A stretch of DNA of 53,611 bases from an uncultured Opitutia bacterium. GTDB taxonomy: Bacteria; Verrucomicrobiota; Verrucomicrobiia; Opitutales; Opitutaceae. The translations under genes were made by a program, and so were the position numbers. The stretch lies in assembly GCA_903900845.1 (NCBI GenBank), contig CAIUOU010000001.1, positions 1 through 53,611 of the forward strand. The letters are read 5' to 3'. Shown piece by piece: positions 1 to 53,611 of this stretch (position 1 is its first letter; every line of letters begins with the position of its first letter). The notes below the pieces were generated by a model. That model was not told where the DNA came from. It did not search any database and was given only the letters and a program-made list of their open reading frames with translations.

Positions 1-2
1 AC

Positions 3-56
3 CGCCTCATCGCCGCGTACGAACGCGGCCTGGCCGCCGCGCGCCGGGAGTTTTGA
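3..56 (+). CDS. 3' end of an unidentified protein (partial)
   Basis: The third frame reads RLIAAYERGLAAARREF and then TGA, so the last 17 residues of a protein begun before the window are visible. The charged, alanine-rich helix looks like a normal C-terminus, but it is too short to assign a family. After the stop the sequence turns into repeat-rich non-coding DNA, which supports a true gene end here. Confidence 0.45.
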   Translation, partial: RLIAAYERGLAAARREF

Positions 57-98
57 GGCAGGCAAGCCGCGCCGTTTTATCAGCCCGAACCCGTTCGC

Positions 99-138
99 GT
101 TCCCTCGCGTCCATCCGTGATCACGCCTCGCGGAGCGG
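99..138 (+). repeat. Dispersed repeat: GTCCATCCGTG followed by CGCGGAGCGG
   Basis: A degenerate copy reads CCATCCGTGATCACG and then CTCGCGGAGCGG. The combination of a TCCGTG core with a downstream CGCGGAGCG tail recurs at 18699-18722 and 28363-28386, so this is a member of an interspersed family rather than unique sequence. Confidence 0.5.
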
Positions 139-280
139 TTCGGGAAAGCCTGCGGCAATACTTTTCCCGGCATGATCCGCGGCGGACGGCCGCGGCTACA
201 CCAAGCCTCGCCTAACCGTGGTACCACACCTTGAAATCATCGTTTCCCGCGATGATTACCTTGGTGGCGCCTTGGTCACA

Positions 281-313
281 TTTATCCGTGCGATCCGCGA
301 AATCCGCGGTTTA
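281..313 (+). repeat. Dispersed 10-bp-period repeat (ATCCGTG/ATCCGCG type)
   Basis: Three ATCCG units occur at about 10-bp spacing (ATCCGTG, ATCCGCG, ATCCGCGG). It is nearly the same as the block at 28071-28101; both contain the run ATCCGCGAAATCCGCGGT. It belongs to the family whose best copies bound the GxxExxY gene at 37034-37469. Confidence 0.7.
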
Positions 314-397
314 CGTTCGCAGTCTTCGGGACAGGCTTCGGCCTTAAGGTCGCCCGCTTAGTCCGGGGTCGCCGGACCCGGCTTCAAAAGAACCCCA

Positions 398-435
398 TTT
401 ATCCGTGTTTATCCGCGTTCATCCGTGGTTAAACC
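398..435 (+). repeat. Dispersed 10-bp-period repeat, solo copy resembling a GxxExxY-element end
   Basis: Reads ATCCGTGTTT, ATCCGCGTTC, ATCCGTGGTT and then AAACC: three 10-bp units ending in GGTTAA. This is the same arrangement as the right terminal repeat at 37434-37469 (three ATCCGT units ending GTTAACC), but no GxxExxY gene is attached here. Confidence 0.75.
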
Positions 436-453
436 CCTCCGGACGCGACGCCT

Positions 454-1764
454 TCAGGGTGCGGTCACCAATTCGCGGAACCACCGCCGCAATTGCTCGG
501 TGGAAGGGCGTTCATCGAGGAACATCGCGGTGGCGTGGGCCCGCAGGCCGGAGTCGGCCCACGTCACCGGCACCCGCATCGCGTCCATCACCGTCTGGAA
601 TTTCGCGCGCGGGTTGTCGGTCTGGAAGACCGCACGCCCGCGGAAGCGCTGCGCCCGTTCGAGCGCGCCTGCCTCGGTGGCGCCGTTCCAGCCGTCACCG
701 TCATAGTGCTGGCAGGCGTGGAATCCTTTCCACAAGGCGGCGATGCGGTCGTTCCGCAGCCCGATGAAGCCGCAGGCAAGCGCGCCGCGCGAGAAGCCAG
801 TGAGGATGATGTTCGCGCGATCGGCGCCGAACTCGCGGCAGACCTGCTCCACCATCGCCACGGCGTAGGATGCGGTGTCGTCCGGCACGCCCCAGCCGCC
901 TTCCGCGATCACGCCGGCCGAACGGTCGACGAACGGCAGCGCGAGACAGATGGCACCGCGGCCGCGCGCGATGCCCGCGCCGATCACACATTGGTCCGGC
1001 AGTCCGGTGGAATAGCAGCCCGGCACGAAGAAGATGTTGCCGGGATACTCGACGATCAGCGGCAGAACCGCACCGGGTCGCCAGTCCTCGGGAAGATGCA
1101 GGACCGCGTACGGACCGCCCGCTGGATCCCCCGCGAGGCGATAACGCACCCGCCGACCGGGCGCGGGCTCGTCTTCCGTAACCGCCGGAACCGCAACCCG
1201 AGCCGTCGGTGGCGACCACGGCGGTTCCGCGCCGCGCGCCTCGAGACCCCGCACCTCGAGCGCAAGCGGCGCGCGGAATCGTCCGCGCACCATCACCCGG
1301 ATATCCTTCACGCGCGCCGGATCGATCTTGGGCGTGCCATCGGGAAAAGTCTCGCGCAGCCGGCAGCTGAATCGCCGGGTTTCCCCCGGGGCCAGTTTCG
1401 CGCCGGCCGGCACCGCATCCCAGCCGCTTTCGCCGACGACCCACAGCAACACGTCAGCCTCCGCGGCTCCCGCATTCGTGATGTCAGCCTCCACCTTGGC
1501 ACGTCGCTCCAACTTCCACCCTCCCGACGGCGGAGGGATCGCCGCCCAAACATAGGGCGCGGCGGCCGGAGGCGGCCGATCGGCGACGACCCGCAGCGTT
1601 TTGCCCGTCCACGCGGCCCGCAGGCCGCGGAGCTCACCCAGCGACGGCGTCCCGCCATAGCGCGACAGGAGCGAATCTTCCTCGGCCGACCAGACGGTCT
1701 TGGCCGGACAAAAAAGCATCCACGCAAAACCAAGCAGCGAAACGATCCAGGGCCGGCACGACAT
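454..1764 (-). CDS. Secreted alpha/beta-hydrolase-fold protein
   Basis: A 436-residue exported protein. It opens with a hydrophobic signal peptide ending near WSAEE. The middle carries a beta-sandwich-like segment, and the C-terminal half looks like an alpha/beta hydrolase: a strand followed by GFSRGALACG, a nucleophile elbow (G-x-S-x-G) with a serine nucleophile, and a late histidine in GLRAHATAMF. Such proteins are usually esterases or peptidase-like lipoproteins; the substrate is not evident. I chose ATG 1764 over a longer reading because a GGAG ribosome site lies about 8 bases upstream and the signal peptide starts there. It diverges from the PSD1 gene at 1882, leaving a 117-bp shared promoter space. 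Confidence 0.75.
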   Translation of the reverse strand: MSCRPWIVSLLGFAWMLFCPAKTVWSAEEDSLLSRYGGTPSLGELRGLRAAWTGKTLRVVADRPPPAAAPYVWAAIPPPSGGWKLERRAKVEADITNAGAAEADVLLWVVGESGWDAVPAGAKLAPGETRRFSCRLRETFPDGTPKIDPARVKDIRVMVRGRFRAPLALEVRGLEARGAEPPWSPPTARVAVPAVTEDEPAPGRRVRYRLAGDPAGGPYAVLHLPEDWRPGAVLPLIVEYPGNIFFVPGCYSTGLPDQCVIGAGIARGRGAICLALPFVDRSAGVIAEGGWGVPDDTASYAVAMVEQVCREFGADRANIILTGFSRGALACGFIGLRNDRIAALWKGFHACQHYDGDGWNGATEAGALERAQRFRGRAVFQTDNPRAKFQTVMDAMRVPVTWADSGLRAHATAMFLDERPSTEQLRRWFRELVTAP

Positions 1765-1881
1765 TCCAGCTCCGCTATGCCCGACCGCTGGCGAGGCGTG
1801 CAAACGTTTTGGCGCGGCGTGCTGCCCGGCGAAACTTGCAGTTGAAACACCGGCACCGCGGCGCGAATCCTTGCGCGCCCC

Positions 1882-4800
1882 ATGACCCCGCCGATCCGCG
1901 TCCGGATGAGCCGCCGGTTGCACGCCACCACCCTGCTGGCCGCGCTGCTGGCCGCGGTTGCACCGGCGACAGCCGCCGAACAGGTCGTTCCGGCTGCCCG
2001 CGAGGCGATGCTGATCCTGAAGGGCGAATGCTTCCCGTGCCACAACGAGCGCAAACGTAAGGGCGGGCTGGTGCTCACGTCGCGCGATGCGCTGCTCCGC
2101 GGCAACGAGTCGGGGCCGGCCGCCGAGGCCGGCCGGCCCGAAGAAAGCGCGATCATCCGCGTGATCGCCCACGACGCCGATCCGCAGATGCCACCCGATC
2201 GACCGCTGACGGATGCGCAGCGCAAAACCCTCCGCGATTGGGTAGCCTCCGGCCTGCCGTGGGACGACGACGCCCTAACCACGGATGAGCTAAGGCCGGT
2301 GCAACTCGCCTCGCTGCCGACCGGCTATCATCCCGTGCTCGCGCTCGCGCTCTCCGACGACGGCAAGCGCCTCGCCGTCGGCCGCGGTGGCGAGATCGTG
2401 ATTCACGACACCACGGCGAAGGATTTCCGCGAGGTCGGTCGCACCGCCGAAGCAGGCGACGCCGTGCAATCGCTCGCGTGGAGCCCCGACGGGCGGTGGC
2501 TGGCCTCGGGCGGCTTCCGTCGGGTCGTCCGGCGTGACGCGGCGTCACTCGCCGTGGCGCACGAACTGTCCGACGGATTGGCTGGACGGGTGACAGCGCT
2601 CCGGTTTTCACCCGATTCCCGACTGCTTGCCCTGGCTGAAGGAGTCACGGGCCGCAGCGGAATCGTGCGTCTCATCGATGCCACGGGCGGCCGCGTCACC
2701 GCGGCGTGGACGGCGCACGACGACACCGTGTTCGCACTCGATTTCTCGCGGGATGGCGCGCGGCTCGCGACGGCGGGCGGCGACCGGCTGGTGAAGATCT
2801 GGGACCCGGCGACCCATGCCGAGGTGGCCCGCCTCGAGGGCCACGGGGCGCCGGTGCACGCGGTGGCGTTCAACGCCGACGGCACGCAACTGGCGAGCGG
2901 CGGCGCCGACCGGGAACTCAACGTCTGGGATACCGCCACGCGGGAGAAGATCATCAGCCTCGGCGCGCCGGCGTCGGCGGTGAACGCGGTGTACTGGCCC
3001 GGCGACGGCGCGAAACTCCTCGCCGCGACCGCGACCAGCGGCGTCCACGCCTACACGAACCTGAAGGTCCACCCGGGCGGGGAAAGGGCCAAAGGTGGCG
3101 ACGAGCGAAAACTCGGCGAGCCCGGGGACGCCGTGCTCTGCCTCACGGCGAACGCCGACGCCTCGCTGGTGTTCGCCGGCGCGCACGACGGCTCGGTGAC
3201 CGTCTGGGACGGGGCGGGAAAACAAGTCGCGCGGTTGCAACCGACGGGCGGCGCGGCTGTTCCACCCGCCGCGGTGGAACCGGTGAGCTTCCTGCGCGAC
3301 GTCCTCCCGGCGCTGACGCGCGCCGGCTGCAGCACGGGAGGATGCCACGCGAAGGCGGAGGGACAGAACGGCTTCCGGCTTTCGGTTTTCACCTACGACC
3401 CGCGGGGGGATTTCGACGCGATCGTGAAGGGGGCGCGCGGCCGGCGCGTGTTCCCCGCCGCACCCGAGGAGAGCCTGGTCATCCGGAAACCCACCGGGGC
3501 GCTCGACCATGAGGGCGGCCGGCGCTTCGACACCGGCTCGGAACTGCACCGGCTGCTCACACGCTGGATGAGCGAAGGCATGGTCTACCGCGCGGCCGGA
3601 GAACCCGACCTGACGCGGATCGAGGTGACGCCCCGCGAAGGCAGCTATCGTCGCCGCGAAAGCCGCGAACTCCGCGTCGAGGCGCGCTATGCCGACGGAT
3701 CGAAGCGGGACGTCACCCATCTCGCGGCCTACGCGGCGAACGACCCCGAGGTTGCTGCGGTCGACGAGAACGGCCGCATGCAGGTCGGCGTGATCGCCGG
3801 CGAGGCGGTCGTCGTCGCCCGCTACATGGGACTCGTCGCCGACTCCCGTATCACCGTGCCCGCCGAAGGGCTGCTCCCGTCGGAGCGGTACGCCAACCTG
3901 CCACGCAACAACTTCATCGACGAGCTCGCGCAGGAAAACTTCCGGCGGCTCGGACTCCTGCCGTCAGCCGTCTGCACCGACGCCGAGTTCCTGCGCCGTG
4001 CGAAGCTCGATGCCATCGGTGTGCTGCCGACTCCGGCGGAGGTGCGCGCGTTCCTCGCCGATCCCTCACCCGACAAGCGCCGACGCGTCATCGGCGAGAT
4101 TCTCGGGCATCCCGCCTATGCCGACCATTGGGCGACGAAATGGGCCGACCTCGTGCGGCCGAACCCCGACCGGGTCGGGCTGAAAAGCGTGCTCATTCTG
4201 GACCAGTGGCTCCGGCGGAGCTTCCGCGAGAACCAGCCGTACGACCGGTTTGTGGGCGAGATCCTGCTCGCCGAAGGGACCAACCACCGTGACGGCCCCG
4301 CCGTGATCTACCGCGACCGCCGCGAACCCGCCGAGCGGGCGACGATGTTCGCACAGCTTTTCCTCGGCACACGCCTCGACTGCGCGCGCTGCCATAACCA
4401 CCCCAACGAGAAATGGACCCAGGCTGACTTCACCCGCTTCGCCGCCTTCTTCGGCGGCGTGAAGCAGAAGGGCGCCGGTCTCTCGCCGCCGATCTCCGCC
4501 GGCACCGAAACCTTTTACCATGCGCCGGGCGGTGTGGTGAAACATCCCGTCACGGGCGAGGTCATGGCGCCGCGGCCGCTCGACGGTCCCCACCAGCCGG
4601 GCGCGAAGGACGAGGACCCGCGCCAATCGCTCGTCGCGTCCTTGCTCCACCCCGACAACCCGTACTTCGCCGTCGCCGCGGTGAACCGCGTGTGGGCCGC
4701 GTTCTTCGGCCGCGGTTTTGTGGAGCCGGTGGACGACTTCCGCATCTCGAACCCCGCGGCGCAGCCCGCGCTCCTCACCGCGCTCGCCCGCGACTTCGTC

Positions 4801-5391
4801 GCTCGCGGCTACGACCTGAAGCACCTGATGCGTGTCATCATGGAGTCGTCGCTCTACCAGCTGAGTTCCGAGCCCAACGAGACCAACCTCGCCGACACGC
4901 GGAACTTCTCGCGCGCCTATCGGCGCCGTCTGCCCGCCGAGGTGCTGCTCGACGCCGTCAACGACGCTTCCGGTGGATCCGACACGTTCGCCGGCATGCC
5001 GCCCGGCAGCCGCGCCGTCCAGGCGTGGAGCTACAAGATCGAGTCGCAGTTCATGGACGCGTTCAGCCGGCCCGACCCGAGCATGGACCCGCCGTGCGAA
5101 CGCGACGCCCACCTGAGCGTCGTGCAGTCGCTCCATCTGATGAACTCCAAGGGCCTGCAGGGAAAACTCAGCGCCCCCGGCGGCCGCGCCCGGAGGCTCG
5201 CGGACCGAACCGTTTCACCGGCGGAGATCGTGACCGAACTCTACCTCGCCACGCTCAGCCGCCCGCCGCAGCCGGCGGAACTGGCGGTTGCCACCGCGGC
5301 CTTCACCGCGCCCGGCGCCACGCGCGTTCATGCGACCGAGGACGTGCTTTGGGCGTTGCTCAACTCAGCCGAATTCGTGTTCAACCACTGA
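1882..5391 (+). CDS. PSD1-type cytochrome with c-heme, WD40, BIG2, DUF1549 and DUF1553 domains
   Basis: A 1169-residue exported protein. In order: signal peptide (1-32); cytochrome-c-like domain with CFPCH at 50-54 and the distal-ligand-like MPP motif near 103; WD40 beta-propeller repeats about 145-445; a second cysteine site CSTGGCH at 483-489 with the unusual CX4CH spacing; a BIG2-like domain 580-657; DUF1549 (PSCyt2) about 675-860 containing CARCH at 834-838; DUF1553 (PSD1) about 915-1140. These families are abundant in Planctomycetes and Verrucomicrobia and are predicted exported haem proteins of unproven function. The next gene, a DUF1501 protein, starts 13 bases after the stop, the usual pairing. 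An alternative ATG at 1906 gives a tighter signal peptide; neither start has a strong ribosome site. Confidence 0.88.
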   Translation: MTPPIRVRMSRRLHATTLLAALLAAVAPATAAEQVVPAAREAMLILKGECFPCHNERKRKGGLVLTSRDALLRGNESGPAAEAGRPEESAIIRVIAHDADPQMPPDRPLTDAQRKTLRDWVASGLPWDDDALTTDELRPVQLASLPTGYHPVLALALSDDGKRLAVGRGGEIVIHDTTAKDFREVGRTAEAGDAVQSLAWSPDGRWLASGGFRRVVRRDAASLAVAHELSDGLAGRVTALRFSPDSRLLALAEGVTGRSGIVRLIDATGGRVTAAWTAHDDTVFALDFSRDGARLATAGGDRLVKIWDPATHAEVARLEGHGAPVHAVAFNADGTQLASGGADRELNVWDTATREKIISLGAPASAVNAVYWPGDGAKLLAATATSGVHAYTNLKVHPGGERAKGGDERKLGEPGDAVLCLTANADASLVFAGAHDGSVTVWDGAGKQVARLQPTGGAAVPPAAVEPVSFLRDVLPALTRAGCSTGGCHAKAEGQNGFRLSVFTYDPRGDFDAIVKGARGRRVFPAAPEESLVIRKPTGALDHEGGRRFDTGSELHRLLTRWMSEGMVYRAAGEPDLTRIEVTPREGSYRRRESRELRVEARYADGSKRDVTHLAAYAANDPEVAAVDENGRMQVGVIAGEAVVVARYMGLVADSRITVPAEGLLPSERYANLPRNNFIDELAQENFRRLGLLPSAVCTDAEFLRRAKLDAIGVLPTPAEVRAFLADPSPDKRRRVIGEILGHPAYADHWATKWADLVRPNPDRVGLKSVLILDQWLRRSFRENQPYDRFVGEILLAEGTNHRDGPAVIYRDRREPAERATMFAQLFLGTRLDCARCHNHPNEKWTQADFTRFAAFFGGVKQKGAGLSPPISAGTETFYHAPGGVVKHPVTGEVMAPRPLDGPHQPGAKDEDPRQSLVASLLHPDNPYFAVAAVNRVWAAFFGRGFVEPVDDFRISNPAAQPALLTALARDFVARGYDLKHLMRVIMESSLYQLSSEPNETNLADTRNFSRAYRRRLPAEVLLDAVNDASGGSDTFAGMPPGSRAVQAWSYKIESQFMDAFSRPDPSMDPPCERDAHLSVVQSLHLMNSKGLQGKLSAPGGRARRLADRTVSPAEIVTELYLATLSRPPQPAELAVATAAFTAPGATRVHATEDVLWALLNSAEFVFNH

Positions 5392-5404
5392 GGCCCGCCC
5401 CGCC

Positions 5405-6739
5405 ATGAACCCCACGCACAACTGCGCCGGTCTGCCCCGCCGCGACTTCCTGCAGCTCGGCGTCGGGGGCCTCGGCCTGGCCGGCCTGCTGCAGGCGCGC
5501 GCCCTCGCCGGCCCCGCGTTATCCCGTGGCTCCGCGCGACCGGGCGACCGCGTCAACTGCATCATGATCTGGCTCGACGGGGGACCGTCGCATTACGAGA
5601 CGTTCGACCCGAAGCCCGACGCCCCGGCGGAGATCCGCGGTGCGCTCGGCACCATTCCGACGGCGGTGTCCGGGCTGCGCTTCTCCGAGGCAGTGCCGGA
5701 GCTCGCCAAGGTGGCCGGCAAGGTGACGGTCGTGCGCTCGATCTGCCACAAGGATCCGAACCACGGCGGCGGGAACCACTACATGATGACCGGCGCGCGC
5801 ACGCCGGTGCCGGTCGCCTGCGGCGCATCAGTGACGTTTCACCCGTCGTTCGGGTCCGTCGTCTCGCACCACCGCGGCCTGCGCCACGGGCTGCCGGCCT
5901 ACGTCTCGCTGCCGCGCGTTTCCCGCTCCGGCGGGCCCAATTTCCTCGGCGGGAAAAACGCGCCGTTCGTCATCGGCGGCAACCCGCAGGACAAGTCATT
6001 CCAAGTGCGCGACGTCGTGCTGCCCGCCGACATCAGCGAGGGCCGCGCCGCCTCGCGCCGCGAGCTGCGCGCGTCGCTCGACCGCATGCGCCGCCATACC
6101 GACCGCCTCGCGGAGGACCCGGCGGTGAACTTCGACCAGTATTTCCAGCAGGGCGTCGACCTCGTGCTTTCGCCGCGGGCGCAGGCGGCCTTCGACCTCA
6201 ATCGCGAGGACGCCACGGTGCGCGACGCCTACGGGCGCCACGACTTCGGGCAGCGCCTCCTGCTCGCGCGCCGCCTGGTCGAGGTCGGTGTCTCGTGGCT
6301 CACGGTCTATTCCGGCGGCTGGGACCACCACACGAAGCTCTTCGACGCGTACCGCGGCGAGCAGGTGCGCAAGCTGGACCAGGGCGTGGCCGCGCTGATC
6401 AACGACCTCGACGCGCGCGGGCTGCTCGACACGACGCTCGTGCTGCTCCTCGGCGAATTCGGCCGCACGCCGAAGGTGAACAAGGACGCCGGCCGCGACC
6501 ATTGGCCCCACGCGATGTCGGTACTCATGGCCGGCGCCGGCGTGCCGCGCGGGCAGGTCGTGGGCGCGACTGACGCGAAGGGTTACCATGCGTCGGAGAA
6601 TATTTACCGCCCGGAGGATTTTGCGGCCTCGATCTACACCAAGATGGGTGTCGATCCCGCGCAGATGCTGCACACCAACACCGGGCGCCCCGTGCAGCTC
6701 GTGAACAACGGGCGGCTGATCAAGGAGCTGTTCGCGTAG
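5405..6739 (+). CDS. DUF1501 domain protein with Tat signal (first copy)
   Basis: 444 residues. The N-terminus has a twin-arginine-type signal (PRRDFLQLG followed by a glycine/leucine-rich stretch), so export in folded form is likely. The rest fits DUF1501, a family related to the alkaline phosphatase/sulfatase fold: an early metal-site-like WLDGGPSHYETFDP, a central SGGWDHH and a late GEFGRTPK, with histidines in GRDHWPHA. The function of the family is unknown, though it is nearly always next to DUF1549/DUF1553 or DUF1800 genes as here. ATG 5405 was chosen because it begins directly at the Tat signal, 13 bases behind the PSD1 gene. Confidence 0.88.
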   Translation: MNPTHNCAGLPRRDFLQLGVGGLGLAGLLQARALAGPALSRGSARPGDRVNCIMIWLDGGPSHYETFDPKPDAPAEIRGALGTIPTAVSGLRFSEAVPELAKVAGKVTVVRSICHKDPNHGGGNHYMMTGARTPVPVACGASVTFHPSFGSVVSHHRGLRHGLPAYVSLPRVSRSGGPNFLGGKNAPFVIGGNPQDKSFQVRDVVLPADISEGRAASRRELRASLDRMRRHTDRLAEDPAVNFDQYFQQGVDLVLSPRAQAAFDLNREDATVRDAYGRHDFGQRLLLARRLVEVGVSWLTVYSGGWDHHTKLFDAYRGEQVRKLDQGVAALINDLDARGLLDTTLVLLLGEFGRTPKVNKDAGRDHWPHAMSVLMAGAGVPRGQVVGATDAKGYHASENIYRPEDFAASIYTKMGVDPAQMLHTNTGRPVQLVNNGRLIKELFA

Positions 6740-6763
6740 CGCCGGTCGCGGCGTCCTCCCCGC

Positions 6764-8305
6764 ATGCCCCGCCCGCCGCTCCGGCGTCTCGCCGTCCTGC
6801 TCGCGCTCGTCCCGCCGATCGCGGCGGCCGAACCCCGCCCGGCCGCGCCTTCGCTCGAGGCTTTTTTCCCGCCGGTCGTCGTCGCCGGCGCCACCACCGC
6901 GGTCACAGCCGCGGGCAAGTTCGCGGACTGGCCGCCGACGGTCTGGACGGACGCGGCGGGAATTGTTCTCCGACCGGAAAAGGAGAGCGGAAAGTTCCGC
7001 GTCGAGATCGCCGCGGACACCGCCCCCGGTCCGCATCTGGTCCGGCTCATCAACTCCTCCGGCGCGAGCGTGCCGCGTTTCCTGCTGGTCACGAAGGAGG
7101 CGCCGCTCGCGGAATCGGAGCCGAACGACGACCCCGCGCGGGCGCAGCCGGTGCCGGCGCTGCCCGCGGTGATCACCGGCCGACTCGGCAAAACGGGGGA
7201 CGTAGACTGCTACGCGTTCGACCTCGCGGCGGGCCAGACCCTCAACGCCATCCTTGACGCGCAGGTGATCGCCTCGCCGGCCGACGGCGCGCTGCGGCTG
7301 ATCGACGCGCGCGGCGTCGAGGTGGCGTTCAACCACGACAACGGCCGCAACCTGGATCCATTCCTCACGTTCACCACCGCCGCGGCTGGACGGTTCACGC
7401 TACAGGTCTTCGGGTTCGCCCACCCGGCGAACGCCGAGGTGCGGTTGCATGGCTCCGACGCGGCCGTCTACCGGCTGACGCTCACCACCGGTGCCCCCCC
7501 GACGCTGGCGCCGTCGCCCGCGGAAGGCCCGCTCTTTCACTTTGCGGAATACCCGAAGGGTGCGCCGCGACCGCCCTTCGCCGCCGAGGGAGTCATCTCC
7601 CGATCGGGCGAGGAGTCCCTGCATGCGTTCACCGCCACGAAGGGCGACACGCTCGTGCTAGCCGTGCAGGCCGCGGCGCTTGGTTCACCGCTGGACGCCT
7701 GGGTCGTGGTGAGGGATTCCGCGGGTAAGGAACTGACCCGCAACGACGACGGGGCGAACACCGGCGCCGACCCCCTGCTCGAGTGGAAGGCTCCTGCCGA
7801 CGGCACCTACACGGCGGTGGTCGGCAACCTGCTGCGCCGCGGCGGAACTGATCATTTTTTCCGTTTGGTCGTACGACACGCGCATCCGCGGTTTGAGGCG
7901 GTCATCAACGCCGCTGGCTGCGTGATAGAACCCGGGAAATCCGCGGAGATCAAGGTGGCCCTGCGTCGCCTCGAAGGCTTCAAGGGTGCGCTCGTCGCCT
8001 CTGTCGAGGGGCTGCCCGACTGCGTCAGCGCTTCGGAGGTGACGGCCGACGAAAAACAGAAGGAGCTCACGCTCACGGTGAAGGCGCCGTCCGACGCCGC
8101 GCCGTTCAACGGCCTCGTCGAGGTTCGCCTGCGCGAAGCGGACGGCGCGGGCAGGTGGACCGCTGCGCACGAGCTGGTCTCGACCACCCTCAACAACGGC
8201 GTGCCCCAAGGTTACCGCGACCTGCTCATCCGCTCCACTCCGGGAGTGTGGCTGACCGTGACTCCACCGGGGCCCGCGGCGGCACCGGCCAAGCGCAAGA
8301 AATAG
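6764..8305 (+). CDS. Exported protein with PPC (pre-peptidase C-terminal) domains
   Basis: 513 residues with a signal peptide ending near AAAEP. A PPC-like domain starts at the hallmark ESEPNDDPARAQPV, followed by the conserved DVDCYAFDLAAGQ pattern; a second copy begins near GEESLHAFTATKGD and ends with the NDDGANTGADP and YTAVVGN motifs of these jelly-roll domains. A later Ig-like region (about 370-480) precedes a basic tail (PAKRKK). PPC domains are carbohydrate- or protein-binding beta-sandwiches often found with peptidases, but no catalytic domain is seen. It is 24 bases behind the DUF1501 gene and probably cotranscribed with it, a common trio in this phylum group. Confidence 0.8.
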   Translation: MPRPPLRRLAVLLALVPPIAAAEPRPAAPSLEAFFPPVVVAGATTAVTAAGKFADWPPTVWTDAAGIVLRPEKESGKFRVEIAADTAPGPHLVRLINSSGASVPRFLLVTKEAPLAESEPNDDPARAQPVPALPAVITGRLGKTGDVDCYAFDLAAGQTLNAILDAQVIASPADGALRLIDARGVEVAFNHDNGRNLDPFLTFTTAAAGRFTLQVFGFAHPANAEVRLHGSDAAVYRLTLTTGAPPTLAPSPAEGPLFHFAEYPKGAPRPPFAAEGVISRSGEESLHAFTATKGDTLVLAVQAAALGSPLDAWVVVRDSAGKELTRNDDGANTGADPLLEWKAPADGTYTAVVGNLLRRGGTDHFFRLVVRHAHPRFEAVINAAGCVIEPGKSAEIKVALRRLEGFKGALVASVEGLPDCVSASEVTADEKQKELTLTVKAPSDAAPFNGLVEVRLREADGAGRWTAAHELVSTTLNNGVPQGYRDLLIRSTPGVWLTVTPPGPAAAPAKRKK

Positions 8306-8401
8306 GGACGGGCGGAAGGCGCAGTCGTCTTCAGTCGCAACCCCTCGCGCGGCGGGCCGTCTTCCGTTGCGCCGGTCCACCCTTTCCCTTTCCTGCCGAA
8401 C

Positions 8402-8896
8402 ATGAATCTCGCCGACGTCTTCACCGTGGTGCTCGTCGTCCTCGGCGTGCTGTCGGTTTTCATCGCGGTTTGGCTGGCGACCGCGGGGCTGTTCCCGGCG
8501 CTTGCCTCCCGGTGCGCCGAGCGGCTGGGCGATTCGCCTTTCGGTTGCGCCGCCGCCGGGCTCGGGGCCGCGATCCCGCTCCTCACCGCCGGAGTGATGC
8601 TGGGCCGCGCTTCGACCAACCCGCTCGGCAAGCTTGGCTCGGCCGTGGTGCTCATCCTCACTTTGATCGCGATGCTGGCCGGCACGACGGGGCTCGCGCT
8701 TCGCATCGGCCGGGGGCTCGCCTCCGCCCGCGACGGGGCCGAACCGTGGCGCCGCGTGCTCCGGGGCGGCGTCGTGCTCGCGCTCACATTTCTGTCCCTC
8801 GTGATGATCCCGCTCACGCTCGTGCCGGGACTCGGCGCACTGTTGCTGGCCGGCCGCAGGAAACCGGGGACCGACCCGACCAACGCCGCGGGATGA
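8402..8896 (+). CDS. Small four-helix membrane protein of unknown function
   Basis: 164 residues, not recognised as a named family. Four hydrophobic segments are visible: about residues 8-32, 48-68, 79-100 and 121-145, separated by short charged loops, with a hydrophilic tail ending in NAAG. Its stop overlaps the start of the DUF1800 gene (ATGA), which indicates translational coupling and suggests a role in the inner membrane connected to the exported DUF1800/DUF1501 pair. No ribosome site stands out upstream of the ATG. Confidence 0.7.
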   Translation: MNLADVFTVVLVVLGVLSVFIAVWLATAGLFPALASRCAERLGDSPFGCAAAGLGAAIPLLTAGVMLGRASTNPLGKLGSAVVLILTLIAMLAGTTGLALRIGRGLASARDGAEPWRRVLRGGVVLALTFLSLVMIPLTLVPGLGALLLAGRRKPGTDPTNAAG

Positions 8897-10449
8897 GGCC
8901 GACCCGTCGGCAATTCATCGCCACCGGCGCCGGTGCGGTCCTCGCGACAGGGACCGGCTGCGGCCGCGGAGGAGAGGACGTCCGAAGCCGGATGGGCCTG
9001 CCCACGCATCGGCCGCTCAGTGGCGATGTGACTCCGCCGGCCGGCCGGGAGATCGATGCGGTTTCCCACGCGTTGAACCGGCTGACCTTTGGTGTGCGGC
9101 CCGGTGACCACCGGCGCGTCGCGGCGATGGGGGTGCCGGCGTTCATCGAGGAGCAGTTGGCGCCGGAAAAGATCGAAGACCGCCTGTGCGAACGCGTGCT
9201 CCGCCGCGGCTTCGACCACCTCAGCGATCCGCGGAGCTCCCTCCTGCCCCGCGGGGCCGGGGCGCCCGACGCGCTCGCGCGGATGTTTCCCGCGCTCGAA
9301 CATCAATCGACGCGGGTGGGCGAGCTATACGAGTTCAAGGACAAGACCCTGCTGGAGGACCTCTCGCGCGCTACCGTACTCCGCGCGGTCCTGAGCGAGC
9401 GCCAGCTGCTCGAGGTGATGGTCCAGTTCTGGACCGACCACTTCAACATCGACCCCTCGAAGGGCGAATCCCGCTGGCTGAAAGCCGCCGACGACCGCGA
9501 CGTGATCCGGGCACACGCGCTGGGGAATTTCCGCGCGTTGCTGCGCGCCAGTGCCGTGAGCCCGGCGATGCTCTGGTACCTCGACGGCCGTGTGAACCGC
9601 CACGCGGGCGGCAACGACCGCCCAAACGAGAACTATGCCCGCGAACTCCTTGAGCTGCACACCCTGGGCGTGCACGGCGGCTACACGCAGGGCGATGTGC
9701 TGGAGGTTGCGCGCTGCCTCACGGGCTGGACGGTCCGCGATCGCAAGCGCTTCCTGCGCGGACGGGTGGAGTTCATGGCCCGGCTCCACGACGACGGCCC
9801 GAAACGCGTGCTCGGCCACGAGGTTCCGGCCGGGCTCGGCCCCGGTGACCTCGACCGCGTGCTGGACATCCTGGCGGGCCATCCGGCAACCGCGCGTCAT
9901 CTCGCGGGAAAGCTCTGCCGGCGCTTCATCGCCGACGATCCCCCGGAAACGGCGGTCGCGGCCGTGGCGGCGGCGTTCACCGCGGCGGGTGGAGCCATCC
10001 CCGCCACCCTGCGCGCGCTCTTCGCAACCCCGGAGTTCGGCGCGCCCGGGGTGCGCGCCGCGAAGTTCAAGCGACCCTTTCATTTCGTTGTTTCGGCGCT
10101 GCGCGCCACCAACGCCCGCACCGACTCCTCGCGCGACGTGCTCGACGCCCTGGTGCGCCTCGGCCACGCACCGTTCCGGTGGGCTACACCGGACGGTTAT
10201 CCGGAAGAGGCGGGCCATTGGCGGAACACCCTGTTGTGGCGCTGGAACTTCGCCACCGCCCTCGTGGGCGGACGCGTGCGCGGATCAACCGTCGACGCCG
10301 CCGGCCTCAGGCAAACACTGGGGGGCGACGACGCCGTGATGGCGACCGTGCTCGGTCGGCTCCCGACCGAAACCGAGCGCGTCGCCTACCACCAATCCCG
10401 TTCCGGGCTGGCGCTGTTGCTCGCGTCGCCGGCGTTTCAAGCCTGCTGA
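8893..10449 (+). CDS. DUF1800 domain protein with Tat signal
   Basis: 518 residues. It starts with a twin-arginine signal (RPTRRQFIATGAG) that has a cysteine shortly after (TGCGRGG), so a Tat lipoprotein is possible. The body matches DUF1800: HALNRLTFGVRPGD near the N-terminus, MVQFWTDHFNI, NENYARELLELHTLGV and LTGWTV, all hallmarks of the family. The C-terminal part has PDGYPEEAGHWRN. The biochemical role is unknown; the gene is nearly always followed by DUF1501, as here after 2 bases. The ATG overlaps the previous stop by 4 bases, which fixes the start. Confidence 0.88.
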   Translation: MRPTRRQFIATGAGAVLATGTGCGRGGEDVRSRMGLPTHRPLSGDVTPPAGREIDAVSHALNRLTFGVRPGDHRRVAAMGVPAFIEEQLAPEKIEDRLCERVLRRGFDHLSDPRSSLLPRGAGAPDALARMFPALEHQSTRVGELYEFKDKTLLEDLSRATVLRAVLSERQLLEVMVQFWTDHFNIDPSKGESRWLKAADDRDVIRAHALGNFRALLRASAVSPAMLWYLDGRVNRHAGGNDRPNENYARELLELHTLGVHGGYTQGDVLEVARCLTGWTVRDRKRFLRGRVEFMARLHDDGPKRVLGHEVPAGLGPGDLDRVLDILAGHPATARHLAGKLCRRFIADDPPETAVAAVAAAFTAAGGAIPATLRALFATPEFGAPGVRAAKFKRPFHFVVSALRATNARTDSSRDVLDALVRLGHAPFRWATPDGYPEEAGHWRNTLLWRWNFATALVGGRVRGSTVDAAGLRQTLGGDDAVMATVLGRLPTETERVAYHQSRSGLALLLASPAFQAC

Positions 10450-10451
10450 CC

Positions 10452-11594
10452 ATGGCGACGCAGGCGGTCATCAGCGGCCAAGGCGATCAGCGGCGAACGC
10501 TCGTGGTGATTTTCCTGCGCGGCGCGGCCGATGGACTCGCGCTCGTTCCGCCGTTGGGCGACGACCACTTTCATCGCGCCCGCCCCCGGCTGGCCGCGGT
10601 CGCCACAAAGGGTGTGCGACTCGACGATCTCTTCGGCCTGCACGCGCGGATGCGATCGCTGGAGAATGCGTGGCGCGAAGGGGAACTGGCGATCGTTCAC
10701 GCTTGCGGGATCGAGGATGACACCCGGTCGCATTTCGAGGCGCAGGACCTGATGGAGCACGGCGGCGTGGCTGCGGGCGGCTGGCTCGGGCGCTACCTGC
10801 GCTCCCGGCCACCGGCCGGGGCAGGGGCGCTCGCGTGCGTCGCGGTGGGCAAGGCGTTGCCGGAATGCCTCATCGGGGCGCCGAGCGTTTCGGTGATGCA
10901 GACCTTCGAGGACTTTTCCCTGGGCGGAGGGACGCCAGCGTTCCGCGCGCAACTGGAGCGCCTTTACGCAATGGAGCGGGGAGACCTCGGAGCGGCCGCG
11001 AGGGACACGTTTGACGCGCTGGTACGGATCGAGGCATTGCGCACCTCACCGCGTCCGCCGGACAACGGCGCGATCTACGGTCGCGACGAATTTTCCGCCG
11101 GCCTCGCGCGGCTCGCCCAGTTGATCAAGGCGGATGTCGGGTTGGAGGCGGCCTCGATCGACCTGCCGGGGTGGGATTCGCATTTCGCGCAGCAAGGCCA
11201 AGTCGACACCCTGGCCGGGCGGCTGGCGGATGGAATCGCGGCCTTTCGACGGGATCTAGGGTTGAGGATGGCAACGACGACGGTGGTGGTGATGACGGAA
11301 TTCGGCCGAACCGTGGAGGAGAACTCCGCCTTCGGCACGGATCACGGCCGCGGGTCGACGATGTTGGTGCTTGGCGGGGGCGTTAGGGGTGGCCGGATGC
11401 ACGGAGAATGGCACGGACTGGCTCCCGAGAAACTGGAGCGTCGAGGGGTTTTGGAGGGCTACGGCGACCTTCCTGTGCTGAACAATTACCGCAATGTGCT
11501 CGGCGCAGTCCTGAACCGCCATGGTGGAACCTCGGCGAATCTCGCAGCCACCTTCCCTGAATTCAGCCTGAATACCCTCCCTCTTTTTGATTAG
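10452..11594 (+). CDS. DUF1501 domain protein (second copy, partner of DUF1800)
   Basis: 380 residues, shorter than the copy at 5405 and without a Tat or Sec signal, which is normal for DUF1501 members that follow a DUF1800 gene. Visible markers: VIFLRGAADGLALVPP at the start, DDTRSHFEAQDLMEHG, LPGWDSHFAQQGQ, and VMTEFGRTVEENSAFGTDHG near the C-terminus. The latter two align with the metal-site regions of the alkaline-phosphatase-like fold. It begins 2 bases after the DUF1800 stop and ends the long + strand array. How it reaches the periplasm is unclear; co-export with its DUF1800 partner is a possible explanation, which is inference. Confidence 0.87.
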   Translation: MATQAVISGQGDQRRTLVVIFLRGAADGLALVPPLGDDHFHRARPRLAAVATKGVRLDDLFGLHARMRSLENAWREGELAIVHACGIEDDTRSHFEAQDLMEHGGVAAGGWLGRYLRSRPPAGAGALACVAVGKALPECLIGAPSVSVMQTFEDFSLGGGTPAFRAQLERLYAMERGDLGAAARDTFDALVRIEALRTSPRPPDNGAIYGRDEFSAGLARLAQLIKADVGLEAASIDLPGWDSHFAQQGQVDTLAGRLADGIAAFRRDLGLRMATTTVVVMTEFGRTVEENSAFGTDHGRGSTMLVLGGGVRGGRMHGEWHGLAPEKLERRGVLEGYGDLPVLNNYRNVLGAVLNRHGGTSANLAATFPEFSLNTLPLFD

Positions 11595-11966
11595 GCAGTT
11601 AATGACCTAGGGAATAGGCGAGCCCCGACAGCGGTGCACCGAGTCGGAATCGGACGCTTAATATTCATTAAAGTGATGATGATCATATTTTTATAAATAC
11701 AACACCCCTGAAATAAACCCGATTTCCTGGGGACAGGCTGTTTAGCTCCCGTCGGGGACAGGTTACACAACTTTGGGGACAGGCTATGGCAGCAGCATGC
11801 CGCCGGCCTTTCGGGGACAGGCCTTTCGGGGACAGGCTATCGCTGAAAAGCACCGCCTTATTGCCTGATCAGAGGCTGAGAGCGGTTTTGACACGCCGGT
11901 CGGTGCAGGTTCTGCTGCCCGACCCTCGATTCCGAGACCTTCACCGCCGAACGCGCCGCCATCCCG
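11595..11966. other. Intergenic gap: AT-rich islet followed by GGGGACAGG repeats
   Basis: No gene is seen. Roughly 11658-11700 is strikingly AT-rich in a GC-rich genome (TTAATATTCATTAAAG, then ATATTTTTATAAATAC) and could hold a promoter for the HIT/phoH run; TTTATAAAT is a candidate -10-like stretch but is unproven. The next 110 bases carry five copies of a GGGGACAGG motif (separate entry). Confidence 0.55.
11729..11838 (+). repeat. Five directly repeated GGGGACAGG(C/T)T motifs
   Basis: Copies start at 11729, 11754, 11775, 11813 and 11828, with spacings of 25, 21, 38 and 15 bases; the last two form a 15-bp perfect tandem (11805-11819 and 11820-11834, unit GGCCTTTCGGGGACA). Motifs of this kind often surround REP-associated Y1 transposase genes or mark their decayed remains; no transposase is left here. 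The GGGG(A/T)CAGG core is shared with the hairpin at 51327-51377. Confidence 0.75.
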
Positions 11967-12482
11967 ATGAAGCATCTGCATCCCTATTGGCGCATGGAAT
12001 ACATCGAGGCGCCAAAGTACCCGGCGGAGATGCGAAGGCCCTTCACGGAACTACCCGCCCTGGGCGACGACCGCGCCGCGCTCATCGTGCATCGTTCGCG
12101 TCAGACGTATCTTATTTTGAACCGGTTCCCCTACAACCCCGGTCACCTGCTGGCGGTCCCCTACCGGGAGGTCGTGAACCTGGAGGATCTGGACGCCAAC
12201 GAACGCACCGACCTCTTCGACCAGATCATCTTTGCGAAACGCATCCTCGCCGCCGCCCTGAGGGCCGATGGTTTCAACGTGGGCTTCAATCTAGGTCACG
12301 CCGCCGCCGGCGGCAGCATCCCGCATCTGCACGGTCACGTCGTCCCGCGCTGGAATGGTGATAACAACTTCATGCCCGTGGTGGGACAAACCCGCATTCT
12401 GCCGCAGTCGCTCGAAGCCACGTGGGAGAAGCTGGCGGCCGTGGCCGTGAACTTGGGCGAACGCCAACCTCCACCGCGCTGA
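11967..12482 (+). CDS. HIT-family nucleotide-binding protein
   Basis: 171 residues. The histidine triad lies at H120-L-H122-G-H124-V-V, preceded by the GFNLGHAAAGGSIP loop of the FHIT/Ap4A-phosphorylase branch; NRFPYNPGHLLAVP is the other family signature. HIT proteins hydrolyse or transfer nucleotidyl groups, typically from dinucleoside polyphosphates or nucleoside phosphoramidates; the middle histidine is the usual nucleophile. It sits in the cytoplasm and stands 11 bases before the PhoH gene. The exact substrate (AMP-lysine, Ap4A or another) cannot be told from sequence. Confidence 0.9.
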   Translation: MKHLHPYWRMEYIEAPKYPAEMRRPFTELPALGDDRAALIVHRSRQTYLILNRFPYNPGHLLAVPYREVVNLEDLDANERTDLFDQIIFAKRILAAALRADGFNVGFNLGHAAAGGSIPHLHGHVVPRWNGDNNFMPVVGQTRILPQSLEATWEKLAAVAVNLGERQPPPR

Positions 12483-12493
12483 GCCCCGCCCCC

Positions 12494-13480
12494 GTGGCCT
12501 CCAAGACCCTGCGTTTCCCCAGTCCGCGCCACGCCGCGGCCCTCTACGCCAGCCGCGAGGAAAACCTCGTCCACGCCGAGCGCACCCTCGGGGTAAAACT
12601 TGCCACGCGAGAGGATTGGTTGCGCATCGAGGGGGAACCGGAGCCCCTGGCGCGCGCGGAGGCCCTGTTCGGCTTCCTCGACGGCGCCCGCGCGCAGGGC
12701 ATGGCGATCCGCACGCCCGACTTCCACCGCATCACCGACGCCTTCGCCCGCGGCGAGGGCCCGCAGCTGCAGTCACTCCTCGAGGAACCGCTGGTCATCG
12801 CGACCAACCGCCGCACGATCGTTCCCAAGACGCTCGCGCAAAAACTCTACCTGCAGTCGATGCTGGAGCATCCGGTGGTCTTCGGCATCGGCCCCGCGGG
12901 TACCGGAAAGACCTACCTCGCCATGGCCGCCGCGGTGAACGCGCTGCTCCAGAACCAGGTGGAGCGCGTCATCCTCACCCGTCCGGCCGTCGAGGCCGGC
13001 GAGGCCCTCGGCTTTCTGCCCGGCGATCTCCGGGAGAAAATCCTGCCCTACCTGCGGCCGCTCTACGACGCGCTCCACGACATGCTCGAAGCCGAGGACG
13101 TCGCCCGCCTGAGCGAGAAGGGCGTGATCGAGATCGCCCCGCTCGCCTACATGCGCGGCCGCACCCTCACCCGCGCGTTCGTGGTGCTCGACGAGGCCCA
13201 GAACACCACCTCCGAGCAGATGATGATGTTCCTCACCCGTCTCGGGGAGGATTCCCGCATGGTCATCACCGGCGACATCACCCAGATCGACCTGCCCCGG
13301 GCCAAACAGAGCGGCCTGGCGGAGGTACGGCACATCCTCGGCGACATCCCGGGAGTCGATTTCCACACGTTCAGCGGCGCCGATGTCGTGCGCCACCCGC
13401 TGGTCGCGCGCATCATCGAGGCCTACGAGGCCTACCGGAGCCCGATGACCCGCACCGCGCCGGAAACGGGCAAACCCTGA
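12494..13480 (+). CDS. phoH: PhoH-family ATPase
   Basis: 328 residues from a GTG start at 12494; an earlier ATG at 12422 would lie inside the HIT gene and adds a non-conserved stretch. The ATPase core shows Walker A GPAGTGKT (about 133-140), [19 protein letters not shown], Walker B VVLDEAQN (about 230-237) and [11 protein letters not shown], all diagnostic of PhoH (YbeZ). The N-terminal region corresponds to the small nucleic-acid-binding-like domain usual in this family. PhoH proteins are associated with RNA metabolism and ribosome maturation together with YbeY, which lies two genes downstream. The next gene begins 3 bases after the stop. Confidence 0.92.
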
Positions 13481-13483
13481 GCC

Positions 13484-15859
13484 ATGTCGGTCCGCAACCA
13501 GCTCCGGCTCCTTCTGGGCGGCCTCGGCGCCGGTCGCTCCGCGCGGCCGGAAGCGCGTTCGGCCATGGGCGAGTTCCTCGAGCGCAGCCGGCTCGTCGGC
13601 GTGCTGATCTTCATCGTGACCGTGATGGCGATTGTCGTCATCAGTTCCGCCGGTCTCACGACGCTCGACGCGCCGCTGCTGCCGAACCAGACGGCCACCA
13701 CGAGAGTCTCGGCCCAGGCCTCCTTCGAGTACGAGAGCGCCGAGCGCACCCGGGCCGCGCGGGAACAACTGCGCAGCCGCGTGCCACCGGTCTACAAGCT
13801 CGACACCGAGCCGCTGCGGCGGTTCGAGGCGGCCGCCCGCATGCTGCTGACGCAGCTCGCCGCCTTCGAGCAGGCGCGGCCGGGAGCCCTCGATCCGATC
13901 CTGGGGCACCGCGCCGAGCTCGCCGCGATCGCCGAAACCTTCAACTCCCACGGCTCCTACCACGCCACGCCGGAGGACATCGCGGCGTTCCTCGCCGCCG
14001 GTGACGCCCGTGCCCGCGCCGCGATCCTGGAAAACGGCCTGGCCAACCTGCGGGACCTTTACGCGCAGGGCATCGCCGATTCGTCGCTGGGGCTGTCGAG
14101 CCCGGGCTCCGCGCTCGCCTTCGAACTCGCGCGGCAGAGCGGCGGCTTCGCGCAGCGGCCCGTGCACTCGATGGAGGACGCGCTCACCGTGCTGCGCGTG
14201 AGTCTGGGGTCTGAGCAGGTTCCCCGCGCCTCGACCCAGGCAGTCTTCCGACTCTTCCGCTTCGGGCTCACGCCGAATCTCGTCTTTGACCGCGCCGCGA
14301 CCGTCTCCCGCCAGGAAGCCGCGGCGAAGGGAGTGCCCCCGGTCGCGGTGAAGGTCCCGCGCGGCCAAACCCTCGTCGAGGCCGGCGACCGCGTGACCCC
14401 CGACGTCTACGAGTCCCTGGTGGCCCATCGCCGCTACCTCCGCGAACACTCCGAGGTCGACACGGAGGAAGGTCTGACCCTTTTCGGCCGCGTCCTCCTC
14501 GTGCTGGCGATGGTCATCGCCTCCCTGATCTACATCCGCATCGAGGATCCCGAGACCCTGCGGAGCAACGTCCGCTGCGGACTCCTCGCGCTGGTGGTCA
14601 TCGGCAACCTCGCGCTGGTGCGCGCCAATTACTCGCTGGGCGGCGCCGAGTTCTTCCTGCGCGACGAGGCGTGGACATCCACCCTGCCCTACGTCGCACC
14701 GACGGCGTTCGCACCGCTGATCGTCGCCATCCTGATCGACGCCGGCTCCGGCATCTTCATGGCGCTGTTTGTATCCATCTTCACGGGCGTCATCTACGGG
14801 AACCGCCTCGACCTGCTGGTGCTCACGTTCCTCGCCTCGCTGGTGAGCATTTATTTCGGCCGCGAGGCGCGCCGTCGCGGCCGGCTGGTGCGCGCCGCCG
14901 GCATGGGCGGCCTCACGGTCGCCGGGTTCGCGGCTTTGATCGGCTTCGCCGACCGCACCCCGATCGAAACCCTCTTGCGCCAGATGGCCGCCGGCCTCGG
15001 CACCGGCGTCCTCACAGGCATCGGGGTCGTCGGCCTGCTGCCCGTGCTTGAGTCACTCTTCAAGCGCACCACCGACATCACCCTGCTCGAGCTCACCGAC
15101 TACAATCATCCGCTCCTGCGCCGCATGCAGCTGGAGGCTCCGGGCACCTACCATCACTCGCTGGTGGTCGCACAACTCTCGGAAAACGCCGCCAATGCGA
15201 TCGGGGCCAACCCGCTGATCGCCCGCGTCTGCGCTCTCTTCCACGACGTCGGCAAGACCCTCCATCCGCAGTATTTCGCCGAGAACCAGCGCGACCGCTC
15301 CAACCCGCACGACCAACTCGCGCCGGCCGAGTCCGCCCGCCTCATCAAGGCGCATGTGGCCGACGGCGTGGAGCTGGCGCAGCGCCACAACCTGCCCCGC
15401 GCCGTGGTTGACGCGATCTGCCAGCACCACGGCACGTCCCTGGTGCGCTATTTCTACGATCGCGCCGTGGAGGAAACGCGGGGCGGACCTGTCCGCGGAC
15501 GCGGCGCCCGCCGGGAGGCGGCCGAAGCGGCGAAAGCCGCGGCGCGGCCGGTGGACGAGGCGGCTTTCCGCTACGACGGTCCCAAGCCGCAGTCGCGCGA
15601 GGCCGCGATCATCTCCCTGGCCGACGGCGTCGAGGCGGCCTCGCGGTCATTGAAGCAATTCGGCGCGGAGGAACTGCAGCAGATCATCACCCGGATCGTC
15701 GGTGAACGCATCGCCGAGGGCCAGCTGGACGAGTCCCCCCTCACGCTCGAGGAGATCACGCGTATCCGGAACAGCTTCCAGTTCACGCTGCTCAACATGC
15801 TGCACGCGCGGATCGCCTACCCATCACCCGAAAAGCCCGCCGCCGAGGCCGGAGCCTGA
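13484..15859 (+). CDS. 7TM-HD membrane phosphohydrolase (PgpH-like)
   Basis: 791 residues. One transmembrane segment (about 36-57) leads into an extracytoplasmic 7TMR-HDED-like region (about 60-330), then a block of membrane helices (about 333-535) and a cytoplasmic HD domain. HD residues visible: H557/H558, the H587-D588 pair in LFHDVGK, H624, H648/H649 in CQHHGTS and D714 in SLADGVE. In Firmicutes, proteins of this architecture (PgpH) degrade cyclic di-AMP; that activity here is inference. The order phoH, 7TM-HD, ybeY is widely conserved, and the tight spacing (3 and 4 bases) indicates one operon. Confidence 0.9.
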   Translation: MSVRNQLRLLLGGLGAGRSARPEARSAMGEFLERSRLVGVLIFIVTVMAIVVISSAGLTTLDAPLLPNQTATTRVSAQASFEYESAERTRAAREQLRSRVPPVYKLDTEPLRRFEAAARMLLTQLAAFEQARPGALDPILGHRAELAAIAETFNSHGSYHATPEDIAAFLAAGDARARAAILENGLANLRDLYAQGIADSSLGLSSPGSALAFELARQSGGFAQRPVHSMEDALTVLRVSLGSEQVPRASTQAVFRLFRFGLTPNLVFDRAATVSRQEAAAKGVPPVAVKVPRGQTLVEAGDRVTPDVYESLVAHRRYLREHSEVDTEEGLTLFGRVLLVLAMVIASLIYIRIEDPETLRSNVRCGLLALVVIGNLALVRANYSLGGAEFFLRDEAWTSTLPYVAPTAFAPLIVAILIDAGSGIFMALFVSIFTGVIYGNRLDLLVLTFLASLVSIYFGREARRRGRLVRAAGMGGLTVAGFAALIGFADRTPIETLLRQMAAGLGTGVLTGIGVVGLLPVLESLFKRTTDITLLELTDYNHPLLRRMQLEAPGTYHHSLVVAQLSENAANAIGANPLIARVCALFHDVGKTLHPQYFAENQRDRSNPHDQLAPAESARLIKAHVADGVELAQRHNLPRAVVDAICQHHGTSLVRYFYDRAVEETRGGPVRGRGARREAAEAAKAAARPVDEAAFRYDGPKPQSREAAIISLADGVEAASRSLKQFGAEELQQIITRIVGERIAEGQLDESPLTLEEITRIRNSFQFTLLNMLHARIAYPSPEKPAAEAGA

Positions 15860-15863
15860 GCCG

Positions 15864-16373
15864 ATGCCGGCGCGCCACCCGCCGCGTCCTGTCGCGGTCG
15901 CCAACCGCCACCCACGGCTGCGCGTGCCTCGCGGCTCCGTCGAGCGTCTGGTGGCGATCCTCGACGCTCAAGCCGCGCGTCTCGCGCCGCGCGGTTCCTC
16001 CATGCCAGCGGGAGAACTCTCGGTCGTTTTCCTCGACGATCCCGCGCTCGCCACACTGCACGCGGACTTCCTGCGTGACCCGTCCACCACCGATGTGATC
16101 ACCTTCGAGGGCGCCCCGGCGCTCGGCGTCGCCGGGGAAATCTGCGTCTCGGCGGACACCGCCCTCACCTATGCCCGCCGACACGAGCGCGAGTTCGCTT
16201 CCGAACTGGCGCTTTACGTCGTGCACGGCTGGTTGCACCTCGCCGGCCATGACGACCTCGAGCCCCTCAGGAAGCGGGCGATGCGCCGGGCCGAGGCGCG
16301 GGCGATGCGGATGCTCACGGCGGCAGGCGCCGTGCCGGGATTCACTCTCGCGAACGCCCGCCAGCGCCGCTGA
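15864..16373 (+). CDS. ybeY: Endoribonuclease YbeY (rRNA maturation factor)
   Basis: 169 residues. The zinc site HGWLHLAGHD (H121, H125, H129) is the diagnostic HGxLHLxGHD motif. STTDVITFE and GEICVSADTA are the other conserved blocks. YbeY takes part in 16S rRNA 3'-end processing and ribosome quality control. The short N-terminal extension before about residue 25 is rich in arginine and proline. The ATG lies 4 bases behind the 7TM-HD gene, so cotranslation with the phoH operon is likely. The N-terminus could be shorter, but no better start is visible. Confidence 0.93.
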   Translation: MPARHPPRPVAVANRHPRLRVPRGSVERLVAILDAQAARLAPRGSSMPAGELSVVFLDDPALATLHADFLRDPSTTDVITFEGAPALGVAGEICVSADTALTYARRHEREFASELALYVVHGWLHLAGHDDLEPLRKRAMRRAEARAMRMLTAAGAVPGFTLANARQRR

Positions 16374-16422
16374 ACCCCTTGCGACCACGACGGGACCGGG
16401 CGAACCTACCCTCCGCACCGCC

Positions 16423-17208
16423 ATGAAGACCGTCCAATTCATCGCCCTGCTAGTCCTTGCGCTCGCGCGTCCGCTGCACGGGCAGGCCGTCCGTCCTCCG
16501 GGCGAGACAACGCTGCTGCTCGAGGTCGGCTCCGGTATCCGCCCGATCTCACCGTCCCGGGTCACCGTGCCGACCGGCGAACGCGTGCAACTGGTTGGTC
16601 CGGAGGCCCGCGCGGGGTTCGGGTACATCTGGACGCGCAACAACCGCGCGCTGCCGGGCGCGACCGATCGCAGCCTCGTCCTGAACTCCGTGACCGCGGC
16701 CGAAGCCGGATCCTACGCCTGCCTCCACAGCAGTCCCACCGCGCTGCCCGTTCCCTCTCAATCCCTCGTGCTCGGAGTCGGCCCAGTCGATCGCCTGCTT
16801 AACATTTCCACGCGGGCGGAATTGGGCGCCGGCACCGAGGCCGCGGTCACGGCCGGCTTCGTCGTGGCCTCGCCGGGACCCGCGAAAAAGATCATCGTGC
16901 GGGCCGTGGGGCCGGCGCTCGCGCAATTCGGCGTGGCCAACCCGTTGCGCGCTCCGGTTCTTCGCGTTCTCGACGCCTCCGGGCGCCCTTACGAAAACGG
17001 CTACGTCTATCCCGCGGTCGTCGGCGGCCTGACCTATGAGCAGGACCTGGCCGACTCGCTCGCGCGATGCGGCGCCTTCCCGATCCCGCGAGGAACGCGC
17101 GACGTCGTCGTGATGATGCCCTTTCCGGCCGGGCTCTACACCGCCCAGGTCACGAGCGCTGACAGCGGCTCCGGATCCGTGCTGGTCGAGATCTACGAGG
17201 TGCCCTGA
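16423..17208 (+). CDS. Secreted protein with Ig-like domain
   Basis: 261 residues. A signal peptide (MKTVQFIALLVLALARP) ends near HGQA. Residues about 35-110 form an Ig-like domain (GYIWTRNNRALPG, then AEAGSYACLHSS with the Y-x-C motif). The second half begins LLNISTRAELGAGTEA and contains IIVRAVGPALAQFGV, a module I associate with secreted Verrucomicrobia proteins of unknown role. It starts 49 bases after ybeY but is unrelated in function, so it may have its own promoter in that gap. No catalytic residues are recognised. Confidence 0.75.
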   Translation: MKTVQFIALLVLALARPLHGQAVRPPGETTLLLEVGSGIRPISPSRVTVPTGERVQLVGPEARAGFGYIWTRNNRALPGATDRSLVLNSVTAAEAGSYACLHSSPTALPVPSQSLVLGVGPVDRLLNISTRAELGAGTEAAVTAGFVVASPGPAKKIIVRAVGPALAQFGVANPLRAPVLRVLDASGRPYENGYVYPAVVGGLTYEQDLADSLARCGAFPIPRGTRDVVVMMPFPAGLYTAQVTSADSGSGSVLVEIYEVP

Positions 17209-17218
17209 CTAGGCCGGG

Positions 17219-18415
17219 TCACCCCGCCTTTGGGTCGGGGAACTCGCGGCTCCGCACCTTTGCGACCGGCACGCCGGCCACGTCGATGCGCGAAAGATCA
17301 CAGGGGCCGAGCCCCGCGCGCTCGGCCATCACCAGATGGTTGTCGCCAGGCAGGAACGGCGCGATGCCACGCGGCGCGCGCAGGTTGTTGAAGCCCATGA
17401 CGGAGGTGCCGACCGCGTCGGTCGCAACCGGATTGAACCCGCAGATGATGACGCCCGGCGAGGCGATCCGCTGCGTGCGGCCCTTCACCCAAGGGCCCTC
17501 GGCCCAGTTCAGCGTCGTGATGCCGTCGATCAGGCCGAGATGGATGGGACGGGCCTCGCAAATGTCGGACACGATGCGCGGCACGCGGTAACCGCCGTCG
17601 TTGGGCGTGAAGAATTCGCGCTTGGAACCCGGCGGGTCGAAAGGCGCCGCGTTCTCCGCCACGGCCCAACCTTTGAGATTGTGGAGCCGTCCGCGGCCTT
17701 TCACGCCGTCCTCCGACGGCGCGTCATCACCATACAGCGCGTTCGGGGTGACGCCGAAGAGGTTCTTCATCGTGAGGGTGATGCCCGTCGTGATGTGGGT
17801 CTTCAGCTTGCAGAGGGAGACGAACACATCGCAGTCGGCGTAGGACCGGTTCAACTCGAACTGCTCGAAAAGATGCCCACCCGTCGGCACGCGGAACGAG
17901 GCGTAATCGCGCGAACGGCCCAGGTTGCGGGTATCCTCGGCCTCGACGCGACCCAGCGCCTGCAGCGCGTTCCAGTCGAAGCCGGCATCCACCAGCGTCT
18001 TCTCCAGCGGCTGGCGCAGGTTGGTCGACTCGACCAGCCGCACCCGCCGCGCGCCGGCGGCGAAAAACGCGGACGTGACGGCCATCACGGTCACGGGGTG
18101 CGTCATGTAGCTCTCGCCAACCGGTCGCCCGAGCAGGGCGCCGAACTTCGAGCCGGTGAGGTTGACCTTCATTGTGATGGTGCGGTCCTTCACCAGCGCG
18201 CCAATCCCGCCCAGCTGATCGAAGCTACGATCAAAGGCCGTGCGCACCTCGCGCGGGTCGTAGCCGCGACAGGTCACGATGGAAACTCGCGCGCTCCGCG
18301 GCCCAGTCGGCTCCGCCGACCGCACGAGCGGCGCTAGAGCCGAGCCGAAAACCGCACCGGCACCGGCACGCAGAAAGTCACGACGATGAAGACCGTTCGC
18401 GGAGGCGGGATTCAT
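17219..18415 (-). CDS. DUF362 domain protein with Tat signal
   Basis: 398 residues. A twin-arginine signal (LHRRDFLRAGAGAVFG) is followed by a DUF362 body: TMKVNLTG, HPVTVMAVTSAFFAAGARRVRLVES, VSLCKLKTHITTGITLTMKNLFG and the C-terminal GFNPVATDAVGTSVMGF. In other bacteria DUF362 is often fused to ferredoxin domains; no CxxCxxC cluster is seen here, so it is the stand-alone exported type. The function is unknown. Its ATG overlaps by 4 bases (ATGA) the stop of a broken upstream reading frame at 18412-18633, implying it was once the second gene of an operon. Confidence 0.85.
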   Translation of the reverse strand: MNPASANGLHRRDFLRAGAGAVFGSALAPLVRSAEPTGPRSARVSIVTCRGYDPREVRTAFDRSFDQLGGIGALVKDRTITMKVNLTGSKFGALLGRPVGESYMTHPVTVMAVTSAFFAAGARRVRLVESTNLRQPLEKTLVDAGFDWNALQALGRVEAEDTRNLGRSRDYASFRVPTGGHLFEQFELNRSYADCDVFVSLCKLKTHITTGITLTMKNLFGVTPNALYGDDAPSEDGVKGRGRLHNLKGWAVAENAAPFDPPGSKREFFTPNDGGYRVPRIVSDICEARPIHLGLIDGITTLNWAEGPWVKGRTQRIASPGVIICGFNPVATDAVGTSVMGFNNLRAPRGIAPFLPGDNHLVMAERAGLGPCDLSRIDVAGVPVAKVRSREFPDPKAG

Positions 18416-18633
18416 TCGGTGAACATGGCGCGATACCGCTGAGCGGCGCCACCACGAATTTCCTGATCCCGAAAAGTGGCGGCGATAAAACCGGCGTCAC
18501 CCAGCGGAGCCAGGAGATGGGCAAAAAAGCCGGGAGCATCGTGCAGGTTTCGCGCCACTTGGAACCGCCCGATCGTCGCCCGCTGAACAGTCTGCGAAGA
18601 AAGACCCGTATCTTCGAAACCGTCTCCGGCCGT
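18412..18633 (-). pseudogene. 3' remnant of a gene formerly coupled to the DUF362 gene
   Basis: A 73-codon open frame on the minus strand ends with TGA overlapping the DUF362 start (ATGA). It reads like a real C-terminus (RFQVARNLHDAPGFFAHLLA, then IAATFRDQEIRGGAAQRYR), but its upstream boundary is a TAA and there is no ATG; only an internal GTG is available. The sequence upstream of the TAA is dispersed repeat (ATCCGCGG and TGTCCCTTCG motifs), suggesting that repeat insertion or deletion removed the 5' part. The protein family is not certain; a methyltransferase-like tail is a guess. Confidence 0.4.
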
Positions 18634-18722
18634 TTAATCCGCGGTATGATCCGAGGCTGCAGCAGCGCCGGCCTCGGCCGTGTCCCTTCGCGTCCCTTCG
18701 TGGTTGCTCACCCGCGGAGCGA
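18631..18722 (+). repeat. Dispersed repeat block (TGTCCCTTCG and CCGCGGAGCGA parts)
   Basis: It contains TTTAATCCGCGG, then TGTCCCTTCG directly followed by CGTCCCTTCGTGG, then the 24-bp tail 18699-18722, which matches 28363-28386 at 22 of 24 positions. The TGTCCCTTCGTGGTTGC segment recurs at 32701-32717. With the flanking sequence it accounts for the non-coding stretch between the broken gene end at 18633 and the thioredoxin-domain gene end at 18754. Confidence 0.65.
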
Positions 18723-18753
18723 TTTGGTCACGAAGTCCGTTCCGTCACGCTTC

Positions 18754-20925
18754 TCAAGAGCCCGGCGAAAGGAGCCGCTCCAAGTCCGCGGACAGCGTGA
18801 CCGGAGCCTGGCAGGAAAACTCCTCGCAGACGTAGGCCGTCGCGCGACCGCCGATCGGCACCATCGCCCCGATCCACGGCGCGCGAGCGGCCAGCCAAGC
18901 CTGTCCTTCGCCGCCATCGGCCGCCGCCACGGCCCGGTACGGGCCGAACTTTGCGCCGACCACCCGGGCCAACGCCTGAAAATCCTCCGCGCGCGGATCG
19001 CCGGCGATGACCACGTGACGCGCCGGCTCCAGAGCCAGCTCGAGCGCGCAAAGCATCTGGGGCATCGCCTGGGGCGCCCGCGACCACGTGTCACGAAACG
19101 CCTCAAGCACGCGCCGTCCTCGCTCGCGATAAGAACGCCCGCCGGAGTCGGCCTCGAACCACGCGCCGAGGCGTAAGAGATTCAGGGCCGCGACGCTCGA
19201 CGGCGCCGGTTCGGCGCCGTCGTAATCCTCCTTCAGGCGGATCATGATGCTGGTGTCCCAACCCGGCGAATTGAAGTAACCGCCCGCCGCCTCGTCCCAG
19301 AAAAGCTCGTCCATCTTCGCCTGCAGCCAGACCGCCCATTGCAGCCAGCGCACTTCAAAGGAGGCTTCATGCAGGTCGAGCAGCGCCTGGATCAGGAAGG
19401 CATAGTCCTCGGCGAAACCCTCCGTGAGGGCCCGCACTCCCTGCCGCCAGGAGCGGAACAGGACCCCCCGGTTTCCGTCGTGCAGCTCACGCGCGATGAA
19501 GTCGGCGGCGGCCGTCGCCGTCGCGAGGTATTCGGCGTCGCCCAGCACGCGGTACGCCCGGGCGAACGCCGAGATCATGAGGGCGTTGCATGAGGTGAGC
19601 ACCTTGTCGTCGAGGTGCGGGCGCGGCCGCCGCGCGCGCGCGGAGCGCAACCGTTCGACGACGGAGAGCAGCCGGTCGTTGGCCGCCTCCGGGTCGAGTC
19701 CGAATTGCCGGGCGGTCTCCGCGAGCCCGCGGCGCTGGACGAGGATATTGCGGCCCCGGAGTTCACCCTGCGGATCCAGCTGGGCGGGCACGTTGCCCTG
19801 CTCCTCCACCCCGAAATGCCAAGCGGCGAATTCCGCGTCATCAGCCAGCGCCGTCCGCAGCTCCGCGGGAGTCCAGACGTAGAACGCTCCCTCGGCGTGG
19901 CCGGTGATCGCGCCCGTGGAGTCCGCCACGGGCGAATCGGCGTCCTCCGCGGTGAAGAACCCCCCGCCGGGGGCGGCAAGATCGCGGCTGACGTAGCCGA
20001 GGATGTCGCGCGCCAGCCAAGCGTAACGTTCGTCGCCGGTCGCCTGCCGCGCCTCCAGGCAGTTCACGGCGATCTGCGCCTGATCGTAGAGCATCTTCTC
20101 GAAGTGCGGCACCAGCCAGCCCTCATCGACCGAGTAGCGATGGAAACCGCCGCCCACGTGGTCGTGGATGCCCCCGCGGGCCATCGCTCGCAGCGTGGAC
20201 GTCGCGAGTCGCATCGCCTCGGCGCCGAGCTCGCTGGCGGCACCCTGCAGGGCCACGACGCGGAGGAGAAACGCGAGATTGGAAGCCCGCGGGAACTTCG
20301 GCGCGCCGCCGAAGCCCCCGTTCCGGGCGTCGAAGCTCTCGTGATAGTGGCGGAACCCTTCCTCAAAGGCGCGCCCCGCGGCCTCCACCAGGGGCTCGGA
20401 GGTCTCCGCCCGGCCGGCGCCCTCCGCGCGGGCACGGAGCAGCCCGAGCGCGCGCTCGCCCTCGGCGACCAGTTTCACGCGCTCCTCGCGCCAGCCGCGG
20501 GCGATCGCCCGCAGCACCGTCGGGAAACCCGCGCGGCCGTGGCGGTCCTCGGGCGGGTAGTACGTGCCGCCGTAGAAGGGCTTCAGGTCCGGCGTAAGCC
20601 ACGCGCTCAAAGGCCAGCCTCCGTGGCCGGTCATCGTCTGCACATACGCCATGTAGACGCGGTCGACGTCAGGCCGCTCCTCGCGATCGACCTTGATGCT
20701 GATGAAGTGCTCGTTGAGCAGCGCGGCGGTGGCGTCGCTCTCAAACGACTCGTGCGCCATCACGTGACACCAATGGCAGGTCGAGTAGCCGATGCTCAGG
20801 AAGATCGGTTTATCCTCGCGCCGCGCCCGCTCGAAGGCGGCGTCGCCCCACGGCATCCAGTCGACCGGGTTGTCGGCATGCTGGAGCAGGTACGGCGAGG
20901 TCTCCCGGGCGAGGGCGTTGGGCAT
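18754..20925 (-). CDS. Thioredoxin-domain protein, YyaL/SPATA20 family (DUF255)
   Basis: 723 residues. The N-terminal DUF255 thioredoxin-like domain has the signature [16 protein letters not shown], then [15 protein letters not shown] with a CHWC redox-like motif and [28 protein letters not shown] follows. The rest (from about 200) is an alpha/alpha-barrel-like region similar to cellulase/epimerase folds, with FGGAPKFP and [11 protein letters not shown]. The family is widespread from bacteria to mammals and its biochemical role is unsettled. I chose ATG 20925 ([11 protein letters not shown]) because family members start near this point; a GTG at 20943 is the alternative. No operon partner is tightly spaced. 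Confidence 0.9.
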
Positions 20926-21000
20926 GACGACGGAAAGACGCACAGCCCGGTGGCGTCCGCAAAGCCCAACCGCGGAAAGTCCGCGCCGGCGCGGCCGGCC

Positions 21001-22047
21001 TCACCAACCCAGCACCCAGGCGAAGATGAGCGGCGCGACGATCGTGGCGTCGCTCTCGATGATGAACTTCGGCGTGCTCGCGGCCAGTTTGCCCCAGGTG
21101 ATCTTCTCGTTGGGCACGGCGCCGGAGTAGCTGCCGTAGCTGGTGGTGGAGTCGCTGATCTGCGAGAAGTAGCCCCAGAGCGGGATGCCCTTGCGCCGCA
21201 GGTCCTGGTGCAGCATCGGCACCACGCAGATCGGGAAGTCGCCCGCGATGCCGCCGCCGATCTGGAAGAAACCGATCGAGCCCTCGCCGGTCTTCAGCTT
21301 GCGGGCGGTGCGCGTGTACCACGCGGCGAGCACCGTCATGTATTCGATACCCGTGCGCACGGTGTGGACGTTGCGGATGTGGCCGCTGATGACATGCCCG
21401 GCGTACATGTTGCCCAAGGTGGCATCCTCCCAACCCGGCACGAAGATCGGCAGGTCCTTCTCGCACGCGGCCAACAGCCAGGAGTTGCGCGGGTCGATCT
21501 GGTAGCTCTTCCGCAATTTGCCGCTCCGCAACACCCGATACATGAACTCGTGCGGGAAGCAGCGCTCGCCCGCCCGGTCGGCCGCCACCCATTCAGCCAG
21601 CACCGCCGCCTCGATCCGCCGCATCGCCTCCATCTCCGGGATGCAGGTGTCGGTGACACGATTCATATGCCTCCGCAGCAAGGCCTGCTCGTCCTTGGCC
21701 GAGAGCTGCCGGTAGTCCGGCACGCGCTCGTAATGGTCGTGAGCGACCAGGTTGAAAATATCCTCCTCGAGGTTGGCGCCGGTGCAGACGATCGCGTGGA
21801 CCTTGTCGCCCCGGATCATCTCGGCGAGCGAGAGCCCCAGTTCGGCGGTCGACATGGCGCCGGCAAGCGTGACGAGCATCCTGCCGCCCGCCTGCAGGTG
21901 CGCCTCGTAACCCCTGGCGGAGTCGACCAGCGCGGCGGAGTTGAAATGCCGGTAATGCCGGGCGACGAAACGGGAGACCGGCCCCTTGCGGGCCGCGAGG
22001 GCGGCGTTGTGGTCCTCCGAACGTGGCGACGGGCGTTTGGACTTCAT
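21001..22047 (-). CDS. Deoxyhypusine synthase family protein
   Basis: 348 residues. Conserved blocks: AGAMSTAELGLSLAEMIR, ICTGANLEEDIFN-like VCTGANLEEDIFN, and SIGFFQIGGGIAGDFPICVV; the C-terminal NEKITWGKL carries the lysine region of the bacterial branch. True deoxyhypusine synthases modify eIF5A in archaea and eukaryotes; bacterial relatives use spermidine and NAD to make homospermidine or act on unknown targets, so a polyamine role is inferred. An ATG at 22065 with a G-rich upstream stretch would add six residues. It is divergent from the EamA transporter at 22180. Confidence 0.85.
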   Translation of the reverse strand: MKSKRPSPRSEDHNAALAARKGPVSRFVARHYRHFNSAALVDSARGYEAHLQAGGRMLVTLAGAMSTAELGLSLAEMIRGDKVHAIVCTGANLEEDIFNLVAHDHYERVPDYRQLSAKDEQALLRRHMNRVTDTCIPEMEAMRRIEAAVLAEWVAADRAGERCFPHEFMYRVLRSGKLRKSYQIDPRNSWLLAACEKDLPIFVPGWEDATLGNMYAGHVISGHIRNVHTVRTGIEYMTVLAAWYTRTARKLKTGEGSIGFFQIGGGIAGDFPICVVPMLHQDLRRKGIPLWGYFSQISDSTTSYGSYSGAVPNEKITWGKLAASTPKFIIESDATIVAPLIFAWVLGW

Positions 22048-22179
22048 GGCGGAACGCTCAACCATACCCCGTACCCCCCCGGCTTCGCCACCCAAAAACC
22101 GCCGGCGCCGTTCGCGGAAAACCACGGACCGGCTTTGCCAAGCCGCGCTTTTCCCCCATGGCTGGCCGTTCACGACCGC

Positions 22180-23091
22180 ATGCTCGCCGCCTTCCTCGCC
22201 GCGCTCTTCTTCGCCTTCAACGCGACCTGCGCCAACCGCAGTGCGCGGGCGCTGGGCGGCGCACGGGCCAACCTTGGCCGCCTGACAGTCGCCGTGGTGG
22301 TGTTGGCGGCGTTCGCGCACACCCTCGGCGGTGGTCTGGCGAGCGCCAGCCTGCCATGGTTTCTGCTGAGCGGAGTCATCGGCATGGGGCTCGGCGACAT
22401 CGCGGTGTTCGCCGCGCTCCCGCTCCTCGGCTCGCGGCTGACCGTCCTCCTGACCCAATGCCTCGCCGCACCGATCGCGGCGCTCGGGGAATGGCTGTGG
22501 CTGGGCCACCGCCTCACGCCCGCGCAGATGCTGTGGGGCGTGGTGATTATCGCAGGGGTGGCCTTCGCGATCATGCCGAGCCGCTCCAGTCCGCCGCGCG
22601 TGACGGTGCGGCCGATCGGGTTTCTGTTCGGATTCCTCGCCGCCTGCGGACAAGGCCTCGGCGCGCTCGTGAGCCGGCGCGGGCTCGAAGCCGCGGTGGC
22701 GGCGGGCGAGCTGCCGAACAACGCGCTCTTCGGCCTCACCGCCGCCTATCAACGCATCCTCGCGGGTTTCGCGTTCCTCGCCGTCTGGCTGCTGGTCTTG
22801 CGACTGGCGGGAAGATTCCCGGCGGCTCCCGCCGCAACCTCGGAGGAGCGCCGGCGGGATTACCGCTGGATGGTCGCCAATGGCCTGGCGGGGCCGGTCT
22901 TCGGAGTAGGCTGTTACCAATGGGCGCTGGCGACCACGCCGAGCGGCATCGTGCTGCCGATCGCCGCCACCGCTCCGCTGCTGGCCATGCCGATCGCCTA
23001 CTGGTTGGAAGGCGACCGTCCCTCCCGCCGCGCGGTGACCGGCGGCATCATTGCCGTCGCCGGCTGCGTCGCCCTCACGCTGGCGCGCTGA
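22180..23091 (+). CDS. EamA-family (drug/metabolite exporter type) membrane transporter
   Basis: 303 residues with about ten hydrophobic helices in two homologous halves, the EamA/DMT arrangement. The first half runs from FLAALFFAFNATCANRSARA to VVIIAGVAFAIMP, the second from FLFGFLAACGQGLGALVSRR to GGIIAVAGCVALTLAR. Each half carries the usual proline/glycine-rich end helix (LLTQCLAAPIAALGEWLWLG and LPIAATAPLLAMPIAYWLEG). The substrate is unknown. ATG 22180 was chosen because the first membrane helix starts there; the frame stays open far upstream, but that part is antisense to other genes. Confidence 0.85.
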   Translation: MLAAFLAALFFAFNATCANRSARALGGARANLGRLTVAVVVLAAFAHTLGGGLASASLPWFLLSGVIGMGLGDIAVFAALPLLGSRLTVLLTQCLAAPIAALGEWLWLGHRLTPAQMLWGVVIIAGVAFAIMPSRSSPPRVTVRPIGFLFGFLAACGQGLGALVSRRGLEAAVAAGELPNNALFGLTAAYQRILAGFAFLAVWLLVLRLAGRFPAAPAATSEERRRDYRWMVANGLAGPVFGVGCYQWALATTPSGIVLPIAATAPLLAMPIAYWLEGDRPSRRAVTGGIIAVAGCVALTLAR

Positions 23092-23130
23092 CGATGACCC
23101 CGAGGACCCGTCCTCGGTGTGGATCAGGGA

Positions 23131-24615
23131 TCAGACCAGCAACTCGCGGATCACCTGACCGTGGACATCGGTCAGACGGCGATCGATGCCGTTATGGCGG
23201 AACGTGAGCTTCGTGTGGTCGATGCCAAGCTGGTGCAGGAGCGTCGCGTGGATGTCGTAAACCGTCGTGGGCTTGGAACGGTCGAGCGGCTTGTAACCCC
23301 AAATGTCACTCTCGCCATGCGTGATCCCGCCGCGGATACCGCCACCACACAGCCAATTGGTGAACACGAACGGATTATGGTCGCGGCCCTTGCCTCCCTG
23401 CGTTGATGGCATGCGGCCGAACTCCGTGGTCCAAAGGATCAGCGTGTCTTCGAGCAGCCCGCGCTGCCGCAGGTCCTTGATGAAGGCCGCCGCGCCGCGG
23501 GCCATGCCGAGGGCCAGCGGGCCGTGGTCGCGCTTCACGTCCTCGTGGGAATCCCAGTTGCGGCGCGGGAAGCTGTTGTCGTTGCCGCTCCAGACCTGGA
23601 CAAAACGCACGCCGCGCTCGAGCAGTCGGCGAGCGGCGAGGCATTTACGGGAGAAGTGCCACGTTTCCTCCTCCGCGTTGATCTCCTTCGGCCAGGCCTG
23701 CGGGCCCCGGTCCAGACCGTAGAGTTTCATCACATGCTCCGGCTCGGACTTAAGGTCGAGCGCCTCGGGCGCGGCCAGCTGCATGCGCGCCGCGAGTTCG
23801 TAGCTGCGGATGCGGGCGTCGAGGCGTTGATCGCCCTCGCGGGACGCGGCGTGCCCGCGGTTCAGCTCGGCCATCAGCCGGTGCGCGGCGGCCTCGCCGC
23901 CCGCGGTCACATAATCCCCCGCGCGGTGGGGATGCAGGTCGGCGATCGGCGCGTCCGCATCGGGATAAACCAGCGTGCCGCTGTGCTGCGCCGGCAGGAA
24001 CGCGGCATCCCAGTTCTTCACGCCGTTGGACGGGAAGCCGCGGTGGTCGGGAAGGACCACAAAGGTCGGCAGGTTGTCGTTGAGGGAGCCAAGGCCGTAA
24101 CTCACCCACGACCCGGCACCGGGGAAACCCGGCAGCTGAAAACCTGTCGCCTGCAGGAGTGTCGCGGCGCTGTGCACGCCGGACTTCCCGGTCATGTTGT
24201 GCACGAACGCGAGGTCGTCGACGACGTCACCCAGCGGGGCGACAACCTCGCTCAGTAGCTTGCCGCAGCGGCCGTAAGGCCGGAACTCCCACAATGGCCG
24301 CAGCCAAGGGCCGAGCCCGTTTTGAAATGCCTCCACCGGTTCGCCGAAATCGCTCGGCTGGCCGTTCCTCTGCACGAGCTCGGGCTTGTAGTCGAACAGG
24401 TCGATGTGGCTGGCGGCCCCCGCCATGAAAAATTGCACGACGCGCTTTGCCCGCGGGGCCGGCGCGCCGGCGGCGGGAGCCGCCAGCGCACGATCGCGAC
24501 CGAGCATCGCCGCGAGCGCGAGCCCTCCAAGGCCGCCGCCCGAGCTCCAGAGAAATTCCCGGCGCGTCGGGGACCGTCCGGGAGCCACACGATGGTAGGG
24601 GGAGTCGTTGATCAT
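23131..24615 (-). CDS. DUF1501 domain protein with Tat signal (third copy)
   Basis: 494 residues. A Tat signal (PTRREFLWSSGGGLGGLAL) precedes the DUF1501 body: FFMAGAASHIDLFDYKPEL, HNMTGKSGVHSAAT, VQVWSGNDN and a DSHEDVKRDH metal-site-like stretch, then WTTEFGRMPSTQGGKGRDHN near the end. It belongs to the longer subgroup that pairs with PSC1/DUF1549/DUF1553 cytochromes, and the upstream gene is exactly such a protein, 20 bases away. The terminal region with KPTTVYDIHATLLHQLGID is typical of sulfatase-like folds, but the S/CxPSR motif is absent, so no sulfatase activity is implied. Confidence 0.88.
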   Translation of the reverse strand: MINDSPYHRVAPGRSPTRREFLWSSGGGLGGLALAAMLGRDRALAAPAAGAPAPRAKRVVQFFMAGAASHIDLFDYKPELVQRNGQPSDFGEPVEAFQNGLGPWLRPLWEFRPYGRCGKLLSEVVAPLGDVVDDLAFVHNMTGKSGVHSAATLLQATGFQLPGFPGAGSWVSYGLGSLNDNLPTFVVLPDHRGFPSNGVKNWDAAFLPAQHSGTLVYPDADAPIADLHPHRAGDYVTAGGEAAAHRLMAELNRGHAASREGDQRLDARIRSYELAARMQLAAPEALDLKSEPEHVMKLYGLDRGPQAWPKEINAEEETWHFSRKCLAARRLLERGVRFVQVWSGNDNSFPRRNWDSHEDVKRDHGPLALGMARGAAAFIKDLRQRGLLEDTLILWTTEFGRMPSTQGGKGRDHNPFVFTNWLCGGGIRGGITHGESDIWGYKPLDRSKPTTVYDIHATLLHQLGIDHTKLTFRHNGIDRRLTDVHGQVIRELLV

Positions 24616-24635
24616 GTTCCGTCGCGCCGCGGCGT

Positions 24636-27600
24636 TCAGTCGATGAAGAGAAACTCGTTCAAGTTCAGCAGCACCCGGCACAGCGCCGGCAGGCCGTGCG
24701 CGCGCCCGAACTCCCCGAGCCGCGCCGCCTCCTCGGACGACGGCGCGCGGCCGATCGCCAGCACGTGCGCGCGCGCCACCTGCGCCGCGAGGTCGGCCGT
24801 CTCCGCCGACACCCGCGCCGCGAAATGCCGCGCCTGGGTGAGCATGAATCCGTTGTTCAGCAGCGCCAGCGCCTGCAGGGGGGACAGGCTCTCGCTGCGG
24901 CGGTCGACGCGCATCGAGGGATCCGCGCAGTCGAGCGACGTCATCCAGGGTTGCGTCTGGGAGCGCACGATGAAGCGGTAGATCGAACGGCGGAACGTCG
25001 TGGCGTCCTCCGGGTCCGCCTTCCCGTAAACGTAGTGCGGCGAGTGCTCGGGGCGTTCGATCACGAAATCCTGCCAGCCGGGGCCGCCCATGCGCAGATC
25101 CAAACGGCCGCTCACCGCCAGCACCGAGTCGCGGACCGCCTCCGCCTCCAGCCGGCGCCGGTTCTGCCGCCAGAGGAGGGTGTTGCCGGAGTCGATCTCC
25201 GCACCAGCGGGATCACCCGAGGAGGACTGACGGTAGGTTTCGCTCGTGACGATCAGGCGATGCAGGGATTTCAGCGAACCCCCGCCGTCACGGAACTCCG
25301 CCGCGAGCCAGTCGAGCAACTCGGGGTGGGAGGGCGGACCGCCGTTACGGCCGAAATCGTCCGGCGTTTCCACCAGCCCACGACCGAAATGGTAGTGCCA
25401 GATCCGGTTCACGATGCTGCGCCACGGGAGCGGGTTGCGGGGATCCGTCAGCCACCGCGCGAGCGCAGCGCGACGCGCGCCTTCCGGCGCGTCTTCGGGT
25501 AGATCGAAACGCGCCGGCGCGAAGGTGAGCGCGGAAAGCGCGCCCGGGCCAACCAGACGACCGGGCTGGGTGACCTGCCCGCGGCCGAGGAAATGAATCG
25601 GCCGCGACCGGCCCCCGGAGGCGCCCGTCCCGGTGAAGCTGCCGGTCCCGCGATGGATGCCGCCCGCGTAGACGAGGTTGGGCTTGGGCAACGCAGCCAC
25701 CTCCGCCGCCAACCGTCGCGCGTCACCGCGCAGTTCGTCTCGACGAACGCGCACGCCGTCTTCGGCCGCGGCCAGCAGGAGCGCCTCGCGCCGCGTCTCC
25801 AACTCCGCCTTCTCCGCGGCCGTCAGACCGGAAGGCGCGAGACCGTCCGTAAGATTGGCCCGGGACCAGCGCTCGCGGGACTCGATGGAGTCGGGGGAGG
25901 TGACCGGTTTACCTAGGGCGACGTTGATACCGGCGCGGTCGGTCACCTTGAGTTCGGCCAATGCGAAGATGTAATCGTCCTTGCGCGGCGCGAGGCGGGT
26001 CGCGGTCACGCGCACGTAGCGCCCGGCGATACCGTCGTCCTTGCTCCCGCCCGTCGAGAAAGGCGTGAGGCCGGGATTCGGGAAATCAGCCATGAACGTC
26101 ACGTCGTAGCGGATCCACGCGAGCTTCACGCCCTCGCGGAACTCCGGGTCATCGCTCACCTCCACCTTGAAGCGCACCGGGAAGCCGAATCCGTCGCCGA
26201 TCCCGTTGAAGGGATCGCTCGCCGGGAGCAGCCAGACGCGGTCGATGTCCACGGATGCGCCGAGATCAACCTGAACCCATTTCAAGGTGTCGGGCGTGCG
26301 GGCGACGGCGCTGTGGTAACCGCGACGCGTATTCGGGCCCGTCGCCGCGCTTTCGCGCAGCGTCTTTTCCAGTTCAACCAGCACGGGACCGGCCTGGGCA
26401 CGCAACGGCGCCTCAAGCGCGGCCAGCGCCGCGGTGTTTTCCCGAAATCGCTCGTCGAGCGCGCGCCGGCGCGCGTGGATCGCCGGGTCGCGGTCATAGG
26501 GCCGGTCAGTGCGATCCAACGCGGCGAACACTGCCTGCAGCCGGTAGTAATCCTCCTGTGGCACCGGGTCGAACTTGTGGTTGTGGCACTGCGCGCAATG
26601 CACCGTGACGCTGGCAAAGGTGCCGATCGCGTTCGCTACCATGTCGTCGCGGTCGAGGTGGCGGGCCAGCTTGCCGTCGATCTTCGATTCCGGCACCTCC
26701 GCGTGGCCGATGAAGTCCCACGGGCCCGCCGCGATGAATCCGAGCGCCTCCACTCCGTCCGGCGAATCCGGGAAGAGCACGTCACCCGCGATCTGCTCCT
26801 GCACGAAGCGCGCGTAGGGCTTGTCGGTGTTGAAGGCGCGAACGACGTAATCGCGGTAGGGCCACGCGTTGGGGCGGGGCTTGTCCTTGTCGTAACCGTG
26901 CGTGTCGCCGTAGTGCACCACGTCGAGCCAGTGCCGCGCCCAGCGTTCGCCGTGACGCGGCGAGGAGAGGAGACGGTCAACCAACCGCTCGTACGCCCCG
27001 GGCGAATGGTCCGCGGCGAAAGCCGTAATCTCCTCCGGCGTGGGCGGGAGGCCGGTCAGGTCGAAGTAAAGGCGGCGGATGAGCGTGCGGGCGTCGGCGG
27101 CCGCGCCCGGGCGCAGGTTCGCGGCGGCGAGCCGGGCGCGGATGAACGCGTCGACCGGATGCGCGGCGCCCGGCGGCGGCGCGACCTTCGCGATGGGCTT
27201 GAGCGACCACCAATCAAGCGGGTCCGCGACCACGGCACTCGCGGAATCGGGCCAGTTCGCGCCCGCATTGATCCAGGCGCGCACCACGGCGACCTCCGCC
27301 GCCGAGAGCGGCGGTTCCTCCGCCGGCGGCATCCGCAGGTCCGGGTCGGCGCCGCTCACGTAACGCAGGAGCGGACTGCCCGCGGCGTTGCCGGGGATGA
27401 TGTTCGGGGCGGAGCCGTCGCCGCCGGTCAGCGCCACCGCTTTCGCATCCACGCGATAGCCACCCTTCTGCTTTTCGGGACCGTGGCACTTCACGCAATG
27501 CGCCGAGAATATCGGCTGCACGTCGCGCTCGAAATCGGGTGCCGCCGCCGCGGCGACACCGGCCGAAAAAAACAGCGCGCAGCTCCGGAACCGTGGAAGG

Positions 27601-27644
27601 TATCGCGCAAGCAACGCAGGGAAGGTGGGGAGTCGGGGCACCAC
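24636..27644 (-). CDS. PSD1-type cytochrome with c-heme, DUF1549, discoidin-like and DUF1553 domains
   Basis: 1002 residues from a GTG at 27644 that begins a plausible signal peptide (ALFFSAGVAAAAAPDF); no ATG fits, and the longer open frame upstream looks non-coding. Order: cytochrome-c-like domain with CVKCH at 50-54 and MPPAEEPPLS; DUF1549 about 160-365 with CAQCH at 350-354; a coiled stretch; an F5/8-type-C-like discoidin region about 425-570 (VQVDLGASVDIDRVWL); DUF1553 about 690-995. Compared with the copy at 1882 it lacks the propeller and BIG2 domain. It is cotranscribed with the DUF1501 gene at 23131. The function of these exported haem proteins is unproven. Confidence 0.85.
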   Translation of the reverse strand: MVPRLPTFPALLARYLPRFRSCALFFSAGVAAAAAPDFERDVQPIFSAHCVKCHGPEKQKGGYRVDAKAVALTGGDGSAPNIIPGNAAGSPLLRYVSGADPDLRMPPAEEPPLSAAEVAVVRAWINAGANWPDSASAVVADPLDWWSLKPIAKVAPPPGAAHPVDAFIRARLAAANLRPGAAADARTLIRRLYFDLTGLPPTPEEITAFAADHSPGAYERLVDRLLSSPRHGERWARHWLDVVHYGDTHGYDKDKPRPNAWPYRDYVVRAFNTDKPYARFVQEQIAGDVLFPDSPDGVEALGFIAAGPWDFIGHAEVPESKIDGKLARHLDRDDMVANAIGTFASVTVHCAQCHNHKFDPVPQEDYYRLQAVFAALDRTDRPYDRDPAIHARRRALDERFRENTAALAALEAPLRAQAGPVLVELEKTLRESAATGPNTRRGYHSAVARTPDTLKWVQVDLGASVDIDRVWLLPASDPFNGIGDGFGFPVRFKVEVSDDPEFREGVKLAWIRYDVTFMADFPNPGLTPFSTGGSKDDGIAGRYVRVTATRLAPRKDDYIFALAELKVTDRAGINVALGKPVTSPDSIESRERWSRANLTDGLAPSGLTAAEKAELETRREALLLAAAEDGVRVRRDELRGDARRLAAEVAALPKPNLVYAGGIHRGTGSFTGTGASGGRSRPIHFLGRGQVTQPGRLVGPGALSALTFAPARFDLPEDAPEGARRAALARWLTDPRNPLPWRSIVNRIWHYHFGRGLVETPDDFGRNGGPPSHPELLDWLAAEFRDGGGSLKSLHRLIVTSETYRQSSSGDPAGAEIDSGNTLLWRQNRRRLEAEAVRDSVLAVSGRLDLRMGGPGWQDFVIERPEHSPHYVYGKADPEDATTFRRSIYRFIVRSQTQPWMTSLDCADPSMRVDRRSESLSPLQALALLNNGFMLTQARHFAARVSAETADLAAQVARAHVLAIGRAPSSEEAARLGEFGRAHGLPALCRVLLNLNEFLFID

Positions 27645-28070
27645 GGACGGACTGGCGAAAACGTCCCCGCGCCCAGCACACCGACGCAACCCTTTCCTCG
27701 GTCCGTGCCGACACCCGGATGCCGCGATGAAGGATGGGATCCGAGCTTTGGCGGATGCGCCCTCTTCTTCGCCAAACCTCCGGCGGGAAAGCAACCGCGA
27801 CTGCACCGCATGCCTCATCCGATTGCGACTTTTGCGCGTCCTCGCGGCCATCAGAGCCATTGGTGGCAAAAAGGATCGAGCTTCACCGAAGCGGACAGGT
27901 TCACCACCGAGAGACGGAGAAAGACCTACGGCGCTCGCCACGGGGTCGAGGATCGCCCTCACGCCCTTCGCCTCTGGCACTGATTGGGCGCGCTCCCCGA
28001 CCTTCCCGTCCTTCCTGTTCAACTTCGCCCGTACGCTCCGTTCATGCGGAAGCGCCGAACGAATTCCGGT

Positions 28071-28101
28071 ATTATCCGCGCCATCCGCGAAATCCGCGGT
28101 G
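28071..28101 (+). repeat. Dispersed 10-bp-period repeat (ATCCGCG type)
   Basis: Three ATCCGCG units at 10-bp spacing. The segment ATCCGCGAAATCCGCGGT is identical to that within 281-313, about 27.8 kb away, showing that the family is interspersed rather than a local tandem array. Confidence 0.7.
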
Positions 28102-28361
28102 AAAAACGCCGAGCGATTCGGTAACGCCTTCCTCCTTCGCCAACCCTGCGGAAGACGAGTCGGTGGTTACACGTCCTGCCCTATCCTACCTTTTTCGGCC
28201 TCCGTCATGACCCAATCTCGGGGTAAGTCGGGAACGCGTAACGACCCGGGACTCGGGCCTGAGGATCGGACTCGGTGAACTCGGATCAGGCCTCGGTGCC
28301 CTGTGTCCCAACTGCACTCCCCCTCGGTGGCGGCGGAACCGCGCTGGCTCCACCAGCCCAG

Positions 28362-28386
28362 CCGTGGTTACCCACCCGCGGAGCGA
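28362..28386 (+). repeat. Dispersed repeat with CCGTGGTTACCCACCCGCGG core
   Basis: Positions 28363-28386 match 18699-18722 at 22 of 24 bases. The CCGTGGTTA start links it to the ATCCGTGGTTA ends of the 10-bp-period family, and the GCGGAGCGA tail links it to 99-138. Confidence 0.65.
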
Positions 28387-28441
28387 GTCGGGAGCGCGGG
28401 GTTGACGGGACGGCGCGCGGGGCGTGTTCTCGCCGGTTCCG

Positions 28442-30307
28442 ATGCTCACCATCGCCGACGTCTCCAAGTCCTATGGCACCCGCGAACTGTTCGCCGAGGT
28501 ATCGCTTTTCATCGCGCGGACCGACCGGCTGGGGCTCGTGGGCCCGAACGGCGCGGGCAAATCGACGCTCTTCAGCCTGATCCTCGGGGAGGAGCGGCCC
28601 GATACGGGAACGATCGAGTGGGAGCGCGGGGCCGATTTCGGCTTCCTGCCGCAGGAGAGCGCGCCGGCCGGCGAGGAGACGATCCTCCACATCGCCACGA
28701 GCGGGAAGAAGCTGCAACCCGACGAGGACGATTGGGACATCGACTACACGCTGGAGCCGCGGGCGCGTAAGATTCTGGCGGGACTCGGATTCAAGGAGGG
28801 AGACGCGGAGAAGCTGGCGAAGACCTTCTCGGGCGGCTGGGTGATGCGGGCGCACCTTGCGCGGCTCCTCGTCGCCGAGCCGGCGCTGCTGCTGCTCGAC
28901 GAACCGACCAACCATCTCGATCTGGAGGCGCTGCTTTGGTTCCAGGACTACCTTTCACGCTATCCGGGCGGGCTGGTGGTGATCTCGCACGATCGCGCGT
29001 TCCTCAACGCACTCTGCACGGGCATGCTCGAACTGCGCGGCGGCCGGCTGAACTACTACCACGGCAACTACGACGACTACCTGAAGGAGAAGGAGGCGCG
29101 GAAGGACCAGCAGGCGGCGCTCTTCAAGAACCAGCAGCGTGAAATCGCCCACCTGCAGAAATTTGTCGATCGCTTCGGCGCGAAGGCGTCGATGGCCTCG
29201 CGCGCGAAATCGAAGGAAAAACAAATCGAGCGCCTGCAGGAGGTAGCCGTCGAGGAACCGCACGAGGAACTCAAGCGGATCAATTTCCGCTTCCCGCAGC
29301 CGCCCCGCTCAGGCCTCAAGGTGATCGAATTGGCGAAAGTGCAGCAGGCCTACGGGGACCACGTTGTCTACCGCGACCTCAACTTCACCGCCGAACGCGG
29401 CCAGCGTATCGTGCTCGTCGGCCCCAACGGGGCGGGCAAGTCCACGCTGCTCAAGATCCTGGCCGGCGTGCTTTCGATCCAGGGGGGTGAGCGCGAGCTG
29501 GGCAGCAATGTCTTCACCGGCTACTTCGCCCAGAACCGCATCGACAACCTGAAGCCCGAACTGACGGTCTTTGAGAATGTGATGGAGCTGCGGACGAACG
29601 AGAACCAACTCACGGAGCAGCAGGCCCGCGCGATCCTTGGCGCCTTCCTTTTCCGCAAGGATGACGTGCACAAGCCCATCGGCGTGCTCTCCGGCGGAGA
29701 AAAATCGCGCCTCGCCCTCGCCCGGCTGCTGGTGAAGCCGCCGAATCTGCTGCTGATGGACGAGCCGACCACGCACCTCGACATCGCCTCGATCGACGCG
29801 CTCATCAACGCGCTCAAGTCCTACGAGGGCACGCTGATCTTCATCAGCCACGACGTGCACTTCATCCGCGCGCTCGCGGAGAACGTGCTGCACGTCCACA
29901 GCGGCCGCCTCACGCCTTACGCCGGCAACTACGACTACTACCTCGAGAAATCCAAGGCGGGCGACGCCCGCGCCGCGCTCACCGCGGGTTTCTCCGACGC
30001 CCGGCCGAAACAGGCGGCCACCCCGGCGCCGGCCCCCGTTTCCGTGCCGGCGGCCCCGGCGCGCAAGAAGGCGTCCGCCTCGGAGATTCGGAAATTCCGC
30101 GAGCACGTCGGCCAGCTGGAGAAGGCCGTGGTCGAGCTCGAGGCCAAGCAAGCCGAGATCACCGCGCAGCTCGAGGCGCCGGAGACCTACGCCGACAAGG
30201 GCAAGTTCCACCATCTCAACCGGGAGTTGAGCACGGTCGTCGACGAAATCCGCGCCGCCACCGCCGCCTGGGAGGAAGCCGCCACCAAGCTGGCGGAAAT
30301 GGAATAG
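28442..30307 (+). CDS. ABC-F family ATPase with two nucleotide-binding domains
   Basis: 621 residues, no membrane segment. Domain 1 has Walker A GPNGAGKS (about 34-41), a degenerate signature FSGGW and Walker B LLLLDEPTNHLD; domain 2 has GPNGAGKS (about 327-334), LSGGE and LLLMDEPTTHLD. Between them is the long linker typical of ABC-F. After about 520 comes an alanine/proline-rich spacer and a C-terminal coiled coil (FREHVGQLEKAVVELEAK), as in Uup. ABC-F proteins act on the ribosome in translation or resistance, not in transport. ATG 28442 begins directly at the first strand; an ATG at 28424 is possible. The toxin gene at 30318 converges on its end. Confidence 0.92.
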   Translation: MLTIADVSKSYGTRELFAEVSLFIARTDRLGLVGPNGAGKSTLFSLILGEERPDTGTIEWERGADFGFLPQESAPAGEETILHIATSGKKLQPDEDDWDIDYTLEPRARKILAGLGFKEGDAEKLAKTFSGGWVMRAHLARLLVAEPALLLLDEPTNHLDLEALLWFQDYLSRYPGGLVVISHDRAFLNALCTGMLELRGGRLNYYHGNYDDYLKEKEARKDQQAALFKNQQREIAHLQKFVDRFGAKASMASRAKSKEKQIERLQEVAVEEPHEELKRINFRFPQPPRSGLKVIELAKVQQAYGDHVVYRDLNFTAERGQRIVLVGPNGAGKSTLLKILAGVLSIQGGERELGSNVFTGYFAQNRIDNLKPELTVFENVMELRTNENQLTEQQARAILGAFLFRKDDVHKPIGVLSGGEKSRLALARLLVKPPNLLLMDEPTTHLDIASIDALINALKSYEGTLIFISHDVHFIRALAENVLHVHSGRLTPYAGNYDYYLEKSKAGDARAALTAGFSDARPKQAATPAPAPVSVPAAPARKKASASEIRKFREHVGQLEKAVVELEAKQAEITAQLEAPETYADKGKFHHLNRELSTVVDEIRAATAAWEEAATKLAEME

Positions 30308-30317
30308 TGAACCGCGG

Positions 30318-30605
30318 TCAGGACTTGAGACGCCGGATGAGCTCCGCCTCAAAGACTTCGTACACCAAACTTCGCTCTTCCATGAATAGGGCTTCGATCG
30401 CTTCGTCCGCGGCGTAGGAAAAGATGATTCGGAAGCGGCCCGTACGCAGCCGGTGGTAACCTGACAAAACTCCCTCCAGGGACCGTATATCACCTCGCTC
30501 TGCCCTGAGGTCCCTCAGGGGTTGTTTCACCGCACGACGTGGTACCGGCGCGAGATTGGTCGAAAATCGCACCACCTGCGCAGATCTGCGCACCATACGA
30601 TTCAT
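30318..30605 (-). CDS. RelE/ParE-family toxin
   Basis: 95 residues. The core LRAERGDIRSLEGVLSGYHR and LRTGRFRIIFSY is the standard RelE/ParE strand-helix pattern, with basic residues (R and K) spread over the surface as in mRNA interferases. The C-terminal YEVFEAELIRRLKS is also typical. Its ATG overlaps the antitoxin stop by 4 bases (ATGA), so translation is coupled. RelE-type toxins cleave mRNA in the ribosome, while ParE-type ones poison gyrase; sequence alone does not decide which, but a YefM/Phd partner favours RelE-like. Confidence 0.82.
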   Translation of the reverse strand: MNRMVRRSAQVVRFSTNLAPVPRRAVKQPLRDLRAERGDIRSLEGVLSGYHRLRTGRFRIIFSYAADEAIEALFMEERSLVYEVFEAELIRRLKS

Positions 30606-30850
30606 TCAGGAATATCGTCGAGTTCTCCGAAAACCGTCCTGCCGGCTTTGTGATCGCTGATCGCCTGGACGAGTTCGGGGTTCGCCATGAGCTCCAGCGT
30701 CTCAGCGACCGCCGCCATACGCTCGTAACTCATCACGCATGCCACCGGCGCATCATGGCGCGTGACCGTGACGACTCGGCCAGACTCCGCGGCCCTAATG
30801 AGCGCAGGGAAGTTATTTTGCCCCTCGGAAATGCTCACGGTAGATTTCAT
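30602..30850 (-). CDS. Phd/YefM-family antitoxin
   Basis: 82 residues. The N-terminal MKSTVSISEGQNNFPALIRA, followed by VVTVTRHDAPVACVMSYERM, is the Phd/YefM dimerisation and DNA-binding fold; the tail (TVFGELDDIPE) is the acidic toxin-binding part. ATG 30850 was chosen because a GGGTGGG ribosome-like site lies upstream and the family begins here; a longer start would add 12 atypical residues. Such antitoxins repress their own promoter, expected in the 61-bp gap before the deoA stop at 30912. Confidence 0.85.
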   Translation of the reverse strand: MKSTVSISEGQNNFPALIRAAESGRVVTVTRHDAPVACVMSYERMAAVAETLELMANPELVQAISDHKAGRTVFGELDDIPE

Positions 30851-30911
30851 GATAAAATACCCACCCTTCGGACTTACCCTCGTCAAGAAACCGACTCACT
30901 CACCCGCCGGG

Positions 30912-32219
30912 TCAGTCCGCAATCAGCTCGGCGATCAGTGGCGGCGGCGAGACGGGGCTGTCCGCCAGCGCGAACGCGCCCGCAAGGAGCGCGCGAGCGT
31001 CCGCAAGGGCGGCCGGATCATTGGCGTGAATCTCGGCCAGCGGCTGGCCCGCCGCGACGTGTTCACCGACTTTGACCAGACCGGCGATACCCACCGCCGG
31101 ATCAATCACGTCCTCCGCGCGCGTCCGGCCCGCGCCGAGGCGAACGGCCGCCAGCGCCACCGCGCGGGCATCCACCGCGGCGACGAAACCCGTCCGCGGC
31201 GCCGGCCACGGCTCGATGAGCCTCGCCCGCGGGAGCAAACCGGGGTCATCGATCACGCGGACATCCCCGCCCTGCGCGGCGACGATCTCACGGAATTTTG
31301 TGAACGCGGCTCCGCTCCGCAGGGCGGCGTCGAGCCGTGCCAACGCGTCGAACTCCGTCGGGGCGACTCCGCCGAGGACGAGCATCTGGGCGCCGAGCGA
31401 GCGCGTGACCTCCATGACGTCGGAGGGACCGGCACCGCGCAGGCACGCGACCGACTCGGCCACCTCCAACGCGTTGCCCACCGCGCGGCCCAGCGGTTGA
31501 TCCATGCGCGTGAGCAGCGCGCGCACCCGTTTGCCGGAAGCGCGTCCAACGCGCACCAGCGTGGACGCCAGTTCCCGCGCGGAATCCAGGTTCGGCATGA
31601 AAGCCCCGCGGCCGAACTTCACGTCGAGCACAAGCGCATCGATGCCCTCGGCGAGTTTTTTGGACAGGATGGACCCGCAGATCAGGGGAACACATTCGAC
31701 CGTGGCGGTGACGTCACGCAACGCGTAGAGTTTGCGGTCAGCCGGTGCGAGATCGCGGGTCTGCCCGATCAGCGCGCAGCCGACGCGGGCGACCTGGGCC
31801 TTGAACTCGTCGAGCGAGAGACTGGTGCGGAAACCCGGGATGGACTCGAGCTTGTCGAGCGTGCCGCCGGAAAATCCGAGCCCGCGGCCGCTGATCATCG
31901 GCACCGGCACGCCGCAGGCCGCCACAAGGGGCGCCAGCGGCAACGAGATCTTGTCCCCCACGCCGCCGGTGGAGTGTTTGTCGACCTTAAGCCCCGGGAT
32001 TCCGGACAGATCGGCGACCGTGCCGGAACGCATCATCGCGTCGGTGTACCACGCCGTCTCCTCCGCGTTCATGCCGCGCAGGAAGACGGCCATCAGCATC
32101 GCTCCCAGTTGGTAATCGGCCCACGAGCCGTCGGTGGCGCCGCGGACGAAGGCGATGATCTCCTCCCGGGCGAGAGCGTGCCCGTCCCGCTTGCGCGCGA
32201 TGATCGACGACGGGGACAT
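30912..32219 (-). CDS. deoA: Thymidine (pyrimidine-nucleoside) phosphorylase
   Basis: 435 residues. The phosphate-binding signature KHSTGGVGDKISLPLAPLVA is intact, and GRGLGFSGGTLDKLESIPG is the conserved active-site block; LICGSILSKKLAEGIDALVL follows. The C-terminal domain ends in the barrel-sandwich module (EHVAAGQPLAEIHANDP). It splits thymidine or deoxyuridine with phosphate to give deoxyribose-1-phosphate and the base. DeoC and aldehyde dehydrogenases for the sugar end lie about 4-7 kb away on the same strand. Upstream is a repeat-filled gap, so the promoter position is unclear. Confidence 0.9.
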   Translation of the reverse strand: MSPSSIIARKRDGHALAREEIIAFVRGATDGSWADYQLGAMLMAVFLRGMNAEETAWYTDAMMRSGTVADLSGIPGLKVDKHSTGGVGDKISLPLAPLVAACGVPVPMISGRGLGFSGGTLDKLESIPGFRTSLSLDEFKAQVARVGCALIGQTRDLAPADRKLYALRDVTATVECVPLICGSILSKKLAEGIDALVLDVKFGRGAFMPNLDSARELASTLVRVGRASGKRVRALLTRMDQPLGRAVGNALEVAESVACLRGAGPSDVMEVTRSLGAQMLVLGGVAPTEFDALARLDAALRSGAAFTKFREIVAAQGGDVRVIDDPGLLPRARLIEPWPAPRTGFVAAVDARAVALAAVRLGAGRTRAEDVIDPAVGIAGLVKVGEHVAAGQPLAEIHANDPAALADARALLAGAFALADSPVSPPPLIAELIAD

Positions 32220-32283
32220 AGGCGGAAGTTCGCAGCGTGCTCGCCGGGAGGCAACGCCCGTTGCAGCCCGCCGACTCCGTTAA

Positions 32284-32328
32284 CTCCGTTGCTTGCTGTT
32301 CGAGCCCTTCCAACAGGAGCAAACGGAG
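32284..32328. repeat. Imperfect inverted repeat with CTCCGTT ends
   Basis: The left arm (CTCCGTTGCTTGCTGTT) pairs imperfectly with the right arm (AACAGGAGCAAACGGAG). It could fold as a hairpin of about 17-20 bp with one bulge. It lies about 65 bases upstream of the deoA start on the opposite side from any gene end, so it is more likely a REP-like repeat than a terminator. The CTCCGTT unit is also directly repeated just before it. Confidence 0.45.
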
Positions 32329-32500
32329 CCAACAGAGGGGAACACGGCGGCCGCGACATTCGGAAAAGCGTAAGACAGTTTTCATCATCCGCGGCACCCG
32401 CACCATCTGCCGTCAAGAATCCGGGGCTTTCGGAAACGCTTTCAGCCGTCACACGTTCACATTTATCCGCACAAGCAGCCTCGGCTACTCCGAGCCCGGC

Positions 32501-32581
32501 GCATCTGTGTTGATCCGTGGTTGGCTCCTCGTGCGGGACGGTTCGGAAGCGCGACCGGTTACCCACGGAGACACGGAGGAC
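32501..32581 (+). repeat. Dispersed repeat pieces GATCCGTGGTT and CACGGAGACACGG
   Basis: TGTTGATCCGTGGTTGG at 32507-32523 is a solo end of the ATCCGTG family. About 40 bases on, GTTACCCACGGAGACACGGAGG is the same kind of unit in inverted orientation (reverse complement CCTCCGTGTCTCCGTGGG). The opposed orientation recalls the two inverted ends of the GxxExxY element but encloses no gene. Confidence 0.55.
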
Positions 32582-32805
32582 AATGCGAATTTGGAAATCA
32601 GGAACTCAGGGCGCCGGCTTGATGAAGCTCGAAAACACCGCGAAGTGGGCCCACGGAAAACTCGGAAGACGCGGAAGGCGGGATCATTCGGGCGGATTTG
32701 TGTCCCTTCGTGGTTGCCCCCTCGCGAGGGGTTTCCGGAACCCGTACTCTTTACGTGCGCTTCCGTAGGCAACCCCGTTTCGGAAACCCGCTTCCGCCTT
32801 CGTTC

Positions 32806-34059
32806 TCAGGTGCGGAACATGACCTCCTCGCGTCCGAACATCCGCACCGCAAGCCCCAGCGCGACACCGGCGTAGAGGCAGGAGGAACCGAAGATCAGGC
32901 CAATGTAGCCCCAGTTCCAGACGCCCGAGAGCATCTCCTTGCAGACGAGCGAGAGGTTCAGGAGCGGCACGAGCGCCGTTCCGGTGGTGAGCTCCATGCC
33001 GGGCAGCACGCCGAGGGACGTCGGCAGGACCACGAGCACGATCATCGGCCCGAGGTAACTCTGCGCCTCCTTCTGGCTCTTCGCGAAGAGCGAAACGGTG
33101 AACGCGAGCGCGGCGAAGAGCACGGCGACCGGCACGACCATCGCCATGACCCCGACGATGCCGAGCGGGTCGATGATCGGGAGAGGTCCCGCGGGAAGCT
33201 CCGGCGGACGCATCGCACCGGCCGCGGCGACGGCGGACCGCGCCCCGGCGCCTCCGCCCAACAGCGCGGCGCCGCCGATCAGGATGCTCGCCGCGGTCGA
33301 GATCAGCATGAACACCATCGCCGACACCGATCCGGTGAGAACCATCAGGAACTTGCCCAGCACGAGGTCGACCCGCGGCACCGGGCTGCAGAGCAGCGTT
33401 TCCATCGTGCCACGCTCCTTCTCGCCCGCCGTAAGGTCCATCGCCGGGTACATTGCCCCGGTAAAGCACAGCAAAATGATCAGGTAAGGCACGAGCCCGC
33501 CGAAGAGATTACCGCCCACCTTCTCCGGCGGAGCGACGTTCTCGCGACGGAACTCGAAAGGACGCGCCGCACCCTTCGGCAGACCGGCGGCCGCTAGGCG
33601 GCGCGCCACCGTGTCCTCACGCAACTCAGCGAGGAAGCGCTCCACCACCCGCACCCCATTCTCCGACTTCAACTCGCCCTGGTAATGGTAAATCCGCACC
33701 GCAGGTACCTCGCCCGACTCCAGCCGCGCGGCGAATCGGTCGGGAATATCCACTGCCACCCGCAGGGTCTTGGCCGCAATCGCGTCGCGCCAGTCGGCCT
33801 TCGCCTCGACGACGCGCATGCCCTTGGCCTCGCGGAAACGCCGCAGCACCTCGGGGGAGTCGCTTCCTCCGATCACCGCCACCGTCGGTACATCCTCGCG
33901 GGCCTTGGCGACCGAGCTGGCCGTGACTTTGCCGAAGATCAGGAACATCAGTGGCATCACCACCGTCGGCACCACGATCACGGAGATCAGCGTGCGACGA
34001 TCGCGGAGCGAGTCCTTCAGTTCCTTGAGGTAAACCGTCGTGATATTGCGCCAGTTCAT
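32806..34059 (-). CDS. ABC-2 type exporter permease (NatB-like)
   Basis: 417 residues. One N-terminal helix (about 24-46, VIVVPTVVMPLMFLIFG) is followed by a large extracytoplasmic domain (about 50-215) and then about five helices to the C-terminus, the layout of NatB/ABC-2 permeases. The stretch AGEKERGTMETLLCSPVPR is the strongly conserved coupling segment of this family. Its ATG overlaps the ATPase stop (ATGA), so the two are made together. NatAB exports sodium in Bacillus; the substrate here is unknown. Confidence 0.87.
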   Translation of the reverse strand: MNWRNITTVYLKELKDSLRDRRTLISVIVVPTVVMPLMFLIFGKVTASSVAKAREDVPTVAVIGGSDSPEVLRRFREAKGMRVVEAKADWRDAIAAKTLRVAVDIPDRFAARLESGEVPAVRIYHYQGELKSENGVRVVERFLAELREDTVARRLAAAGLPKGAARPFEFRRENVAPPEKVGGNLFGGLVPYLIILLCFTGAMYPAMDLTAGEKERGTMETLLCSPVPRVDLVLGKFLMVLTGSVSAMVFMLISTAASILIGGAALLGGGAGARSAVAAAGAMRPPELPAGPLPIIDPLGIVGVMAMVVPVAVLFAALAFTVSLFAKSQKEAQSYLGPMIVLVVLPTSLGVLPGMELTTGTALVPLLNLSLVCKEMLSGVWNWGYIGLIFGSSCLYAGVALGLAVRMFGREEVMFRT

Positions 34060-34805
34060 CGGGCTTCTCCCCCGGCTCCCTCGACCAGGTGCACGAAGAT
34101 ATCCTCCAGGTCGGTGAGGCCGTGCCGCGCCCGCAGCTCCGCCAGCGAGCCCTCGGCCAGGAGCCGGCCGCCGTGGATCACGCCGATCACGTCGCAAAGT
34201 TTCTCCACCTCGCTCATGACGTGGGTGGAGTAGACCACGGTCTTGCCGGCGGCGCGGCACTCGCGGACAAAGCCCACGACCGTGCGGGCCGTCATGACGT
34301 CGAGTCCGAGCGTGGGCTCGTCGAAGATCAGCACCGTCGGGTCATGCACGATCGTGCGCGCGATGGAGGTCTTCTGCTTCATGCCGGTCGACAGCTGGTC
34401 GCAGCGGCGGTCGAGGAACTCTCCCATCCCGAGGCGCTCGGAAAGCTCGCCGGTGCGGGCGCGGATGGCGGCGTCGGTCATGCCGTTGAGGCGCCCGAAG
34501 TAGCCGATCATCTCGCGGGCGGTGAGCCGCGCATAGAGCGCGGTGGAGGCCGCTAGAAAACCCACCCGGGCCCGAACGCGGTCGGGTTCGGCGGCGACGT
34601 CATGCCCCGCGACGACCGCTGTGCCGCGGGTTGGCCGCAGGAGCGTGGCGAGCATACGCAGCGTGGTGGTCTTGCCGGCGCCGTTGGCGCCAAGCAGGCC
34701 GTAGATCGTGCCGGGTTCGACGCGGAACGACACGTCGAGCGCGCCGTGGATTTCCCCGCGCTTCTTGTCGCGGAAGGTCTTGGTGAGTTGGCGGGCCTCG
34801 ATCAC
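34056..34805 (-). CDS. ABC exporter ATP-binding subunit (NatA-like)
   Basis: 249 residues. Walker A GANGAGKT (about 39-46), a Q-loop region [18 protein letters not shown], signature LSTGMKQK (the variant usual in NatA-type exporters instead of LSGGQ), Walker [13 protein letters not shown] and the H-loop STHVM are all present and intact. It pairs with the overlapping permease gene. The M20 peptidase ends only 10 bases upstream, so they may share a transcript, though the functional link is unknown. Confidence 0.9.
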
Positions 34806-34815
34806 GGGAGAAGCG

Positions 34816-36117
34816 TCACGGCATCGTCGCGACGCCGAGGATGATAGCCGCCGCGAGGGTGAAATCCTTCACGGCCTGCGTCTTCTCGACGTCGGTCCAC
34901 TCGTCGAGGGAATGGCTGCGGCCGCCCTTGTTCGCGGAGTTTCGGGCGATCGCCACGGCCGGAATCCCGAGGCTGATCGGGATGTTGGCGTCGGTGCTGC
35001 TGGTCTCCCAGACCGGCACCTTGTCGAAGTTCTTCATCGTGCCCGCGATCTGGCGCGCGATCGGGGAATCCGGCGCGGTCGTGCCCGAGGGTCGCTCGCC
35101 AATCAGCTTCAACTCGACCGTCACACGGCCGAACGTCGTCTGGCGGGTGGCGTTCTCCTCGTCCACCGCCTCGGCGACGATCCTTTTGAACTCGGCGTCG
35201 ATTTTCCGGAGCTCCTCGGGCGAGGCGGACCGCATGTCGACCTCCATCGCGACCTCGAACGGGATGGAATTCACCGAGGTGCCGCCGGAAACGACCCCGA
35301 CATTGTAGGAAACCTTGGGCCGCTTCGGCACCACCACCTTGCCGAGCTTCGCCATGGCGTTGCCCATCGCGAAAGCGGGGTTAACCTGGCCGAACGCGCC
35401 CCAACTGTGGCCGCCGGGTCCCTTGAACGTGACCTTGTACCGCAGGCTGCCGAGCGCGCCGGAGGTGACGAGGTCGAGGTTGCCGCCGTCGACGGAGATG
35501 AACCGCGCGATACGATCCTTCCAAGGACCTTTCGTGAAAAGGTATCGCATCCCGCGGAGATCCCCCTGCCCCTCCTCGCCGACGTTGCCGATGATCAACA
35601 GGTCGCCGGGCGTCTCGATCTTCGCCTCCCGGATCGCCCTTGTGAACGCCAGGACGAACGCGAGGCCGCGGGTGTCGTCACCCACGCCGGGCGCGATGAG
35701 CCGCGTGCCGCTGCGCTTCACGCGGACGTCGGTTCCGGCCGGAAAAACGGTGTCGAGATGCGCCGCGACCGCGAGGAGCGGTCCCTGCCCCTTGCCCCGC
35801 CGGACGCCGATGACATTGCCCTCGGCGTCGGTGGAGACGTCCTCGAGGCCCGACTCCCGGAGCAGCCGCGAGAACGCCTCCCCGCGCGCCTTCTCGCCGA
35901 ACGGAGGCGCGGGTATCTCCGTGAGCTGGATCAGCTCCGCCACAAAACGGTCGAAGTCGCGTTCATAGTTGGCGACGACCGCTTGGAATTGAGGCGAAGC
36001 GATGAGTTCGCGCGCGCGGGCCTCCTCCGGCGTGGCAGCCGCGACGGCAGCGGAAAGCGCGAAGACGGAGCACAGCGAGGCCAGTAGGCGCCGCGGCCAG
36101 CGGGCGGGGGAAATCAT
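34816..36117 (-). CDS. Secreted M20-family metallopeptidase
   Basis: 433 residues. A signal peptide (ASLCSVFALSAAVAAATPEE) is followed by the M20 fold. Metal and catalytic residues visible: HLDTVFPAG (first His and Asp), PGVGDDTRG (bridging Asp), NVGEEGQGD (catalytic Glu pair), SVDGGN, and RSHSLDEW (last His). The dimerisation domain carries KGPGGHSWGAFGQVNPA. The sequence most resembles tripeptidase/PepT-like members. ATG 36117 was chosen for the signal peptide; a start at 36165 would put an unlikely 16 residues before it. The extracytoplasmic location suggests peptide scavenging. Confidence 0.88.
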   Translation of the reverse strand: MISPARWPRRLLASLCSVFALSAAVAAATPEEARARELIASPQFQAVVANYERDFDRFVAELIQLTEIPAPPFGEKARGEAFSRLLRESGLEDVSTDAEGNVIGVRRGKGQGPLLAVAAHLDTVFPAGTDVRVKRSGTRLIAPGVGDDTRGLAFVLAFTRAIREAKIETPGDLLIIGNVGEEGQGDLRGMRYLFTKGPWKDRIARFISVDGGNLDLVTSGALGSLRYKVTFKGPGGHSWGAFGQVNPAFAMGNAMAKLGKVVVPKRPKVSYNVGVVSGGTSVNSIPFEVAMEVDMRSASPEELRKIDAEFKRIVAEAVDEENATRQTTFGRVTVELKLIGERPSGTTAPDSPIARQIAGTMKNFDKVPVWETSSTDANIPISLGIPAVAIARNSANKGGRSHSLDEWTDVEKTQAVKDFTLAAAIILGVATMP

Positions 36118-36161
36118 CCCGTGAACGGGAGCCTTCGCCCGCGCCGGGTCAAGTTCCGCGG

Positions 36162-37028
36162 TCAAGCCCCCACCGGGTGCCAGATGGTCTTGAACTCCAC
36201 GAAGTCGCGGATCGCGTGCACGGATTGGCCGCCGGCGCCCAGCCAGTCGGCGGGACTGGCGAGTTCGGTGAAACGCACCCGCTTCACGCTCTCCGCGGCA
36301 CCGAGGCGCAGCGCCTGGCGTTCGTCGGCGGACGCGGCCGCGCTGATCGCGCGCAGGTGGGCGTGCGTCGCGAAGGTCGGCAGCAGTTCGCGGCGGAAGC
36401 CGGTGAGCAGATTCACGACACCGCCCGGCAGGTCGCTGGTCGCGAGCATTTCCCCGAGCAGGACCGCGGGATAGGGCGTTTTCTCCGAAGCGAGGACGAT
36501 CACGGTGTTCCCGCTCACGATCACGGGCGCGACGAGGGAAATCAGCCCGAGGAGCGCGGGGGCGTCGGGCGCGATCACGCCGACCACACCCATCGGCTCG
36601 GTGACGGTGAAATTGAAATGCGGCGATGCGACCGGGTTCACATTGCCCAGCACCTGCTCATACTTGTCGGCCCATCCGGCGTAGTGCACGAGCCGGTCCG
36701 TGGCGGCGTCGACCTCACGCGTCGCCGCGGCGCGGGCGGCGCCGAAGCGGGCGAGCGTATCGATCATCTCGGCGCGGCGCGCCTCGAGCATCTCACCCAG
36801 CCGGTAGAGGATCTGGCCCCGGTTGTACGCGGTGCGCCGCGCCCAGCCGGGGCCGGCCTTGGCGGCGACCTCGACGGCGTTGCGCAGGTCCTTGCGGGAG
36901 CACTGCGGCACATGGGCGAAGAACGCGCCGCGCGCATCGTGCACGGGAAACACGCGGCCGGATTCCGAGCGGATGAACGCCCCGCCCACGTAGGGTTTCG
37001 GGGTCTTGGTGACAGTCAGGCGAGGCAT
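36162..37028 (-). CDS. Truncated, non-catalytic aldehyde dehydrogenase (ALDH16 second-domain type)
   Basis: 288 residues versus about 480 for a full ALDH. It aligns with the N-terminal, NAD-binding part: TPKPYVGGAFIRSESGR, RKDLRNAVEVA, TEPMGVVGVIAPDAPALLG and VSGNTVIVLASE, but the region with the catalytic cysteine and the oxyanion glutamate motif is absent. In ALDH16-type proteins such a dead domain is fused behind a full ALDH; here it is a separate gene behind the catalytic ALDH at 37464-38960, with the GxxExxY element between. The ATG lies 5 bases from the element end and has no ribosome site. It may serve as a structural partner of the catalytic subunit (inference). Confidence 0.82.
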   Translation of the reverse strand: MPRLTVTKTPKPYVGGAFIRSESGRVFPVHDARGAFFAHVPQCSRKDLRNAVEVAAKAGPGWARRTAYNRGQILYRLGEMLEARRAEMIDTLARFGAARAAATREVDAATDRLVHYAGWADKYEQVLGNVNPVASPHFNFTVTEPMGVVGVIAPDAPALLGLISLVAPVIVSGNTVIVLASEKTPYPAVLLGEMLATSDLPGGVVNLLTGFRRELLPTFATHAHLRAISAAASADERQALRLGAAESVKRVRFTELASPADWLGAGGQSVHAIRDFVEFKTIWHPVGA

Positions 37029-37033
37029 GGGAG

Positions 37034-37069
37034 GGTTAACCACGGATGGACGCGGATGAACTCGGATTC
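37034..37069 (+). repeat. Left terminal repeat of the GxxExxY element
   Basis: Reads GGTTAACCACGGATGG, then two further 10-bp-spaced CGGAT units. It pairs with 37434-37469 in inverted orientation with 5 mismatches in 36. It includes the stop codon of the GxxExxY gene and stops 5 bases before the start codon of the truncated ALDH. Confidence 0.85.
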
Positions 37070-37457
37070 AGAGAACGACACGTTCCCATTCCAATTTGGG
37101 TTTTTGAAAGGTTAGGATCAGACCCACGTGAAGACCGGTGATGCGGAGGTAGTTCAGCATCTGTCCCCGTTCGTGATCGGTGATGCGATCAATGACCTTG
37201 GTGTCCACCACCACCGCTGATCCCACCAGCAGGTCGGGCACGTATTCAGCCACCTGGACGCCCTTGTAGAGAACCGGATAACGACGCTGCTGCTCAAATG
37301 GCAGCCCTCGCATGCCAAGCTCAACCACGAGAGCGTTCTCATAGGGCTTCTCGTGCAGCCCATGGCCGAGCGCATTCAGGACCTCGAAAGCCGCGCCGAT
37401 AATCGCATGGGTCTGCGATCCCTCAGCTAGGCCGAATCCGTGTCTATCCGTGTCCAT
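37068..37457 (-). CDS. GxxExxY family protein, predicted PD-(D/E)XK nuclease fold
   Basis: 129 residues, a usual length. The name-giving motif is GLHEKPYENAL (G-x-x-E-x-x-Y). A nuclease-like active site is intact: YVPDLLVG with the acidic residue, then VVVDTKVIDRI giving D-x-K, followed by QMLNYLRITGLHVGLILTF. The family (TIGR04256/PF13366 as I recall) has no proven function. The first residues (MDTDRHGF) are encoded by the terminal repeat itself, so the coding sequence and the repeat have evolved together. Upstream is the catalytic ALDH, whose stop lies 7 bases beyond this start; expression may come from that operon. Confidence 0.85.
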   Translation of the reverse strand: MDTDRHGFGLAEGSQTHAIIGAAFEVLNALGHGLHEKPYENALVVELGMRGLPFEQQRRYPVLYKGVQVAEYVPDLLVGSAVVVDTKVIDRITDHERGQMLNYLRITGLHVGLILTFQKPKLEWERVVL

Positions 37458-37469
37458 CCGTAGTTAACC
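37434..37469 (+). repeat. Right terminal repeat of the GxxExxY element
   Basis: Reads GAATCCGTGTCTATCCGTG, then CCATCCGTAGTTAACC: three ATCCGT units at 10-bp spacing. On the minus strand its GGTTAAC supplies the TAA stop (37464-37466) of the ALDH gene, and its inner part encodes the ATG and first residues of the GxxExxY protein. Confidence 0.85.
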
Positions 37470-38960
37470 TACCCGCACGTAATCGAGCAATCCGTGACGG
37501 CCGCCTTCGCGGCCGAAGCCGCTTTCCTTGTAGCCGCCGAAGGGCGAGGCGGGGTCGAACTTGTTGTAGGTGTTGGCCCACACGACGCCGGCCTTCAGCT
37601 CGGCGCTGAGCTTCAGGATGCGCGAGCCCTTCCCGGTCCACACGCCGGCGCTCAAGCCGTAGGCGGTGTTGTTGGCCTTCTCCACCGCTTCGTCGATCGT
37701 ACGGAAGGTGAGCACGCTCAGCACCGGTCCGAAGATCTCCTCGCGGGCGATGCGGTGGCTCATCGTCACGTCGCTGAAAACGCTCGGCCGGAAATAAAAT
37801 CCCTTCTCCGGCAAGACGCACGCCGGCTGGTGCAACGTCGCGCCCTCGCGCACGCCGCTAGCGACCAGCGCCGTGATGCGCTTGAGCTGCGCCCGGGAGT
37901 TGATCGCGCCGATGTCGGTGTTCTTGTCCATCGGGTCGCCGACCCGCAGCGTCGCGATCCGCCGCCGCAGGCGGGCCAAGACCTCCTCGGCGACGGACTC
38001 CTGCACCAGCAAGCGCGAGCCCGCGCAGCACACATGGCCCTGGTTGAAGAAGATGCCGTTGACGATCCCCTCGACGGCCTGGTCGAGCGGAGCGTCGTCG
38101 AGGATGAGGTTGGCCGCCTTGCCGCCCAGCTCGAGCGTCAGCTTCTTCTCGGTGCCGGCCAGCGAACGGAGGATCGCCTTGCCGACTTCCGTCGAGCCGG
38201 TGAACGCGATCTTATCGGCCGACGGGTGCGCCACCACCGCGGCGCCCGTCTCGCCCGCGCCGGCGACGAAATTAACCACGCCGGGCGGCAAACCGGCCTC
38301 CTGCAGGATCTCCGCGAACTTGAGGCAGGTGATGCTCGTCGTCTCGGCAGGCTTCAGCACGACCGTGTTGCCCGCGGCGAGCGCCGGCCCGAGTTTCCAC
38401 GCGAGCATCAGCAAAGGGAAATTCCACGGAATCACCTGCCCCACCACCCCGAGCGGGGCGACGCGCGCTCCGGGGGCGACGTATTCCAGTTTATCGGCCC
38501 AGCCGGCATGGTAGAAGAAGTGGGCCGCGGTCATCGGCACGTCGAAGTCGCGCGACTCCTTGATCGGCTTGCCGCCGTTCAGCGTCTCGGCGACGGCGAA
38601 CTCCCGCGCGCGGTCCTGCAGCAACCGCGCGATGCGGAAGAGATATTTGCCCCGCTCGGCTCCGGGGAGTCGGCTCCACGCCGGGAACGCCCTCCGCGCC
38701 GCCGCGTACGCCGCGTCCACATCGGCCGCGCCAGCCAGCGCGATCTCCGCGAGCTTCCGCTCGTCGGCCGGGTTGATCGTCTCGAAATACCGGCCCGACT
38801 TCGGCGCGGTGAAGCGGCCGTTGATGAACAGGTCGTAACGGGGTTTGAGCTTCGGGTCGGCCGTCTCGGGCGCCGGATCGAAGGTCCAGCGGTCGCCGAA
38901 CCGCAGTTCGGGCGCGCGCCGGGAGGAACGGGAGGACGGACGGGCGGACGGGGCGGGCAT
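37464..38960 (-). CDS. NAD(P)-dependent aldehyde dehydrogenase, catalytic
   Basis: 498 residues, normal length. Key elements: GVVGQVIPWNFPLLMLAWKL and VLKPAETTS for the coenzyme site, FTGSTEVGKAI, the catalytic glutamate in LTLELGGKAAN (about E277) and the catalytic cysteine in FFNQGHVCCAGSR (about C311). The C-terminus (SGFGREGGRHGLLDYVRVG) is that of the ALDH16/betaine-type branch. DeoC upstream, 20 bases away, makes acetaldehyde, which this enzyme could oxidise to acetate; that is inference from the neighbourhood. Its last glycine and TAA stop come from the terminal repeat of the GxxExxY element, so the natural C-terminus may have been altered. Confidence 0.92.
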   Translation of the reverse strand: MPAPSARPSSRSSRRAPELRFGDRWTFDPAPETADPKLKPRYDLFINGRFTAPKSGRYFETINPADERKLAEIALAGAADVDAAYAAARRAFPAWSRLPGAERGKYLFRIARLLQDRAREFAVAETLNGGKPIKESRDFDVPMTAAHFFYHAGWADKLEYVAPGARVAPLGVVGQVIPWNFPLLMLAWKLGPALAAGNTVVLKPAETTSITCLKFAEILQEAGLPPGVVNFVAGAGETGAAVVAHPSADKIAFTGSTEVGKAILRSLAGTEKKLTLELGGKAANLILDDAPLDQAVEGIVNGIFFNQGHVCCAGSRLLVQESVAEEVLARLRRRIATLRVGDPMDKNTDIGAINSRAQLKRITALVASGVREGATLHQPACVLPEKGFYFRPSVFSDVTMSHRIAREEIFGPVLSVLTFRTIDEAVEKANNTAYGLSAGVWTGKGSRILKLSAELKAGVVWANTYNKFDPASPFGGYKESGFGREGGRHGLLDYVRVG

Positions 38961-38980
38961 GGACGGAAATTCGTGACGGC

Positions 38981-39922
38981 TCAGTAGGACTCGGCGGCCT
39001 CGCTGAAGTAGAACGGCGCCTGGTAGGCGCCCGTGCGCTCCTTCTCGAGCTGGCGCACGAGATCGTTGAGGAGCGCGCTCGCGCCGAAACGGTAGCGGGT
39101 GTTGTCGAGCCACGCGTCCCCGAGCGTCTCCTTCACCGCGATCAGGAATTGCAGCGCCTGTTTCGCCGTGCGGATGCCACCGGCGGGTTTCATGCCGGCG
39201 GCGACGCCGGTGGCGAGGTAGTGGTCGCGGATCGCCTCGAGCATCACCTGGTTGTTGCCGAGCGTGGCGTTGAGACCGGTCTTGCCCGTGCTGGTCTTGA
39301 TGAAGTCGCCCTCGCGGATTACGCGCAGCGCGAGAAACGAGGCCGCGCGGATGCTGTCGTAGGCCTCCAACTCGCTGACCTCGAGAATCACCTTGAGCGC
39401 CGCGGGGCCGCACGCCTCGACGACGGCGGAAATCTCGTCCTGCACCCGGCCCAGCTCGCCGGCCAGGAACGCTCCGCGGTTGATCACCATGTCGATCTCG
39501 TCGGCGCCTTCCTCCACCGCGGCCCGCACCTCGGCGAGCCGCGTGCGCAGCGGCGCCTGCCCGCTGGGGAAAGCGGTCGCGACCGAGGCGATGCGCACGC
39601 CGGAGCCCTCGCCGAGCGCGCGGCGGGCGTGCCGCACCATCGACGGGTACACGCAGACGGCCGCGACCGCCGGGATGTCGCCGGTGTCGTGCGGCCGCCG
39701 CGCCTTGGCGCAGAGCGACGCCACCTTGCCGGGGGTGTCCTTGCCCTCGAGCGTCGTGAGGTCGACCATCGAGACGGCGGTGCGCAGGCCCCAGACCTTC
39801 GCGGTCTTCTTGATCGAGCGGGTCGCGTACTTCGCGACGCGTTCCTCGACCCCGACCTGATCCACGTTTCCCACCTCGTCGATCAGCCGCCGCAGGGCGG
39901 CCGGTTGAGCGTTCACGACCAT
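38981..39922 (-). CDS. deoC: Deoxyribose-phosphate aldolase
   Basis: 313 residues, of the longer DeoC subgroup. The Schiff-base lysine lies in DFIKTSTGKTG and the second active-site lysine in GMKPAGGIRT; EIDMVINRGAFLAGE is the other conserved block, and VDLTTLEGKDTPGKV opens the barrel. It cleaves 2-deoxyribose-5-phosphate to glyceraldehyde-3-phosphate and acetaldehyde. It leads the deoC-ALDH-ALDH operon on the minus strand. With the thymidine phosphorylase at 30912 it outlines a deoxynucleoside degradation route, though no phosphopentomutase gene is visible here. The ATG at 39922 was chosen because it precedes the conserved region; it is divergent from the gene at 39981. Confidence 0.93.
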   Translation of the reverse strand: MVVNAQPAALRRLIDEVGNVDQVGVEERVAKYATRSIKKTAKVWGLRTAVSMVDLTTLEGKDTPGKVASLCAKARRPHDTGDIPAVAAVCVYPSMVRHARRALGEGSGVRIASVATAFPSGQAPLRTRLAEVRAAVEEGADEIDMVINRGAFLAGELGRVQDEISAVVEACGPAALKVILEVSELEAYDSIRAASFLALRVIREGDFIKTSTGKTGLNATLGNNQVMLEAIRDHYLATGVAAGMKPAGGIRTAKQALQFLIAVKETLGDAWLDNTRYRFGASALLNDLVRQLEKERTGAYQAPFYFSEAAESY

Positions 39923-39980
39923 GGGCTCGACTATCCGTCGGGCACCCGCGAAAACAAACGAAAACTCCCCCGCGCACGCA

Positions 39981-40910
39981 ATGCACCGACCCTCGCGATT
40001 CCGTCTGACGCTCGCCGCCCTCGCCTTGTCCGCCACCGGCGGCGCGGCGCCCGCCCTCCGGCCGGTCGCGCCACCGGTCACCGCCGGCGCGCTCGAGGCA
40101 CCGCCCAACGACGAGGCCAGCGGGCTCGCCGCCTCGCGGCGCAATCCGGGGCTGATCTGGACCCACGACGACAGCGGCGGTCGGCCCGAGCTTTTCGCGG
40201 TGGATTCGCAGGGCCGCCTCCGCGGTATTCTCGCCATCGAGGGCCGGCGCAACGAGGATTGGGAGGACCTCGCCGCCGCGGAGCTGGACGGCAAGCCCTG
40301 GCTGATCGTCGCCGACACCGGGGACAATTTTGCCAAGCGTCCGCACGTCTGGGTGCATCTGGTCGCCGAGCCCTCCGCCGACCGCGTTTCCCCGACCACG
40401 CCGATCAACGAACGCCCGGCCGCTTCGCTCAAGGTCACCTACCCCGACGGAGCCCGCGACTGCGAGTCGCTCGCCGTCGATACACGGGAACGGGCGATCT
40501 ACCTTTTGAGCAAACGCGACCCCGTGCCGCGGCTGTACCGGGTTGATATCCCGAGCCCGCTGCGCGACGCGGAGGTCACCGCCCGCTTCATCGGCGAGGC
40601 GGGCCGCCTGCCGCAACCGACCGCGGCGCAAAAACTCGTGCGGGGCTACCTCGGAGAACACCGCTCCTGGCCCACCGGGATGGATTTCTCCGCGGACGGC
40701 TCGGCCGCGGTGGTGCTCACCTACGGGCAGGTGTTGCTGTTCCCGCGCAAGCAGAGCGAGACGTGGGCGACCGCCTTCGCTCGGGAGCCCGTGATGCTGC
40801 CTCCCCACAATCTCACGCAGGCCGAGGCCACCTGCTTTTCCGTCGACGGTCGCGCCATCTACGTCGCCTCCGAAAAGACCCGCCAGCTCCTGCGCTACGA
40901 CCTCCGCTGA
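39981..40910 (+). CDS. Exported beta-propeller-like protein of unknown function
   Basis: 309 residues. A signal peptide (RFRLTLAALALSATGGAAPA) precedes repeated blade-like strands: SGLAASRRNPGLIWTHDDSG, WEDLAAAELDGKPWLIVADTGDN, DCESLAVDTRERAIYLLSKR and SWPTGMDFSADGSAAVVLTY. The spacing resembles six-bladed propellers such as the SdiA-regulated or esterase-like phytase families; the D-D-S-G and DTGDN acidic loops could bind calcium. No catalytic assignment is possible. ATG 39981 marks the signal peptide; an earlier ATG at 39921 overlaps the deoC start region. Confidence 0.65.
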   Translation: MHRPSRFRLTLAALALSATGGAAPALRPVAPPVTAGALEAPPNDEASGLAASRRNPGLIWTHDDSGGRPELFAVDSQGRLRGILAIEGRRNEDWEDLAAAELDGKPWLIVADTGDNFAKRPHVWVHLVAEPSADRVSPTTPINERPAASLKVTYPDGARDCESLAVDTRERAIYLLSKRDPVPRLYRVDIPSPLRDAEVTARFIGEAGRLPQPTAAQKLVRGYLGEHRSWPTGMDFSADGSAAVVLTYGQVLLFPRKQSETWATAFAREPVMLPPHNLTQAEATCFSVDGRAIYVASEKTRQLLRYDLR

Positions 40911-40930
40911 CCGCTTCCCGAGTGCTCCCC

Positions 40931-41395
40931 ATGAAAACCAACCTCATCCTGCTGCTGTTCAGCCTCGTATTCACCGTCACTCCGCGCGCCGCGGAGGACG
41001 CCGTCATCGCCGCCGTGCGCGCGGCCGACGACGAACGTGTGGCGGCGACGATGGCGGCCGACGCGGCGCGCCTGAGCGCATCCTACTCCGACGAGCTGCA
41101 CTACGCGCACTCGAGCGGGAAGGTCGACACCAAGGGCTCGCAGATCGCGGGCATCACCACCGGCCCGAACAAGTACGAGCGTTTCGAATACCGGGAACGC
41201 ACTTTCATCCCGGCCGGCCCCGGTGTCGTGCTGATGAAGGGCCACGTGCTCGTCCACACCCGGAACAAGAATTCCGGCCAAGCCGGCCTGCTCGACCTGA
41301 ACTACCTCGCCGTCTGGCGCCAGGAGGCCGGCCGCTGGCGTTTTCTTGCCTGGCAGTCGTGCCGGAACCCGGCTCTGGCCGACGCGAAGAAGTAG
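40931..41395 (+). CDS. Exported NTF2-like (DUF4440-type) protein
   Basis: 154 residues with a signal peptide (LILLLFSLVFTVTPRAAE). The mature part is a cystatin/NTF2-like cone fold: AVRAADDERVAATMAADAAR, LSASYSDELHYAHSSGKVDTKG, LMKGHVLVHTR and LNYLAVWRQEAGRWRFLAWQ. In this superfamily such domains are small enzymes or ligand-binding proteins; here the exported location leaves the role open. It starts 20 bases after the previous gene and is followed within 5 bases by the next, so these genes form an operon with the kinase at 42207. Confidence 0.72.
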   Translation: MKTNLILLLFSLVFTVTPRAAEDAVIAAVRAADDERVAATMAADAARLSASYSDELHYAHSSGKVDTKGSQIAGITTGPNKYERFEYRERTFIPAGPGVVLMKGHVLVHTRNKNSGQAGLLDLNYLAVWRQEAGRWRFLAWQSCRNPALADAKK

Positions 41396-41400
41396 CCGCG

Positions 41401-42210
41401 ATGGCGCGGCGTCTCCGCTTCGCGGTCCTGGCCGGCCTGCTCGCCCCCGCAGGCGCGATCGGCGCGCCACCGGTGGCGGCCTCGTGGAACTTTGACGAAA
41501 AACCCGAAGTCCGGGTGTTGGCCGACGCCGGACCGCGCGGATTAGATCTCCAACCCGGATCAGGAGCGGAAACGGTCGGGGGCCGGAAGGGAAACGCGCT
41601 GCGTTCGCCGAACGCGGCTTCCCGGGACGGGCAGGTCGGCGCAGCCCTGTCCGGACCGGCGCTCGGCGCGGCGGTCGCCGCCGGGGATCTTTCCCCGGGA
41701 ACGCGACGCTGGACCTTGTCCGCGGTTCTTCGCCTCGATGCGAGCGCGACGAGCGAAGGCGTGCTGTACGAGTTGGCCGTCCACCCGCCGGGCGGAACCA
41801 CGCTCGTGTTTTCCGTCGCCGTGTCGCCATCGGAGAACGCCTTTATTGTCCGTCACCTCGGCCGGGCCAGCGCCGCCGCCCTCGACGCCTCCGCGGTGCG
41901 CGTCGCGTTTCCCGACCCCGGCGGCCCGCCGCACCGCGAGGCGATCGCACGCACGGTCTTTTTGGTCCCTGGTGAACCGCTCCCACGCGAGCGGTGGTTC
42001 CGGGCCGAGCTGGACTTCGCCGGCGGCAACGCCCTGAACCTGCGCATCGATGGTTCCACGGCCACGGCGGCCACCATGACCGGAGGCGCGGAAACCATGC
42101 CGGGAGAGTTCCCCGCGCGGCTCGCGATCGGAGCCGACCACGCGGGACGCCAGCCGTTTCCCGGCGCGATCGACGAACTCGTGGTCCTCACCGATCCCGA
42201 CGAACGATGA
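41401..42210 (+). CDS. Exported LamG-like (concanavalin-fold) protein
   Basis: 269 residues with a short signal peptide ending near IGAPP. The start WNFDEKPEVRVLADAGPRGLDL and the end FPGAIDELVVLTDPDE are the hallmark first and last strands of LamG/laminin-G-like jelly rolls (sugar- or protein-binding). No enzymatic site is seen. Its TGA overlaps the ATG of the sugar-acid kinase gene (ATGA), showing translational coupling between an exported binding protein and a cytoplasmic kinase. Confidence 0.7.
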   Translation: MARRLRFAVLAGLLAPAGAIGAPPVAASWNFDEKPEVRVLADAGPRGLDLQPGSGAETVGGRKGNALRSPNAASRDGQVGAALSGPALGAAVAAGDLSPGTRRWTLSAVLRLDASATSEGVLYELAVHPPGGTTLVFSVAVSPSENAFIVRHLGRASAAALDASAVRVAFPDPGGPPHREAIARTVFLVPGEPLPRERWFRAELDFAGGNALNLRIDGSTATAATMTGGAETMPGEFPARLAIGADHAGRQPFPGAIDELVVLTDPDER

Positions 42211-43340
42211 GCGACTACTTTATCGCCGATGATCTCAGCGGAGCGCTCGATGCTGCCGCCGCGTTCCACCGGGCAGGCCACTTGGTCCGCGTGCCGCTCA
42301 ACCCGGCCGACTGGAACGGCACCGAGCCCGGGGAAATCACCGGCCTAAGCACCGAGACGCGGAATTCCCCGCCGACGGAGGCGGCGGCCGCGGTCGCGGC
42401 GGTGATCGCTCGCGGCCGGAGGCATGGGGCGCGCCTCATCTACAAAAAGATCGATTCCACCCTGCGCGGGCCCGTCGCCGCGGAACTCGCGGCTGCACTG
42501 GGCGCGCTCCCGGGAGCCCGCCTGCTTTTCGCCCCCGCCAATCCCGCGGTCGGGCGCACCGTGCGCGACGGCGTTCTGCTGGTGCACGGCCAGCCGGTCC
42601 ATGAGACGGATTTCGGCCGCGACCCAGTGAGCCCCGTTCGCGAATCGCGACTGCGCGCGCTGCTCGCGGCGTTGCCCGCTGGTTCAGTCGAGATTCCCGA
42701 CACGGCCGACACCGCTGACCTCTCCCGGGCGGTCACCGATCAGGTGACACGCGGCGGAGCGTGGATTGCGGTCGGATCCGGCGCTCTTGCGCGGCCCGTT
42801 GCGACGACGCTGGCCGCCGGCGACGTTCCGGAGGATTCGGCAACGGCCTCACCCGTTCCCCCTCCCGGCCCGATGCTCTTCCTCGGCGGCAGCGCCCACG
42901 CCTTGAACCGGCGGCAGGCGGCGCGGCTTTGGTCGGCGCGCAAGGTACCGCTGCATGAATTCAGCCTGACCGATTCGGTCGAGGTCTTCGCCGCCAAGGT
43001 CGCGGGGAGCCTCCGCGACCGGAAGGCGGCTTCCGTGCTCGTGGCGCCGGAACGGGGAAACAGCGCCCTGATCCGGGACCGTCTCGCCGCGGTGGCGAGC
43101 GCCGCACTCGCCGCGACCGGCACCGCACGCGTCTTCGCCACCGGCGGAGAAACCGCGCGGGCGCTTTGCGTGGCGCTGGGCGTGCGCAGCCTGCGCTTCG
43201 AAGCGGAACTGGAGCCCGGCCTCGCCGCGGCGAGCGGCGAGCGTTCCAGCGGCCCGCTCCTCCTCGCGGTAAAGCCCGGCGGTTTCGGGGACGACGACAC
43301 CTGGCTGCGCGCGGCGGATTACCTCGGAGGCGGCTCCTGA
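42207..43340 (+). CDS. Four-carbon acid sugar kinase family protein (DUF1537)
   Basis: 377 residues. The N-terminal domain opens with FIADDLSGALDAA, the D-D-x-x-G-A substrate motif, followed by YKKIDSTLRGPV and FAPANPAVGRTVRDG. The C-terminal nucleotide-binding domain carries VFATGGETARAL and ends KPGGFGDDDTW. The family phosphorylates four-carbon sugar acids such as erythronate or threonate at C4. No companion dehydrogenase (PdxA2) or aldolase of the usual pathway is in the window, so the substrate is uncertain. It is a little shorter than typical members (about 420). Confidence 0.85.
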   Translation: MSDYFIADDLSGALDAAAAFHRAGHLVRVPLNPADWNGTEPGEITGLSTETRNSPPTEAAAAVAAVIARGRRHGARLIYKKIDSTLRGPVAAELAAALGALPGARLLFAPANPAVGRTVRDGVLLVHGQPVHETDFGRDPVSPVRESRLRALLAALPAGSVEIPDTADTADLSRAVTDQVTRGGAWIAVGSGALARPVATTLAAGDVPEDSATASPVPPPGPMLFLGGSAHALNRRQAARLWSARKVPLHEFSLTDSVEVFAAKVAGSLRDRKAASVLVAPERGNSALIRDRLAAVASAALAATGTARVFATGGETARALCVALGVRSLRFEAELEPGLAAASGERSSGPLLLAVKPGGFGDDDTWLRAADYLGGGS

Positions 43341-43356
43341 ATCCGCGAGGCTACAG

Positions 43357-43434
43357 CCTCGGCTACACCGGATGACTTTCGTCCGGACGAGCCAAACCTG
43401 CCTTTGTAAAGAACCGCGTGCGATGTAGCCGAGG
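43357..43434. repeat. 11-bp inverted repeat (CCTCGGCTACA / TGTAGCCGAGG)
   Basis: CCTCGGCTACA at 43357-43367 and its exact reverse complement at 43424-43434 are 56 bases apart in the gap between two convergent genes. GGCTACA motifs also occur near 190 and 32480. It may be part of the repeat families rather than a terminator, since no T-run follows. Confidence 0.5.
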
Positions 43435-43511
43435 GTGTTTACCCGTCCAAGGCGGGCTCCCTCGGATCGTCGGGCATCCTTCGCCCCCTTCACTCCCTCC
43501 CGCATTCACTC

Positions 43512-44696
43512 CTACCCTACCAACGCGCGCAGCCCCCGCACGAGCCGCCCGACGCCCTCGGCGGCGGTGTCCGGCGTGAGCGCCCCGTAGGCGACGCGCA
43601 GGCTGCAACCCACCGCGTCGCCAAAGGCTGATCCCGGCACAACCGCGACGCCATGCTCGCGCACGAGCCGCTCGGCGAGCTCGAGCGCCGGGCGCGTCGA
43701 TCGGGCGCGGACGAGAAAGTAAAAAGCGCCGTCGGCCGGCGGGGCCGTCACCCTGCCCTCCTCCCCGAGCGGCCGCAGCGCGTCGCGGAGGATGCGGCGA
43801 TTATCCGCGATCCTGGCGACCTTTCCGCGCACCCAGTCGCCACCGGCCTCGAGCGCTCCCAGGGCGGCAAACTGGGAGACCACCGGCGGACAAATCACGA
43901 GCGTGTCCTGCACCTTGCGGAGGGCCGACTCGAGCGGCGCCGGAAAAACCAGCCAGCCGATCCGCCAGCTCGCGAAACCAAACGCCTTTGACATCGAGTG
44001 CAGCGAGATCGTGTGGCCCGCGGCGCCGGGCAACGAGGCCGGAGAAAAATGCTCCGTACCGTCCCACGTGAACGGCGCGTACGCCTCGTCGCTCAGGTGG
44101 TAGATGCCCCGCTCGGCGCAGAGGGCGTTGACCGCCCGAAGGGTCGCCGCCGGGTAGACGGCACCCGTCGGGTTGTTGGGCGAAACCGTCACGATCGCCC
44201 GCGTGCGCGGCGTGATGGCCGCGCGGATGGTCGCGAGATCTAGCTGATGGGCGGAGTCGGTGGGCACCGGCACCGGACGGCAATCGGCCATCGTCACCGC
44301 CATCTCATGGTTGAAGTAGTAAGGCGCGGGCAGGATCACCTCGTCGCCGGGATCGGCGATCGCAAGGACGGCCGCGAGAAACGCGTTGTTGCCGCCCGCG
44401 GTCACCATGAGCCGGTTGACGTGCTCCGCGCCGACGCGCACGCCGTGCTCCATCGCCATCCACCGCGTGAGCGCCTCGATCAGCGGCGGGATGCCGCCGA
44501 CCGCCTGGTAGCGATGATTGAGCGGATCGGCGAGAAACCGGCCGATCGCCGCGGCGGCCTGCGCCGGTGGCCCGTAGCCCACGACACCCTGACCCAACGA
44601 GATCGTACCGGGATGCGCGCGGATGAGGTCCGCGATCACCGGAATGACCGGTGACCGCACGGCACGCAGCCGACGGGATTCGGATAAGGGCGTCAC
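43512..44696 (-). CDS. Class I/II PLP-dependent aminotransferase
   Basis: 394 residues from a GTG at 44696. The PLP lysine lies in SMSKAFGFASWRIGW; the phosphate-pocket and N-P-T motif VSPNNPTGAVYP and the substrate arginine region near GCSLRVAYG are in place. GTISLGQGVVGYGPP is the usual opening of this fold-type I subgroup. Substrate specificity (aspartate, aromatic or other) cannot be given from sequence. A TTG at 44732 is the only longer option in frame; family members begin near SESRRLRAV, which favours the GTG. Confidence 0.88.
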   Translation of the reverse strand: MTPLSESRRLRAVRSPVIPVIADLIRAHPGTISLGQGVVGYGPPAQAAAAIGRFLADPLNHRYQAVGGIPPLIEALTRWMAMEHGVRVGAEHVNRLMVTAGGNNAFLAAVLAIADPGDEVILPAPYYFNHEMAVTMADCRPVPVPTDSAHQLDLATIRAAITPRTRAIVTVSPNNPTGAVYPAATLRAVNALCAERGIYHLSDEAYAPFTWDGTEHFSPASLPGAAGHTISLHSMSKAFGFASWRIGWLVFPAPLESALRKVQDTLVICPPVVSQFAALGALEAGGDWVRGKVARIADNRRILRDALRPLGEEGRVTAPPADGAFYFLVRARSTRPALELAERLVREHGVAVVPGSAFGDAVGCSLRVAYGALTPDTAAEGVGRLVRGLRALVG

Positions 44697-44752
44697 CAAG
44701 TGGAGACAGAGCGTGAGGCGCTTCCGGGGCAAAGCTTCAGGTGAAAAGATTC

Positions 44753-44794
44753 CCTTACCGTGGCAGATGTTGCCTTACCATGATTCCTTACCAT
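44753..44794 (+). promoter_or_regulatory. Three CCTTACC(G/A)T repeats upstream of the AbrB/VapC pair
   Basis: CCTTACCGT at 44753, CCTTACCAT at 44773 and CCTTACCAT at 44786, 20 and 13 bases apart, just before the antitoxin ATG at 44806. AbrB-type antitoxins commonly bind repeats in their own promoter, so this is a candidate operator. Inference from position and repetition only. Confidence 0.45.
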
Positions 44795-44805
44795 TGGTTC
44801 AAAAC

Positions 44806-45093
44806 ATGGAAACCACCGTAACCACCAAGGGGCAGCTCACCCTTCCGGTCCAAGTGCGGCGCGCGCTGGGAATCGACACCGGCACCGTTCTCGAGGTCGA
44901 GCTTGGGGCGGAAGGTTGCGTCGTTCTGCGCAAGCGAGCCACGCCCGGTTTCTTTGACCAGTTCGTGGGGCTCAAGGCCGCTGGTGCCCCGTTCGCCAGC
45001 GGCGATGAGGCACGCGAGGAAATGCGCGTCGAGGAAGGCGCACCGCCGTCAAGCGCGGCCACCCTGAAACCGAAAAAGTCCCGGCGGCGCTGA
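44806..45093 (+). CDS. AbrB/MazE-type antitoxin (VapB-like)
   Basis: 95 residues. The SpoVT/AbrB swapped-hairpin domain fills the N-terminus: TTVTTKGQLTLPVQVRRALG, then GTVLEVELGAEGCVVLRKR. The C-terminal part is low-complexity, with an acidic stretch (DEAREEMRVEEG) that probably contacts the toxin and a basic end (KPKKSRRR). The toxin gene follows after 2 bases. The start was set by the conserved METTVTTKG; the upstream repeats at 44753-44794 are a candidate operator for autorepression. Confidence 0.88.
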   Translation: METTVTTKGQLTLPVQVRRALGIDTGTVLEVELGAEGCVVLRKRATPGFFDQFVGLKAAGAPFASGDEAREEMRVEEGAPPSSAATLKPKKSRRR

Positions 45094-45095
45094 CC

Positions 45096-45509
45096 ATGGC
45101 CATCGCGATCGACTCCAATATCCTCATTGACCTGCTCGGGAAACCGACCGCCTTCACCGCCCACGCGGTGGATACCCTCAACGCAGCCCTCGGGCGCGGC
45201 GCGTTGATCATTTGCCCGGTCGTCGCGGCGGAAACTTCGCTCTACTTTGAAAGTGCGGAGGAAGCCGAGGACACGCTGCGTCGGATGCAGATCCGGCTGT
45301 CTCCCTTCTCATGGCCGGACCTGCATCTCGCGGGTCGCGTCTTCGCCGAGTACCGCAAACAAGCACCACGGCCGCGCGACCGTGTCATCGCCGACTTTCT
45401 CGTGGCGGCGCACGCCTTGCACCACGCCACCGAGTTGATCACGCGCGACCGCGGATTCTACCGGCGCTACTTCCCGCGCTTGAACATCACCCGCGTCGGA
45501 ACCGACTGA
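45096..45509 (+). CDS. PIN-domain toxin (VapC-like ribonuclease)
   Basis: 137 residues. PIN-domain acidic residues are visible: the D of AIDSNILIDLL at the start, E in VVAAETSLYF, and aspartates in RDRVIADFLVAAHA and LITRDRGFYRRYF. VapC toxins are Mg-dependent RNases that cut tRNA or rRNA. It is 2 bases behind its AbrB-type antitoxin, the usual order. All family residues seem intact, so the pair may be functional. Confidence 0.88.
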   Translation: MAIAIDSNILIDLLGKPTAFTAHAVDTLNAALGRGALIICPVVAAETSLYFESAEEAEDTLRRMQIRLSPFSWPDLHLAGRVFAEYRKQAPRPRDRVIADFLVAAHALHHATELITRDRGFYRRYFPRLNITRVGTD

Positions 45510-45529
45510 AACTCACCGCGGCCGCGACC

Positions 45530-46465
45530 TCATGGCGCACCCAGATGCTTCGCGAGGAAGCCGAGGAAAATGGCGCGAACGTTGAGCGGCAGCGGCTTCT
45601 TCGACCACTTGTCCAAGTCGAAGGTATGGCCCACGCCGTCGATCAGCAGCAGTTCGTGCCGCGCGCCGCGTTCGCGAGCCACCCGATCGAGCTCCTCGGC
45701 TTGAAGATAGTCCACGGTCGCGTCGGCCTTACCGTGCAAGGTGAGCAGCGGGACGCTGTCGCGGCGCACGTGGTTCACCGGCGAGGCCAGCTTGAGCACG
45801 GGGGCGGTGTTGTCGGTCGCGCCATAAACCTTGAGCGCTCCGCCCGACCACGCCCGCAATTCGCCAGGCACGCCGGCCGGGCTCACGTCCCTGCGCGTGA
45901 TGATGTTGGTGATGCCGTACATGTTCACCGCGCAGCGCACCGCGCTGGAAACCCCGGGGTAAGGCGTGTCCGCTCCACCCGGTTCCAGTCCCTCGGCGCC
46001 GGCGGTCAGGGCGACCATCAACGCGAGGTGGCCGCCGGCGGAGCCGCCCGCGACCGCGATCCGCGCGGGATCGACGGAATGGCGCGCAGCGTTGGCGCGC
46101 AGGAAGCGCACCGCGTTCTTGCAGTCGAAGAGGTTGGTGGGCCACGCGCCGTCGCCGAGTCGGTAGTCGATGCTCACCGCCACGTAGCCCGCCGCGGCCG
46201 CCGCACGGCAGATGTTGTCGGCCCGCGCCTCGTTTTTCGTGCCACCCGTCCAGCCGCCGCCGTGGATCCAGAAGAGCGCGGGATGGAGACGGCCGTCGGC
46301 GCGCGAAGCCGGTTGGTAAAGGTCCAGCTTCTCGGCGCGCCCGGGGGCGAGGAAGGAAACATCCTTCGTCACCCGGACGTCGTCGGCGGCGCGGGCGGCG
46401 AGGGGAAGCAGGAGCAGGGCGACGAGGATCGTCCGCCGGTAAGCGGGAAGGGAGGGCGGCTTCAT
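45530..46465 (-). CDS. Secreted alpha/beta-hydrolase esterase (BD-FAE/HSL-like)
   Basis: 311 residues. A signal peptide (TILVALLLLPLAARAADD) is followed by an esterase fold: oxyanion motif FWIHGGGWTGG, nucleophile elbow AVAGGSAGGHLAL (G-x-S-x-G) and a late GVGHTFDLDKW histidine, with the acid in LHGKADATVD. This matches the carboxylesterase/feruloyl-esterase-like family that often acts on acylated plant polysaccharides, but the substrate is not defined. It lies divergent from the TonB receptor at 46671, consistent with a shared carbohydrate role. Confidence 0.87.
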   Translation of the reverse strand: MKPPSLPAYRRTILVALLLLPLAARAADDVRVTKDVSFLAPGRAEKLDLYQPASRADGRLHPALFWIHGGGWTGGTKNEARADNICRAAAAAGYVAVSIDYRLGDGAWPTNLFDCKNAVRFLRANAARHSVDPARIAVAGGSAGGHLALMVALTAGAEGLEPGGADTPYPGVSSAVRCAVNMYGITNIITRRDVSPAGVPGELRAWSGGALKVYGATDNTAPVLKLASPVNHVRRDSVPLLTLHGKADATVDYLQAEELDRVARERGARHELLLIDGVGHTFDLDKWSKKPLPLNVRAIFLGFLAKHLGAP

Positions 46466-46670
46466 AGGGGTTTGGATCGGGCGTTCACCTCGCGCGGTGG
46501 AGGAGCGGCGCGGATCATCACCAAGGCATGCAAAGCGGCCGCCGGCCTCGCGACGAACTGAAAAGCCGTCCGACGCGCGCAGCGGCGAAACCTTGGTTAG
46601 CGGCGGCCGCTTTCCCCGTTGCCACGCGCCTCGCCGTTCCCGAAATCACCTCACCCCGCTCTATTCACCC

Positions 46671-49667
46671 ATGCGCACCCAAAGCCCCTTCCTGCGCGCC
46701 GGCCTGGCCGTGCTCGCCCTTGCCGCGCCCGCCGCGGCCCAATCCCCCGCCCCGGCGGTGAATGACGCCGCCACCCTGGCGCGATGGGACGCGAATCGGA
46801 ACGGCCGACTCGACCCCGACGAGCTCGCCGCGAAACAGGCGGAGGAGGCCCGCGCGGGGGACTCGGTCATGCTGACGCCCTTCGAGGTCAAGACCGACGC
46901 GTTCGACACCTACGAGGCCAACAACACCAACTCGATCACCGGCACCAACACGGCGCTCGGCAAGACCCCGCTCGACGCCAAGGTATTCAACCGTCAGCTG
47001 ATGGACGAGATGGGGGTGGTCGACATGACCGAGATGCTCTCGAAGCTCGGCGGTCTCGGCTCCGCGATCATCGGCGGCGGCAACGAGGACGTCCGTGGCG
47101 ACCTCGAGGGTGACCGGCAGGACCCGAAGAGCATGACGATGCGCGGACTGCAGATCAACAATCCGCGCCGCGACGGCTTCCTGCGCTCCGACACGACGCT
47201 GCTCGACTCGTTCGACATCGAGCGCGTCGAGGCGATCGGCGGCTCGAACTCGCTCCTCTTCGGCTCAGGTGACGCGGGCGGTGTGGTGACAAGCGCCTCG
47301 AAGCGCGCGTACCTGAACCGCCGGCCGACGATGACCTTCGCCGCCACGGGCGACTCGGAGGGCTCGCGGCGCTACACCTTGGACCTGCAGGCGGGCTACC
47401 GGTACGGCGGGTTCCGGGTGAACGCGGTCCGCGGCGACACGAAGTATTTCCGCCCCGGCACCCGCCAGCGAAACGAGGGCCTGCATCTTTCCGGGACCAT
47501 CCAGCCCTGGAAGCGCCTGCAGATCCGCGGCGAGTGGCGGCACTTCACGCGCGACACCATTTTCGCCCAGGCGGTCACGGTGCGCGCCCCGTCGACCCTG
47601 CGGCTGCCGACCGGGGAGCTCGTGGACAACCAGAACACCCGCTACCTCGTGGCGTTTCCCAACGTTAGCGAGCTCACGGGCGGCAATTTCGACCTCACGA
47701 AGGTCGACTCCGCGATCGGCCCGTTCAATCGCGACGCCTACAAGAACGGCATCAAGTCGATCGTGGCCGAGGCCACGCTCACCGAGGGCCTCGCCCTGCA
47801 GATGCGGTATGGGCACGATGCCCGCATCAACGATCCGCTGCGCACGACGTCCACGACCATCTACGCGCCCGGAGCGCCGGGTAACAATTACGTCGATCCG
47901 GCGACCGGCCAGATCGGGACCCAATGGGCCTTCAACCCATCGATGAACGCCGTGCCGTTCCACACCGGCGCCCGCGGCTACCGCGCCGCCCTTGCCTACC
48001 AAAAGAACCTCGGCCGTTGGGGTCGCCACCAGGCGAGCGTTTTCTATCAGGACATGGAGTCCTGGGTGAACCAGGAGCCGTGGCGCTTCTACGAGGCCGA
48101 CGCCTCCGGCAAGGCGATCCAGAATCCCGCCCAGATCAACACCACGGATTCCGGCCGCACCACCCTGCCTACCGTCTGGATGCCGATCTTCCCCACCCAG
48201 GTGATCGGGGGACAGCAGTGGCCGTTCACGTCGCTGGTGCACCCGAATGGAAAGACCTATGTCTACCAGCCGCAGGTCTACGCGGGCGCCGTGCCACCTA
48301 CCCGGAACAACCCGCTTGGTCTCTCGGGACCAATCAACGCGACGACGGGCGAAAGCACGGTCACGGGCTTCTATCACGACGACACCAACGAGCGCAGTTA
48401 CGGTTTCAGTCTCTTCAGCGAATGGTGGAAGGGCCGCATCGACACCATGGCCGGCTACCGCGCGGAGGAGGCGACCGCCTTCCGCACCAACACCGGCCTG
48501 AAGCGGGGCCCGATCACCTACGACAGCCTGACCACCGGCGCGGTCATCGACACCCCGGTCAAGGGCCTGCGCGTGTCGCTCAACTACTCCACCAACGCGA
48601 AGATCAATTTCGACACCACCCGCGACATCTTCAACCAGCCCCTGCCCCCCGGCAAAGGCGAGAGCCGCGACATCGGCCTGAAGTTCGGCCTCTGGGACCA
48701 GCGCATCTCGGGTAATTTCAATTACTACGTGTCCGAGGCCCAGAACTTCACCGCCGGTCTCGGCGGCACCCAGAACGACGTCGATCCCGCCGGCATCAAC
48801 GGCCGCAACGGCGGCGGCGCGTACACGTACAGCCGCACGTCGGACGGGTACAACCTCACGCTCTCCTCGCGGCCCCTCAAGGGCTGGGAGGTGCGCGTGA
48901 ACTTCGCCACCGCCAACGGCAGCGAGCGCAGCGACATCACCCTGCCGCAGTTCTACAACGACCAGTTCAACACCACCATCGTGGGCGGCCAGACCGTGGT
49001 CGGGGTGCGCGCCACCGCCGGCGGCGCGGTCACGCCGCTGCTCGTCCCCGCGGACCCGCGCGACCCGGCCTCGACGCCGATCCCGCTCACCGTCGCAATG
49101 ATGAAGGACCCGAACAGCCCGTACTACGCGCAGCTCGATCTCGAGTCCGGCCAGATTCTCAACGCCCAGAACCTCGGCCTGCTTACGCCCGGTGTCGGCA
49201 CCAACGCCACCGGACTGCCCATCACGGACCACCAACTTGGCTTCGTCTCACCCTCCGGCGGAAGCCTCATCGTTCGCCGCGCCGGCGAACGGACGATCGG
49301 CTATGCCGAGCGCAGCTACAGCCTGATCAACCGCTTCCAATTCGACCAGGGCCGTCTGCGCGGTCTGATCGTCGGCCTCAGCAGCAGCCTCCGCGAAAAC
49401 CACCGAGGCTACATGTACAACGACGCCGCCGACGGGAACAAAAGGAAGATGTACTACTTCCCCGACCGCATGCTCCACGACCTTTTCGCGATCTACCGCC
49501 TGAAGCCCGTCGGCCGCATCCGCACCACCGTGCAGATCAACGTGTCCAACCTCCTCGACACGAACAAGGTCATGTACCTCATCCGCTCGACCAACGGCAC
49601 CCTCCGCTACGCCCAGTGGCTCAACGCCCCTCGCAAGCTCGGCGTGACGACGACGGTGACGTTCTGA
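46671..49667 (+). CDS. TonB-dependent outer-membrane receptor with N-terminal EF-hand
   Basis: 998 residues. A signal peptide (about 1-24) is followed by a canonical EF-hand calcium loop at residues 40-51 (D-A-N-R-N-G-R-L-D-P-D-E), then the Opitutaceae-type start of the plug (SVMLTPFEVKTDAF), plug domain about 80-235 (MTMRGLQI, ESIGGSNSLLFG-like AIGGSNSLLFGSGDAGG) and a long beta-barrel ending in the aromatic VTTTVTF. The C-terminal phenylalanine is that of outer-membrane proteins. TonB receptors import siderophores or sugars using the proton motive force; adjacent sulfatase, esterase and glycosidase genes favour a glycan. The EF-hand is not a usual part of the family. Confidence 0.9.
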   Translation: MRTQSPFLRAGLAVLALAAPAAAQSPAPAVNDAATLARWDANRNGRLDPDELAAKQAEEARAGDSVMLTPFEVKTDAFDTYEANNTNSITGTNTALGKTPLDAKVFNRQLMDEMGVVDMTEMLSKLGGLGSAIIGGGNEDVRGDLEGDRQDPKSMTMRGLQINNPRRDGFLRSDTTLLDSFDIERVEAIGGSNSLLFGSGDAGGVVTSASKRAYLNRRPTMTFAATGDSEGSRRYTLDLQAGYRYGGFRVNAVRGDTKYFRPGTRQRNEGLHLSGTIQPWKRLQIRGEWRHFTRDTIFAQAVTVRAPSTLRLPTGELVDNQNTRYLVAFPNVSELTGGNFDLTKVDSAIGPFNRDAYKNGIKSIVAEATLTEGLALQMRYGHDARINDPLRTTSTTIYAPGAPGNNYVDPATGQIGTQWAFNPSMNAVPFHTGARGYRAALAYQKNLGRWGRHQASVFYQDMESWVNQEPWRFYEADASGKAIQNPAQINTTDSGRTTLPTVWMPIFPTQVIGGQQWPFTSLVHPNGKTYVYQPQVYAGAVPPTRNNPLGLSGPINATTGESTVTGFYHDDTNERSYGFSLFSEWWKGRIDTMAGYRAEEATAFRTNTGLKRGPITYDSLTTGAVIDTPVKGLRVSLNYSTNAKINFDTTRDIFNQPLPPGKGESRDIGLKFGLWDQRISGNFNYYVSEAQNFTAGLGGTQNDVDPAGINGRNGGGAYTYSRTSDGYNLTLSSRPLKGWEVRVNFATANGSERSDITLPQFYNDQFNTTIVGGQTVVGVRATAGGAVTPLLVPADPRDPASTPIPLTVAMMKDPNSPYYAQLDLESGQILNAQNLGLLTPGVGTNATGLPITDHQLGFVSPSGGSLIVRRAGERTIGYAERSYSLINRFQFDQGRLRGLIVGLSSSLRENHRGYMYNDAADGNKRKMYYFPDRMLHDLFAIYRLKPVGRIRTTVQINVSNLLDTNKVMYLIRSTNGTLRYAQWLNAPRKLGVTTTVTF

Positions 49668-49822
49668 GCGGGGCGACCTTCGCGTCGCGGGCCCGGGACT
49701 GATCTTCGAAGCAATTCCGGGCGGCTTCGCCGATACCGAACCCCAAACCTCAATCGCGATGAAGGCCTTCGGTTAAGCTGAGGCTGCAGACTCCGATCAG
49801 TCCTCTTCCGGGCGCCGCGGAC

Positions 49823-51280
49823 TCAACGACCCAGGTCGTTGGTCCGCACGGCGCGCAGTTTGTCGGCAAGGCGTTCGCGGTAGGCCGTGACCGTGGACGC
49901 GTGTTCAGCGCGGCGGGCAAGATTGGTGTACTGGCGGGGGTCGGCGACGATATCGTACAATTCGATCCCGGCTGATGCGTCCTCCTGATACTGGATGTAC
50001 GCGAAACGGTCGTCGCGCAGGAGAAAGCCCTTCGTCGAGGGCGCCACGCTGAACGCGGTGTCGCGCACGCGGTGCGAGGGATCGTCGAGCGTTCGCGCGA
50101 TATTCAATCCCTGCAGGCGCGCCGGCACCTCGAGTCCGCAGAGCGCGGCGACCGTCGGGTAGAGATCGAGCAACTCGACCAGCGAGTCGCAGACGACCGG
50201 GGCCTTGCCCGGCACGCGAATGATCAGCGGGACCTTGGAGGACTCGTCGAGCAGGCTGACCTTCGCCCAGAAGTCGTGTTCACCGAGGTGGTAGCCATGA
50301 TCGCTCGTGAAGATGACGATCGTGTTGTCCTCGAGACCGGACTCGCGGAGCGCGGCGAGCACCTTGCCGACCTGCGCGTCCATGAAGGAGACACTGGCGT
50401 AGTAACCACCGAGCGCTTTCTTCTGACGACGCTCGTCCATCTTCATGTTGACGCTGGTCTTGTAGTTGATGCCCGGCTTGGGCAGGTCGTCCCAGTCACC
50501 CGGCACCTTGGGCGGCAACGTGAGCTTTTCGTACGGGAGGTATGGCGCGAAGTACTTACGCGGCGCGACGAACGGGACGTGCGGACGCACAAAGCCCACC
50601 GCGAGGAAGAAAGGTTCCGGCCGGCCGCGGCGGGCGCGGAGTAACTCGATCGCCTTGGCGGCGGCCTTGCCGTCGGCGTGCGTGTCGTCGTCGCCGTCGG
50701 CCTCGACCACCACGAAGGTGTTGCCGCCCACCACGGGCTTTTTCCCGTCGGGGTTGTTTTCCAAAGTCTCGCCGGTGCCCGCCGCGCGCCACTCCGGCCC
50801 CGGGGTATTGAAACGTTCCGTCCAGGACGCCGGGTCGTCGGCACCATCGTGGTCGCGGCCGGACCCGAAGTCCTCGACGCCGCCCGGAACCCCCATGTGG
50901 TAGATCTTGCCGACGCGCGCCGTGTGATAACCGGCCTGCTTGAAATGCTGGGCCCAGGTGGAGCGGTCGCCGATCGCCGGCCGCGGGCTGGTGTAGCCGA
51001 GCACGCCGGTGGCGTGCGGGTAGTAACCCGACATAAACGAGGCGCGTGAGGGCCCGCAGTAGGTGCCTTGGCAATAGGCGCGGGTGAAGCGCACCCCCGA
51101 GGCGGCAAGCCGGTCGAGGTTGGGCGTGCGGCAGACCTGGTTTCCATAGGCACCGAGCGCCGTGTAGGTGAGGTCGTCCGAGATGATGAACAGCACATTC
51201 GGCCTCGGGGAGGACGAGGTGGCGGCGAAAAGCGACCCAGCGAGCAAAACCAGCAGCGAAAACAACCGGAAGGTAACCAT
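49823..51280 (-). CDS. Secreted sulfatase, iduronate-2-sulfatase-like
   Basis: 485 residues. A signal peptide (FRLFSLLVLLAGSLFAATS) precedes the sulfatase fold: metal aspartates in FIISDDLTYTAL, the active-site motif TYCGPSRAS in which C75 of C-x-P-S-R would be converted to formylglycine, and the late TSDHGYHLGEH metal site. All residues needed are present. Alkyl- and sugar-sulfatases of this type remove sulfate esters from polysaccharides in the periplasm. No anaerobic or FGE-type activating enzyme is seen in the window. ATG 51280 fits the signal peptide; the frame continues upstream through the hairpin repeat but looks non-coding. Confidence 0.9.
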   Translation of the reverse strand: MVTFRLFSLLVLLAGSLFAATSSSPRPNVLFIISDDLTYTALGAYGNQVCRTPNLDRLAASGVRFTRAYCQGTYCGPSRASFMSGYYPHATGVLGYTSPRPAIGDRSTWAQHFKQAGYHTARVGKIYHMGVPGGVEDFGSGRDHDGADDPASWTERFNTPGPEWRAAGTGETLENNPDGKKPVVGGNTFVVVEADGDDDTHADGKAAAKAIELLRARRGRPEPFFLAVGFVRPHVPFVAPRKYFAPYLPYEKLTLPPKVPGDWDDLPKPGINYKTSVNMKMDERRQKKALGGYYASVSFMDAQVGKVLAALRESGLEDNTIVIFTSDHGYHLGEHDFWAKVSLLDESSKVPLIIRVPGKAPVVCDSLVELLDLYPTVAALCGLEVPARLQGLNIARTLDDPSHRVRDTAFSVAPSTKGFLLRDDRFAYIQYQEDASAGIELYDIVADPRQYTNLARRAEHASTVTAYRERLADKLRAVRTNDLGR

Positions 51281-51326
51281 GGGGCCTGCCAGCCTGCCCA
51301 ACACCCCGCGGAAATCCAGCCGCCAC

Positions 51327-51377
51327 AAACAATCAACGCCCTGACCCCTTTTGAAGGGGTCAGGGCGTTGATTGTTT
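51327..51377. repeat. Perfect 24-bp inverted repeat with 3-nt loop
   Basis: The arms 51327-51350 and 51354-51377 are exact reverse complements (outer AAACAATCAACG, inner CTGACCCCTT), with TTG as the loop. It lies 46 bases upstream of the sulfatase start. The same sequence, as GGGGTCAGGGCGTTGATTG, is familiar from REP-type repeats tied to Y1 transposases. A third, partial copy lies at 51559-51576. The arms contain no gene, and the T-poor flank argues against a simple terminator. Confidence 0.9.
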
Positions 51378-51540
51378 AAATCATACCGCACGGCCTGGTA
51401 TTCCCACCGGTTTTCCGCGGCAGGAAGATCGCGGCACACACCACGCAGCATCCGCATCGACGGCGACTTACGAAATGCTGAGCCTCAACGCGTGAATCGC
51501 GAGCGGCTGCACTGGGTTCGAAGCAACTCAGCGAAAGCGG

Positions 51541-51993
51541 TCAGCTAGCTGAAACGCCCAACGCCCTGACCCCTTTGCGGGATGTCACCAACGTGGCGAT
51601 GATCGCGGCCATCTGGCGGTCGAGCGCGGGGTCGCGGGTCACGGCGTGGACCTGCGCGAGCGCCTCGAGGTACTTCAGGAAATCACCGTCTTTGAACGGT
51701 GGACCGTGGAATCGGCCGTCGCGTCACCGGCCCTCCCCTGCCGCAATCAGGAAATTCTACCACGCGTGGCTCTCCTGGTCGTCGCGAAAGATCGTCCACA
51801 AGTCCGGCCCCATTGTTTCCCGGCAAACCTCGAACCGACCGCCGAGCAGTCCCCCGCGCCACCGCACTTCGTCGAGCCCGAACATACCCAGCACCGCGTG
51901 CGGCGGGCGGCTGGTGTCGAAGAGGGCGCGCACGCCGGTGAGGGCCGAACCCGCCGCCAGCAGCGCGAGCAGGGAAAAAAGAACGCATTTCAT
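51541..51993 (-). pseudogene. N-terminal fragment of a glycoside hydrolase family 127 (DUF1680) gene
   Basis: A single reading frame from ATG 51993 with two in-frame stops (TAG at 51757-51759, TGA at 51724-51726). The conceptual protein reads through both: signal peptide KCVLFSLLALLAAGSALTG, LDEVRWRGGLLGGRF, ESHAW-stop-NFLIAAGEGR-stop-RDGRFHGPPFKDGDFLKYLEA and HAVTRDPALDRQMAAIIA, the opening part of beta-L-arabinofuranosidase-like GH127. It then runs into the repeat copy at 51559-51576 and stops; the remaining ~500 residues are missing. Its ATG overlaps the sialidase stop (ATGA), so it was the next gene in that operon. It is almost certainly dead. Confidence 0.72.
51559..51576 (+). repeat. 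Third copy of the CAACGCCCTGACCCC repeat
   Basis: An 18-base match to the left arm of the hairpin at 51327-51377. It lies exactly where the GH127 homology ends, so it marks the breakpoint. About 180 bases of unassigned sequence separate the copies; no intact transposase is there. Confidence 0.8.
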
Positions 51994-53069
51994 CGGATAC
52001 CTTCCTCCAATCGCATTGGATCAAGGATCACGTGCTTGATGCGTTTCCGATCATGCGTGTAGGCGATATGCACCCGCCCGTCCGTCGTCTGAATCACTGC
52101 CGGATACGCGTAACCACTGCGGGCCGGCTCGGTCTCGAGCGTGAGCACCCGGTTCCAAACCAGGCCGTCGCGCGATAGCGCCACGTCGAGCGGGTAACGG
52201 TTGCCCTTCGCCTCGCCCGCCCGGTGCCCGGAATGGTTGTAGACGATCAGGTGGCGGCCATCCGACAGCGTGACTGCGTCGGTCCCGGAATTCGGGTTCG
52301 GCAACTCCGTTGCGGTTAGGACGCTCCAGGTGGCCCCACCGTCACGCGACCAGGTCTGCGCCACATTTCCCTGCCGCGTGCGCGCCAACGCCTGCAAAAC
52401 CCCGCCGGGATGCAGCAGCACACTCGGCTGGATCGCGTCCAGACCGGGCCCCTTGCCCACCGCCCCGATGCGGGTCCATGTCGCCCCCGCGTCGCGCGAC
52501 AGCTCGAAATGCAGGCGCCAGCCGTCGGCATTGCCCTCCGTGCTGCTGCCCGACAGCCACGCGCCGTCGGCCAGCACGACCGGCTTGTTCTTCACCGGAC
52601 CGAGGATGCCCGCCGCCAGTCGACGGGCCGCGGACCACGTCCGGCCGCCGTCGCGCGATTCCCGCACCATGCCCCACCAAGCCGATGGCGACGGACCAAC
52701 CTTGTAGAAGAGATGCAGGCCCCCGTCGGGCGGCGCGAACAATACCGGATTCCACGTGGGAAAGCGTTTGCCGTCCTCCTGGCGACCGTCGGCGATCTCA
52801 GTGGCTGGAAGCCAGCGCCCCTCATCCTGCCGCGTGAACCAGATGCCGACGTCGGGATTGCGTTCCTTGGTACCGCCGAACCAGGCAGCCGCCAGCCGTC
52901 CCGGAGCGACCTCGGCAAGCGTCGCGGCGTGGCATTCCGGATACGGTGCGTCCGGATTGATGAAAGCGGCGGCGAGGACGGCGTCGCCCCGCACGGACGG
53001 CGCGGCGGCGAACACGGCGGGCAACGTGAGGAACGGGAAGGCAAAGGCGGCAAGGTGCATGAATCTCAT
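51990..53069 (-). CDS. Secreted sialidase/BNR-repeat protein
   Basis: 359 residues with a signal peptide (MHLAAFAFPFLTLPAVFAAA). At least three Asp-box (S-x-D-x-G-x-x-W) repeats are visible: ESRDGGRTW, LSRDAGATW and WSRDGGATW, the mark of six-bladed sialidase-fold propellers. The early ECHAATLAEVAPGRLAAAWF and later KNKPVVLADGAWL match the exo-alpha-sialidase-like family found in polysaccharide loci of this phylum. True sialic-acid specificity is not shown. Its ATG overlaps the stop of the 61-residue ORF upstream and its stop overlaps the GH127 pseudogene start, so the genes are one operon. Confidence 0.85.
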   Translation of the reverse strand: MRFMHLAAFAFPFLTLPAVFAAAPSVRGDAVLAAAFINPDAPYPECHAATLAEVAPGRLAAAWFGGTKERNPDVGIWFTRQDEGRWLPATEIADGRQEDGKRFPTWNPVLFAPPDGGLHLFYKVGPSPSAWWGMVRESRDGGRTWSAARRLAAGILGPVKNKPVVLADGAWLSGSSTEGNADGWRLHFELSRDAGATWTRIGAVGKGPGLDAIQPSVLLHPGGVLQALARTRQGNVAQTWSRDGGATWSVLTATELPNPNSGTDAVTLSDGRHLIVYNHSGHRAGEAKGNRYPLDVALSRDGLVWNRVLTLETEPARSGYAYPAVIQTTDGRVHIAYTHDRKRIKHVILDPMRLEEGIR

Positions 53070-53251
53070 CGAGGAAGGGACTGGGAGCGGGCGAGGCGGC
53101 GGGCGAAATCGAGCAGGAACTCCTGACGCCAGCGGCTGACCACCACGCGCGGCCGCGCGGATGGCGCGGGGAGGTTCTCCGCGGCTTCGGCCACGATCCC
53201 CGCGATGACGGGGAGAAACAAGCTGAGGATCAATCGTGGCGGGTTGATCAT
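53066..53251 (-). CDS. Small signal-peptide ORF of unknown function
   Basis: 61 residues, not recognised. It has a hydrophobic N-terminus (LILSLFLPVIAGIVAEA) like a signal peptide, then a short basic tail (VVVSRWRQEFLLDFARRLAR). It starts 7 bases behind the glycosidase gene, and its stop overlaps the sialidase ATG (ATGA), a sign that it is or was translated. It could be a remnant of a longer gene shortened by deletion, as happened to GH127 nearby. Confidence 0.4.
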   Translation of the reverse strand: MINPPRLILSLFLPVIAGIVAEAAENLPAPSARPRVVVSRWRQEFLLDFARRLARSQSLPR

Positions 53252-53258
53252 GGGCTGC

Positions 53259-53611
53259 TCATCGCGCGGGCATCAGACCGGTGACTCTTTGCAGACCCGG
53301 CGCCTGCGCGACCATCACGCCCTCGACCAGGACCCGCAACCCGCGGCCCCGGCCGAACCGGCGGCCATCGCGGTCCCAAACAATCTCCAGCTCGCGACCG
53401 TGGTACTTCACGGCCGTCACGCGGAACCAGTCCCACGCGCCGTCCGGCAGCAGCGGATGCACCTCGACCACATCGTCCTCGCGCGGGCGTAAACCGGCGA
53501 GCCCCGCGATGACGAGGTCGGCAAACGTGGAGTGGTTGTACCAGCGGCTCCGCGGGTGGTCGCCCTTCAGCCACGCACCGGTTCGCTCGCAGAGGTATTC
53601 GCCGATGTAGG
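53259..53611 (-). CDS. C-terminal part of a six-hairpin (MGH1-like) glycosidase, partial
   Basis: 117 codons are visible; the rest lies beyond the right edge. The frame reads GEYLCERTGAWLKGDHPRSR, YNHSTFADLVIAGLAGLRPR, VHPLLPDGAWDWFRVTAV, YHGRELEIVWDRDGRRFG and ends GLMPAR. This is the end of an alpha/alpha-barrel glycosidase with its C-terminal beta-sandwich, like GH65-related or MGH1-type enzymes in polysaccharide loci. It is the upstream member of the operon containing the small ORF and sialidase. Substrate unknown. Confidence 0.75.
   Translation of the reverse strand, partial: YIGEYLCERTGAWLKGDHPRSRWYNHSTFADLVIAGLAGLRPREDDVVEVHPLLPDGAWDWFRVTAVKYHGRELEIVWDRDGRRFGRGRGLRVLVEGVMVAQAPGLQRVTGLMPAR

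Follow-up and report, generated by a model that had tools for sequence, protein, structure and literature searches.

In RAYT/REPIN systems (REPtrons), one gene stands between short inverted repeats, and many geneless palindromic copies occur in intergenic regions. Cas4 nucleases carry conserved cysteines. As far as the account in PMC4990558 extends, the 23S rRNA intervening sequence (IVS) of Coxiella is 428 nt long, has a 28-bp terminal stem, contains an S23 ORF, and is cut by RNase III in vitro, and S23-bearing intervening sequences of 23S rRNA are described there as selfish. The multicopy intergenic repeats of Geobacter comprise palindromic families and direct-repeat families of 6 to 42 nt, within the portion of that study considered here (PMC2996986).

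The locus analyzed here is a unit of arm, gene, and arm at 37034..37469 on the minus strand of the window, the whole 53.6-kb stretch of Opitutaceae DNA under study, and it is co-oriented with its operon. Its layout resembles both the REPtrons and the S23-bearing 23S IVS, but it belongs to neither. GxxExxY units resemble RAYT/REPIN in that short repeats form inverted pairs both around a gene and in its absence. However, their enzyme is of the PD-(D/E)XK type (PDDEXK_3) and not HUH/Y1, each arm lines up several 7-bp units in steps of 8 to 12 bp whereas a REP is one hairpin, and heptamer rows are absent at the Y1 genes found in these genomes. The likeness to the 23S IVS, in the features covered by the Coxiella account, lies in a size of about 430 bp, a terminal inverted repeat of 28 to 36 bp, and one small ORF. 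The GxxExxY unit lies instead in a gap between aldehyde-dehydrogenase-like genes and not in 23S rRNA, its protein is not an S23 four-helix bundle, and its arms show no G.U pairing signature, although their spacer agreement leaves room for pairing. Insertion sequence (IS) elements with MITE derivatives likewise have inverted ends, empty sites, and internally deleted copies, but the unit encodes no DDE or HUH transposase (PF13366 was the only match, and the gene fills the unit), and no target-site duplication was recognized by eye in the two gaps inspected, ALDH1|ALDH2 and gatA|gatB. Cas4 and the lambda-type exonucleases appear similar in predicted fold and in the positions that we take to be the D, D/E-x-K, and QxxxY motifs; the window protein, however, has only 129 residues, and unlike Cas4 the GxxExxY family has no cysteine in its conserved columns. 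The Geobacter repeats are comparable as intergenic repeat families, but no nuclease is tied to them in the portion of the study considered.

RESULTS

Anatomy of the unit. The arm on the start-codon side (37434..37469) reads, in gene sense, GGTTAAC followed by TACGGAT, CACGGAT, and CACGGAT, and the inverted arm on the stop-codon side (37034..37069) has an outer GGTTAAC and then, inward on the plus strand, CACGGAT, CGCGGAT, and CTCGGAT; two of the three heptamers in each arm match the strict pattern. The inverted ends that an earlier note had read from these letters are confirmed: 37034-37069 and the reverse complement of 37434-37469 match at 31 of 36 bases, the figure becomes 34/41 when the ends are lengthened by five bases, and chance is rejected, since the next best inverted match at this spacing in a scan of the 53.6-kb window is 23/36. 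The GxxExxY gene (PF13366 PDDEXK_3, 129 aa, minus strand, 37068..37457) fills the space between the ends, as the note had also said, with its ATG (37455-37457) inside one arm and its TGA (37068-37070) overlapping the inner edge of the other. Upstream lies the aldehyde dehydrogenase gene ALDH1 (37464..38990, minus strand, N-terminal limit approximate), which terminates GGT-TAA, both codons being the outer end of the arm; downstream lies the aldehyde-dehydrogenase-like gene ALDH2 (36162..37028, minus strand). The names ALDH, deoC, gatA, and gatB are those that we presume for the neighbors from their sequences.

Two claims of the note stood in part. The N-terminus is indeed written in repeat sequence in that the gene starts within an arm, but the repeat-encoded N-terminus is predicted to be disordered (mean pLDDT of 51 over the first 10 residues), so that it seems to be no more than arm sequence read through by the gene, and not a functional fusion of protein and repeat. 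Likewise, the nuclease gene is flanked by its own kind of repeat, but that repeat is not the one word ATCCGTG; the arms are rows of element-specific heptamers with phased spacing, and the single repeat word was given up.

The encoded protein. The note's assignment to the GxxExxY family is secure, as the window protein scores far over both curated cut-offs (TIGR04256, 127.7 bits against 35; PF13366, 118.1 bits against 22) and the key residues E36, Y39, D75, K87, Q99, and Y103 are all intact. In an alignment of 65 sequences, E36, Y39, and K87 are invariant and D75, Q99, and Y103 nearly so; the window protein departs from the consensus at D85, which is mostly E elsewhere, and at T116, which is N in at least 90%. 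Its predicted model has a pLDDT of 91.4. Among solved structures, LHK-Exo (E 1.2e-3) and Cas4 (E 1.7e-3) come closest, with R2, MGME1, and I-Bth0305I further down the list, the last of them weakly (rank 16, E 0.09); L126, which contains a stop, was excluded from the structure alignment. Because no structural match reaches E 1e-3, the fold is evidence at the level of the superfamily. Pfam Cas4 matches in two relatives (E 0.064 and 0.15) were under the cut-off. A search of solved structures by sequence gave a single match, which is not credible (E 0.23), and the window protein had no match to PF05635 (S23). We also considered a defense gene and rejected it, as PADLOC returned nothing for the window protein; one of two relatives matched Cas4 (E 0.0024). 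Our searches of the open-access literature listed no functional study of GxxExxY/PF13366. From the profiles, the residues, and the model, we infer that the product is a predicted Cas4/RecB-like PD-(D/E)XK nuclease.

Inverted flanks around GxxExxY genes. For each locus, the best local match between the upstream flank and the reverse-complemented downstream flank was compared with 60 shuffles, with loci near contig ends excluded (1/63 and 3/79). The observed match exceeded all 60 shuffles at 57/62 loci of the same family (Opitutaceae), at 36/40 further loci of that family, and at 55/76 loci from other genomes, and did so at 1/121 and 4/137 displaced-window controls; flanks were not significant at 9/102 loci within the family and 21/76 outside it. 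The further set consisted of 40 of the first 50 rank-ordered rows without an earlier locus, the exclusions being eight already included or inside other loci, one at a contig edge, and one G032:C170. The outside loci are not a random draw, having been taken among the best 80 of 583 relatives; they span 19 phyla, 17 of them with at least one positive, one archaeal, and since many of the genomes are metagenome-assembled, phyla represented by a single locus, including the archaeal one, could reflect contamination. Similarity in direct orientation was also common (12/62 and 22/76), partly because whole palindromes adjoin some genes. An earlier version of the test with wider windows, which left out L007 and L113 only, gave 29/36 and 60/77, with 6/36 and 20/77 in the direct control. 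At most of the loci tested, GxxExxY genes are thus flanked by inverted repeats, which the note had proposed to examine, and an origin of the ends as unrelated chance copies is refuted by the flank test, in which displaced windows were rarely positive, together with the scan of the window.

In Bacteroides finegoldii, a GxxExxY gene lies on a plasmid (NZ_OY725952.1, L276) between radA and a gene for an FAD-dependent protein, with inverted arms of the CACAGAG/CGCAGAG type. At two other Bacteroidota loci (L141 and L120), the gene adjoins palindromic or tandem units that are arrayed head to tail.

Grammar of the arms. A typical arm consists of two or three CRCRRAK-like heptamers after TTNAAC. In gene-bearing units, the heptamers are mostly C-R-C-R-R-A-K and step by 8 to 12 bases, the right arm mirrors the left, and TTNAAC stands outside the first unit at both ends (based on 69 left arms and 73 right arms that have at least three units). 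Among 142 left arms, 60 had three strict units, 33 had two, 31 had one, 9 had four, and 9 had none. The versions in relatives include CACGAAT, CGCGAAT, CACAGAG, CACGAAG, CGCAGAG, CACTAAT, and more. Rows of at least two strict heptamers in element orientation occur on both sides at 84/140 loci, as against 15/140 in the opposite orientation; L006, L007, and L113 (degenerate, fragment, and duplicate) are outside most locus counts, the duplicate L210 never entered, and L090 and L109 were too near contig ends for this count. The majority heptamer was identical in both arms in 68 of the 84 units, against a mean of 10.6 and a maximum of 22 with shuffled partners. In the further family set, a strict heptamer was present on both sides at only 15/40 loci, of which 10 had the same majority heptamer in both arms, and the loci off the strict pattern use CACTAAT, CACTGAT, CACGGAA, and so on. 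Within one genome, a unit's own arms had 0.64 identical heptamers (n = 24), whereas an arm paired with that of another unit had 0.08 (n = 24).

The version of the heptamer also follows the protein. In a tree built from 60 proteins of the family, from which L003, L004, and L005 were also left out, the flavor changed 20 times (52 rows), compared with a shuffled mean of 36.6 and a minimum of 31, and the last base of the heptamer changed 3 times, compared with a mean of 18.2 and a minimum of 12, statistics that take no account of host phylogeny.

Repeats outside the unit. The word ATCCGTG alone is a weak signal, occurring 15 times in the window against 8.2 expected, a number reached by 2/100 shuffles. 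The two-unit word, counted with up to two mismatches and with overlapping matches included, gave 86+73 matches in the window's own genome and 0+0 with the reversed control, and is a dispersed family there. Three-unit rows numbered 48+54 against 2+0 in the control, and the 102 rows compare with 6 GxxExxY genes. In the window itself, a geneless solo row at 401..427 has three heptamers of the unit's type and ends in GGTTAA, and rows of three related heptamers lie at 284..308 and 28074..28098; a candidate geneless pair, a left row of two of the CACGGAG type and an inverted right row of two, at 32564..32712 may be due to chance. Rfam gave nothing near its gathering score.

Two other genes of this genome deserve mention. 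The diverged GxxExxY gene at G000:C107:22800-23129 (L004) has a different inverted flank word, of the AATCAGGA type, and a geneless palindrome similar to its flanks recurs in two other genomes, at the ALDH gap in G028 and at gatA|gatB in G004. The gene at G000:C166:5792-6137 (L005 and L007) is broken into two frames and retains matching arms, with three CACGGAA-type units on each side.

Specificity to the gene family. Heptamer rows on both sides were found at 42/62 GxxExxY, 0/26 Y1_Tnp, and 0/30 S23 loci. Inverted flanks without heptamer rows were present at 19/26 Y1 transposase genes (4/30 Y1 loci were too near contig ends and were not counted), and single-sided heptamer rows at two of the 30 S23 loci, one left and one right. 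RAYT was considered as the mover of the heptamer rows and was set aside, as none of the 26 Y1_Tnp loci has them. The nine genomes of the family without GxxExxY have 0 to 19 three-unit rows and the 52 with it have a median of 50; four gene-bearing genomes have almost none (G048, 1; G058, 1; G036, 2; G019, 4). Two genomes with S23 and without GxxExxY have 10 and 1 rows, and three with GxxExxY and without S23 have 45, 96, and 40. S23 counts, too, are correlated with the number of repeats (rho of 0.56 versus 0.65, uncorrected for host phylogeny), and shared descent contributes to the gene-repeat associations.

PF05635 genes (S23/23S-IVP four-helix bundle) are present in 51/61 genomes of the family. 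Those examined (L216-L245) lie between inverted arms at 24/30 loci, with 0/58 among displaced windows, and their arms, inspected by eye, are made of other short tandem words, such as GAGTCAG, GTAGCGA, GAGTTGA, and so on.

Empty and occupied sites. Relatives of ALDH2 (E of 1e-30 or better) were found in 30/61 genomes, with ALDH1 directly upstream in 17, with a transporter-like gene between the two in 5 more, and with an upstream arrangement that the 1.5 kb examined did not settle in 8 further ones. The empty sites that the note had suggested looking for at this junction do exist: the ALDH1|ALDH2 gap is empty (10 to 21 bp) in 8/17, holds a GxxExxY unit (435 to 560 bp) in 5/17, a geneless palindrome in 3/17 (G026, G028, and G017), and a 38-bp tandem stretch in 1/17. 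Only the G026 palindrome is of the heptamer type; those of G028 and G017 use other words. Among the 8 genomes with an unsettled upstream arrangement, CACGAA-type palindromes lie just before ALDH2 in G043, G040, and G027, and a GxxExxY-like end is found in G039.

At gatA|gatB, where 58 genomes had a match, the analysis covered 30 of them, and 9/30 gaps were empty, three with 11 to 13 bp and six in which the gatA stop overlaps the gatB start, the latter judged from sequence ends as no separate stop was found. A GxxExxY unit occupies 10/30 gaps, an S23 unit 1/30, and geneless palindromes 7/30 (sorted by eye, three as heptamer-type, three as S23-type, and one as neither). The window's own genome has a 59-bp remnant there, and one other genome has a 45-bp gap. 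In G049, the gap of 221 bp (L287) contains a GxxExxY copy whose middle is deleted and which keeps both arms and the ends of the gene; this internal deletion is possibly a step toward the geneless palindromes.

The 60 genes fall into up to 30 site clusters, an upper figure because clustering can split true sites, with 13 genes at gatA|gatB and 9 at the ALDH operon; a first clustering had chained 31 loci together and was replaced. A gene of the same subfamily is present in the ALDH operon of eight other relatives, in one case (L193) at the preceding upstream gap, deoC|ALDH1, and the window unit is therefore not a recent arrival. At shared sites, the site changes 7 times on the protein tree, as against a shuffled mean of 21.6, and comparison of the sequences indicates that the gene there is mostly inherited. 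The empty and occupied gaps, together with a site that follows the tree, indicate that the units are foreign to the gaps and have changed place, but slowly.

By a codon-position method, the genes are co-oriented with both neighbors at 44/49 and 22/25 callable loci (ambiguous at 12/61, 44/69, and 4/30 loci), which would suit genes expressed from the transcript of their host. A count from naive ORFs (34/61, 51/72, and 8/29) was set aside, since GC-rich DNA commonly yields spurious antisense ORFs.

Two further repeat contexts were observed. In G033, several near-identical CACAGAG palindromes (L309-L320) lie inside a dispersed repeat of greater length, roughly 250 bp, which starts with AACGTTTCA and finishes with a GAGACTATGAGG-like sequence; being parts of that larger repeat, these copies decide nothing on target duplications. 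In G053 (L148 on C216 and L149 on C93), several geneless palindromes of 118 bp surround one GxxExxY gene, the best copies being 94-97% identical to the query, in a context that from its sequence we take to be like a diversity-generating retroelement (DGR), with a variable target, an Avd-like four-helix protein, and a reverse transcriptase.

DISCUSSION

The mirrored, version-specific repeat rows around the gene suggest a tiny and undescribed kind of mobile element; no description of GxxExxY genes between such repeats was found in searches of the open-access literature. Our preferred reading, toward which the evidence leans without strong assurance, is that the 436-bp unit is a selfish one-gene element whose nuclease would recognize the heptamers of its own arms. 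The two arms, each of TTNAAC and two or three heptamers, mirrored and equally spaced, would be the element's ends, and a lone Cas4/RecB-like PD-(D/E)XK nuclease would read them. By cutting at the arms, it could allow the element to leave, enter, or convert sites. Units would insert between operon genes that share one direction, so that the nuclease gene would be expressed from the host transcript, and copies that lose the gene would persist as palindromes or solo arms and so make up the dispersed repeats, with movement being rare on the scale of the family Opitutaceae.

From the comparison of sequences, the association of the gene with inverted rows is strongly supported, as are its specificity to one gene family, the matching of arms within units, and the tracking of protein clades as observed relationships. 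The same comparison provides empty and occupied gaps and one deletion derivative, and the reading of the units as elements is well supported. Because of the specificity and the clade tracking, the recognizing protein is presumably the encoded one; binding, cutting, and self-mobilization by it are what these patterns would imply.

In an explanation at the level of RNA, pairing of the two arms within the mRNA of the operon would let RNase III excise the unit, so that the insertion is harmless and the protein secondary. The size and anatomy match the 428-nt IVS of Coxiella within the account available (PMC4990558), the units are co-oriented with the operon, the S23 genes studied here also lie between inverted arms (24/30), and the transcript folds with its arms paired (z of -4.9; 0/100 shuffles as stable). 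The spacers tell in the same direction only in part: their lengths agree between arms (0.96 and 0.95 against 0.38 and 0.31 when shuffled, n = 55), which fits either protein sites or a paired stem, and their letters agree in register (0.38 and 0.31 against 0.09 and 0.05 when shuffled and 0.15 across registers), which fits pairing or copying of the arms. However, the arm mismatches show no excess of the G.U type (196 versus 216 of the A.C type, P = 0.35), and in-register matching of single-unit variants between the arms is not clear (15 versus 9, with 28 ties, P = 0.31), results which favor recognition of repeated sites by a protein; the conserved heptamer grammar and the clade tracking also point to recognition of sequence. 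We therefore regard excision from RNA as unlikely, and we judge it somewhat less likely still that the nuclease is cargo in a MITE family moved by a RAYT, an IS, or the reverse transcriptase of a DGR. The many geneless arms of the window's own genome, the G033 palindromes inside larger dispersed repeats, and the several palindromes in the DGR-like cassette would suit such a passenger, but the Y1_Tnp genes lack rows, GxxExxY loci have rows on both sides in 14 phyla, and the flavor of the arms tracks the nuclease clade.

The finding that the same gaps are geneless or gene-bearing in different relatives would also be expected if the nuclease cut geneless palindromes of its own flavor and repair copied the gene in, with the arms serving as target and homology, and the homing endonuclease I-Bth0305I does appear, weakly, in the list of folds. 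Such homing-type drive leaves insertion into truly empty gaps unexplained, and the one clear intermediate is a deletion and not a gain, which makes it quite improbable in our estimation. Finally, a RecB/Cas4-like nuclease might serve the host at dispersed heptamers, among which its own gene would lie, and act there, for example, in repair or the processing of chromosomes. Conserved active-site residues, slow and mostly inherited sites, and a repeat number that rises with the presence of the gene agree with this; the patchy presence in 52/61 genomes, the several diverged copies per genome with different flavors, and the broken copies do not, and a host function of this kind seems to us very improbable.

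More broadly, and with somewhat less than even confidence, we put forward that the GxxExxY units, read as selfish elements, may form a new self-mobilizing class, with clade-specific words, found in bacteria and also in at least one archaeal genome, and that the S23 genes may be a parallel second class of like architecture with words of its own. GxxExxY/PF13366 proteins are widespread, and the DNA word matched to each element offers them a testable substrate. The S23 proteins suggest a further one-gene class of the same build. If the proposal is true, nucleases whose word shifts with the clade would be a natural series for the evolution of DNA recognition. A class of repeats dispersed between the genes of Verrucomicrobiota would then be accounted for as well, and the same explanation would probably hold for repeats in Planctomycetota, Chloroflexota, and others.
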